A stretch of 34,847 nt of DNA from a virus, in the IMG/VR virus record IMGVR_UViG_3300033571_018600, positions 1 to 34,847 of that record; one strand, written 5' to 3'. Positions within the stretch are counted from its first letter, which is position 1; the number at the start of each line of letters is the position of its first letter. The notes under the pieces were generated by a model. The model was not told the DNA's origin. It made no database searches and saw nothing but the letters and a program-made list of their open reading frames with translations. Shown one piece after another: positions 1-34,847 of the stretch. The position numbers were made by a program, and so were the translations under genes.

Positions 1-44
1 ATTGAAATTGTCCTACTAACCGCACGAATTTAAAGGGGTTTATC

Positions 45-293
45 ATGAAAGCATATGTTTTGAGCGAAAAAGGTGAGATTCTCTCAATTAGAAAAATGCA
101 ACGTGACGCAATCGATGACATGGACGGCCTAGAATCCCCTATAATCGACTCTGTGGAATGGGTAGGGGCTGACCCACTCAGTGAATCTCTAGCGGTTTAT
201 GTTGGCGTTACGCCTTGCGGCGAATACGTGCAAGCGTCGCACGACCTGGAATTGCTTGACTCTGACCTGGAAGTTGTCGAATTCAGGGGATAG
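45..293 (+). CDS. hypothetical protein, 82 aa
   Basis: I do not recognise this protein. It is an acidic 82-residue product with no membrane segment, signal peptide or Cys motif. An AAAGGGG ribosome-binding sequence at about 33-39 supports the ATG at 45. It is the first gene in the window, and nothing upstream shows whether it belongs to an operon that starts outside. A hairpin-containing gap of 72 bases separates it from the next gene. Confidence 0.65.
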   Translation: MKAYVLSEKGEILSIRKMQRDAIDDMDGLESPIIDSVEWVGADPLSESLAVYVGVTPCGEYVQASHDLELLDSDLEVVEFRG

Positions 294-325
294 ACGACTG
301 TCTAAATAATATACACTTTTTTTGG

Positions 326-353
326 TCCGAGTGGGGGGGTTGCCGCGCTCGGG
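326..353 (+). other. GC-rich hairpin between genes
   Basis: In the gap 294-365, positions 326-331 (TCCGAG) can pair with 348-353 (CTCGGG) around a G-rich loop. A T-run lies upstream (317-323), not downstream, so this is not a normal + strand terminator. It could terminate transcription on the other strand or be a leader structure for the gene at 366. The hairpin was found by eye and not tested for stability. Confidence 0.3.
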
Positions 354-365
354 TGGGAGAGAAAA

Positions 366-566
366 ATGCTAATTCATTTTGAGAAAAACCGTGGAATTGT
401 TTCTAAAATTGTCAAACACTTAAAGAATGAACGGAAATTTATTCCGAGAGGCCAAAAGTGGAAAGCGGGATGGTATCGGCAAGTGAGCATAAACGGAAAA
501 GATTTAATCGAAGTTAAGGTAGAGGGTCCGTTTTCTCGAAAAAGATTAATTGACGCATTGCAATAA
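366..566 (+). CDS. small basic hypothetical protein, 66 aa
   Basis: This is a Lys/Arg-rich 66-residue protein of unknown function with no zinc or membrane motif. GGGAGAG at about 355-361 is the ribosome-binding site. Its last codons overlap the -35 region of a promoter candidate at 550-578. The basic charge would suit a nucleic-acid-associated role, but no domain can be named. Confidence 0.6.
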   Translation: MLIHFEKNRGIVSKIVKHLKNERKFIPRGQKWKAGWYRQVSINGKDLIEVKVEGPFSRKRLIDALQ

Positions 567-578
567 ATATAATATAAC
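550..578 (+). promoter_or_regulatory. sigma70-like promoter candidate
   Basis: TTGACG (550-555) and TATAAC (573-578) are separated by 17 bases, matching five of six consensus bases at each box. A perfect TATAAT also lies at 568-573, but its spacing is too short. The 12-mer ATAATATAACAG (569-580) recurs exactly at 2148-2159, which suggests a shared phage promoter element. It would drive the gene at 601. Confidence 0.55.
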
Positions 579-600
579 AGAAACAAGAGGAGAGAAAAAA

Positions 601-807
601 ATGAGCGCACAAATTTTGATTAAAGAACAAAACGGTAAAAAAGAATTCGTGTTGGCCACTGAAGTGAGACTTGCAGACCCTTCGAAAGTCGGCACGGTGT
701 ACCGTCACGACGGACTTTTCTTGGTGGTTCGGGAAGACTCTGAAGGAAACGAACTTCCAGCGTACAAATTCCCAACGTTGACCGAAGCGTTGAAATTCGT
801 TAAGTGA
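601..807 (+). CDS. hypothetical protein, 68 aa
   Basis: The ATG at 601 is preceded by AGAGGAGAG, a good ribosome-binding site. A longer reading frame from 550 would run through the promoter and lacks a ribosome site. The product is a mixed-charge cytoplasmic-looking protein that I do not recognise. It ends 32 bases before the next gene's start and is probably cotranscribed with it. Confidence 0.65.
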   Translation: MSAQILIKEQNGKKEFVLATEVRLADPSKVGTVYRHDGLFLVVREDSEGNELPAYKFPTLTEALKFVK

Positions 808-839
808 TTGGAAGAAATAATAAAAAAGGAAAAAATAAT

Positions 840-1352
840 ATGTTGACCCAAAAGACTGCGGCGAAAATGGCCCTCGAACAAATTGTAGATTGCGAAAACC
901 GGTTCTATCATGACTACTTAGATTATTGCAGCGCGTTGGAACTCGACACTGAAGAAGTAACGGGGGAAGAACAGTCAAACCATATTTACTCCCTCGCCCT
1001 GCAAGGCTTGGGCCTCAGTTTCCCTGAAAGATTCGAGCGAGTTGATGACGCTGATATCGAAGGGACTTACCTGATGGGAGAAATTGCAGCAACATACGGA
1101 GAACTTGCTGAGGCTTTAGGCGAGGCAAAGGGTGGCGACGATTACAAAGTGAGCGGCGAATGGACCTTTGTTTCAAAAGAAGGTGAAGTGTTCAACGTGT
1201 ACGACTGGAAGGAAACAGAACTCTATGACTCTGACCTCCCTAGCGTTAAGAAATTCCGCAAATCAACGGAGCCTGTCATGTTTCACGTGGGAGCCCGGCG
1301 CGGAAGTGATGTTGTGGGATTCATCAAGTGGCTGAAGAAAAAACTCTCTTAA
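840..1352 (+). CDS. conserved phage protein with EWxF/YDWK-type C-terminal domain, 170 aa
   Basis: The ATG at 840 follows AAAAAAGGAAAA; the frame is open from 804 but without a better ribosome site. Residues about 105-170 (GEWTF, then VYDWKE, then FHVG and a terminal WLKKKL) resemble a small domain that I have seen in uncharacterised phage proteins, where EWxF, YDWK and HIG motifs recur in this order. The N-terminal part is acidic and helical with no recognisable motif. The function is unknown, and the family resemblance is from memory rather than a search. Confidence 0.7.
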   Translation: MLTQKTAAKMALEQIVDCENRFYHDYLDYCSALELDTEEVTGEEQSNHIYSLALQGLGLSFPERFERVDDADIEGTYLMGEIAATYGELAEALGEAKGGDDYKVSGEWTFVSKEGEVFNVYDWKETELYDSDLPSVKKFRKSTEPVMFHVGARRGSDVVGFIKWLKKKLS

Positions 1353-1365
1353 CTTCTTTTTTGTC

Positions 1366-1394
1366 TTGATTGACGCAACGAATCATTATATAAC
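1366..1394 (+). promoter_or_regulatory. sigma70-like promoter candidate upstream of the DUF932-type gene
   Basis: TTGATT (1366-1371) and TATAAC (1389-1394) are 17 bases apart, four and five of six consensus matches respectively. The site lies in the 62-base gap before the gene at 1415, so a transcript would start near 1401, just ahead of its AAGGAG site. The -10 hexamer is the same as at 573-578 and 2152-2157. Confidence 0.5.
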
Positions 1395-1414
1395 ATTATT
1401 TAAGGAGAACGAAA

Positions 1415-2146
1415 ATGGAAAACCAAATCTTGAATCTTTCAAACGCAGCGCATCCTAAAATGTCCTCAAAATATAAGACTGTGCAGACAAATTTGATAGC
1501 TCAGAAATTTAAGGACTTGGGTTTTGTGGTGGATTCGATTCATCAACGGAAGTCCCGCCATGGAAGCGGGGGTTACGGAAAACACATGGTTAAACTCTCC
1601 CACCCTGAACTCCTCAGTGTTAAGGGTTTGGATGATGTCAAACTGCAACTTGTCATCACTAACTCTTTCGACGGGAGTTCTAGGTTCATGATTGGACTCG
1701 GGTTTTTCCGGTTTGTATGCGCCAACGGAATGATCGTTGGGGAAACTCTTGAGACTTTCAAGCACAAACACACTGGAATGATTCTTGAGGAATTGGACGA
1801 ATCAATCGAACGAATTGTGGCACAAACGAAAACACTTGCCGAAGTCATTCAGAAAATGAAGTCAACCGAACTAACAACAGCGCAGATCATTTCTTTTGAG
1901 GAAGAAGCTAAGAAACTGCGCGGCGATAAAGTGTCTTCAATCGAATGGACCACACGACGCACCGAGGATCAAGGCAACAATCTTTTTGTTGTCTATAACA
2001 GAATCCAAGAGGATCTCATTCGTGGCGGAACGGCTGCGACAAGTGAGGAAGGACGTGCTAGAGTATTAAGAGAAATCAAGAGCGTTGACAAACTCAAAGA
2101 AATCAACGGCAAACTCTTTGACATTGCGGCGAAATTGGCAGCTTAA
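1415..2146 (+). CDS. DUF932-type phage/plasmid protein
   Basis: This 243-residue protein carries the hallmark of the DUF932 (phage/plasmid-like) family: a segment with hydrophobic strands followed by DGSSRFMIGLGFFRFVCANGM around residues 88-110, where a polar-G-S stretch precedes L-x-x-F-R-x-V-C-x-N-G. Known DUF932 members are usually 250-350 residues and have no firm biochemical role. They often sit with recombination or early genes of phages. AAGGAG at 1402-1407 fixes the start. The gene has its own promoter candidate and looks like a monocistronic or first-gene unit. Confidence is good for family and low for function. Confidence 0.8.
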   Translation: MENQILNLSNAAHPKMSSKYKTVQTNLIAQKFKDLGFVVDSIHQRKSRHGSGGYGKHMVKLSHPELLSVKGLDDVKLQLVITNSFDGSSRFMIGLGFFRFVCANGMIVGETLETFKHKHTGMILEELDESIERIVAQTKTLAEVIQKMKSTELTTAQIISFEEEAKKLRGDKVSSIEWTTRRTEDQGNNLFVVYNRIQEDLIRGGTAATSEEGRARVLREIKSVDKLKEINGKLFDIAAKLAA

Positions 2147-2147
2147 C

Positions 2148-2159
2148 ATAATATAACAG
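2148..2159 (+). promoter_or_regulatory. repeated TATAAC element (ATAATATAACAG)
   Basis: This 12-mer is identical to 569-580, which sits in a promoter candidate. It starts two bases after the preceding stop codon and about 50 bases before the gene at 2207. No convincing -35 box lies 16-18 bases upstream, so it could be a promoter of a phage-specific type that needs only a -10-like element, or a chance AT-rich repeat. Confidence 0.35.
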
Positions 2160-2206
2160 GACGTTAGTGTAGGCCATGGATGGTCTTTTTTGAAAGGGAG
2201 AGAAAA

Positions 2207-2485
2207 ATGAAAGTGACCACTTTGGAACTGGCGAAGTCTGCAATTGAAAACTCAAACGGTAGAATCTTTTCGGTTAAATTCTTAAAGAAGGATGGAACTG
2301 TTAGGGACATGACTTGTCGGCTTGGTGTTAAGAAACACGTCAAAGGTGTGGGGTTGAATTACTGCCCACAAGAACACGATTTGATTACGGTTTTTGATAT
2401 GGGAAAAAAGGATTATCGTTCTGTGCCTCTCGATTCGAGTCTACTCTTGGTGAAAATTAACGGGCAAACTCTTTGGGTGGTGTGA
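2207..2485 (+). CDS. hypothetical protein, 92 aa
   Basis: The start at ATG 2207 follows GGGAGAG; the frame is open from 2180 but that start lacks a ribosome site. Strand-rich central residues (IFSVKFLKKDG, RDMTCRLGVKKH, DLITVFDM, YRSVPLDS) suggest a small beta-barrel: the pattern G-R-x-F-x-V-x-F-x-K-x-D-G-T-x-R-x-M-x-C-R is shared by small phage-encoded proteins that I recall but cannot name. It is followed almost immediately by the gene at 2487. Confidence 0.7.
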   Translation: MKVTTLELAKSAIENSNGRIFSVKFLKKDGTVRDMTCRLGVKKHVKGVGLNYCPQEHDLITVFDMGKKDYRSVPLDSSLLLVKINGQTLWVV

Positions 2486-2486
2486 G

Positions 2487-2681
2487 ATGAAATGCAAAGT
2501 ACAAGTGACAAACGAACCTGAAAAAATTTTCGATGACACAGAACGTGCTGTGGAGTTTGCAAAGTCAAAGGTCTATTCCCCAAAGGACGCACCGGAATGG
2601 GTAGATCATTTAGAAAAAAATGGGACAGTGCGTTATTCTTATGGATTCGAAGAAGTTGAACTGTTATTGTGGAGTAAGTGA
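2487..2681 (+). CDS. hypothetical protein, 64 aa
   Basis: The start lies one base after the previous stop, and the stop overlaps the next ATG at 2681 (TGATG). Translation is therefore likely coupled in the run 2207-2995. The product is acidic with no recognisable motif. Confidence 0.6.
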   Translation: MKCKVQVTNEPEKIFDDTERAVEFAKSKVYSPKDAPEWVDHLEKNGTVRYSYGFEEVELLLWSK

Positions 2682-2995
2682 TGGAAACCAAACCGGAATA
2701 CAAAATCGTTGGAACTTGGACGCCTTGGGGCAAGGCACAATATAGATACAAATACACGAGGGGAGTAACCTTCTATGGAACAGCTGGACACGGTGGGTTC
2801 AAAGTGTCTGCCTCCATGCTAAAAAAAATGCCGAGAGAATTACAGAACCCTGATGGGTGGTATGAGGAAGACTGCGAATGGTGCAAAGTGGCCCTAGCAT
2901 TCCCTGATATCTTCCCACAAAGCTCAAGAGATGCAGCAAAATCAACTTGGGAAAAATGGTTCAACGATAACGGAACATATAAGAGGTTTTTATGA
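2681..2995 (+). CDS. hypothetical protein, 104 aa
   Basis: ATG 2681 is favoured by GGAG seven bases upstream; a GTG directly before it (2678) is an alternative. The product is rich in Trp, Lys and Glu, with a central ELQNPDGWYEEDCEWCKVAL stretch and a terminal WEKWF. It carries no domain that I can name. It ends in an ATGA overlap with the gene at 2992. Confidence 0.65.
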   Translation: METKPEYKIVGTWTPWGKAQYRYKYTRGVTFYGTAGHGGFKVSASMLKKMPRELQNPDGWYEEDCEWCKVALAFPDIFPQSSRDAAKSTWEKWFNDNGTYKRFL

Positions 2996-3336
2996 GTTTA
3001 AAGTTTGTAAGAAATAGCATCACTAACCGGATCTTTCACGCAACAACTCGCAGGGTGACAAAAATCGCAGAACTTCTAGTGTTTCACAAGGAAGGTGTTG
3101 CATTTGAATTAGTGGACGAAAAGGGTAATGACATCAAAGAATTGGCATTATCTAAACATAAAGGCAATATGCCATACGCTGAAGATACTGAGGTTTATGG
3201 GTCACCAGCTCCACTTTTCGAAACGAAATTATATGCTTGTTTGGACTGCGACAGAATGAATCCAAATCGATACCGTTGTTCCGTATGTTGGGATGCTTTC
3301 TCCGACCACAATGATACTAGCGCAACTTATTACTAA
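2992..3336 (+). CDS. hypothetical protein with C-terminal CxxC zinc-knuckle-like pair
   Basis: This 114-residue protein has a terminal segment with CLDCDR and CSVC separated by 10 residues (C-x2-C-x10-C-x2-C, residues about 81-98). That spacing suits a zinc ribbon. The N-terminal 80 residues are basic then mixed and not recognised. It overlaps the previous stop by four bases (ATGA), so it is likely translated by coupling. Confidence 0.65.
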   Translation: MSLKFVRNSITNRIFHATTRRVTKIAELLVFHKEGVAFELVDEKGNDIKELALSKHKGNMPYAEDTEVYGSPAPLFETKLYACLDCDRMNPNRYRCSVCWDAFSDHNDTSATYY

Positions 3337-3348
3337 GAGGGAATTAAA

Positions 3349-3741
3349 ATGAAATCATGCTTCATTGTACCGCTTTTTCAAAATGAACTGTCTTGGGAAG
3401 ACAACGTAAAAAACGCAACCTTGGCAATCACTAATCTTAAAGACCTGAACGTTCCAGTGATTGTCGGTAGGGTTGGTGCAGGAACACCAAAGGATCGTGA
3501 AATTGTAGCGATTATCCCTTTGGACCAGGAGCACATGAAGGATTCTTTAGTGAAGGTATATCATCAAACCTCATACCTTAAATGCGGAGAAGACTCGATG
3601 TGTTCTGTAGTTAGTGTGTCAGATACGGGGGAGCTAAGTGAAACACAACTAGGACAATTAAACGAAGAACCTTTCGTATCAAAGAACATCTATTCAATCC
3701 TAGCAAGGAATAAACACTACACGATTGAGGGCATCGTATAA
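3349..3741 (+). CDS. hypothetical protein, 130 aa
   Basis: AGAGGGAA before ATG 3349 is a clear ribosome-binding site. The sequence has alternating strand and helix character with no membrane segment and no catalytic signature. Its stop overlaps the ATG of the next gene by one base, so the pair 3349-3977 is one translational unit. Confidence 0.65.
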   Translation: MKSCFIVPLFQNELSWEDNVKNATLAITNLKDLNVPVIVGRVGAGTPKDREIVAIIPLDQEHMKDSLVKVYHQTSYLKCGEDSMCSVVSVSDTGELSETQLGQLNEEPFVSKNIYSILARNKHYTIEGIV

Positions 3742-3977
3742 TGTACGAAACGGTGGTTGAAACTGAGAGTGGTGTCTTTCTTGTCAATGCTGTAGTAGAC
3801 ATGAAGGACAAGGAGAAGTGTTTCGTTGGGCTTCTTAATGTCATGAAACTAGATGATGAGGATCTCCCCTTTGGTGAAGGTGGGGCATTCCTAGACCATG
3901 ACCCAACCCCAAAGGAACGGAACGATATTGAGACAAAGGTAGCAATTAAGTATTTCTCTGAGGTGTTCGATGAATGA
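3741..3977 (+). CDS. acidic hypothetical protein, 78 aa
   Basis: The start overlaps the preceding TAA (TAATG). The product begins with a strand-rich half (YETVVETESGVFLVNAVVDM) and continues acidic. No family is recognised. It overlaps the following gene by eight bases, continuing the tightly packed operon. Confidence 0.6.
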   Translation: MYETVVETESGVFLVNAVVDMKDKEKCFVGLLNVMKLDDEDLPFGEGGAFLDHDPTPKERNDIETKVAIKYFSEVFDE

Positions 3978-4176
3978 ACTTAAAATGAAAGAAATTAAAA
4001 AGCTAATTCGTGAAATCGAGAAGGACTGTATTAAAAATATGGACTTACACGAAGAGCTAGATGCCGTGACAATCATTCTTAGGTCTAGCCTAAACGCATA
4101 CGAGAGGACTGAAATCGATAAGATGATGTCTAGGTTAAACGGTGAGAATGCTGAAGTCATCAAACTCAAGAAATGA
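3970..4176 (+). CDS. charged helical hypothetical protein, 68 aa
   Basis: Almost the whole product is predicted helix with dense Lys/Glu heptad-like spacing, suggesting a small coiled-coil or helical hairpin. AGGTG-type sequence about 8 bases before ATG 3970 could serve as ribosome site. No known domain is seen. Confidence 0.6.
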   Translation: MNELKMKEIKKLIREIEKDCIKNMDLHEELDAVTIILRSSLNAYERTEIDKMMSRLNGENAEVIKLKK

Positions 4177-4182
4177 GTGAAT

Positions 4183-4305
4183 ATGCTTAGACCATTAGCT
4201 TTATATAGCCTCGCCTTAGTTCTACAGCTTCTCGCTGGTGCCCTCTCGTCGGGGGGCTTTTGGATTGTTTTGTATATCGTCTTAACCGTAAATCAAAGGA
4301 GCTAA
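4183..4305 (+). CDS. possible 40-aa membrane protein
   Basis: A short frame from ATG 4183 codes two hydrophobic stretches (LALYSLALVLQLLAGAL and FWIVLYIVLTV) separated by SSGG, like a two-pass mini membrane protein. It lacks a good ribosome site, and a terminator-like hairpin lies within it. It may therefore be non-coding. Its stop is three bases before the PhaR-type gene start. Confidence 0.35.
   Translation: MLRPLALYSLALVLQLLAGALSSGGFWIVLYIVLTVNQRS
4240..4261 (+). terminator. weak Rho-independent terminator candidate
   Basis: GCCCTC (4240-4245) pairs with GGGGGC (4252-4257), followed by TTTT. The T-run is short. If active it would separate the 3349-4176 operon from the PhaR-type genes. 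It lies within a possible small reading frame, so only one of the two may be real. Confidence 0.35.
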
Positions 4306-4307
4306 TT

Positions 4308-4538
4308 ATGACCACCACTGTAATCAAGAAATATAAGAACAGAAAACTTTATGACTCACGCGTTGCTAAATACATCACCTTGGAAGATGTGAAGCACGCG
4401 ATCTTATCGGGTGAGAGTGTGAGGATTGTGGAACACGGTACACATAGGGACGTAACCACTGAAACCCTGGCACAGATCCTCTCAAAAGTGGAAGCATTGC
4501 GCTCGCCTGATACCCTTCACTCTCTCATTAGGGGATAA
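4308..4538 (+). CDS. stand-alone PhaR-type (PHB/PHA accumulation regulator) DNA-binding domain, copy 1
   Basis: The 76-residue product matches the N-terminal DNA-binding domain of polyhydroxyalkanoate regulators nearly end to end. It has IKKYKNRKLYD (residues 6-16), then KYITLEDV, then a strand with VRIVEHGTHRDVTTETLAQIL. Host PhaR proteins are longer and repress phasin genes while sensing PHA polymer; here the effector half is missing. AAAGGAG at 4295-4301 supports the start. A divergent second copy follows at once. A phage regulator that targets host PHA storage or its own genes is inference; the domain call is strong. Confidence 0.85.
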   Translation: MTTTVIKKYKNRKLYDSRVAKYITLEDVKHAILSGESVRIVEHGTHRDVTTETLAQILSKVEALRSPDTLHSLIRG

Positions 4539-4539
4539 C

Positions 4540-4776
4540 ATGAGAACCATTCTGATTATTAGACATTCGAACGATAAGTATTACGACTCTAGCTGTGCAT
4601 CATACATAACCCTAGAGGAAATCAAGGAAGAGATTCTACTGGGTAATCGTATTATCGTGAGAACCGTTGGTAATAAGACCGATATTACCTCGACAGTATT
4701 GTCTCGAATCCGAGTCGACCAATTGAAGCACAAGTCGGTAGAATCATTAGTGAAACTTATTAAGTTAGGAGCATAG
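4540..4776 (+). CDS. PhaR-type DNA-binding domain, divergent copy 2
   Basis: This 78-residue product aligns with its neighbour: IIRHSNDKYYDS matches IKKYKNRKLYDS, then ASYITLEEIKEEILLGN, then a conserved D-I-T-x-x-V-L-x-R-I segment. The basic KNR patch is replaced by SND, so DNA binding specificity or ability probably changed. It starts one base after the stop of copy 1. It is either a tandem duplication that diverged or a partner subunit for a heteromer. Confidence 0.75.
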   Translation: MRTILIIRHSNDKYYDSSCASYITLEEIKEEILLGNRIIVRTVGNKTDITSTVLSRIRVDQLKHKSVESLVKLIKLGA

Positions 4777-4777
4777 T

Positions 4778-5041
4778 ATGCAGACACGAATTAGATACAA
4801 TAAGGAATCGAACGGTAACCTGGTGCTTAGAAACCCACTCGTTGCGGGTGGTGATCTCTTGACTGTTACCCTCATGCCCGATCAATTGGGGTACGTCATC
4901 ACCGACGCAACTAGCGGAAGTGTTGTTGAGAATGGAACAGCAACATCACTACAAATGCTAAAAATCCGAGTCAAACGATCTCTTATTTCAAGAGGTGTTG
5001 TATTCTCGGAAGAGGTAAGAAACAGGGATACAAGCGAATGA
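4778..5041 (+). CDS. hypothetical protein, 87 aa
   Basis: The start is one base after the previous stop, with AGGAG eight bases before ATG 4778. It is a basic, strand-rich product (LRNPLVAGGDLLTVTL, then YVITDATSG) ending in a basic helix. No family is recognised. It is the last gene before the structured gap at 5042-5181. Confidence 0.6.
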   Translation: MQTRIRYNKESNGNLVLRNPLVAGGDLLTVTLMPDQLGYVITDATSGSVVENGTATSLQMLKIRVKRSLISRGVVFSEEVRNRDTSE

Positions 5042-5053
5042 TTTCAATTGGTT

Positions 5054-5146
5054 ATGCGGTGGGGCTTTTTTTGACAAAGCTCTACCGTATCAACCATATG
5101 GGCTACAGGGTAATACGCGCTCCCACTTGATGTGGTCGCTTACCCT
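5054..5146 (+). ncRNA. structured RNA candidate A (two long hairpins)
   Basis: Hairpin 1 pairs 5054-5068 with 5076-5090: 15 pairs, three of them G-U, around a 7-base loop. Hairpin 2 is nested: 5107-5113 pairs with 5140-5146, 5117-5119 with 5137-5139, and 5123-5126 with 5132-5135 around UUGAU. Hairpin 1 has a T-run in its stem and loop but none after it, so it is not a standard terminator. It could be a leader element for the gene at 5182 or a free small RNA. No known RNA family was recognised, and the strand is assumed from the genes. Confidence 0.45.
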
Positions 5147-5181
5147 CAAGGTAATCACCATACGAAGTAAATACCATATCT

Positions 5182-5403
5182 ATGGATAAATTTCAAGAAG
5201 ACAACAGAATCCTAACACAAAAGGAACTAGCAGCTCTGGAAAAAGAAGTTGAAGAAATCCAAGCAGAGTTGGATTGGTATTTGGATATGAACTTATCGAA
5301 TGATAATGTTGCGATGCTACTCAATCGCCTTGACATTATTGTAAAGAGATGCGATGAGTCATTATATTGGAAGAAGAGAGCAAAGTTTAAAGTTATCAAA
5401 TGA
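5182..5403 (+). CDS. coiled-coil hypothetical protein, 73 aa
   Basis: Residues about 8-60 are highly charged and helical with heptad-like spacing (LTQKELAALEKEVEEIQAEL). No membrane segment is present. No convincing ribosome site is visible before ATG 5182, which follows the structured RNA by 36 bases; translation could depend on that leader. Confidence 0.6.
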   Translation: MDKFQEDNRILTQKELAALEKEVEEIQAELDWYLDMNLSNDNVAMLLNRLDIIVKRCDESLYWKKRAKFKVIK

Positions 5404-5411
5404 GGTAAGTT

Positions 5412-5591
5412 ATGACAGAGTGGATTTTTGAATATAAGGCAATCTTCCCTCCCTACACACAGAGAATTATATCTGGAGAAGTAAGGGCCCACAGTGCTGA
5501 TGAAGCAAGAGCAACTGTTCTCGAGATGGGATACACTCCCACCACAATCGTGGCAATTAAACCAGCTACGCCGGAGAAATCAGATGTTTAA
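5412..5591 (+). CDS. 59-aa protein resembling the PilC/GspF N-terminal motif
   Basis: GAGG at 5402-5405 precedes ATG 5412. The sequence has F-x-Y-K-A near the start, then G-E-V-R-A-H-S-A-D-E-A-R and a later L-x-x-M-G-Y-T-P-x-x-I. This order is reminiscent of the N-terminal segment of type IV pilus/type II secretion inner membrane proteins (YKA...GxxxAxsxxeA...L...GxxPxxI). It lacks their membrane domains. The match may be convergent; the gene itself is well placed between neighbours with an 8-base overlap at its end. Confidence 0.55.
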   Translation: MTEWIFEYKAIFPPYTQRIISGEVRAHSADEARATVLEMGYTPTTIVAIKPATPEKSDV

Positions 5592-5685
5592 CATGTTGTT
5601 TGTTATTGCTATCTTCTTGGACTTTCTCGTAACCCTGGAGCCATATATCAATGCTTTTACCCTCGGAGATTTCAGTTTCGGTTGA
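5584..5685 (+). CDS. 33-aa single-pass membrane protein
   Basis: ATG 5584 overlaps the preceding stop by eight bases, with CGGAG nine bases upstream. Residues 3-19 (NMLFVIAIFLDFLVTLE) form one hydrophobic helix. Such mini membrane proteins recur in this window (4183, 6047, 19882). The function is unknown. Confidence 0.5.
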   Translation: MFNMLFVIAIFLDFLVTLEPYINAFTLGDFSFG

Positions 5686-5689
5686 TGGT

Positions 5690-5791
5690 ATGACTCTTAG
5701 TTTTTGTCTACACGACCCAGAAGAATATGTCGGATTTACCGTGTCATTTCTTTATTGTAAAAAATGTGGAGAAAAGTTAGATGAGAAATGA
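5690..5791 (+). CDS. 33-aa mini zinc ribbon (CxH...CxxC)
   Basis: The product has C6-L-H8-D, then GFT, then C23-K-K-C26-G. Two other proteins in this window (11616 and 14029) have the same layout: C-x-H-D, a GFT motif and a terminal aromatic-C-x-x-C. It is therefore probably a real zinc-binding peptide, despite weak ribosome-site evidence. It overlaps the gene at 5781. Confidence 0.5.
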   Translation: MTLSFCLHDPEEYVGFTVSFLYCKKCGEKLDEK

Positions 5792-6071
5792 TGTTAGATC
5801 ATTTGGTAATAATGACGAGAAAGACCATAGCTACTACCATAGAGAAGGAAATAAACTACACGTCACCACCATTGAGTATAAAGACGACTACCCCAAAGAA
5901 TTAACACCAGCGGTTAGAATCCCACCAGGTTATAAGCAGTTAAATCTAACTCGGCTATCAACATTGGTGACTGTGGAAACTATCCCACAGAGTGAGATTT
6001 TTGGTGTAGCAATCAACGAGTGTCATAAAGTTAAAACGGTGACGGTATGGACGGTAAATCAATTCAGTTAA
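5781..6071 (+). CDS. hypothetical protein, 96 aa
   Basis: The start at 5781 overlaps the preceding stop by 11 bases, with GGAGAAAAG just upstream. The product is hydrophilic at the N terminus (several His and Tyr) and strand-rich later (LSTLVTVETIP). It is not recognised. Confidence 0.6.
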   Translation: MRNDVRSFGNNDEKDHSYYHREGNKLHVTTIEYKDDYPKELTPAVRIPPGYKQLNLTRLSTLVTVETIPQSEIFGVAINECHKVKTVTVWTVNQFS

Positions 6072-6172
6072 TCAAAGAAATTAGAATGAAGTATTATTTG
6101 GAATTGCTGATTCTTTATGTTCTTATGAATCCGCTTTTTATTTATGTGGTTTATAAGTTAATCTTCAACTGA
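6047..6172 (+). CDS. 41-aa single-pass membrane protein
   Basis: The frame from ATG 6047 overlaps the end of the previous gene by 25 bases and codes a charged N terminus followed by a hydrophobic helix (LELLILYVLMNPLFIYVVY). An internal ATG at 6086 with TTAGA upstream could be used instead. It ends six bases before the next gene. Confidence 0.45.
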   Translation: MDGKSIQLIKEIRMKYYLELLILYVLMNPLFIYVVYKLIFN

Positions 6173-6178
6173 GGTTAT

Positions 6179-6652
6179 ATGAATATCTTCTATCTAGACA
6201 AAGACCCCGTAGTAGCTGCTCAGCAGCAGGTAGACAAGCATGTCGTGAAGATGCCCCTTGAAACCGCACAGATGCTCTGTAGTGCCTTTGAAGTAGGCTC
6301 CGCGCCCTACCGCCGCACCCATTACAATCACCCCTCCACGGTATGGTCACGTTCTTCTAAAGCAAATTACCAATGGCTCATTAAACATGGTTATGCGTTG
6401 TGCGAAGAATACACAAAACGCTACAACAAAGAACACAAGTGCAAGGCAATCATTGAGTGGTGTGAAAACAACCAGGATGGCCTATCTTTTGACTCAGAAG
6501 AGTTTACCGATCCGCCACAGTGTATGCCCGATGACGCAAAGAGAAGTGACTCTGTGTCTGGATATAGGACCTATTACAACACTCACAAAAGTTATATTTT
6601 TAACTGGACAAAGCGAAACCCCCCTGAATGGGTTAATATAACGAAAGCTTAG
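6179..6652 (+). CDS. conserved phage protein, possible pyrimidine-dimer glycosylase-like
   Basis: This 157-residue protein begins MNIFYLDKDP and has DKHVVKMPLETAQML (residues 19-33), then THYNHPSTVW, then YQWL, then a PPQCMPD motif near residue 113, and ends in NPPEW. This arrangement is a widespread uncharacterised phage family; some members carry a pyrimidine dimer DNA glycosylase label, and the DKHVVKM-TAQ segment vaguely resembles the N terminus of T4 endonuclease V. I would trust the family membership and not the enzyme name. GAGG precedes the ATG. Confidence 0.7.
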   Translation: MNIFYLDKDPVVAAQQQVDKHVVKMPLETAQMLCSAFEVGSAPYRRTHYNHPSTVWSRSSKANYQWLIKHGYALCEEYTKRYNKEHKCKAIIEWCENNQDGLSFDSEEFTDPPQCMPDDAKRSDSVSGYRTYYNTHKSYIFNWTKRNPPEWVNITKA

Positions 6653-6762
6653 TGCGGGGCTAGATTTTGGGTTTACCGGTCGGGAGAGGTTTTTCATTTC
6701 TTGAAGGTTCTTCAGAGTAATTTCTCGATCAGTAAATGATTCATTCGGAGGAGGTGGTTCTT

Positions 6763-7026
6763 TTGGAAAATAAAATAAAAGAATATGTTATAGACAATTT
6801 AGAAAATTTTCATGATCTAACGAAGCCCTACCGAGAACAAAAAAGAAAACTATTATCTTTGGATCCTTTGTTTAAAGAAGAAATCAATCAACAATTTGAC
6901 GATAAAATCAAATTCATGGTGTCCCTAGAGATAACTAGAGACACGGGTTGCTCTTATGAGGATGCGTTGATTTTCATTGAAGAGATCAACATAATCGAGT
7001 TACTATCAGATGAGGAATGTGTATGA
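6763..7026 (+). CDS. acidic hypothetical protein, probable TTG start
   Basis: GGAGGAGG at 6747-6754 is the strongest ribosome site in this region and is correctly spaced for TTG at 6763. An in-frame ATG at 6736 lies upstream of that site and has none of its own. The product (87 aa) is acidic and mostly helical, with no recognised domain. Its stop overlaps the ATG at 7023. Confidence 0.65.
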   Translation: MENKIKEYVIDNLENFHDLTKPYREQKRKLLSLDPLFKEEINQQFDDKIKFMVSLEITRDTGCSYEDALIFIEEINIIELLSDEECV

Positions 7027-7358
7027 TCGACCACGTGGTAAAAATGTTTACAACTTCAATTATTTATCTTTCAAACCACATGCACTCGAATTCCGAGGCA
7101 ACAAATCTTTTAACTGAAGCAGATCGAGTATTGGATGAGCTGGCGTATTTAAAATTGATTACCACTGGTGCCCCAGATGAACTCCTTTTAAAAGAAATTA
7201 AAAGGATGGTTCAAATGAAGTTCCCCGCCAATGAAACTAGCAGGGGTGTCGGATCAGAGATCTTCTATCTCACAAAAAAAAATGAAACATTGATCAATGA
7301 ACTATTAAACGACATCTTAGATAGTTACGATAAACGCTATATTAGAGGCATTCAGTGA
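7023..7358 (+). CDS. helical hypothetical protein, 111 aa
   Basis: ATG 7023 has GAGG seven bases upstream and makes an ATGA overlap with the previous stop; ATG 7017 is in frame but too close to that site. The product is predominantly helical and charged, with no membrane segment or metal motif. Unknown function. Confidence 0.65.
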   Translation: MIDHVVKMFTTSIIYLSNHMHSNSEATNLLTEADRVLDELAYLKLITTGAPDELLLKEIKRMVQMKFPANETSRGVGSEIFYLTKKNETLINELLNDILDSYDKRYIRGIQ

Positions 7359-7555
7359 AATTCCATTTAGAGTGCATGTACTGCGGGAAAACTTGGGAAT
7401 TACCCTGGACGCCTAGACACCCCGAATGCGGTGTGTGTAAAGATAAAAATATTAAGATTAGAAAATTCACTAGTGGAAATTTCTTTGGGTATGAAGAAGA
7501 AGCAACCCAAGAATCACACGATTTAAATGAAACCATAAAATGGGGCAGCGACTGA
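7355..7555 (+). CDS. zinc-ribbon protein, 66 aa, GTG start
   Basis: A GTG at 7355 overlaps the previous stop (GTGA). The N-terminal half holds C7-x2-C10-G-K-T-W and C26-x2-C29-K-D, a classical zinc ribbon of C-x2-C-x15-C-x2-C form. Acidic residues follow. It is probably a small nucleic-acid- or protein-binding adaptor. Confidence 0.65.
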   Translation: MKFHLECMYCGKTWELPWTPRHPECGVCKDKNIKIRKFTSGNFFGYEEEATQESHDLNETIKWGSD

Positions 7556-7764
7556 TGTGCTTGATGTGTGTTGAGTATCAAAAGGGAACATTGAATAGTA
7601 AAAAATTTACCACTAACATTCTCGAGTTGGTGGAGAGTGACCCAGAGCACGCAGAAGAGATTCTAGAGGAACTGTCAAAAACAAATCCAGAATACTTCGA
7701 CGAACTAGAAAAGCAGCTACTCGAGCTATTAGAAGAACTAGAAAGCAGCTACTCGAGCTATTAG
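7555..7764 (+). CDS. MCLMCVE-type small phage protein, 69 aa, with repeat-altered C terminus
   Basis: The ATG at 7555 overlaps the previous TGA; the opening M-C-L-M-C-V-E-x-Q-K-G is a phrase seen at the start of other small phage proteins that I recall. The body is acidic and helical. A tandem duplication at 7702-7766 adds a frame-shifted tail, so the last nine residues (ELESSYSSY) come from the second repeat unit read in a different frame. The gene therefore probably once ended differently. Confidence 0.65.
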   Translation: MCLMCVEYQKGTLNSKKFTTNILELVESDPEHAEEILEELSKTNPEYFDELEKQLLELLEELESSYSSY

Positions 7765-7766
7765 AA
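7702..7766 (+). repeat. tandem 33/32-bp direct repeat
   Basis: Unit 1 (7702-7734) and unit 2 (7735-7766) are identical except that the run of four A in unit 1 is three A in unit 2. The one-base difference changes the reading frame between units and creates the stop codon of the host gene within unit 2. This is a recent slippage-type duplication. Confidence 0.85.
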
Positions 7767-7996
7767 TGAAAAATTCAACTGCTCGTAAAATAGTGATGTC
7801 TTTCTCCATTTTAAGTTACTTATTGGCTTTGGTTGGTGTTTTTCTAATCATTAAAGAACACTACATTGCGTCATTGTTTTCTTTAATTCTTTTGTCTGGG
7901 TTCCAGATCCCCGTTATAGTTCTATCTTTGAAGGAAGCAGCAAAAGATAAGAAAAATGTGGTTCTCTTTAAAAAAAGAGATTTGAAAATTATCTAA
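7766..7996 (+). CDS. two-pass membrane protein, 76 aa
   Basis: The start codon overlaps the end of the tandem repeat. Two hydrophobic helices (about residues 10-28 and 33-53) are followed by a basic tail. No holin signature can be assigned with confidence. It is the last gene before the tRNAs, and its 3' end carries the tRNA promoter. Confidence 0.6.
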   Translation: MKNSTARKIVMSFSILSYLLALVGVFLIIKEHYIASLFSLILLSGFQIPVIVLSLKEAAKDKKNVVLFKKRDLKII

Positions 7997-8010
7997 ACAT
8001 ATGGTTTAAT
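7982..8010 (+). promoter_or_regulatory. promoter candidate for the tRNA pair
   Basis: TTGAAA (7982-7987) and TTTAAT (8005-8010) are 17 bases apart, each one base from consensus. Transcription would start around 8017, directly before the first tRNA base at 8021. Confidence 0.55.
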
Positions 8011-8020
8011 AAATTTATGT

Positions 8021-8096
8021 TGAGGAGTAGTTGAGTTGGTACAACACCCGACTGTTACTTGGGATATCGTAGGTTCGAGCCCTACCTCCTCAGCCA
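8021..8096 (+). tRNA. tRNA-Asn (anticodon GTT)
   Basis: The full cloverleaf folds by hand. The acceptor stem is TGAGGAG/CTCCTCA, the D stem GTTG/CAAC, the anticodon stem CCCGA/TTGGG with loop CTGTTAC (anticodon 8054-8056), and the T stem GTAGG/CCTAC with TTCGAGC. The discriminator is G, and CCA is encoded. It reads AAC/AAU, common in this AT-rich phage. Confidence 0.93.
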
Positions 8097-8142
8097 CTTT
8101 AAAAGTCACCCCCAATGATGACCCGGTTAATGCAGACAAACA

Positions 8143-8218
8143 CGGCCAGAGGTGTATCGGTTTGCATGAGGGTCTTATAAGCCTTGGGTAGTGGGTTCAA
8201 TTCCCACCTGGCCGACCA
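8143..8218 (+). tRNA. tRNA-Ile (anticodon TAT)
   Basis: The acceptor is CGGCCAG/CTGGCCG with discriminator A and encoded CCA. The D stem GTGT/GCAT has two G-U pairs, the anticodon stem AGGGT/GCCTT has G-U pairs, the loop is CTTATAA with anticodon TAT (8176-8178), and the T stem is GTGGG/CCCAC. Anticodon UAU reads AUA directly, a codon that the many ATA triplets of this phage use and that is often rare in bacterial hosts. The weak stems make it slightly less certain than the first tRNA. Confidence 0.88.
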
Positions 8219-8231
8219 TTTTCATGACATT

Positions 8232-8450
8232 ATGAAAGCAATACTAGAGTTTAACTTACCAGAAGACAGCGAAGACTTTGATTTGGCAAAAAACGGCCCA
8301 AAGTATAAACTTATTCTAGATGAGTTAGATAATTATCTAAGGGCAAAACTAAAGTACGAAGACTTACCCGACGATGTTTACGACGAGTTGAGTAGGACGA
8401 GGGAGAAATTAAATGAACTTTGCCAAGAAAACAACCTGTCTAGTCATTAA
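8232..8450 (+). CDS. acidic hypothetical protein, 72 aa
   Basis: The ATG at 8232 is 14 bases past the tRNA-Ile; a longer frame would run inside the tRNA. There is no clear ribosome site, so the start is uncertain. The product is acidic and helical. It overlaps the lipoprotein gene by 38 bases. Confidence 0.5.
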   Translation: MKAILEFNLPEDSEDFDLAKNGPKYKLILDELDNYLRAKLKYEDLPDDVYDELSRTREKLNELCQENNLSSH

Positions 8451-8910
8451 TTTAATTCTATTCAGTGCTTGCGGCGAATTCCACCAAGAAGAAGTTGAAA
8501 TTGCGCCGGAATTCGAAGCTCACGTTTTAGACTTCCAACTAAGAACTGGAATTAAAACTAAAGTTAAAATGGTGTTCAATCCAATTGAAAAAGAGGACGT
8601 GATCGCCTATTGCTATAACTATAGTAATGTTAAAAAAAACTACATAGAAGTGGACCCAGAAGCCTATGAAAGTCTTTCTGATGCAGAAAAGGAAGAAGTC
8701 ATCTATCATGAATTAGGTCATTGTGTTCTAAATAGAAGACACGACGAAACCATCTACAATAGATCATCCTATCCATACTTGCCGGTTTCTTCTCTGTATA
8801 AAAGCATTATGTATCCATACGTCTTTGGGCGTCTTTATTCTAGATTTAAAGACTATTATGTTGAAGAACTCACTAACCCTGATATATCCTTGTTGGAACA
8901 TTTTCAATAA
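8413..8910 (+). CDS. lipoprotein with HExxH zinc-peptidase motif, 165 aa
   Basis: A basic start, a hydrophobic core and the lipobox LFSAC give a lipoprotein signal cleaved before C20, so the protein should be anchored in the envelope. At residues about 100-111, HELGHCVLNRRH contains the HExxH zinc site and a third His six residues later (HExxHx6H, one residue longer than the classical metzincin spacing). The later part is rich in Tyr. A phage-borne envelope metalloprotease could alter host surface proteins or help lysis. GAGGGAGAA precedes the ATG. The motif is clear; the substrate is unknown. Confidence 0.7.
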   Translation: MNFAKKTTCLVINLILFSACGEFHQEEVEIAPEFEAHVLDFQLRTGIKTKVKMVFNPIEKEDVIAYCYNYSNVKKNYIEVDPEAYESLSDAEKEEVIYHELGHCVLNRRHDETIYNRSSYPYLPVSSLYKSIMYPYVFGRLYSRFKDYYVEELTNPDISLLEHFQ

Positions 8911-8924
8911 GTTTAAAAAACATA

Positions 8925-8951
8925 TTGACCAAAGTGAAAAGAAACTATAAC
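8925..8951 (+). promoter_or_regulatory. promoter-like TTGACC/TATAAC pair
   Basis: TTGACC (8925-8930) and TATAAC (8946-8951) lie 15 bases apart, shorter than the ideal 17. It is in the 61-base gap before the gene at 8972. The same layout (TTGACA, 15 bases, TATAAG) recurs at 13994-14020. Confidence 0.3.
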
Positions 8952-8971
8952 CTATAAATGGGAGATAAGTT

Positions 8972-9190
8972 ATGAATCAAAATAATTCTAATAATGTTCT
9001 TAAAAGATTCTTGAAAAGATACGCTGGTGGTGTTAGCTTTGAAAGCAGCCGCACGAAATATCGGGGGTCGGTGACAATTGAAGGTATTCGGTTTAAAACC
9101 GGTTACTACCCCACGAAGCGTGGCGCTCAGTTGGCCCTGACGAAACTTAAAAAAGAAATCTTTACTAATATCGGATTAGGTAATACTTAA
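8972..9190 (+). CDS. small AP2-like DNA-binding protein candidate, 72 aa
   Basis: Three short strands followed by a helix fit the AP2/arm-type DNA-binding fold. The pattern is F-x-x-S-x-x-K-Y-R-G-S-V-T-I-x-G-I-R-F, then T-G-Y-Y-P-T-K-R-G-A-Q-L-A-L. Stand-alone AP2-like proteins occur in phages, and the domain also occurs on HNH nucleases. GGGAGATAAG precedes the ATG. A strong terminator follows, so it ends a transcription unit. Confidence 0.6.
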   Translation: MNQNNSNNVLKRFLKRYAGGVSFESSRTKYRGSVTIEGIRFKTGYYPTKRGAQLALTKLKKEIFTNIGLGNT

Positions 9191-9211
9191 TTCAAAAAAT
9201 TCTAATTTGGG

Positions 9212-9238
9212 TCGAGAATCCTTCCTTCACTACTCGGC
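9212..9238 (+). other. short hairpin before the terminator
   Basis: GGTCGAG near 9210-9216 can pair with CTCGGCC near 9233-9239 (one G-U). With the terminator at 9244 it makes two stacked hairpins directly after the gene at 8972. It may protect the transcript end; the pairing was found by eye. Confidence 0.35.
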
Positions 9239-9243
9239 CACCT

Positions 9244-9288
9244 AAAGGGGTTGCGGTTACTCTCCTTTCCCGCAGCCCCTTTCTTTTT
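9244..9288 (+). terminator. strong Rho-independent terminator
   Basis: 9244-9256 pairs with 9270-9282 over 13 base pairs (one G-U), with a 13-base loop, followed by CTTTTT. It separates the tRNA/lipoprotein region from the ribonucleotide reductase unit. Confidence 0.85.
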
Positions 9289-9301
9289 ACACATAAATCC
9301 T

Positions 9302-9520
9302 ATGTTTGAAATAAACAAAGTATATAAAAACAAAAATTGTTTTGATATTGTGTTTGAAGTTCGTACAATCGTGACAGAAAGATCTGAAAATTCGCCCGAC
9401 CCTACTCACATCCTGTATGGGTTTTGGTTGAACAGACACTATGACCTAATGCATATCTGTGACGAAACAATTACAATTCCACCTCAAAAGCTGAAAGACT
9501 GGACACTCTACAGGGGATAA
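9302..9520 (+). CDS. hypothetical protein, 72 aa
   Basis: The ATG at 9302 is chosen because an upstream in-frame start would lie inside the terminator. The product begins MFEINKVYKNKN and is strand-rich, with no recognisable domain. It sits directly ahead of the RNR gene and may share its transcript. Confidence 0.6.
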   Translation: MFEINKVYKNKNCFDIVFEVRTIVTERSENSPDPTHILYGFWLNRHYDLMHICDETITIPPQKLKDWTLYRG

Positions 9521-9524
9521 CTAG

Positions 9525-11384
9525 ATGGATAGTTCTCAATCTAATAAGCTACTAAGTGACATTGTATCATTCAGAACATACGCTAAATTCTTACCTCACA
9601 TCGGCAGAAGAGAATCTTTAGAAGAAACCATAAACAGAAATATGGTGATGCATCTAGATAAATTCCCGAAATTATCTAAGGATATTGTAAAGGCATACCA
9701 AAGGGTACATTCGCTAGAGGTGATGCCATCTATGCGCTCACTCCAATTCGGTGGTGAGGCCATTCTAAAAAACAATATTAGGTTATTTAATTGTTCATTC
9801 CTACACATGGACAACATCAAAAGTTTCGGAGAGATCCTTTACCTCCTTCTATCAGGAACGGGAGTGGGGTACTCAGTCCAAAGCACCCATACATCAAAGC
9901 TCCCAGTTGTACAACAATCCAGGGATGAGTTCGAGTATGTAATCGATGATTCCATTGAGGGGTGGGCATTAGCATTAGATATCCTAACGGAGTCTTTTTT
10001 TTACAGAAGACCTAAGCCTAGATTCAATTTCTCCTTGATTCGACCAAAGGGCGCATTACTTGTGACATCTGGAGCCAAAGCCCCTGGACCAGAGCCACTG
10101 AAAAAAATGCTATCAGAAGTAGAGTTTAAATTAAAACAATCTGTTGGTAGGCATTTAAAGGATATTGAAATCCACGATATTAACTGCATCATTAGTGATT
10201 GTGTTCTCGCTGGTGGAATCAGACGGGCTGCGATGATTTCTTTGTTCGATCGAAACAGCGAGGAGATGCTGAAGTCAAAGCACGGGTCTTGGTGGGAGAA
10301 GCACCCTTACCGCGCAAGAGCAAATAACTCGGCTGTATTGCCCAGGCAGGAAGTCACAAAGGAAGAATTCAACCACATCTACAACATGTGCATTGAATCC
10401 AATTCTGGAGAACCGGGTTTTTTTTGGACCAATGACATTGACATCGGAACAAACCCATGTAGCGAAATTTCATTGAACAGCAATCAGTTTTGCAACCTGA
10501 CTACAATCAACCAAACTGGCGTAAAAGACAAAAGGGACTTTTTAAATAGAGTTTATGCAGCTACGCTCATTGGAACGATGCAAGCAACATACACCGACTT
10601 TCCATTTATTAGATCTAGTTGGAAAGATGTAACAGAACAAGAAGCACTTTTAGGAGTTTCGTTCACTGGTATAGCTGACGCATGTGGGACAATTAAACCT
10701 GAGTGGCTCATTGAAGGTGCGGCTTTGGCCAAAGAGGTTAATCATAAATACTCAAAAAAACTAGGCATTAATAGCGCAGCTAGAATTACAGCGATTAAAC
10801 CAGAAGGAACAGCGAGCACCGTACTGGGAAGTAGCTCGGGGATTCATGCTCGTCATTCAGAATTCTATCTGAGAAGAATTAGGATGAATAAAGACGATGT
10901 CCTAACTCGTTATCTATCATCAACAATTCCAGAACTAGTTGAAGATGATTTATTTACACCATCCGGCGTTGTTGTGACATTACCCCAAAGATCACCACCG
11001 AATTCAATTACTCGAGAAAGGGAAACCGCACTATCCCTTCTAGATCGAACTTTGCTTTACCATAAAAATTGGATTCAGCCTGGGCATATTTCGGGTAAAA
11101 ATACACATAATGTAAGTGTAACTATTTCTTATAAACCACATGAGATTGTTGACCTACGTGAAAAATTATGGGAAGCTAGACATAGCTACACGGGCATCAG
11201 CATTCTACCTTACGACAACTCTTCTTACAAACAAATGCCATTCGAAGAGTGTGATGAAAAAACATACACACAAATGAGTGGACTAGTTAAAGAAATTGAT
11301 TTGCGTATGGTTAAAGAAGAAGAAGACAATACATCTAGGATTGAAGCATTGGCTTGTGCGGGTGGAGTCTGTAATATTTTATAA
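9525..11384 (+). CDS. nrdJ: adenosylcobalamin-dependent class II ribonucleoside-triphosphate reductase, monomeric
   Basis: This enzyme reduces ribonucleotides to deoxyribonucleotides with a B12-derived radical and needs no oxygen. Key residues match the Lactobacillus leichmannii type. C90 is in LFNCSF, the radical cysteine C312 and E314 are in NPCSEI, and C323 lies eleven residues after C312 as in that enzyme. The terminal redox pair C611 and C616 (CAGGVC) keeps the same five-residue spacing. GTGVGYS near residue 107 is also family-typical. At 619 residues it is shorter than the roughly 740 of cellular members, as in other phage versions. It implies that the host makes or imports cobalamin. 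Confidence 0.92.
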   Translation: MDSSQSNKLLSDIVSFRTYAKFLPHIGRRESLEETINRNMVMHLDKFPKLSKDIVKAYQRVHSLEVMPSMRSLQFGGEAILKNNIRLFNCSFLHMDNIKSFGEILYLLLSGTGVGYSVQSTHTSKLPVVQQSRDEFEYVIDDSIEGWALALDILTESFFYRRPKPRFNFSLIRPKGALLVTSGAKAPGPEPLKKMLSEVEFKLKQSVGRHLKDIEIHDINCIISDCVLAGGIRRAAMISLFDRNSEEMLKSKHGSWWEKHPYRARANNSAVLPRQEVTKEEFNHIYNMCIESNSGEPGFFWTNDIDIGTNPCSEISLNSNQFCNLTTINQTGVKDKRDFLNRVYAATLIGTMQATYTDFPFIRSSWKDVTEQEALLGVSFTGIADACGTIKPEWLIEGAALAKEVNHKYSKKLGINSAARITAIKPEGTASTVLGSSSGIHARHSEFYLRRIRMNKDDVLTRYLSSTIPELVEDDLFTPSGVVVTLPQRSPPNSITRERETALSLLDRTLLYHKNWIQPGHISGKNTHNVSVTISYKPHEIVDLREKLWEARHSYTGISILPYDNSSYKQMPFEECDEKTYTQMSGLVKEIDLRMVKEEEDNTSRIEALACAGGVCNIL

Positions 11385-11393
11385 GGAGTATTT

Positions 11394-11612
11394 ATGTCTA
11401 AGACTGCACGTTACAAAACACTTTATGGAAATCCAAACGATAATGGGGGCATCACAATCACCCAAGAGGGCAAGGCAACCGTACCGGCTTGGCTAGCTTT
11501 GCTATTGATCCATAATTCAGGACTAAGGTCTAGCAAAAAAAGACTAGTTAAGAAAAGACTCAAGAGGGAAGTAATGAAGGCCATTCAAGCAGAGGCAGCA
11601 AGCCAGGGTTAA
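11394..11612 (+). CDS. basic hypothetical protein, 72 aa
   Basis: AAGGAG before ATG 11394 is an excellent ribosome site, ten bases after the RNR stop. The C-terminal half is a Lys/Arg-rich helix (SSKKRLVKKRLKREVM), suggesting nucleic-acid binding. The N-terminal part is polar. No family is recognised. Confidence 0.65.
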   Translation: MSKTARYKTLYGNPNDNGGITITQEGKATVPAWLALLLIHNSGLRSSKKRLVKKRLKREVMKAIQAEAASQG

Positions 11613-11615
11613 TCA

Positions 11616-11828
11616 ATGGGATTTGGAAACTATGGGTGGCTAGACGAGGACGAAGATGACGACACCAATGCCACCTTCCTTGGAATAAGCAACGGCTGCT
11701 TACATGACTGGAAACAATACACGGGCTTCACCGAAAGCTATTGGTTTTGCTCACGTTGTGACTTAAAAAGAGAGGACGATCCCAAAAATGATGATAATTC
11801 TGGAATCCCTTGGTGGAGAAAAGGTTAG
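11616..11828 (+). CDS. acidic zinc-ribbon protein, 70 aa
   Basis: It has an acidic N terminus (DEDEDDD), then C28-L-H30-D-W-K-Q-Y-x-GFTESY and C45-S-R-C48. The ligand set C, H, C, C fits a mini zinc ribbon. The segment HDWKQYTGFTESY is almost identical to HDFKQYNGFTESY in the protein at 14029, so the two are paralogous modules. Confidence 0.7.
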   Translation: MGFGNYGWLDEDEDDDTNATFLGISNGCLHDWKQYTGFTESYWFCSRCDLKREDDPKNDDNSGIPWWRKG

Positions 11829-12018
11829 AATTAGTACAGATAGAATTATTAAGTATAGGCAGTGGACTAGCGCAGCCCCAAGTGAAGACGACTCTTTATC
11901 CATCACGGCAACCGAACTCACCATTGATAGCTCTGATATTCTTTACGTAAAAGAAACTCCAGAGGTTTTGGACGAGATTTTAAGAGTTAACTGCGTAACC
12001 GTTTACGAGCGAAAATGA
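11788..12018 (+). CDS. FlbD-like small protein candidate, 76 aa
   Basis: The layout (MIILxSLGGEKVRISTDRI at the start, a D-S-S-D-I-L-Y-V strand and an E-x-P-E-V-L-D-E-I-L ending) resembles the FlbD/short swarming-motility regulator family, which also appears in phages without flagellar context. It overlaps the previous gene by 41 bases, so the start could be ATG 11788 or 11791. Confidence 0.55.
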   Translation: MMIILESLGGEKVRISTDRIIKYRQWTSAAPSEDDSLSITATELTIDSSDILYVKETPEVLDEILRVNCVTVYERK

Positions 12019-12251
12019 AAATAACTTTATCAAACTACTCCAACATCACACCAACGGTTAAATCCGTTTGCTTGAATAATGCATCAAAGCCACATAAGGA
12101 AATGGTATCATTAATTGCCGTGGCATCCTACGCCCCAGTTATCGTTGCTTGTTACTACTATATAGAACACTTAGGATATACACCACCAGAAGTACAAGAA
12201 CAGATCGACTCGTTGATGGCATTTTACAAATACGAAGAGATTATAAAGTGA
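12015..12251 (+). CDS. hypothetical protein, 78 aa
   Basis: It starts in an ATGA overlap with the previous stop. A moderately hydrophobic middle (LIAVASYAPVIVACYYYIEHLGY) may be a membrane helix or a buried core. It overlaps the next gene by GTGA. Not recognised. Confidence 0.6.
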   Translation: MKITLSNYSNITPTVKSVCLNNASKPHKEMVSLIAVASYAPVIVACYYYIEHLGYTPPEVQEQIDSLMAFYKYEEIIK

Positions 12252-12430
12252 TTCTATCTGAGGTATTTAAGTACTTCACTAATGGTGATTTATATGTCAT
12301 TATAAAGCTAGATACAGGATGCACTATTGTTTTACACAATAGGTTTTTAAACGAAATAGAAAAAGCTAAATTACTGGACCGTTATATACGCCATTCATTA
12401 AGCGAAGTTACCAAGAAGGAGATAATGTGA
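12248..12430 (+). CDS. hypothetical protein, 60 aa, GTG start
   Basis: The GTG at 12248 makes a four-base overlap with the previous stop; the upstream extension of the frame lies inside that gene. The strand-rich first half (LYVIIKLDTGCTIVLHN) is followed by a helix. Its end overlaps the next gene, which also uses GTG. Confidence 0.55.
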   Translation: MILSEVFKYFTNGDLYVIIKLDTGCTIVLHNRFLNEIEKAKLLDRYIRHSLSEVTKKEIM

Positions 12431-12750
12431 ACCATTATTTTTTTGATGGAAAAAAAGTAACAGCAACCGAAAGCATTCCAACAATTAAAGAAGAACAAAG
12501 ATCACTTGATGACCTTCTTTCTCAAATTGGCGATCATATCAATCACCCCACACATTATAACCAGGGTAAAATCGAAGTTATTGACGCAATTGAAGACTGG
12601 AAACTGGGTTTTAACTTAGGTAATGTAGTTAAATACATAGCCAGAGCGGGAAAAAAAGATCAGAATAAAAGATTGATTGACCTTAAAAAAGCCCTTTGGT
12701 ACTTAGAAAGAGAAATTTCAAATGAAGAAAAAGAAAGTAAAAAAACTTAA
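12427..12750 (+). CDS. DUF3310-type phage protein
   Basis: Residues about 39-96 match the DUF3310 family of phage proteins closely: NHPTHYNQGKIEVIDAIEDW, then LGFNLGNVVKYIARAGKKD, then DLKKALWYLEREI. Family members are sometimes labelled nucleotide-kinase-like, but their function is not established. It begins at GTG 12427 in an overlap with the previous stop. Placement with RNR fits a nucleotide-metabolism or early role, which is inference. Confidence 0.85.
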   Translation: MNHYFFDGKKVTATESIPTIKEEQRSLDDLLSQIGDHINHPTHYNQGKIEVIDAIEDWKLGFNLGNVVKYIARAGKKDQNKRLIDLKKALWYLEREISNEEKESKKT

Positions 12751-12928
12751 AACAAATTTCTCCGCAAGTAAAAGATCACATGGGCTAGTCCTCGAGCCAT
12801 ACGGAGCCATTACCTGCGAGTGTGACCAAATGACAACATTCGCACGTTCTATCCCAGAGATAAAGAAATTGGCTAAATGGCTTCTAGACGTTGCTGAACA
12901 TCTGGAAGCAGAAAAGGATAAGCAATGA
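12722..12928 (+). CDS. basic hypothetical protein, 68 aa
   Basis: It overlaps the previous gene by 29 bases. A Lys-rich start (MKKKKVKKLK) is followed by a TCECDQM segment and a C-terminal helix that repeats W-L-L and E-H-L-E. No family is recognised. The stop overlaps the ATG of the small lipoprotein. Confidence 0.55.
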   Translation: MKKKKVKKLKTNFSASKRSHGLVLEPYGAITCECDQMTTFARSIPEIKKLAKWLLDVAEHLEAEKDKQ

Positions 12929-13047
12929 GAAAGTTTATAATTATTTCAGCAATCATTGTAGCGATAGCCACACTTGCTGGATGTGTTACACTTAGGTTTG
13001 GTAACCCAGATCGTGAGCACCCAATGTCAATTAGAGAAAGGCTATGA
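12925..13047 (+). CDS. 40-aa lipoprotein (possible o-spanin-like)
   Basis: ATG 12925 sits in an ATGA overlap. A basic start, a hydrophobic run and the lipobox LAGC give a mature peptide of only 21 residues after cleavage before C20. Size and lipobox resemble Rz1-type outer spanins, but the proline-rich tail is lacking and no inner-spanin partner is adjacent. The signal sequence is clear; the function is not. Confidence 0.6.
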   Translation: MRKFIIISAIIVAIATLAGCVTLRFGNPDREHPMSIRERL

Positions 13048-13055
13048 GCTAGTTT

Positions 13056-13997
13056 ATGGAGAACCAACACACCATCGACATGGCCTGGGGCTCTCCTGCC
13101 TTCTTGGAAGATTATTGGAAAAATGTAGAAATAAAGACAGACCAAATCAAAAGAACGAACAATTATGAGTTTGGATCTAGAGTTGAACTAAAACGTTTAA
13201 TAAAACAATTACACAAAAAAGTCAAGAACACAGCCACAACAGGAAGACACATCGTAGTTGCTGGTGGTGCTTCTCAGATCATTTTTGGGTTAATGTCGGT
13301 GTTACGCGAACTAGACTCAACACAAACAAAAGCATTCGCACAACCACCCCACTTCTCTAGATTCCCAATATTAGCAGACTACGCCAAATTACAATGGACA
13401 AAAACTTCTGGGGACCTAGACACTTTAAACATAATAACAACACCTAACAATCCAGACGGTGCTCTTTGGAATAAAAAGGATCCATGCAACATTCTGGATC
13501 TTTGCTACAACTGGCCGCATTATGGCGAGGTTGTCGTGCATAACCATCCCATAAGTGTATTCTCTTTCAGTAAAGCAACCGGATTAGCAAGCACGAGAAT
13601 AGGGTGGGCAGTCATAAAAGATAAAACCCTAGCAAATAAATTAGAGGAGTGGATAGAAAATTCCACAGGCGGCCTTTCGATTGATGCACAAATTAAGGCA
13701 GAGTGTGTTCTTCAACACATTCTAGACACCCCTTTTTTTACTTATGGAGAGAAATTACTAAGTGAAAGATGGGAAAAAATAAACACAAATCGTGTTAAGT
13801 TCCCATTCAAGGTACTAAACAATAATGGGATGTTTTTGTGGGCACAAGGGAATTGTCCCAGTGAAATACTACACATTAAGGGTTCTTCCTTTGGCGTCGC
13901 AGACGATTATTTCCGACTGAACATAGGATGTTCACCTAATGATTTTGAAAGATTCATCTTATCATTTAATATAAACCAAATCAACTCCACTATTTGA
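13056..13997 (+). CDS. alliinase-family PLP aminotransferase (fold type I)
   Basis: The 313-residue product keeps a full set of fold-type I landmarks. DMAWGSPAFLEDYW at residues 8-21 is typical of alliinase and Trp-aminotransferase relatives. GGASQI (70-75) is the cofactor-phosphate loop, TPNNPDG is at 129-135, and D148-x2-Y151-N-W-P-H-Y is next. SFSKATGLASTRIGW then supplies the PLP lysine K173 and R181, and a C-terminal R287-L-N-I-G binds carboxylate. Such enzymes use amino acids as substrates; a phage copy could act in host amino-acid metabolism or DNA-base hypermodification. It is shorter than plant alliinases but about the bacterial size. Confidence 0.82.
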   Translation: MENQHTIDMAWGSPAFLEDYWKNVEIKTDQIKRTNNYEFGSRVELKRLIKQLHKKVKNTATTGRHIVVAGGASQIIFGLMSVLRELDSTQTKAFAQPPHFSRFPILADYAKLQWTKTSGDLDTLNIITTPNNPDGALWNKKDPCNILDLCYNWPHYGEVVVHNHPISVFSFSKATGLASTRIGWAVIKDKTLANKLEEWIENSTGGLSIDAQIKAECVLQHILDTPFFTYGEKLLSERWEKINTNRVKFPFKVLNNNGMFLWAQGNCPSEILHIKGSSFGVADDYFRLNIGCSPNDFERFILSFNINQINSTI

Positions 13998-14020
13998 CAA
14001 AGTCAGACCACACATATAAG
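13994..14020 (+). promoter_or_regulatory. promoter-like TTGACA/TATAAG pair
   Basis: TTGACA (13994-13999, overlapping the aminotransferase stop) and TATAAG (14015-14020) are 15 bases apart. Spacing is suboptimal. It would start a transcript just ahead of the gene at 14029, which has no good ribosome site. Confidence 0.3.
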
Positions 14021-14028
14021 ATGTTTTT

Positions 14029-14364
14029 ATGCCTTTGTTTTTTGAGAACGATTCAAGTTACAACAAAATTGAAATCACAGTACCACATTCTAGGTCTGTT
14101 GTATTAAATCTACTTCTACCGGACTACTCATACCTTTATAAGTTTAAATCTGTTCTACACGAAGGTACTGACTACAGATTACACAGATATCCCTATAGAA
14201 ATGTCACAGATCTCTTCTTTTCTGCTGGTTTGCAGGGGGCAAAGATTACGATTTATTATCTTAAAGACAACAAAACACAAGGCTGTAATCACGATTTTAA
14301 ACAATATAATGGATTCACCGAGAGTTATCGTTACTGCACCAGGTGTGATGAGAAGGAGAAATGA
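14029..14364 (+). CDS. hypothetical protein with C-terminal CxH-CxxC zinc ribbon, 111 aa
   Basis: The first about 80 residues are strand-rich and not recognised. The tail carries C-N-H-D-F-K-Q-Y-x-GFTESY and then C-T-R-C-D, the same module as at 11616 and, in reduced form, at 5690. Zinc binding by C, H, C, C is likely. It overlaps the next gene by ATGA. Confidence 0.65.
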   Translation: MPLFFENDSSYNKIEITVPHSRSVVLNLLLPDYSYLYKFKSVLHEGTDYRLHRYPYRNVTDLFFSAGLQGAKITIYYLKDNKTQGCNHDFKQYNGFTESYRYCTRCDEKEK

Positions 14365-14573
14365 AAGTGGACGACCTAGATATTCTTTTGGAAGTGCTAC
14401 ACGATCTTAGACGACTGACCCGAGAGTTAGAAGAAAACGCAAACGAGTCAGATAAACAATATTGTTTAGGTCAAATTCATGGGGTAGAGCTTGCAATAAC
14501 GGTAGTAGAAGCCTTCTTCAAAGAGGAAAGAAAAAGGAAGTTACTGCTAACCTACGACGGAAACGATGCATGA
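14361..14573 (+). CDS. helical hypothetical protein, 70 aa
   Basis: GAGAAGGAGAA supplies a strong ribosome site. The product is helical and acidic with a basic end. It could be a small regulatory or anti-host protein, but nothing specific can be read. It overlaps the next gene's start (ATGA at 14570). Confidence 0.6.
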   Translation: MKVDDLDILLEVLHDLRRLTRELEENANESDKQYCLGQIHGVELAITVVEAFFKEERKRKLLLTYDGNDA

Positions 14574-15010
14574 GAAAACATAATCTAAAGTTGTCTAAAA
14601 AAGTAATTGAATACCTTTCTTTTGTTCGCAAGAAATACAAAGCAAAAATGTCAGTAGGTGCTTTATTTAGAGACTTTGATATTCTCACTATTCTCCCAAG
14701 AGAGGCACTTGATTATTACCAAGGTTGTCACTTCGTCTATAAGGGTAAGCATCATATTTTTATCAACAACAAAATGAATTTAAAGAGTGGACATGACCTT
14801 GTTGCACTACATGAAGTTGCTCACCTTCTAATGAATAAGTATAATTTTTACCAACAAGAAGAAGCCTTTGCCAACGGATTCGCGTTTGCAAAAGCTAAAG
14901 AACTAGGCTTACGTCCAGATAAAAGTACAACGCTAGAACTGGTAAAATACTCAGAAAGAGTTAATAAAGAACGAAAGAAAAGATTTAGAAAAAGAATTGA
15001 GTTGGGGTAA
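14570..15010 (+). CDS. ImmA/IrrE-type zinc metallopeptidase
   Basis: A 146-residue protein. LHEVAHLLMNKYNFYQQEEAFAN gives the HExxH site (H97 and H101 by my count) plus a downstream EE that fits the third ligand of this family. Cellular members cleave repressor-like proteins to switch mobile elements or stress responses; a phage version may inactivate a host regulator. A basic N terminus (MRKHNLKLSKKV) and a basic C terminus flank the core. No signal peptide, so it acts in the cytoplasm. Confidence 0.75.
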   Translation: MRKHNLKLSKKVIEYLSFVRKKYKAKMSVGALFRDFDILTILPREALDYYQGCHFVYKGKHHIFINNKMNLKSGHDLVALHEVAHLLMNKYNFYQQEEAFANGFAFAKAKELGLRPDKSTTLELVKYSERVNKERKKRFRKRIELG

Positions 15011-15012
15011 AG

Positions 15013-16101
15013 ATGAAAACAAAGCTGTCACACAGTGCATCTAATCAGTTCATGGATTGTCCAACAAAGTGGAAGTACCACTACTTGGATAAGCTTAGAT
15101 CTAAAACACAACACGCCGCTCTTGCGTTTGGATCTGCCGTGGACGCTGCTGTAACTGCTTTGGTAAAAAACACGGAGAAAAAGCCGGAAGATATATTTCT
15201 TTACACCTGGAGATTTCAAGACATAAATGGTAAGCAAACCTACTTACCCACAGCAACTAATATAGTTTATGCCAATTCGGATTACGACGAAGAGTTGCTT
15301 CTACCTGAAGATATCGACAAACTGAAAGAAGAGTTTAAGATCGAAGATCCTCTATCCGAAGTTAAAAAGGTGTATGAAGAAAAAGAATACGCCGGGTTCG
15401 ACGGGCTACCCGAGGACCGTAAAAAACTATTGAACTATGCAAACTGGCTTTCCCTTAAGAGAAAGGGATTGCTAATGGTTCAAGCAGTGCGCGATAAGGT
15501 GGTGCCCAAAATCAAAAAAATGCACGGCGCGCAAGTCTACTGTAAACTTGAAAACGATGTTGGTGATATGATTGTTGGCTACGCTGATATGGTAGCTGAA
15601 TGGGAGGGTCACGATGAACCTATTATTTTTGATTTCAAAACCTCTGCGAAGGATTATGCGGTCGATTCGGTACTTACTTCGCCTCAACTAACCCTTTATG
15701 TTCACTGCTTAAGTGATCAATTCAGGGACACTAGAAAAGCTGGGTATATCGTTCTGAATAAGAATGTAAGAAAGAATCGCACCAAAACTTGCAAGAAGTG
15801 TAATTACGCAAACGAAGGAACTAATCACAAAACTTGCAATAATACAACAGATGGTATAAGATGTAATGGTGAGTGGGATTTTAGCTTAGACCCAGAGATT
15901 TTTGTACAAATCGTAATAGATAAGATACCAGAGAAGACAGAAGAGATTGTACTAGAGAACTTCGACTACATAAACACCGCAATTAAAAATGGTGTCTATC
16001 ATCGTAATTTCTCGAGCTGCGTAAGAACTTTTGGTAAGTGCGTCTATTACAATCTTTGCTACAAAGATTCGATGGATGGGTTAGAAAAACTGAATAAGTA
16101 A
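15013..16101 (+). CDS. PD-(D/E)XK nuclease of the RecB/Cas4 type with cysteine cluster
   Basis: N-terminal SHSASNQFMDCPTKW with C16 starts a Cas4/AddB-like fold. Catalytic elements are D192 in GYADMV, D207 and K209 in IIFDFKTS, and the QLTLY motif at 225-229. The usual early His is D44 here. C336, C343 and C349 near the end, together with C16, match the ligand order of an iron-sulfur cluster. An insert (C260-x2-C263, C275, C284) looks like a zinc ribbon. It probably resects DNA ends in phage recombination. Its last 30 bases are duplicated after the next gene. Confidence 0.85.
   Translation: MKTKLSHSASNQFMDCPTKWKYHYLDKLRSKTQHAALAFGSAVDAAVTALVKNTEKKPEDIFLYTWRFQDINGKQTYLPTATNIVYANSDYDEELLLPEDIDKLKEEFKIEDPLSEVKKVYEEKEYAGFDGLPEDRKKLLNYANWLSLKRKGLLMVQAVRDKVVPKIKKMHGAQVYCKLENDVGDMIVGYADMVAEWEGHDEPIIFDFKTSAKDYAVDSVLTSPQLTLYVHCLSDQFRDTRKAGYIVLNKNVRKNRTKTCKKCNYANEGTNHKTCNNTTDGIRCNGEWDFSLDPEIFVQIVIDKIPEKTEEIVLENFDYINTAIKNGVYHRNFSSCVRTFGKCVYYNLCYKDSMDGLEKLNK
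16072..16101 (+). repeat. 30-bp direct repeat, left copy
   Basis: This segment is the 3' end of the nuclease gene and is identical to 16934-16963. The copies are 862 bases apart and bracket the PP-loop gene, with different bases just outside the identity. A gene insertion flanked by a duplicated target end, or a duplication followed by replacement, would give this. Confidence 0.92.
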
Positions 16102-16108
16102 GAGGTAA

Positions 16109-16930
16109 ATGGCTGTGAAACATGTTGTATGTTATTCAGGGGGACATTCTTCTGCATTGGTAGCAGTTGAAGTGGTTAGGAAATATGGTAAGGATGACGT
16201 GATTTTATTAAATCATGATATACACCCCTCTGTAGAAACAGAAGATATTAAGAGATTTAAAAATGAAGTTGCAGAGTATTTGGGTATAGAAATCACATAT
16301 GCAAATCATTTAGAATGGGATAAAAAGGACCAATTTGATGTAGTAATTGAAGCAAAGGCTTTCAAGGTCGGAAGCGGCACAGCACTATGCACTAATCGTT
16401 TAAAAACAGCACCCTTCGATAAATATTTAAATGATAATTTTTCAGATAAAAATTGCGTAATATATTACGGATTTGATAAAAATGAGACAGTCAGGATCCA
16501 ACGCCGCTCCAGCATTTTGGCATTAAAAGGATATAGGACTGAATACCCACTTGCATTTTGGGAGAGAACGATTAATTCTATAGAGGAAATTGGAATCTCC
16601 CCCCCAAATACATACTCTCAATTTAAACATGCAAATTGCATAGGGTGCTTAAAAGCGGGAAAACAACACTGGTATATCGTGTACTGCACAAGACAAGACA
16701 TTTGGGAAAAGGCTAAAAATGCAGAGGACTTGATCGAATACTCAATTATTAAGGGTGTTTATTTGGAAGAACTGGAACCTCAGTTTAAACTCATGAAGGA
16801 GGCAGGGGTGATCCCAACAGAACACATACAATCGGCAAAATTTTGGAAACAAGTTAAAGAGCTACTAAAATCGGATTCGAATCAACAATTAGACCTACAG
16901 ACAGAAAAACCATGTGAATGTGTTTTTTAA
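16109..16930 (+). CDS. PP-loop ATPase, PAPS-reductase-like
   Basis: The signature CYSGGHSSA (residues 8-16) is an ATP-pyrophosphatase PP-loop. C94-T-N-R-L-K, GFDKNE at 121-126, and C177-x2-C180 fit the PAPS reductase/DndC-like branch, with a terminal CECVF. Homologs adenylate substrates for sulfur transfer or assimilation; phage copies may act in DNA phosphorothioation or nucleotide modification, but no Dnd partners are visible here. A ribosome site AGAGGTAA sits directly before ATG 16109. It is flanked by the 30-bp repeats, so it is likely a recent insertion. It looks more AT-rich than its neighbours, by eye. Confidence 0.8.
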   Translation: MAVKHVVCYSGGHSSALVAVEVVRKYGKDDVILLNHDIHPSVETEDIKRFKNEVAEYLGIEITYANHLEWDKKDQFDVVIEAKAFKVGSGTALCTNRLKTAPFDKYLNDNFSDKNCVIYYGFDKNETVRIQRRSSILALKGYRTEYPLAFWERTINSIEEIGISPPNTYSQFKHANCIGCLKAGKQHWYIVYCTRQDIWEKAKNAEDLIEYSIIKGVYLEELEPQFKLMKEAGVIPTEHIQSAKFWKQVKELLKSDSNQQLDLQTEKPCECVF

Positions 16931-16933
16931 GGA

Positions 16934-16963
16934 ATGGATGGGTTAGAAAAACTGAATAAGTAA
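16934..16963 (+). repeat. 30-bp direct repeat, right copy
   Basis: This copy lies three bases after the PP-loop stop codon and repeats the last codons and stop of the nuclease gene, here as non-coding sequence. The identity is 30 of 30 bases with 16072-16101. No terminal inverted repeat or transposase accompanies the pair. Confidence 0.92.
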
Positions 16964-16976
16964 AGGAAGAACTAGT

Positions 16977-17423
16977 ATGAATAATGGTATGTCTGGAAAA
17001 ATGAATTGTCTTTTTAATCAAATTTTTGATCTAAACTATTTAGACAGAACCCCAGTCACTATGACAGCTTATGACAATAACGTAACAATATTAGAACCAG
17101 AAACACATAGTGTGGTTTTATTAAATGAACCAACACCTGGTTCGGTTAGATTACTAAAAAATAATATTAAAAATAACAAAACAGCAATCCAGAGAACTCT
17201 TTTTGGATTTGTCACGGCCTCAAAAATGCTTGAAAATAGAACACAAGCAACTCAGATGTTTTCTTTATACTTAAATAATGCTCTCGTTGAATTGAGTAAT
17301 GCACTGGGGACTGACACAGTCACAGACAAAAAAAATCAGCTATCAGTAAAATTCTACGATATGCAAGACCTAGCCGCTATTGAGATGAGACTGACTTTAA
17401 AAGTTCAAAATAAAATTACATAA
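16977..17423 (+). CDS. hypothetical protein, 148 aa
   Basis: AAAGGAAG precedes ATG 16977. The product is polar, Asn/Thr-rich and mixed helix/strand, without Cys pairs or membrane segments. It is the first gene after the right repeat. I recognise no family. Unlike neighbours it has no overlap with either flank. Confidence 0.6.
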   Translation: MNNGMSGKMNCLFNQIFDLNYLDRTPVTMTAYDNNVTILEPETHSVVLLNEPTPGSVRLLKNNIKNNKTAIQRTLFGFVTASKMLENRTQATQMFSLYLNNALVELSNALGTDTVTDKKNQLSVKFYDMQDLAAIEMRLTLKVQNKIT

Positions 17424-17458
17424 ACCTATTTCCATATAAGTAAGAGGAAGAGTATTAT

Positions 17459-17746
17459 ATGAAAAAGATTATAAACTATATGAAGAAGATTATAAACGTT
17501 CAAGAAGTTGAAGGTGATGGGTTGATTGGATTACTCGGTGAACGTGTTGAATTGTTTTGTATGAATTATATTTACACGGGCACACTAACTGGTGTAAATA
17601 CACATGACGTTCTTCTTAAAGACGCCGCTATTGTTTATGAGACAGGACCATTTGATGTTCCTAGATATGCGGATGCACAAAAAGTTGGCAATCTCTATGT
17701 AAGATCCAATTCTATCGAGTCGTATAGAAAGACAGATAAGCGATGA
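17459..17746 (+). CDS. Sm/Hfq-like small beta-barrel protein candidate, 95 aa
   Basis: After a short helix, residues about 22-90 follow an Sm-like strand order: LIGLLGERVELFC, YIYTGTLTGVN, DVLLKDAAIVY and YVRSNSIESY. In Sm folds these correspond to LGxxV, G-x-L, V-x-L-x-x-A and the closing I-x-x-I strand. Phage relatives with the YTGxLxGVN phrase are common but uncharacterised. The first 42 bases contain an imperfect 21-base repeat (MKKIINY, then MKKIINV), giving two in-frame starts; GAGGAAG favours the first. It stands just before a Ser-repeat gene and a structured RNA. Confidence 0.65.
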   Translation: MKKIINYMKKIINVQEVEGDGLIGLLGERVELFCMNYIYTGTLTGVNTHDVLLKDAAIVYETGPFDVPRYADAQKVGNLYVRSNSIESYRKTDKR

Positions 17747-17985
17747 ATATTCGTGGTTTAAGACAAAAATGGTCTAGGTCTAGATCTAGATCTGGGTCTT
17801 TGTCTGGATCTGGCTCTGGGTCTAGATCTAGGTCTGGGTCTGGCTCTGGGTCTAGATCTAGGTCTGGGTCTTTGTCTGGGTCTTGGTCTTGGTCTGTGTC
17901 TGGCCTCAGATCTAGATCTTGGTATGGGTCTTTGTCTGGTCCCACATCTAGGTCTTGGTCGGGGTCTGGGTCTTTGTTTAAATAA
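17743..17985 (+). CDS. Ser/Gly/Arg hexanucleotide-repeat protein, 80 aa
   Basis: The ATG overlaps the previous stop (ATGA). After MNIRGLRQKW the protein is a run of S-R, S-G and S-W units from repeated TCT-NNN hexamers (about 17772-17974). The S position is always TCT while the second codon varies (GGG, AGA, AGG, TTG). It resembles arginine/serine low-complexity domains and is probably disordered. The reverse strand is open across the same stretch because of the repeat, but the start, spacing and overlap favour this frame. Confidence 0.5.
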   Translation: MNIRGLRQKWSRSRSRSGSLSGSGSGSRSRSGSGSGSRSRSGSLSGSWSWSVSGLRSRSWYGSLSGPTSRSWSGSGSLFK

Positions 17986-17988
17986 GTT

Positions 17989-18159
17989 AATTGGGACGGC
18001 GTGGGAAGCTGTGAGGGGGTTGAGTGTAACTCGGATACCGCGAAAGCGGAGTGCTACTCACTAGAGACACGCTACGACGACAAAGGGTGAAAGGTCATTG
18101 GGAAAGCTGCTATCCCATCCCTGAAAACAGTAGGCAGGAGTCGCGCCCTGCTCCCAATT
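17989..18159 (+). ncRNA. structured RNA candidate B with closing helix and U-run
   Basis: The ends pair exactly: 17989-17996 with 18152-18159, followed by U residues. Inside are 17998-18003 with 18068-18073, CCGC-GAAA-GCGG at 18038-18049, 18021-18026 with 18055-18060, 18099-18103 with 18113-18117, and 18134-18138 with 18147-18151. Loop bases (18144-18147, CGCC) could pair with 17998-18001, an alternative or pseudoknot. The segment is much more GC-rich than the genes around it and carries no reading frame. No known family is recognised, though the shape resembles free-standing structured RNAs. A weak -10 (TTAAAT) sits at 17978-17983. Confidence 0.7.
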
Positions 18160-18174
18160 TTTTAAGGAGTCTTT

Positions 18175-18378
18175 ATGACGATACCATCAGAAAGAACTAG
18201 AGCTGTTTTAAAAGCGAAAGAATTTCTTTTGGCTTTGAGTGACCCAAAGAGAACACCTCGAGTTCCTAAGAAAATTAGAAAAGAAGCTTTAGAGATCTTA
18301 AAGCATTACCCCTGGAACCATCACTTAGAACAAACATCAAAGGCCTTACCGAATTTGTGGGGTAAGGAAGAAAAATGA
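18175..18378 (+). CDS. BPSL0761-type protein, 67 aa
   Basis: The opening ERTRAVLKAKEFLLALSDP and the following PRVPKKIRKEALEILKHYPW match the small BPSL0761 family found in proteobacteria and phages, a helical protein of unknown function. AAGGAG at 18163-18168, immediately after the structured RNA, is its ribosome site, so the RNA could also be its leader. Confidence 0.75.
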   Translation: MTIPSERTRAVLKAKEFLLALSDPKRTPRVPKKIRKEALEILKHYPWNHHLEQTSKALPNLWGKEEK

Positions 18379-18671
18379 AACACGATGAAGAATGCCCACG
18401 CCCATTATCGGAATTTCCATGTTGTCCAGAGCAAATGTGCCCTTGTGACAGAGAAGAATTAGAAGCTACTATGTTGGCATTTGAAAAGCTAGAAGAAGAA
18501 TTAGATACCACTATGATGCTATTTAATATTCTTAAAAAGGAAAACGAACGGCTACGGGAGGCATTGAGGGTCATTGCAGACTGCATCTGGTTTGAAGGTA
18601 AGTGTATTTATGGACCTCACGTCGGCCCCCGTGAACACGAAATCGCCCGTGCTGCACTGGAGGGGAAGTAA
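18375..18671 (+). CDS. Cys-rich coiled-coil protein, 98 aa (paralog 1)
   Basis: The N-terminal segment CPRPLSEFPCCPEQMCPCD is rich in Cys and may bind zinc. A coiled coil follows (about residues 28-65) and then ALRVIADCIWFEGKC and EHEIARAALEGK. The proteins at 18883 and 19445 share this layout with a different metal-binding start, so this is one of three paralogs. ATGA overlap with the gene before. Confidence 0.65.
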   Translation: MKHDEECPRPLSEFPCCPEQMCPCDREELEATMLAFEKLEEELDTTMMLFNILKKENERLREALRVIADCIWFEGKCIYGPHVGPREHEIARAALEGK

Positions 18672-18673
18672 CA

Positions 18674-18886
18674 ATGTTTTGGACAACAAGGTCTGGGGAC
18701 GTAGTACAAATATCAGAAATGTCAACACAACATATTGAAAACTGTATTCGACATTTAGAATTAAATCCAATTTTTGCTGGTAGTTATTCAATAGATTCAT
18801 CTGAAATTGATTGTGATATTGATTATGAACTAACTGATTCTTGTATGAAAGCTTTTAAAAAAGAACTGAGTAAAAGAAAAAAATGA
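18674..18886 (+). CDS. conserved small phage protein (MFWTTRSG type), 70 aa
   Basis: The start MFWTTRSGDVVQISEMSTQHIENCI matches a recurring phage phrase (MxWxTrdGxxixixxMxxxHxxN), of unknown role. GGAGGGG precedes ATG 18674. The ending is basic. It overlaps the next ATG by four bases. Confidence 0.65.
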   Translation: MFWTTRSGDVVQISEMSTQHIENCIRHLELNPIFAGSYSIDSSEIDCDIDYELTDSCMKAFKKELSKRKK

Positions 18887-18968
18887 GTTACGTTGAGCAT
18901 TGTAAGAAACATGGTCAGTATCACGGAGAAATTTGTGCAGAGTGTTTTGAGGATCTCAAAGTAGAGAA
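18883..18968 (+). repeat. 86-bp dispersed repeat, copy 1 (second copy at 19445-19530)
   Basis: These 86 bases and 19445-19530 differ only at 18938 (C) versus 19500 (G). Identity starts at the ATG of both genes and ends abruptly at a GTAGAGAA. Recent duplication or gene conversion of a gene 5' end is the simplest reading. Confidence 0.9.
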
Positions 18969-19143
18969 TTCTCGACTAAGAAAAGCACTAGAGTATATAA
19001 CAAATTCCGAATTATGCAGTAAGTGTGAATATCAAATGAAGCTTATTGATTGTATGCATGGAAGATCTGCGTATGAAATCGCCCGTTCCGCACTGCTCAT
19101 GGATTCTGTAATGGGAGTACAATTAGATGCTAAAGAATATTGA
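18883..19143 (+). CDS. zinc/coiled-coil protein, 86 aa (paralog 2)
   Basis: The opening CKKHGQYHGEICAECFEDLK carries His and Cys ligands (C7, H10, H14, C18, C21) for a zinc knuckle, followed by a helix with ENSRLRKALEYI and a later CSKC. The first 86 bases are nearly identical (one mismatch) to the start of the gene at 19445. The YEIARSALL ending matches EIARAAL of 18375. Confidence 0.7.
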   Translation: MSYVEHCKKHGQYHGEICAECFEDLKVENSRLRKALEYITNSELCSKCEYQMKLIDCMHGRSAYEIARSALLMDSVMGVQLDAKEY

Positions 19144-19426
19144 TAAAAACCCAGTGCTAATAGTTTCAATTTTATCTCTAACCGTGGGGGTAATATCTAC
19201 CACGCATTTTTTCACTAATAAAAAAACAGATAAAATTTTTATAGGAGACTGCGTTCGAGAGATGGGATCACTTGACACTGGAGAGGTAACTCACATCAGT
19301 CAAAACTATATTGAAATTAAAGTTGAAGATACTCTTATTGTTTATCAGAGATTCGAAAACCACCCAAATGATGATTTAAATTATGAAAGACTCATTAAAG
19401 CACAGTGTACAAAACGCCAAATATAA
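19127..19426 (+). CDS. membrane-anchored protein with small beta domain, 99 aa
   Basis: An N-terminal hydrophobic helix (PVLIVSILSLTVGVISTTHFF, residues 9-29) is followed by a strand-rich domain (FIGDCVREMGSLDTGEVTHIS, YIEIKVEDTLIVYQRF). A single-pass membrane anchor with a soluble C-terminal part is likely. It overlaps the previous gene by 17 bases and splits the two 86-bp repeat copies. Confidence 0.6.
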   Translation: MLKNIDKNPVLIVSILSLTVGVISTTHFFTNKKTDKIFIGDCVREMGSLDTGEVTHISQNYIEIKVEDTLIVYQRFENHPNDDLNYERLIKAQCTKRQI

Positions 19427-19444
19427 AGATTTACTGGAGAACAA

Positions 19445-19530
19445 ATGAGTTACGTTGAGCATTGTAAGAAACATGGTCAGTATCACGGAGAAATTTGTGG
19501 AGAGTGTTTTGAGGATCTCAAAGTAGAGAA
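19445..19530 (+). repeat. 86-bp dispersed repeat, copy 2
   Basis: Second copy of the 18883-18968 repeat, 562 bases downstream, with one substitution in 86 bases. The sequence upstream of the two ATGs is unrelated. Confidence 0.9.
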
Positions 19531-19861
19531 CGCCCGAATGAAGCAAGCATTAGTTCTAATAGCAGATGATCACTGCACAAAAGAGTGTGTAGCTTTGGAA
19601 AAGCTGTGTGATCCATGTATAGCAAAAGAAGTATTAGGGGGCCAAATGAATAACAAAATGGAATTTAATAGTTACCGAGAACAAGAACTAGAAAGTCATA
19701 TTAGAATTCAAGAGAATATAATTTCCAGATTAAAAACTGAGAACAACAGTTTAAAAATCGTATTAAAAAATCTTAAAAATTCATTGACCGAGATCGGAAT
19801 CCAAACCGACGGCTCGTTAGATCTTATTGATCATCTTGACTTAGACTCAAATCAAAAGTAA
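19445..19861 (+). CDS. zinc/coiled-coil protein, 138 aa (paralog 3)
   Basis: It has the same zinc-knuckle start as the gene at 18883, then ALVLIADDHCTKEC and CDPC, then a second coiled coil (about 70-115) lacking in the paralogs. ACTGGAGAAC precedes ATG 19445. The C-terminal half is new, so it looks like a duplicated start fused to a longer helical tail. Confidence 0.65.
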   Translation: MSYVEHCKKHGQYHGEICGECFEDLKVENARMKQALVLIADDHCTKECVALEKLCDPCIAKEVLGGQMNNKMEFNSYREQELESHIRIQENIISRLKTENNSLKIVLKNLKNSLTEIGIQTDGSLDLIDHLDLDSNQK

Positions 19862-19881
19862 CCTGATTTGGAGGGGGAGCA

Positions 19882-19959
19882 ATGGCTAGTTTTTACTTCT
19901 TCGCTTTTTTCGCTGCAATATTTTTAGCAATAGTAATTTATTTAGTGGATAAAAAATGA
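19882..19959 (+). CDS. 25-aa single-pass membrane peptide
   Basis: TTGGAGGGGGAGC is a strong ribosome site for ATG 19882. The product is a near-pure hydrophobic helix (YFFAFFAAIFLAIVIYLV) ending in DKK. The stop overlaps the next ATG (ATGA). Strong ribosome site plus overlap make it more believable than its size suggests. Confidence 0.65.
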   Translation: MASFYFFAFFAAIFLAIVIYLVDKK

Positions 19960-20168
19960 AAGAAACATTATTGAGAATCTTTTTTGATTTATTTTATACC
20001 ATGTGCTACATATTTTTGGTGCATACTGGTTATAATATCACCGATAGATTTACTCAAAACAAACACGTCCCCGCACCACTGGTTATTATCTGGGTCTTAG
20101 CCGCAGTCGTTATGTTCTTTTTAACAAAAGAAAGATACGATAAAGAAGTTCAGCAATCTTTGGAGTAG
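19956..20168 (+). CDS. two-pass membrane protein, 70 aa
   Basis: Two hydrophobic helices (about residues 8-25 and 41-57) are separated by a polar loop, with a charged tail. Together with the 25-aa peptide it forms a small membrane pair. The function is unknown; holin-like topology cannot be excluded, but the position among early genes argues against it. Confidence 0.6.
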   Translation: MKETLLRIFFDLFYTMCYIFLVHTGYNITDRFTQNKHVPAPLVIIWVLAAVVMFFLTKERYDKEVQQSLE

Positions 20169-20171
20169 TAA

Positions 20172-20588
20172 ATGAACTACGTTAATATTGAAGATTTGAA
20201 GAATTATCAATTCAACAGAGCTAAAATATCAAACGATAAAACATGTATTGTTTTAGAGACAAACAAAGATAGCGCAGTTGTTATGTCCTGGCACGGCGAC
20301 TGTTGTTCCTCTTGCTTCATAGAGAGTATTCAGGGGGCTGATAATCTCTTGAATTCAACAATCATTTCGGCCAAGCACAAAGAGTGGACTGAAACCTCCT
20401 ATGAAATTTTCGATGACTATGACAGAAAAGTCGAATCCATGGGCACCACAATAAAAACAACAAAGGGTTATGTTGACATAAATACCAGATTAGAACATAA
20501 TGGATACTACTCGGGTTACATCGAGATATACGAGACAGACATAGATTTCACACCCGACTATGATTTCACGGAACTGAGGGATTTTTAA
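20172..20588 (+). CDS. DUF7448-type conserved phage protein, 138 aa
   Basis: The segment SWHGDCCSSCFIESIQGADNLLNSTI (residues 39-64) fits a phage family with the core G-D-C-C-x-x-x-x-x-E-x-I-x-G, in which the Cys pair and the G-x-x-N-L-x-x-x-I are conserved. Function unknown. The C-terminal half is strand-rich and aromatic. The start lies four bases past the preceding stop. Confidence 0.65.
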   Translation: MNYVNIEDLKNYQFNRAKISNDKTCIVLETNKDSAVVMSWHGDCCSSCFIESIQGADNLLNSTIISAKHKEWTETSYEIFDDYDRKVESMGTTIKTTKGYVDINTRLEHNGYYSGYIEIYETDIDFTPDYDFTELRDF

Positions 20589-20836
20589 TGAGTAAGAAGA
20601 AAAAACTGCTGGAAGCAGAAGAACAGCTTGACTCGGGACAACTGAACCAAGCTTCTGTTTTAGATAGCCTAGCACTGGGAATCTCTAAACTAGGGAACGG
20701 AAAATGGGGATTGGTTGAGATTGCATTCAACGCAAACACCGGCGAATCCGACGTACAAGACGTAACGGAATTTGCTAGTAGAGCCCTCGCCAGCGAAAGA
20801 TTTAAAATTGTTGCTGCTAAGAAAATTAAAATCTAA
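20588..20836 (+). CDS. hypothetical protein, 82 aa
   Basis: It overlaps the previous stop by one base (TAATG). A basic start (MSKKKK), a helix and an E-I-A-F-N-A-N-T-G segment follow, ending in a basic strand (ERFKIVAAKKIKI). It is placed directly before the annealing-type protein; perhaps it is a small partner of the recombination block, by position only. Confidence 0.55.
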   Translation: MSKKKKLLEAEEQLDSGQLNQASVLDSLALGISKLGNGKWGLVEIAFNANTGESDVQDVTEFASRALASERFKIVAAKKIKI

Positions 20837-20854
20837 TTATAAGGAGATGAAAAA

Positions 20855-21376
20855 ATGAAAACAGTAACTACTCCAAAAGGAACCTCTCTACCACTAGCCA
20901 ACCTTAAGGGTAAAGACTATCTTTTAGTGGCCCACCGACTACAGTGGTTCAATGAAACGGAAACAAACTTCCGTATTGAAACCGACTTTATCCTTGTAAC
21001 AGATGAACAAACCGTCGCACGTGCAGTGGTCACCGTCTTCGATAAAGAAGGTAAAGAGATTAAACGAGCTAGTGCCACTAAACGAGAAACCAAAAAAGAT
21101 TTTCCAGACCACACAGAGAAGGCAGAAACCTCCGCAGTAGGACGAGCCTTAGCAATGCTTGGCTATGGAACACAGTTTGCCATCTCCGATTTGGATGAAG
21201 GTAATAGGATCGTCGATAGTCCACTAGTTGACCCAAAAGCAGCAAGTGTGAGCGTTGTAAACCTCGAGACAGCTGTGAATTCAACGACCTCAACAAAAGC
21301 CGGTTCGTTTAAAAAACCGGTTAAAAAACAAGAGACAGCAGTAGCTGTGGGAGCCGAAAATGACGGATGGGAATGA
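20855..21376 (+). CDS. ssDNA-annealing/binding-type recombination protein candidate
   Basis: A 173-residue protein. The phrase DFPDHTEKAETSAVGRALAMLGYGT (residues 86-110) matches a motif found in phage single-strand annealing or ssDNA-related proteins (D-x-x-E-K-A-E-T-S-A-x-G-R-A-L-A-x-L-G-Y-G). The rest of the core is strand-rich. Residues after about 130 are low-complexity with Lys and Thr, and the protein ends in ENDGWE. AAGGAG at 20840-20845 supports the start. Family level only; no activity is proven. Confidence 0.65.
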   Translation: MKTVTTPKGTSLPLANLKGKDYLLVAHRLQWFNETETNFRIETDFILVTDEQTVARAVVTVFDKEGKEIKRASATKRETKKDFPDHTEKAETSAVGRALAMLGYGTQFAISDLDEGNRIVDSPLVDPKAASVSVVNLETAVNSTTSTKAGSFKKPVKKQETAVAVGAENDGWE

Positions 21377-21728
21377 AGCATTACAGACGAGTGAAGAAGC
21401 GACCTTCAAAGATAATCTATCTCAAGTTGAAAGCACCGCTTCAACCATGTACACACTCTACCTACCAAGGTTTCGTCTGCAGGTAGATAAACTTAGTAAC
21501 AAGGCATTGAGGCGTGTTCTAAAGGCTCTAGTGGAATACCCACTTGTGGAAGAAGAGTACAACTTTTCGACCCAGATTGAAAAAGATACATTCTTCATTG
21601 CCGAGCAACTGATCCTATCCAAACTAATGATGATTCAGGAAACAATGCTAAATCATCCAGATCTATTGCAAGAACAACCACAAACTGGTAACGTTGAAAC
21701 TGAAATTGAGGTAAATAACAATGGCTAA
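21360..21728 (+). CDS. hypothetical helical protein, 122 aa
   Basis: It overlaps the previous gene by 17 bases. Predominantly helical (YLPRFRLQVDKLSNKALRRV), with a Gln/Asn-rich end. It may act with its neighbours in recombination, as the overlap implies coupled translation. No domain recognised. Confidence 0.6.
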   Translation: MTDGNEALQTSEEATFKDNLSQVESTASTMYTLYLPRFRLQVDKLSNKALRRVLKALVEYPLVEEEYNFSTQIEKDTFFIAEQLILSKLMMIQETMLNHPDLLQEQPQTGNVETEIEVNNNG

Positions 21729-22029
21729 ATCTAAACGCACTGTAGTCGGGTCTGTATGTAAATCTAAAGATGCTGGTAAGCCAGATTATCTTGTTCTCCG
21801 AGGTAACACAGCCGAGGACTTGGCTCGCGTTCTTATGAAGGCAGATAAATCTAAGGGTGTGTCTTTAAAACTTGAAAGTAAGAAATTTCAAATGGATAGT
21901 TTGGACCAAGCTGTGTCTAGCGGCAAACTCTCCGGTGATTTGGCTGAAAAGATCAAATCAGAAAGGATTGCGAAAATCCCCGACTGGGTACGATTCGAAG
22001 TCGTCCTGGTCGAATCTAGTGGTAGCTAA
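21721..22029 (+). CDS. hypothetical protein, 102 aa
   Basis: The ATG overlaps the previous stop region (AACAATGG). Basic and mixed, with repeated KxxK patches (SKRTV, DKSKGV, LESKKF). It may be a DNA-associated protein, but nothing specific can be read. It is followed by the structured gap. Confidence 0.6.
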   Translation: MAKSKRTVVGSVCKSKDAGKPDYLVLRGNTAEDLARVLMKADKSKGVSLKLESKKFQMDSLDQAVSSGKLSGDLAEKIKSERIAKIPDWVRFEVVLVESSGS

Positions 22030-22051
22030 CGCTCCACGGAAATTGTGTCAC

Positions 22052-22214
22052 CTACCTGGCAAGGTCGAATAGCCTGTAGTAACCATTTGTTTCGATTTGA
22101 ATGGTGAGAGTGGTGAGTTCGGGAGGCAACGGTCCCGGCGTTATGGCGGCAAGCGAGGTTTTCTCTTTGATTGTTATTGTCGAGAAAACGAAAGGGACAA
22201 AGTTCCCAGCCGCC
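22052..22214 (+). ncRNA. structured RNA candidate C, probably a leader
   Basis: The gap 22030-22233 codes no protein and is GC-rich. Pairs by hand: 22052-22055 with 22076-22079 plus 22058-22060 with 22072-22074, 22082-22087 with 22100-22105, 22120-22124 with 22133-22137, 22145-22150 with 22209-22214 enclosing 22158-22165 with 22182-22189, and 22194-22197 with 22204-22207. The last helix ends seven bases before AAAGGAG of the next gene, so a regulatory leader of the primase region is the most natural reading. No known riboswitch or ribozyme was recognised. Confidence 0.6.
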
Positions 22215-22233
22215 CCACTTAAAGGAGAATAAC

Positions 22234-22605
22234 GTGGTACAATACTTCCATCAAAAACAATTACATCCAACTAAAAAACGCCATACGGTTTGTTTGGATG
22301 TCCCTTCTAAAGAATTACTTTTAAAAAAAATCTTTATAGACAATGATTTCAACATAGAGTTGAGTTGTGGAATTGCCTATTGCTCTAACGAAGATAACTA
22401 TGTTAAAAAATTAGGCAGAGAGATCTCTTTTTCTAGGCTAAAACCCACACTATTTAAGATTACAAGGATTTACACAGATACTGGCATTATTAATGACAAG
22501 GCAGTCAATCTGAACATTCTGCTAGAAAATGGAGACATTACAGCACTAATTACAATCACCAATCTTTTATCTAGACCGGCGTTTAAAAGTGCATTTATTT
22601 ATTAA
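22234..22605 (+). CDS. hypothetical protein, 123 aa, GTG start
   Basis: AAAGGAG at 22221-22227 is correctly spaced for GTG 22234; extending the frame upstream would enter the structured RNA. The product is basic at the start and hydrophobic-rich later (VNLNILLENGDITALITITNLL). It precedes the primase-helicase by 12 bases. Confidence 0.65.
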   Translation: MVQYFHQKQLHPTKKRHTVCLDVPSKELLLKKIFIDNDFNIELSCGIAYCSNEDNYVKKLGREISFSRLKPTLFKITRIYTDTGIINDKAVNLNILLENGDITALITITNLLSRPAFKSAFIY

Positions 22606-22617
22606 GGAGAAATAAAG

Positions 22618-24564
22618 ATGTTGCATTTTGTACGATTGACAAAGGGTGTTGCGGATAAGGGCAAACTCATCCCATCCAATGAAATTTTCAATAACATCGA
22701 AGATGATGGTGATTACTACGCATCTGCTTACTACTACACAGATAAGCATGTCACTGAATTCTCAAAGTCTGGATCAGTGCGCGGCATTAAAGATGTCACC
22801 ACCAATAAAATTTGGTTTGATTTCGACCAAGCTGAAGATCCAGCATTCCCTCAGCTAGAGGCACAGGAGCTTGTACGTCGTCTAGAGAAGTATGGGATTC
22901 ATAAAAGCAACATTGAAATCTATTTCTCTGGAAATAAAGGGTTCCATTTATTTGTGACTCTGAACAAGTACATCACCCCAGATCAAGTCTTCAGTCTTTG
23001 TGTCACTAAATTCGGACAAGGACTTAAGTCACTTGATACTGCTGTCTATGATCCCTCACGAATCATCCGAGTTCCAGGGACAAGACACCCCAAAAGTGGT
23101 TTGTATAAAGTACCATTGACTTATAACCAATTGTACAATAGTTCTATTCATGAAATTAAAAAAATCGCTTCTTCGCTTGATAATATCAAAGATGAATTTG
23201 AGTGGCAGATGGCTAGTCCTAATGAGGATTTTTATAACATCCCTCAGAAGGAAAAAACAAAAACCATTCAGACGGTTAACCTAGATTTTACACAAAAACC
23301 AGCACAATGGAAAAATTGTAAATGGTCTTTGTTGCAGGGTAATTTCAAGGAAGGGGAACGCCACAACGCGTTAATGGTGATCGCTGCGACTTGTAGGGGG
23401 CTTGGTTACGACAAAGAAACCACCTACTACATGTGCAAATCCGCGCTTAAAAAGCAAGCCAACGCAAGCGGACAAGACGAGTTCCCAAAAGAGGAACTCT
23501 ATACAAACATCATCGAACAATCCGTTTTTACTGATAACTGGGAAGGCGGCCAATACAGCTGCCAGAAACCAAGCTGGCTACAAAAGTACTGTAGTGGGCT
23601 GGGTGAAAATAAATGTAAGCACGAAGCCGAAGAACCACCAGTAATCAAAGTGGAAGAGATGGGTGGACTGTTTAGTAACTACGCCCAAAACTTCGAGCAG
23701 AACATCATTAAAACTGGCATCACTAAACTAGACGACAAAGTAATGATCTGCGCATCCACACTCAATGGGTTACTGGGCCAACCTGGAGCTGGTAAAACTT
23801 CCATGTCACTCCAGTACCTATTAAACACCTCGCTCGAGGGTATTCATTCCACGTTCTTTAGCTTAGACATGGGTATGCCCATCGTTTATGCAAAAATGGT
23901 ACAGAAACTAACGGGTATGGACTTCAAAGAAGTTCTGTCTGTTTTCAAGGAAGACCCAAAGAAGGCAGCCGAATTAAGCACTCAATTGAAAGACCTGTAC
24001 AAAAATGTTGGATTTAACTTCAGATCGGGCCTTACTGTACCCGATTTGAAAACGACAATTCAACAGCAACAACAGGATCGTGGGGAGAAGGTTAAACTAG
24101 TTGTTATTGATTATCTCGAGTGTTTGGCTGGCCCTTATTCCGATCAAACGGCTAATACGGGGTTCATTGCTAATCAACTAAAGGACTTAGCCAACGACAT
24201 GTCTGTTGCAATTTTGCTTCTTCTACAGACTCAGAAACATTCAACACCGGATGTCTCAGATCCCCTTCTATCTTTAAAAGGAGTGAAAGGATCTTCATTG
24301 ATTGAACAATCTTGCTCCACAATCCTAACTCTTTGGCGGGAAGGCTATAATCCTAAGACAGTACTTGACGACAAGTATATCTCATTTGCTATTGTAAAGA
24401 ACAGATTCGGATCTTTGTGGTCTGGTGACTTCAGTTGGAATGGTGTCAGAGGTGACATTCGGGAGTTAACGGAAGAAGAAGAAACCGAATTGTCGGAGTT
24501 CAAAGAGAGAAAACTCCAAGCTAAGATGGAATCATTAGAAAAACAAAACACTGGGTGGGAATGA
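22618..24564 (+). CDS. AEP-type primase fused to a RecA/DnaB-type helicase
   Basis: The N-terminal half is an archaeo-eukaryotic primase-like domain: IWFDFD with D68 and D70 as metal ligands, IEIYFSGNKGFHL with H110, and RVPGTRHPKSG at 151-161. A Cys cluster (C315, C325, C333 and nearby H335) may bind zinc or Fe-S. The C-terminal half is a hexameric-helicase-like RecA fold with Walker A GQPGAGKT (387-394), Walker B LVVIDY (D498) and a LLLLQTQKH sensor (Q537, Q539). One 648-residue chain thus could prime and unwind. T7-type fusions use a TOPRIM primase instead. Confidence 0.85.
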   Translation: MLHFVRLTKGVADKGKLIPSNEIFNNIEDDGDYYASAYYYTDKHVTEFSKSGSVRGIKDVTTNKIWFDFDQAEDPAFPQLEAQELVRRLEKYGIHKSNIEIYFSGNKGFHLFVTLNKYITPDQVFSLCVTKFGQGLKSLDTAVYDPSRIIRVPGTRHPKSGLYKVPLTYNQLYNSSIHEIKKIASSLDNIKDEFEWQMASPNEDFYNIPQKEKTKTIQTVNLDFTQKPAQWKNCKWSLLQGNFKEGERHNALMVIAATCRGLGYDKETTYYMCKSALKKQANASGQDEFPKEELYTNIIEQSVFTDNWEGGQYSCQKPSWLQKYCSGLGENKCKHEAEEPPVIKVEEMGGLFSNYAQNFEQNIIKTGITKLDDKVMICASTLNGLLGQPGAGKTSMSLQYLLNTSLEGIHSTFFSLDMGMPIVYAKMVQKLTGMDFKEVLSVFKEDPKKAAELSTQLKDLYKNVGFNFRSGLTVPDLKTTIQQQQQDRGEKVKLVVIDYLECLAGPYSDQTANTGFIANQLKDLANDMSVAILLLLQTQKHSTPDVSDPLLSLKGVKGSSLIEQSCSTILTLWREGYNPKTVLDDKYISFAIVKNRFGSLWSGDFSWNGVRGDIRELTEEEETELSEFKERKLQAKMESLEKQNTGWE

Positions 24565-24893
24565 TTATGACAACTAGAAAAAAGCAACCAGAAGAACTTA
24601 AAACATTTTCATTGGCATTCATGGGTGAATACATCAATGTGATAACTGACGTTATGATTGAAGAAGTCGTTGGTTCAGAAGAAACGAATATACAACAAGT
24701 AGCACCAATGATTAGCCGAGGCTATCTCCTAGATGAAGACGAAACTTTTCTCTATCTAGGGGATAACTCATTTGAAATCACCCAAGCCATTTCTAAGAAA
24801 AGAGTCTGCATGATTCAAGTGTATCAGGAAAAAAACGAATACGAAGACATCTTGGACTCAATGCCCGACCCAAGGAAAAAAGATATCAACTAG
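24561..24893 (+). CDS. acidic hypothetical protein, 110 aa
   Basis: ATG 24561 overlaps the helicase stop (ATGA); an ATG at 24567 is also in frame. The protein is acidic and mixed helix/strand, and is likely translated by coupling with the primase-helicase. The domain is not recognised. Confidence 0.6.
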   Translation: MIMTTRKKQPEELKTFSLAFMGEYINVITDVMIEEVVGSEETNIQQVAPMISRGYLLDEDETFLYLGDNSFEITQAISKKRVCMIQVYQEKNEYEDILDSMPDPRKKDIN

Positions 24894-24894
24894 T

Positions 24895-25170
24895 ATGATG
24901 GAATCACTGGAGTCAGTTCTAATTGAAAATTTTAATCCTGATTTTCTTTATCTGGATAAAATAGATAAGGACATGATTAATGTTGTGATCTCATCAAAAT
25001 GCTTTATGAACCAAACAATAGACAATAGAGTTAGATCTGTTTATAAAGTATTAGAAGAAAAATTACCAAACATATTCGACAACTATAGTGTTTTTGTGTC
25101 AACGTTGACATTACATGAACTAGAAGGTTCTTTAGACCTTATTTTAGGGGAATCGAATGAAGAAAACTGA
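24895..25170 (+). CDS. BolA/IbaG-like small fold candidate, 91 aa
   Basis: The order of elements (strand with VVISSKCFMNQTIDNRVRSVYKVLEEKLP, then VFVSTLTLHELEGSL) recalls the BolA/IbaG layout V-x-S-x-x-F-x-G-x-x-x-x-x-R-x-x-x-V-Y-x-x-L. I recall similar phage proteins with R-V-R-x-V-Y-x-x-L-E-x-K-L-P. The usual FxGKSRVxRH is degenerate, so the call is a hint. BolA proteins act with glutaredoxins in Fe-S handling, and this window has a likely Fe-S nuclease. Confidence 0.45.
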   Translation: MMESLESVLIENFNPDFLYLDKIDKDMINVVISSKCFMNQTIDNRVRSVYKVLEEKLPNIFDNYSVFVSTLTLHELEGSLDLILGESNEEN

Positions 25171-25429
25171 CAGCTCTTCTCGTAACTCACATCAAGAAGG
25201 TGATATTGTAATTATTGCAGAGAGGATTAAAGATCGTGTCAGAAAAAGCGACAGTGAAGTAGTTATTGGAACAGTCGTTCATGTTGAAAAAAATCAAGTA
25301 TGGGTTTTGCTAACCAACCAAAATATCTGGGTTGGTGATTCTTGGAATGTTTATCCCTATGAGGAATCAAGCAATGAGCAACGATCTGATTTACGGGAAG
25401 AATCAAACTCAGAAGATAGTATCGATTGA
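25157..25429 (+). CDS. hypothetical protein, 90 aa
   Basis: It overlaps the previous gene by 14 bases. A basic polar start, a strand core (DIVIIAERI, VVIGTVVHVEKNQVWVLL) and an acidic tail (SEDSID) suggest a small beta-barrel. The acidic tail overlaps the polymerase start in another frame. GGGGAATCG precedes the ATG. Confidence 0.55.
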   Translation: MKKTDSSSRNSHQEGDIVIIAERIKDRVRKSDSEVVIGTVVHVEKNQVWVLLTNQNIWVGDSWNVYPYEESSNEQRSDLREESNSEDSID

Positions 25430-26870
25430 GCCAAATGATGAACAATGCACAATCTTCACGGAAGAAAATGGCTCTGTATCACAATTCGTAGTCCCCAACA
25501 GATACTGGGTATTAGCTGCGGATAATTTAGATGGAAGTTTCACTAGATTAAATGGTTCGCTATACTATAAGTATGGCAAACAATTTAAATCTAGGACTGA
25601 TTATATTTCATTCAAGAAAGAAAATACAAAGAAGGACCTGTATTCTGTCCATGATGCTAAGGAATCCCTTATGCTCAAGGATGGTTATACGTACTTCAAG
25701 GGCATGAATCCGAGTGAAGTTTCAATCTTGTCCTTTGATATTGAAACCACAGGACTAAACCCTGAAGCCAGAGATGCTTCTGTATTACTCATATCTAATA
25801 CTCTCCGTATAAATGGAAAAACAACAAGGAAGCTATTCGCTTACTCCGACTATACCAGCAGCTTTGACATGATCTTAGATTGGTGTAATTGGGTTAGAGA
25901 GATGAACCCATCCATCATCTGTGGTCATAACATTTATTCTTTCGATTTGGTGTACTTATCTAAATATGCACAGATCAATGGTGGCAATTTAAATTTGGGT
26001 AGAGATGGATCTGAAATTAGATTCGATTCATATGAAGCCAAATTCAGAGTAGATGGAACCAGAGATCTACACTACAACAAAGTCAGATGCTATGGCAGGG
26101 AACTGGTGGACACCATGTTCCTTGCATATAAATATGACATTGGTAGAAAGTACGAAAGCTATGGTCTTAAGAAGATCATTGCACAAGAAGGTCTAGAAGC
26201 CAAAGACCGCATTTTTTATGACGCAGCACAGATTCGGTTTAAGTATAAAGATCTAAAGGAATGGGAACTCATCAAGCAATACTGTCTACACGACGCAGAT
26301 GACGCATTAAAACTGTACGACTTGATGGCCCCGCCTTTCTTTTACATGACCCAATCCGTACCAAAGAGCTTTCAGTCTATGATTGAGTCAGCCTCGGGGA
26401 GCCAGATTAATTCTGTGATGGTGAGAGGTTACCTACAGGAGAAGCACAGCATACCAAAGGCATCACCCACAGAGTCGTTTGAGGGTGGAATTAGCTTTGG
26501 GATACCAGGTATCTACCGTAATTGCTGGAAAGTGGATATCAAAAGTGCTTATCCTTCATCTGTTCTAATCTACCGCTTATATGACAAGTACAAAGACCCC
26601 AATGCTAATATGCTAAAGTTGTGTGAACACTTCACCTACAAAAGATTCGAGTATAAAAAACTATACAAAGAGACAGGTGACAACTACTATCAGTCAATGG
26701 ATGGTGCTGCTAAAATCTTCATCAATTCCATTTTCGGGTTCTGTGGGGCACCCGGTTTAAATTTCAACAGTCCAAAAGTAGCAGCTAAAATCACGGAGTC
26801 CACGAGAGACTTTTTGGAAAAGGCAATGGTTTGGGCAACTGGGGATGGAAAGGATAAGTGGTTGACATGA
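25374..26870 (+). CDS. family B DNA polymerase, N-terminal piece (exonuclease, motifs A and B)
   Basis: 498 residues. The 3'-5' exonuclease motifs are all present: FDIETTG (D122, E124), GHNIYSFD (N186, D191) and YCLHDADD (D307). Polymerase motif A is DIKSAYPSS (D388) and motif B KIFINSIFGF (K447, N451). Motif C is missing: it is in the next gene. The ATG at 25374 is chosen for GAGGAATC just upstream and length match. The protein ends at WLT, in the palm, where intact polymerases continue. Either a natural two-chain enzyme or one gene broken by a frame change. Confidence 0.9.
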   Translation: MSNDLIYGKNQTQKIVSIEPNDEQCTIFTEENGSVSQFVVPNRYWVLAADNLDGSFTRLNGSLYYKYGKQFKSRTDYISFKKENTKKDLYSVHDAKESLMLKDGYTYFKGMNPSEVSILSFDIETTGLNPEARDASVLLISNTLRINGKTTRKLFAYSDYTSSFDMILDWCNWVREMNPSIICGHNIYSFDLVYLSKYAQINGGNLNLGRDGSEIRFDSYEAKFRVDGTRDLHYNKVRCYGRELVDTMFLAYKYDIGRKYESYGLKKIIAQEGLEAKDRIFYDAAQIRFKYKDLKEWELIKQYCLHDADDALKLYDLMAPPFFYMTQSVPKSFQSMIESASGSQINSVMVRGYLQEKHSIPKASPTESFEGGISFGIPGIYRNCWKVDIKSAYPSSVLIYRLYDKYKDPNANMLKLCEHFTYKRFEYKKLYKETGDNYYQSMDGAAKIFINSIFGFCGAPGLNFNSPKVAAKITESTRDFLEKAMVWATGDGKDKWLT

Positions 26871-27541
26871 ATAAAGGATGGGCAATCTCAAACGGTGACA
26901 CGGACTCGCTCACATTTTATAAGCCAGACCAATCCTTCTTCTCCAAAGAAGAAAGGGATGAGTTTTTAAAAGAACTAAACTCCCTTTACCCAGAAGGGCT
27001 AACCTGGGAAGACGATGGTTATTACCCATGCATGATCGTTTTCAAAGCGAAGAATTATGTTCTTTATGATGGCAATAAGATTAAAACAAAAGGTTCAGCA
27101 ATCAAAGCCACAACTAAAGAACCAGCACTAAGGGAGTTTATTAATAGGATTATCGAATCCATTATAAACGAAAAAAGAAATTACGCCGAGATTTACTTGG
27201 AATATGTAAGAGAAGCAATGAATATTAAGGATATTAAAAGATGGGTCACTAGAAAAACTATTTCTGAAAAAACACTGAACCCACAAAGAGCAAACGAACA
27301 AAAGGTATTTGACATTATCTCTAACACCGATTATAGTGAAGGGGATAGAATTCATTGTTATTTCAAAACCGATGGATCACTTTGTCTAGTTGAGAACTTT
27401 GACGGCGATTACGACAAAGATAAAATGCTCGAGAAACTGTTTAAAACATCTGAGATTTTCAAAACTGTTTTACCGGAAAAAACTTTTATTAACTTCAAAC
27501 TTAAAAAGAATAAAAATCTATTAGAGGATGTAATAACATGA
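26867..27541 (+). CDS. family B DNA polymerase, C-terminal piece (motif C, thumb)
   Basis: ATG 26867 (or GTG 26858 with AAAGGA closer) starts just before the catalytic motif C, SNGDTDSL (D11, D13). A thumb-like part follows, with KTKGSAIKATTKEPALREF near 66-84. It is 224 residues. It lies in the -1 frame relative to the first piece, with a four-base overlap from ATG 26867. Combined, the pieces cover about 720 residues, like many phage family B polymerases. No slippery heptamer is seen in the 13 bases where both frames are open, so two subunits are likelier than frameshifting. Confidence 0.88.
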   Translation: MNKGWAISNGDTDSLTFYKPDQSFFSKEERDEFLKELNSLYPEGLTWEDDGYYPCMIVFKAKNYVLYDGNKIKTKGSAIKATTKEPALREFINRIIESIINEKRNYAEIYLEYVREAMNIKDIKRWVTRKTISEKTLNPQRANEQKVFDIISNTDYSEGDRIHCYFKTDGSLCLVENFDGDYDKDKMLEKLFKTSEIFKTVLPEKTFINFKLKKNKNLLEDVIT

Positions 27542-27729
27542 TGTCAATTTTATTCGGAATTTGTTTAGGATTATCATTAGTGGCCACGGCAATTCTTTCT
27601 TACAAAAAGGGTTATTCGGATGCCATGGATGATTTCATCAATATGTCTAACACAATTAAAAGCTATATGGGTAATAGCTCACAGGATTCCGAGAAACCAG
27701 ACGTTCTTAACAGAACGGATCTGAATTAA
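27538..27729 (+). CDS. single-pass membrane protein, 63 aa
   Basis: ATGA overlap with the polymerase piece. Residues 2-20 (MSILFGICLGLSLVATAIL) form a hydrophobic anchor or uncleaved signal, followed by a polar tail with a YKKGY turn. No lipobox is present. Its role is unknown. Confidence 0.6.
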   Translation: MMSILFGICLGLSLVATAILSYKKGYSDAMDDFINMSNTIKSYMGNSSQDSEKPDVLNRTDLN

Positions 27730-28088
27730 TGAAAATTAAATTTTTCGATTTAGCGAGAACGCTATCCAAGCATTCAGATCACCCACACCATAAATTAGGT
27801 GCAGTTATAACAAGGGGTAACAAAATAATATCCCTCGGCTACAACAAGAACAAAACACACACGAAGTCCAATCACAGCTGGAAAAGACTGCACGCTGAAA
27901 TAACTGCAATTATAAAAGCAAAACAAGATATCTCGGGCTGCAGTATATATGTATTCAGAGAAACAAAGCAGGGTCAACCGGCAATGGCTCGCCCATGTGG
28001 TTCTTGTATGGAAGCGATAAGAGAAGCTGGCATTAAACGAGTTTACTATTCATCGAATGATGGATATACACGAGAAGACTTGACTTAA
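27729..28088 (+). CDS. deoxycytidylate/cytidine deaminase-like zinc enzyme
   Basis: The zinc site is complete: H-A-E (LHAEITAI, E as the proton shuttle) and P-C-G-S-C in ARPCGSCMEAI, the fold of CMP/dCMP deaminases. The N-terminal region with HHKLGAVITRGNKIISLGYNK also fits. A dCMP deaminase would yield dUMP for thymidylate synthesis, matching the dUTPase at 30599. The substrate (dCMP, cytidine or tRNA) is not fixed by motifs alone. The start overlaps the previous stop (TAATG). Confidence 0.85.
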   Translation: MKIKFFDLARTLSKHSDHPHHKLGAVITRGNKIISLGYNKNKTHTKSNHSWKRLHAEITAIIKAKQDISGCSIYVFRETKQGQPAMARPCGSCMEAIREAGIKRVYYSSNDGYTREDLT

Positions 28089-28123
28089 TCTTATCATAAT
28101 AGTAATCTGCTAAAGAGGCTAAT

Positions 28124-29116
28124 ATGGGATACTTCACAATTAAAGCTAAAACCAACTTAGAAGAAATGAAAGTCGGAGAGAGAATCTCGGAATCAGATTT
28201 CAGTATCTTAACGCAAGACAACACCTTCGTACAAATGGAATTCCACGAAGAAGATGAAGATAACATTGAGAAATACGACGTTTCTCCTGGGGTTTGGACT
28301 ATTCAAAAAGTCAAAGGTGGGAAGCTCGGCCTTGAGCCAACTTCCTTCGTTAAAGACGATATTCTTTCTTCTTTCGTGCAAACTAAAGCAGTCACTGATA
28401 AGATGGATTGTTTTTTTAATAAACTCGATGTTTACAGGAAGTATGGCATAGAAGTACCAAAGCGAGGTGTTCTTCTTTATGGCCCAGCAGGAACAGGTAA
28501 AACAACGATCCTAAGCAAAGTGGCACAACAGTACGAACAAGATAAAAAGACAGCAATCATCATCTGGCCTACGGACAAGTTCGACGCATATGACGTTAAA
28601 GACTTCGTTAAAACATTTAGGTATGTGAATGACACTGAAAAAATGATTCTTATTGTCGAGGATATTGGTGGAGTTGAAATCGACCAAACTCGTATGCGGA
28701 GCGACTCCTCGCTACTTAGTTTACTAGATAACCAAGAAAAAACATTCAAGATACCAATTCTCATTCTAGCTACAACAAATTACCCAGAAGCATTCTTGGG
28801 CAATTTAACAAACCGTCCACAACGATTTGATGATAAAATCGAAGTCGGCCAGCCAAGTGGAGAGCAAAGGAAAGAATTACTTAAGTTCTTTTCAAAAGGT
28901 GAAGAATTATCACAAGATGTTCTGGAGCTGATTGCATCTAAAAAGACAGAAGAATTCACACCAGCACATATCAAGGAATCAATCATTCGGGCTGCTATCT
29001 ATGATAAGCAATTGAAGGACACCATCCTAGAGGTTTGTTCTGAAATTGAGAAATATAAGAAAGCATTCAGTAAGCAGAAATCAATGGGGATGGGTTCAGG
29101 GGGTATTTATGACTAG
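28124..29116 (+). CDS. AAA+ ATPase
   Basis: A 330-residue protein. Walker A is GPAGTGKT (120-127), Walker B LIVEDI (176-181), a T-T-N sensor 1 follows, and the arginine-finger region is NRPQRFDDKIEV. An N-terminal domain of about 100 residues with a D-D-x-L-S-S-F-V-Q linker precedes it, as in FtsH/Cdc48-like or Bcs1-type proteins. No protease, helicase or membrane domain is attached. It may remodel replication or virion assembly complexes. The start at 28124 has AAGAGG eight bases upstream. Confidence 0.85.
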   Translation: MGYFTIKAKTNLEEMKVGERISESDFSILTQDNTFVQMEFHEEDEDNIEKYDVSPGVWTIQKVKGGKLGLEPTSFVKDDILSSFVQTKAVTDKMDCFFNKLDVYRKYGIEVPKRGVLLYGPAGTGKTTILSKVAQQYEQDKKTAIIIWPTDKFDAYDVKDFVKTFRYVNDTEKMILIVEDIGGVEIDQTRMRSDSSLLSLLDNQEKTFKIPILILATTNYPEAFLGNLTNRPQRFDDKIEVGQPSGEQRKELLKFFSKGEELSQDVLELIASKKTEEFTPAHIKESIIRAAIYDKQLKDTILEVCSEIEKYKKAFSKQKSMGMGSGGIYD

Positions 29117-29333
29117 AAAAAGAGTAAATACTCATCTTAATTTATTTAATGACGACCTCGGTGATTCCTGGCTTTCATACAAAGGACATTTGCTCGAACG
29201 GAAAGAATATTATTTACAAGCGGAAAAAAGAAACATGCTTTCATTATCTTCCATCAAACAAGACTCGGAACATCGCAAATATATGCAAGGACTCATTAAA
29301 ACAAGTGGTTCCGACCCAATCGACACAGAATAA
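29109..29333 (+). CDS. hypothetical protein, 74 aa
   Basis: The ATG overlaps the AAA+ stop, with TCAGGGGG upstream. A longer frame from 29046 would lie mostly inside the ATPase gene and is not chosen. The protein is basic, polar and helical, and not recognised. Confidence 0.6.
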   Translation: MTRKRVNTHLNLFNDDLGDSWLSYKGHLLERKEYYLQAEKRNMLSLSSIKQDSEHRKYMQGLIKTSGSDPIDTE

Positions 29334-29344
29334 AGAAGTCACCA

Positions 29345-29653
29345 ATGGACAATGACGATAATGTTCTAGATATAGATAAACTTAGATTAAAAAAGGAAAA
29401 GACCAAGCTACTTAAAAAATCAGAAAAAATAGTTGAAGAACTAGAAATGGTTCTATATATTCTAAACTTGACAATAAACGGTCTATCCAATTTCACAAAG
29501 TACGTATTTGTAATGGAGTGCATCTCCACCATCCAGAACAACAGGATTCTTCTTGAGATAAATCTGAGCAAATACAAAAAAGCAATAGCCAAACTAAAAG
29601 AAGAGATGAACGATGTTAAACTGGAAAAGAATGACAAAAAGGATTCCGAGTAA
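29345..29653 (+). CDS. coiled-coil hypothetical protein, 102 aa
   Basis: The chain is long helix with regular Lys/Glu/Leu spacing. A central hydrophobic part (MVLYILNLTINGLSNFTKYVFV) might be a core of a helical hairpin rather than a membrane segment. The end overlaps the HExxH gene by 41 bases. Confidence 0.6.
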   Translation: MDNDDNVLDIDKLRLKKEKTKLLKKSEKIVEELEMVLYILNLTINGLSNFTKYVFVMECISTIQNNRILLEINLSKYKKAIAKLKEEMNDVKLEKNDKKDSE

Positions 29654-29924
29654 AGTTCAACTCACAAAGCAAGCTTCTTATGAAATCGTTTGGGTTGATT
29701 CGTTTAATAATGAAGATATCTTAGGTGAAACTAGATTTGGGAAAAGTCAAATTGCGATTAAAAAAGGCATGTCCCCTAAACTTACAGTCACCACGTACCT
29801 CCATGAAGTTTTACACGGTATTTCTGCTGAACATGGTATTGACTTAACTGAGAAACAAGTGTTAGCATTTGAGAGCGCCTTCTACTATTTGTTAAAAAAC
29901 AATAACGTATTTAAGGATGAATAG
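29613..29924 (+). CDS. HExxH metallopeptidase-like phage protein, 103 aa
   Basis: YLHEVLHGISAEHGIDLTEKQV contains HExxH and a downstream histidine, in the phage family whose members combine S-Y-E-x-V-W-V-D-S-F, LGE-x-R-F, an I-x-I-K-K-G-M-S-P strand and the HExxH helix. A small zinc peptidase or an inactive relative is likely; the target is unknown. ATG 29613 has AAGAGATG before it, and ATG 29631 is also possible. Confidence 0.7.
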   Translation: MLNWKRMTKRIPSKVQLTKQASYEIVWVDSFNNEDILGETRFGKSQIAIKKGMSPKLTVTTYLHEVLHGISAEHGIDLTEKQVLAFESAFYYLLKNNNVFKDE

Positions 29925-29925
29925 A

Positions 29926-30582
29926 ATGAAAATTTTGATTTTAGGCGATTCGCACCTCCCCTTTACTGATTTCGACGTGATTGAGCAAGCAAGAGAGTTT
30001 GCTAAAAAAGCAAAGCCAGACATTGTGATTTCTACTGGTGATATGACTGACCAGAAGTTCTGGAGCAGGTTCCCTAAAGGTCCAGAGGACGACGGTGGTC
30101 TAGCTGAATGGGAAAAGGTAGTGAAAACTTCTAAGGAGTTTGGGAAGATGTTCCCAAAACTAACAATCCTTAATTCTAATCATGACAGACGTTATGCTAA
30201 GAAGGCAGCGGAGAGTGGCCTACCTAAGATTATGGTTAAAACATTATCCGAGTTAATCCCAAATCCAGGGTGGAAGTGGCACCTTGGTCCAGATCCCCTA
30301 TTGGTAGACGGTATTGCATTTATGCACGGGGATGAATTACACGGTGGAGTCAAAGCCAAGGCAACTACTTTAGGTAGGAGCGTTGTGCAAGGGCATTCAC
30401 ATAAAGCAGAGCTACACTATATCTCAACTTTTGACAAACAAGTATTCGCAATGGATGTCGGATGTACCGTAAACCCTAAGAGTGCAGCATTCGATTACGC
30501 GGCGAGTTCTCTATCTAAAGTTTGGGTTGGTTTTGGATACATTGAACATGGTGTTCCACACTTAATTCCAAAAAAGAAGTAA
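29926..30582 (+). CDS. metallophosphoesterase (calcineurin-like)
   Basis: All five motif positions of a binuclear metal phosphoesterase are visible: GDSH near the start, STGDMTD, NSNHDRR, MHGDELH and QGHSHK. It is about 218 residues from ATG 29926, preferred over ATG 29917 because AAGGATG lies correctly upstream. Phage relatives include phosphatases, nucleases and polynucleotide end-processing enzymes; no extra domain narrows this. It follows the HExxH gene with a one-base gap. Confidence 0.85.
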   Translation: MKILILGDSHLPFTDFDVIEQAREFAKKAKPDIVISTGDMTDQKFWSRFPKGPEDDGGLAEWEKVVKTSKEFGKMFPKLTILNSNHDRRYAKKAAESGLPKIMVKTLSELIPNPGWKWHLGPDPLLVDGIAFMHGDELHGGVKAKATTLGRSVVQGHSHKAELHYISTFDKQVFAMDVGCTVNPKSAAFDYAASSLSKVWVGFGYIEHGVPHLIPKKK

Positions 30583-30598
30583 GCTATCACAAAAAAAT

Positions 30599-31021
30599 AT
30601 GGATCAGATTAAAGTGGTTCTCTTGGACGAAACAGCACACTGTCCAACAAGGCACAATCCAGATGATGCTGGATTGGATTTATACGCTTCACGTGACGCA
30701 ATCATACCACATAATTCAACACGAGCCATAAGCACTTCTATCGCAATCGAGATCCCAAAGGGGTTTGTTGGTAAGATAGAAGATAGGTCATCAATGGCAC
30801 TAAAAGGACTCCGAACTGGAGGTGGGGTTATCGATAGCGGATACACCGGAGAGGTTAAAGTGATTATCCATAATCTAACACACTACACAAAAGCAATAAC
30901 AAGGGGTGACAAGATCGCCCAACTACTCTTATATCGTGTAGAAATTCCAGGTATAACAATAGTTTCTTCATTAGATGAATCAGACCGAGGGTTAATGGGG
31001 TTTGGGAGTTCAGGCGAATGA
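30599..31021 (+). CDS. dut: dUTPase
   Basis: The five trimeric-dUTPase motifs occur in order: DAGLDLYA, DRSSMALKG, GGVIDSGYTGEVKVIIHN, GDKIAQLLL and RGLMGFGSSG. It hydrolyses dUTP to dUMP and pyrophosphate. At 140 residues it is full length. The last motif has a Met in place of the usual Gly (RGxGGFGSTG), a variation worth noting. The ribosome site before ATG 30599 is poor, so the start is somewhat uncertain. Confidence 0.93.
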   Translation: MDQIKVVLLDETAHCPTRHNPDDAGLDLYASRDAIIPHNSTRAISTSIAIEIPKGFVGKIEDRSSMALKGLRTGGGVIDSGYTGEVKVIIHNLTHYTKAITRGDKIAQLLLYRVEIPGITIVSSLDESDRGLMGFGSSGE

Positions 31022-31230
31022 TTACAAACGACTACATCCAGGGATATATAGCCGCATTGAAAACACTCGAATCACGCATCGATGATTTGATTTTAACTTA
31101 TGAGTCCGAAAGAAACCAAAACGATCTAAAAATAGAACCACTCAAGAATGTTAAAACTAGCATAAATGATATCAGAAAAAGCTACAAAGAACTGGTTCAA
31201 AGGTTGAATAATGGGCAGAAAAAAAAGTGA
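31018..31230 (+). CDS. coiled-coil hypothetical protein, 70 aa
   Basis: It overlaps the dUTPase stop (ATGA). A charged helix dominates, with a terminal Lys-rich stretch (NNGQKKK). No named family. It overlaps the next gene by 20 bases. Confidence 0.55.
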   Translation: MITNDYIQGYIAALKTLESRIDDLILTYESERNQNDLKIEPLKNVKTSINDIRKSYKELVQRLNNGQKKK

Positions 31231-31510
31231 AGACGAAGATAAGATTGAACAACTTGAAGATCAAGTAAGAACACTCAAGTCGATCAATAAAGCACTCATA
31301 AGAAGACTAAAAAAATTAGATAAAAAATTCACATATGATGAATTAGAAGACACTGAAACGCAAACTAAATTTGAGGTCGATAAACCTAGAATAAAACTAA
31401 TGGTTTGTCCCTTTTGTAAAAAGAACGAATTAGAAGTATTTGAAATTGTTGGAAGAAAAATAGGAAAGTGTAATAATTGTGGCAAAAGAACCAAAGCTGA
31501 GAAAACATAA
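31211..31510 (+). CDS. coiled-coil plus zinc-ribbon protein, 99 aa
   Basis: An N-terminal coiled coil (KIEQLEDQVRTLKSINKALIRRLKKL) is followed by CPFCKKN and CNNCGKR, C-x2-C-x16-C-x2-C by count, a zinc ribbon. It probably pairs as an adaptor with DNA or RNA. It overlaps the HNH gene by 32 bases. Confidence 0.65.
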   Translation: MGRKKSEDEDKIEQLEDQVRTLKSINKALIRRLKKLDKKFTYDELEDTETQTKFEVDKPRIKLMVCPFCKKNELEVFEIVGRKIGKCNNCGKRTKAEKT

Positions 31511-31847
31511 TAGAAAAACATTTGTTACCGGTTCATTACGTAGAGCGTCGCTCCGATGGCCACCGAGGAATGAAGCCTTAAAGAAGGCAAGAATCGACCG
31601 AGGTCTATATAAATGTGCAATGTGTGAAATGTCTTTTAAGAAAGATGACGTACATATTGATCACGTAATTCCAGTGGTGGATCCAATTAAAGGATTCGTT
31701 GGATGGGATGATTTCATTGAAAAACTTTTTTGTGACGTGGATGGATTTCAGATCCTTTGCAAAATGGATCACGAGATAAAAACAATGCTTGAAGATGAAA
31801 TGAGAAAAGCTTTAAAAACACCAAAAGAAACTATTGACGAATCTTAA
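31479..31847 (+). CDS. HNH endonuclease
   Basis: CAMCEMSFKKDDVHIDHVIPVVDP supplies the zinc Cys pair and the HIDH core, with a FQILCKMDHEIKT ending that completes a His-Cys-type fold; second Cys ligand C114 region. The N-terminal 40 residues are basic and may touch DNA. A GTG at 31479 with GGAAAG upstream is the start. It could be a homing or packaging-associated nuclease; here it stands at the end of the nucleotide block. Confidence 0.8.
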   Translation: MAKEPKLRKHNRKTFVTGSLRRASLRWPPRNEALKKARIDRGLYKCAMCEMSFKKDDVHIDHVIPVVDPIKGFVGWDDFIEKLFCDVDGFQILCKMDHEIKTMLEDEMRKALKTPKETIDES

Positions 31848-31870
31848 TAGATTTGTTAAACATACATAGT

Positions 31871-32110
31871 ATGCAGCTAAAGCTCCCTTTTGTTCAAGAT
31901 CCGATAACAAAAAAAGCATCAGTTTCACTTACTAATCTAGTAATATCCACACTATTCTTATTAGTTGCCGCTTCTTTGGATTTACTTGGAAAAGTAAAAG
32001 ATACCAGCATTGCTCTAGAATATTTCGGTGTTTCATCTGCACTTTACTTTTCAAGAAGAATAAATGTAAATGGGCGGGAGTTCTCGTCAGAAAGCGATAA
32101 AAAAGAATGA
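31871..32110 (+). CDS. conserved two-pass phage membrane protein (holin-like), 79 aa
   Basis: ATG 31871 begins MQLKLPFVQDPITKKASVSL, a phrase typical of a conserved phage inner-membrane protein, with helices at about residues 20-40 and 50-66. Topology is holin-like, and the following three genes are all membrane or secreted proteins. A short polar tail ends the protein. A holin role is likely only from context. A poor ribosome site leaves the start slightly uncertain. Confidence 0.65.
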   Translation: MQLKLPFVQDPITKKASVSLTNLVISTLFLLVAASLDLLGKVKDTSIALEYFGVSSALYFSRRINVNGREFSSESDKKE

Positions 32111-32889
32111 TTACAATTAAACGATTAATTGCAACAATTACTGGAATTAGTCTCGGAGTTTTTGCATACTACAGCGTATCACAAACCAATGTTTCAAACC
32201 AGCTAGTTTCAACAAGAGCAAAAGCAGAAGAAAGTGTCACCAAGGAAACACCAGAGGCTGGTGACAAAAAACAACAAGAGAAACACTCCGAACTAATCGA
32301 TCTGACAGACGAGGTTGTCGTACTCCTCAACGGTCCAATTGGTGGAAATGGATTGGCAATCGCAGCTACGATCCGCAAAGCTTCTCGTGAAGGTAAACCC
32401 ATTTGGCTCCTAATCGATAGTCCTGGTGGTAGCGTTATCGTTGGTGCTCAAATCCTTAGTGCAATTGAATCTGCTGGTGTGCAAGTGAACACCGTATGCC
32501 TAACCCTATGTGCATCGATGGCAGCAATCATCCACCAATACGGAACAACTCGCTACATGGTGGATCGTTCGTTCTTAATGTTCCACGAAGCATCCGGTGG
32601 GGTGCGTGGCACAGTTCCACAAATGTTGTCACAATTAACCTCTATGACACGATACCTCTCCAAGATGAGTAAAAGGATCGCGGAAAGAGCTGGGATGTCT
32701 TTTGAAGAATTCAATGGTAAACTGGCATCTGAGTTGTGGTTAGATGCCGAGGAAGCTTCTTCTTCTGGATTCAATGATAAAGTAGCTGCTGTTCACTTTT
32801 TACCAGAAAAGGCAGTTAATCCACAACAAGAGCTTAGTGATAAAGCCAAACCCACTAACTCACATCAGATCTTAAATATTGAATATTAA
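32107..32889 (+). CDS. membrane-anchored ClpP/SppA-type serine protease
   Basis: A 260-residue protein. An N-terminal signal-anchor (LIATITGISLGVFAYYSV) and an acidic linker precede a ClpP-fold domain: NGPIGG, DSPGGSV (104-110), catalytic S137 in LCASMAA, H160 in FHEASGG and an Asp in the LDAEEASSSGFND region. Cellular ClpP lacks an anchor, so this enzyme is expected to act at the membrane or outside it. Phage ClpP relatives usually mature capsids; that fits poorly here. It sits between a holin-like protein and spanin-like proteins, suggesting an envelope role. Confidence 0.8.
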   Translation: MITIKRLIATITGISLGVFAYYSVSQTNVSNQLVSTRAKAEESVTKETPEAGDKKQQEKHSELIDLTDEVVVLLNGPIGGNGLAIAATIRKASREGKPIWLLIDSPGGSVIVGAQILSAIESAGVQVNTVCLTLCASMAAIIHQYGTTRYMVDRSFLMFHEASGGVRGTVPQMLSQLTSMTRYLSKMSKRIAERAGMSFEEFNGKLASELWLDAEEASSSGFNDKVAAVHFLPEKAVNPQQELSDKAKPTNSHQILNIEY

Positions 32890-32890
32890 G

Positions 32891-33142
32891 ATGGATTATT
32901 TAATTGGTGTAATAGTTGCATTATTCGGGCTGGTTCTTTTCGAACGTTCAAAACGGAAGGACTTAGAGAGAACCACCCAGAATGAAGAGTCAAAGCAGAA
33001 AATAAAAGAAATCGACTCTGCCATAGAAGATAAACACAAGGATTTGGCAACACAAGAGGCAGAAAGGGAAAGGATTAAAAATGAAAAAGAAACCCCTTCT
33101 CTACAGGAAGTCGCTGATTTTATTAATCGTAATGACAAGTAA
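32891..33142 (+). CDS. single-pass membrane coiled-coil protein (i-spanin-like), 83 aa
   Basis: ATG 32891 starts MDYLIGVIVALFGLVLF, a membrane helix, followed by a long, charged coiled coil (about residues 25-65). This matches the layout of inner-membrane spanins, but no known spanin motif is seen. It overlaps the next gene by 62 bases in another frame, as Rz/Rz1 pairs do, although the partner here has no lipobox. Confidence 0.6.
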   Translation: MDYLIGVIVALFGLVLFERSKRKDLERTTQNEESKQKIKEIDSAIEDKHKDLATQEAERERIKNEKETPSLQEVADFINRNDK

Positions 33143-33485
33143 TGCCTTAGCACAAGACGCACAAGTTCTATTAAAAGGAACACAAGCACCATACACTGGT
33201 CTTCTTATTCCAGAAGAGAAGGCACTCATCCTATACAACGATTTGAGAAAATATAAACTCCTATCCGAATCCTATGAGAAATCGGTGGATATTTATAAAC
33301 AAAACGAATCTCTATTAAACGATAAATCTAAACTATTGATGGATAGAAATGTATCCTTAGAGGAAAGTCTAAGAAAAGCAACCAACGTTTCTACAGTAGA
33401 AAAGATCGGATGGTTTGCATTGGGATTTCTATCTGTTCTAGCGGGGAGCTATGCAGCAAAAGCAACGTCCTCTTCTTCCCAGTGA
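33081..33485 (+). CDS. secreted coiled-coil protein with C-terminal membrane helix, 134 aa
   Basis: The signal-like N terminus (KSLILLIVMTSNALA) may be cleaved after ALA. Next is GTQAPYTGLLIPEEKAL, a phrase common in phage and bacterial envelope proteins, then a coiled coil and a membrane helix (IGWFALGFLSVLAGSYAA). The protein would face the periplasm from the inner membrane. ATTAAAAATG is preceded by AAAGGA. Together with 32891 it forms an envelope pair, perhaps for lysis. Confidence 0.65.
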   Translation: MKKKPLLYRKSLILLIVMTSNALAQDAQVLLKGTQAPYTGLLIPEEKALILYNDLRKYKLLSESYEKSVDIYKQNESLLNDKSKLLMDRNVSLEESLRKATNVSTVEKIGWFALGFLSVLAGSYAAKATSSSSQ

Positions 33486-34164
33486 ACATGAACTAGAAGA
33501 ATTATTAGAATCAATTAAAGAAAAGGAAGAAGTATCATCCGTTGGATATAGGGATGATGTTTTTTCCTTTTTGACGTTTTTTAACATAGAGCCAGGTGAG
33601 CAAACGGTTCCCAAAAGAACAGTTTATGCTCTTTATTCCAAATGGAGCGAGTGTCCACTAAACACAATACAATTCAACATGAAAATGGGAGCATACTTTG
33701 AGCACCATTTTAAAGGAACAAAGCCGTTTTGGAAAATCAATTTAAATTCTTTACAAATAAATGAATCATTGATAAGATTCTTAGAAAGATCCAAACTAGA
33801 TAAAACCAAATACCCTAGTTGGAAGAAACATTTTGAGGATTACCTATGTCATTACCAAATAAAAGATGGGCGACGTTGGGTACAACCTTTCGTATTAAAG
33901 CACTTTTATGACAAATGGTGCTTCGAAAACAAAAGAAGAACTCTCCTATCTGAGATACAATTCTTTAACTTCTGTAAGTTGTATTTCCCATACAGAAGGA
34001 CGACAGACAGTAGAATGCAGTGGTTTGGAATTAACGAGGAATTTATGAATACAGTATCAGTACAAACACTCAGAAATCTACAACGAGCATGGAACAAAAA
34101 AAATGCCAAAAAACCGAAGAGCAAAAACAAAATACCCAGCACTAAAGCCGGAGCTAAATCTTAA
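33451..34164 (+). CDS. two-repeat winged-helix-like DNA-binding protein candidate, 237 aa
   Basis: Two halves share a pattern. VPKRTVYALYSKWSECPLNTIQFNMKMGAYF is followed by a W-x-I-N strand. VQPFVLKHFYDKWCFENKRRTLLSEIQFFNFCKLYF is followed by QWFGIN. Each has Y-x-x-W, a helix and a strand, as in D5-type or winged-helix DNA-binding domains of replication and packaging proteins. The terminal 25 residues are very basic. It could be a small terminase-type or replication-initiation protein. It overlaps genes on both sides by 35 and 62 bases. Confidence 0.55.
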   Translation: MQQKQRPLLPSEHELEELLESIKEKEEVSSVGYRDDVFSFLTFFNIEPGEQTVPKRTVYALYSKWSECPLNTIQFNMKMGAYFEHHFKGTKPFWKINLNSLQINESLIRFLERSKLDKTKYPSWKKHFEDYLCHYQIKDGRRWVQPFVLKHFYDKWCFENKRRTLLSEIQFFNFCKLYFPYRRTTDSRMQWFGINEEFMNTVSVQTLRNLQRAWNKKNAKKPKSKNKIPSTKAGAKS

Positions 34165-34501
34165 AACTAGATATGAATTGATTGATTACGATTATGTCGA
34201 TAAGTTGGATGATTCAAATAAAGGCTGGTTGAATAAATTCACAGAAGAATACGTCAATGCTTCTTTAGATAGAATCGATTACAACAATAACATTCATAAC
34301 ACTAAAGAATTAAAACAAGATTGCGATAGGCGTAACAATGCGAGAAACCGGGACATGCTAACGAGAGCGAAGGCTTGTGGATCCCATGTTTCGATAGATG
34401 AGTTAAAGTTGAATAAAAAAGAGATTTTATTCGATAAAGAACAAAGATTACTTGATGTAATCGATGATCTTACTGATAACCTCGAAGATACCAGCAGCTG
34501 A
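34103..34501 (+). CDS. conserved phage protein, 132 aa
   Basis: The pattern P-x-L-K-P-E-L-N-L-K-x-R-Y-E-L-I-D-Y-D-Y then W-L-N-K-F-T-E-E-Y-V-N-A-S-L resembles small phage proteins encoded near terminase genes. No function is established. The start lies inside the previous gene. Its end overlaps the minus-strand gene by 54 bases tail to tail, where the coding strand switches. Confidence 0.6.
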   Translation: MPKNRRAKTKYPALKPELNLKTRYELIDYDYVDKLDDSNKGWLNKFTEEYVNASLDRIDYNNNIHNTKELKQDCDRRNNARNRDMLTRAKACGSHVSIDELKLNKKEILFDKEQRLLDVIDDLTDNLEDTSS

Positions 34502-34732
34502 CCCGATAACCACCGAGATTACGCCGATTACACGGAGGATGCCGTTAATTACAATAACGTGTTGTTTTAACGGCTCAATCTCCCCCCTAAGAAGAGTTAA
34601 ATTTTCTTCCGCCAATTCTGTCCTACGGATGTGCTCCTTGATGTTCTCTTCCTGTTTCGCAGTAATGATCCTAAGGTTCGTAATGTCCGCTTCGATGCGA
34701 TCTAGGCTTTCGTAGATTCTCTCCAAGTCCAT
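34448..34732 (-). CDS. coiled-coil/TM protein on the minus strand (XhlA-like), 94 aa
   Basis: On the minus strand, GAGGAAGAG lies upstream of the ATG. A charged coiled coil (RIYESLDRIEADITNL) is followed by a C-terminal membrane helix (VIGVISVVIGSAAGIFEVI). This layout recalls XhlA-type holin-associated proteins, though sequence similarity cannot be shown. It is the first full minus-strand gene, convergent with the + strand block. Confidence 0.6.
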   Translation of the reverse strand: MDLERIYESLDRIEADITNLRIITAKQEENIKEHIRRTELAEENLTLLRGEIEPLKQHVIVINGILRVIGVISVVIGSAAGIFEVISKIIDYIK

Positions 34733-34733
34733 T

Positions 34734-34847
34734 TTACTCTTCCTCTTCGTCTGAGATTAAATCAGGTATGAAATCTCTTATCTTGGGGTTCTGCATCAAT
34801 AGAAACAAAGCAGCATCCTTTTTGACAGTATCACCCGCCGCCAAAGC
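34734..34847 (-). CDS. partial CDS running off the right edge (minus strand)
   Basis: Reading the minus strand from 34847 gives 37 codons and a stop at 34734-34736. They start ALAAGDTVKKDAALFLLMQNP and end in a Glu-rich tail. It has no start in the window, so it is a 3' fragment. It lies one base upstream of the next minus-strand gene and is likely in the same operon. Function unknown. Confidence 0.6.
   Translation of the reverse strand, partial: ALAAGDTVKKDAALFLLMQNPKIRDFIPDLISDEEEE

What the first reader, a model, noticed from the sequence alone, without database searches (positions are those of the whole stretch)
25374..27541. Family B DNA polymerase split between motifs B and C by a tiny overlap
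Exonuclease motifs and polymerase motifs A and B are in the first gene; catalytic motif C (GDTDS) and thumb are in the second, which is in the -1 frame and overlaps by only 4-13 bases. Split T4-type polymerases are known in some phages, but there the pieces are typically separated by intergenic DNA with homing genes. Here the halves are coupled directly within the palm, so two chains must complement, or a frameshift joins them.
Basis: partly seen in the sequence, partly recalled or inferred. Interest (0 to 1): 0.75.

Follow-up and report, generated by a model that had tools for sequence, protein, structure and literature searches.

The report
Phage DNA polymerase made in two pieces
This virus appears to build its only recognisable DNA-copying enzyme from two separate protein chains cut through the active centre, and about a third of its known relatives are cut at the same spot, often with a DNA-cutting mobile gene or another small gene sitting in the cut, so the break looks like an inherited scar of selfish DNA rather than a sequencing error.

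Summary
A family B DNA polymerase lies in two ORFs, 25374-26870 and 26867-27541, overlapping by ATGA, in the -1 frame. The break falls between motifs B and C. It is not a single-base error: 29 extra bases lie between the last helix before the break and motif C. Among 51 distinct relatives (window included), 18 are split at this site, 4 carry an in-frame linker there and 29 are uninterrupted. Twelve of the split genes hold 126-1013 nt between the halves; five of these inserts encode GIY-YIG or HNH-type homing-endonuclease-like proteins. Six, including the window, have no insert. The window is a mosaic: its body groups with three intact relatives, while about 570 nt around the break groups with interrupted alleles only, as expected of a homing co-conversion tract. 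In an AlphaFold model of an intact relative the break lies in a three-residue loop; the N half modelled alone is disordered only near the motif A strand that should pack against the C half. Best reading: two chains made by translational coupling and assembled non-covalently. Kind known (T4-like gp43A/B, archaeal split PolB); the site, the frequency, the insert-free scars and the linker-fused alleles are a new variant.

The parts
25374..26870 (+). N half of family B DNA polymerase: N-terminal domain, 3'-5' exonuclease, palm with motif A, fingers, motif B, and the helix ending in WATG, plus an 11-residue tail absent from intact relatives
26867..27541 (+). C half of the polymerase: motif C strand (ISNGDTDS) and thumb; alternative GTG start at 26858
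26867..26870 (+). ATGA stop/start overlap (-1 frame), arrangement for termination-reinitiation coupling
26832..26896 (+). Break interval: 65 nt from the W codon to the first Asp codon of motif C, against 36 nt in intact relatives (29 nt extra, holding the N tail, the SD-like GGAAAGGAT and the new start)
26535..26561 (+). Motif A, DIKSAYPSS (catalytic Asp kept; SAYPS instead of SLYPS, shared with interrupted alleles)
26712..26738 (+). Motif B, KIFINSIFG
26897..26908 (+). Motif C catalytic DTDS in the C half
26468..27040 (+). Foreign tract around the break: nucleotide homology to the intact relative L002 stops at about 26468 and resumes at about 27040

Best explanation
The gene pair is a genuine split replicative polymerase. 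SHOWN: the gene is cut in the short loop between the helix after motif B and the beta strand carrying motif C; no structural element is missing; both halves remain conserved; the cut recurs at this site in about a third of related phages, some with homing-endonuclease-like genes between the halves; in the window the sequence around the cut groups with a different, interrupted lineage than the rest of the gene. INFERRED: the site is a homing or insertion hot spot; the window acquired the already cut allele by gene conversion (co-conversion) and now carries a short scar without the mobile gene. The scar supplies an SD-like sequence and an ATGA overlap, so a ribosome finishing the N half restarts on the C half. 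The two chains then assemble non-covalently, the C half adding the motif C strands to the palm sheet to complete the catalytic site.
For: Two ORFs with all motifs distributed as stated. Of 51 distinct loci, 18 are split at this site, 4 are linker-fused there and 29 are uninterrupted. Inserts: GIY-YIG in L015 and L096 (Pfam 6.6e-9 and 1.1e-7; PHROG homing endonuclease 3.5e-31 for L015; 47% identical to each other), HNH-type in L019 (PHROG 1e-9) and in L039/L097 (41% identical to each other, weak HNH hits). The exonuclease-domain tree puts the window with intact L002/L005/L007 (SH-aLRT 100); the palm tree puts it with interrupted L038/L013/L048/L043-45 (support 100/98). Diagnostic residues: 13 interrupted-type against 2 kin-type in the palm, 3 against 28 in the exonuclease part, Fisher p = 4.8e-7. 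L013 and L015 are 93-98% identical on both flanks but have an unalignable block centred on the break and different inserts. Structure: intact L002 modelled at pLDDT 91, helix 466-489, loop 490-492, strand 493-498 with motif C Asp498. Window N half alone models at mean pLDDT 91 with only residues 380-388, the motif A strand, as a run under 50. No second family B polymerase in 14 split records; PolA only in L029's record. pN 0.19-0.23 against pS 0.75-0.92 to intact relatives in both halves. The split of L026 is found in two metagenomes.
Against: No biochemical or proteomic evidence for this phage. Only 5 of 12 inserts look like homing endonucleases; the other 7 carry other or unrecognised small ORFs, so homing explains the site only in part. 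The AU test against keeping the window with its intact kin in the palm tree is borderline (p = 0.0545, delta lnL 40.5), and faster change after splitting could mimic part of the signal. pS is saturated, so selection since the split cannot be isolated. The window record is 34.8 kb and may be incomplete, so an intact copy elsewhere is not formally excluded. No identical junction was found in another viral contig.
Confidence: 0.82

Rival explanations
1. Programmed -1 ribosomal frameshifting joins the halves into one chain of about 720 residues.
For: The two frames overlap directly and the C half lies in the -1 frame.
Against: The region open in both frames is 13 nt (GTGGTTGACATGA) with no slippery heptamer. 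RNA around it is less structured than shuffled sequence (z +2.5). The other overlap alleles need +1, share no signal, and 12 alleles have 126-1013 nt in between.
Confidence: 0.05
2. Sequencing or assembly error, or a recent frameshift mutation making a pseudogene.
For: The three nearest relatives are intact, and L032 shows a frame break elsewhere in the palm that could be such an error.
Against: 29 nt too many, not one base. Breaks at the same site in 17 other loci, one seen in two metagenome assemblies. The N tail GDGKDKW resembles GRGKDYW of the split allele L038. Both halves conserved.
Confidence: 0.06
3. The N half has become a stand-alone exonuclease or repair protein and the C half is a decaying remnant; replication uses another polymerase.
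For: Motifs A and B are atypical (SAYPS, IFG).
Against: The C half keeps DTDS and thumb residues and is 71-74% identical to an intact homolog. No other PolB in 14 split records up to 104 kb; PolA in only one of the 17 records searched, L029's. The motif A variant is shared with L013, L048 and L038 (SAYPS) and resembles linker-fused L043-L045 (SCYPS).
Confidence: 0.06
4. The break arose by de novo local insertion in the window lineage, with accelerated palm evolution afterwards and no horizontal transfer of the tract (the two-chain reading still holds).
For: L003 and L012 are split but keep palms like their intact sisters (81% and 73%), so local splitting without a long tract does occur. AU p = 0.0545.
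Against: 13 shared diagnostic residues with interrupted alleles in the palm. The drop is sharp on both sides of the break (95% to about 45%, back to about 80%). The same mosaic block is seen in L013 against L015.
Confidence: 0.2

Closest known systems
Split gp43 (43A/43B) of T4-like Aeromonas phages 44RR and 25
   Same: Phage replicative family B polymerase in two genes; in phage 25 a GIY-YIG endonuclease gene lies between the halves; the halves are reported to co-purify with polymerase activity (PMC2988022, citing Petrov 2010).
   Different: Break between motifs A and B: in 44RR, 43A ends after DLTSLYPSI and 43B holds KILINSLYG and YIDTDS. Here it is between B and C. In 44RR there is a 49-nt spacer; here the genes overlap. 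Different branch of polymerases.
Split PolB of Methanothermobacter thermautotrophicus
   Same: Family B polymerase made of two polypeptides, thought to derive from erratic intein excision (PMC4104785, PMC7776575). From memory, not tested: the small subunit carries motif C, as here.
   Different: Cellular archaeal enzyme, intein-derived origin proposed; in these phages no inteins, and the inserts are free-standing ORFs.
Nanoarchaeum equitans split PolB / pol-c intein site
   Same: Break in the motif C region of PolB (PMC549080).
   Different: Site is YGD|TDS inside motif C with split-intein halves and trans-splicing; here the break is several residues earlier, before the motif C strand, and the added tails are far too short for intein halves.
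Aeh1 NrdA split by mobE and similar fragmented phage genes
   Same: Homing endonuclease insertion splits an essential gene, product reassembles (PMC2988022); polymerase genes split by endonucleases are also reported in Jug gut phages (PMC12363816).
   Different: Different gene; there the endonuclease is still present, whereas the window and five other alleles lack any insert.

Membership tests
Family B DNA polymerase | Exonuclease domain plus palm motifs A, B, C | tested here: met
   A and B atypical at conserved positions, catalytic Asp and Lys kept
Family B DNA polymerase | PolB fold | tested here: met
   AlphaFold model of intact L002 matches KOD/9N polymerases, Foldseek probability 1.00, TM about 0.75-0.78; inferred for the window by homology
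Split polymerase of two chains | Two conserved ORFs together covering one full polymerase, no intact copy | tested here: met
   (window record may be partial)
Split polymerase of two chains | Halves associate and are active together | not testable with these tools
   only structural inference
Homing-endonuclease-split gene | Endonuclease gene in the break | tested here: not met
   absent in the window itself; present at the same site in L015, L096, L019, L039, L097
Homing-endonuclease-split gene | Co-conversion tract around the insertion site | tested here: met
   AU test borderline
T4-type split gp43 | Break between motifs A and B in the fingers | tested here: not met
   44RR break mapped; window break lies between B and C
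Split or cis intein | Intein splicing blocks at the break | tested here: not met
   11-residue tail and 10 residues before motif C leave no room
Group I intron | Intron RNA at the break | tested here: not met
   No Rfam intron in the window or in the 12 loci with inserts; 29 nt is too short

The most novel reading that the evidence does not exclude
The motif C loop of this phage polymerase is a mobile fission site: the cut allele itself, with about 500 nt of flanking palm, spreads by gene conversion between otherwise different polymerases, picks up and loses endonuclease and unrelated small genes, persists as an insert-free coupled pair, and can be re-fused with a linker (L043-L045, L082). One enzyme group would thus run a fission and fusion cycle through its catalytic centre.
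Probability: 0.5. Interest if true: 0.72.

Novelty: new variant of a known kind. Interest (0 to 1): 0.6.

Why it matters
Splitting an essential enzyme through its catalytic palm should be costly, yet about a third of this phage group does it at one loop. The group holds intact, insert-split, insert-free split and linker-fused alleles, so it offers a natural series for asking how selfish insertions turn one protein into two subunits and back. It also gives a split point already used in nature for engineering two-part polymerases, and a warning that gene callers and family profiles can miss the motif C half, which had no Pfam or PHROG hit.

Tried and rejected
Nucleotide search of cultured phages: no match. 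First viral scan with the N half alone: no hit; the C half found relatives. Genome (prophage) scan: no relative. Exact junction in viral contigs: none. Group I intron at the break: none in Rfam. Intein: no room. Frameshift: no slippery site or structure. L032 was first counted as split; its frame break lies elsewhere in the palm and the site itself is intact, so it was counted as uninterrupted. dN/dS: synonymous sites saturated, so only overall constraint can be stated. The Petrov 2010 paper and the Dassa 2009 paper are not held, so 44RR was mapped directly from its record.

Full report
OBSERVATION. The window is a 34,847-base IMG/VR virus record. ORF 25374-26870 encodes 498 residues with the exonuclease motif FDIET, motif A (DIKSAYPSS) and motif B (KIFINSIFG). 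ORF 26867-27541 encodes 224 residues with motif C (NGDTDS) and a thumb-like region. The overlap is ATGA, or 13 nt if GTG 26858 is the start, and the second frame is -1. Pfam and PHROGs identify the N half as family B polymerase but give nothing usable for the C half.

RELATIVES. The nearest cultured phages with a similar N half are Salinibacter phages (29% identity, intact 801-aa gene), then Nostoc/Anabaena phages. IMG/VR scans with the halves and with alignments of them gave close and distant relatives. After removing duplicates, 51 loci (window included) hold both halves. The distance from the conserved Trp codon at the end of the helix to the first Asp codon of motif C is 36 nt in most intact genes, and also in the Salinibacter gene. 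At this site 29 genes are uninterrupted, 4 have an in-frame linker (L043, L044, L045 with 27 residues, L082 with 23), and 18 are split. Six split genes have overlapping halves (window 4 nt, L003 14, L012 11, L026 11, L029 14, L038 14). Twelve have 126-1013 nt between the halves. The extra length in the window is 29 nt, so a one-base error is excluded as the cause. The L026 junction is present in two separate metagenome assemblies.

INSERTS. L015 and L096 encode GIY-YIG proteins (Pfam 6.6e-9 and 1.1e-7) that are 47% identical to each other. L019 encodes an HNH-type protein (PHROG 1e-9, weak Pfam), and L039 and L097 encode related proteins (41% identical) with weak HNH matches. The other seven inserts (L013, L031, L040, L048, L052, L074, L100) carry other or unrecognised small ORFs. 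No group I intron was found. Most C halves restart within about a dozen residues before motif C, and the N halves gain tails of 6-26 residues where measured.

MOSAIC STRUCTURE. On the exonuclease-domain tree the window sits inside a fully supported group with intact L002, L005 and L007, and the six overlap splits need six separate changes. On the palm tree it sits with L038, L013, L048 and L043-L045, all interrupted alleles (100/98). Sliding identity to L005/L007 falls from 95% (residues 301-360) to 39-48% (381-440), is about 45% in the first 40 residues of the C part, and returns to over 80%. In DNA the gap in homology to L002 is about 26468-27040. Of residues diagnostic for one side or the other, the palm part has 13 of interrupted type and 2 of kin type, the exonuclease part 3 and 28 (Fisher p = 4.8e-7). 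The window's flank-minus-tract drop, 27 points, is the largest of all loci compared. The intact/interrupted label follows the palm tree (9 changes, 0 of 500 shuffles as low) better than the exonuclease tree (15 changes, 97 of 500). L013 and L015 show the same pattern in near-identical genomes: 93-98% DNA identity on both flanks, an unalignable block around the break, and different inserts. This is what homing with co-conversion would produce. Caveat: the AU test of the window against its kin in the palm is borderline (p = 0.0545). L003 and L012 do not show such a tract, so some splits are local.

MECHANISM. In the AlphaFold model of intact L002 (pLDDT 91) the helix ends at residue 489 and the motif C strand starts at 493, so the break lies in a three-residue loop. 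Foldseek confirms a PolB fold. The window N half modelled alone is confident throughout except around residues 371-390 (380-388 under pLDDT 50), the motif A strand, which in the intact model is ordered and would pack against the motif C strands. I infer that the C half completes the palm sheet. Frameshifting is unlikely: no slippery heptamer in the 13-nt region, RNA less structured than shuffles, and other alleles are in the other frame or far apart. An SD-like GGAAAGGAT precedes the ATGA start by 11 nt, which fits termination-reinitiation. The split records searched, up to 104 kb, have the two halves and no other family B polymerase; only L029's record has a PolA. Both halves are conserved against intact relatives (pN 0.19-0.23, pS 0.75-0.92 and saturated).

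COMPARISON. T4-like gp43A/B is the nearest phage precedent, and its halves co-purify and are active (PMC2988022). Its break is elsewhere: in 44RR motif A ends up in 43A while motifs B and C are in 43B. The Nanoarchaeum and pol-c intein site is YGD|TDS, inside motif C (PMC549080). The Methanothermobacter PolB is also two chains, of proposed intein origin (PMC4104785). I found no description of a phage PolB split at this loop in the library searched, which lacks most subscription papers.

VERDICT. Real, functional-looking split polymerase; a new variant of a known kind. What remains inferred: assembly and activity of the two chains, the gene-conversion history, and the loss of an insert in the window lineage.

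Noticed in passing
L043, L044, L045, L082 (around 5900-6020; L082 7462-7567): Uninterrupted polymerases with 23-27-residue linkers exactly at the split site; L043-L045 palms group with split alleles, suggesting re-fusion of a formerly split gene.
   Followed up: partly
L013 7166-8028 against L015 2199-3364: Two 93-98% identical phage loci differ by an unalignable block centred on the polymerase break, with different inserts: a natural homing-like replacement.
   Followed up: partly
L040 4981-5995: About 1 kb between the polymerase halves carries two small genes, one with DUF6939 (Pfam 7.1e-11), not a nuclease.
   Followed up: partly
window 17743-17985: Low-complexity ORF rich in Ser-Arg and Ser-Gly repeats, with an Asp-Pro-rich reading on the other strand.
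   Followed up: no
window 18883-19143 and 19445-19861: Neighbouring paralogous small ORFs sharing the start MSYVEHCKKHGQYHGEIC-ECFEDLKVEN.
   Followed up: no
window 8021-8093 and 8143-8215: Two tRNA genes (Rfam); L052 also has two tRNAs just after its polymerase C half.
   Followed up: no
L032 around 5830-5938: Polymerase frame broken within the palm, upstream of the split site; sequencing error or pseudogene.
   Followed up: no
window 22618-24564: Primase-helicase with a DnaB-like C-terminal domain (Pfam 6.9e-24) and a weak primase-small-subunit-like match in its N-terminal part.
   Followed up: no
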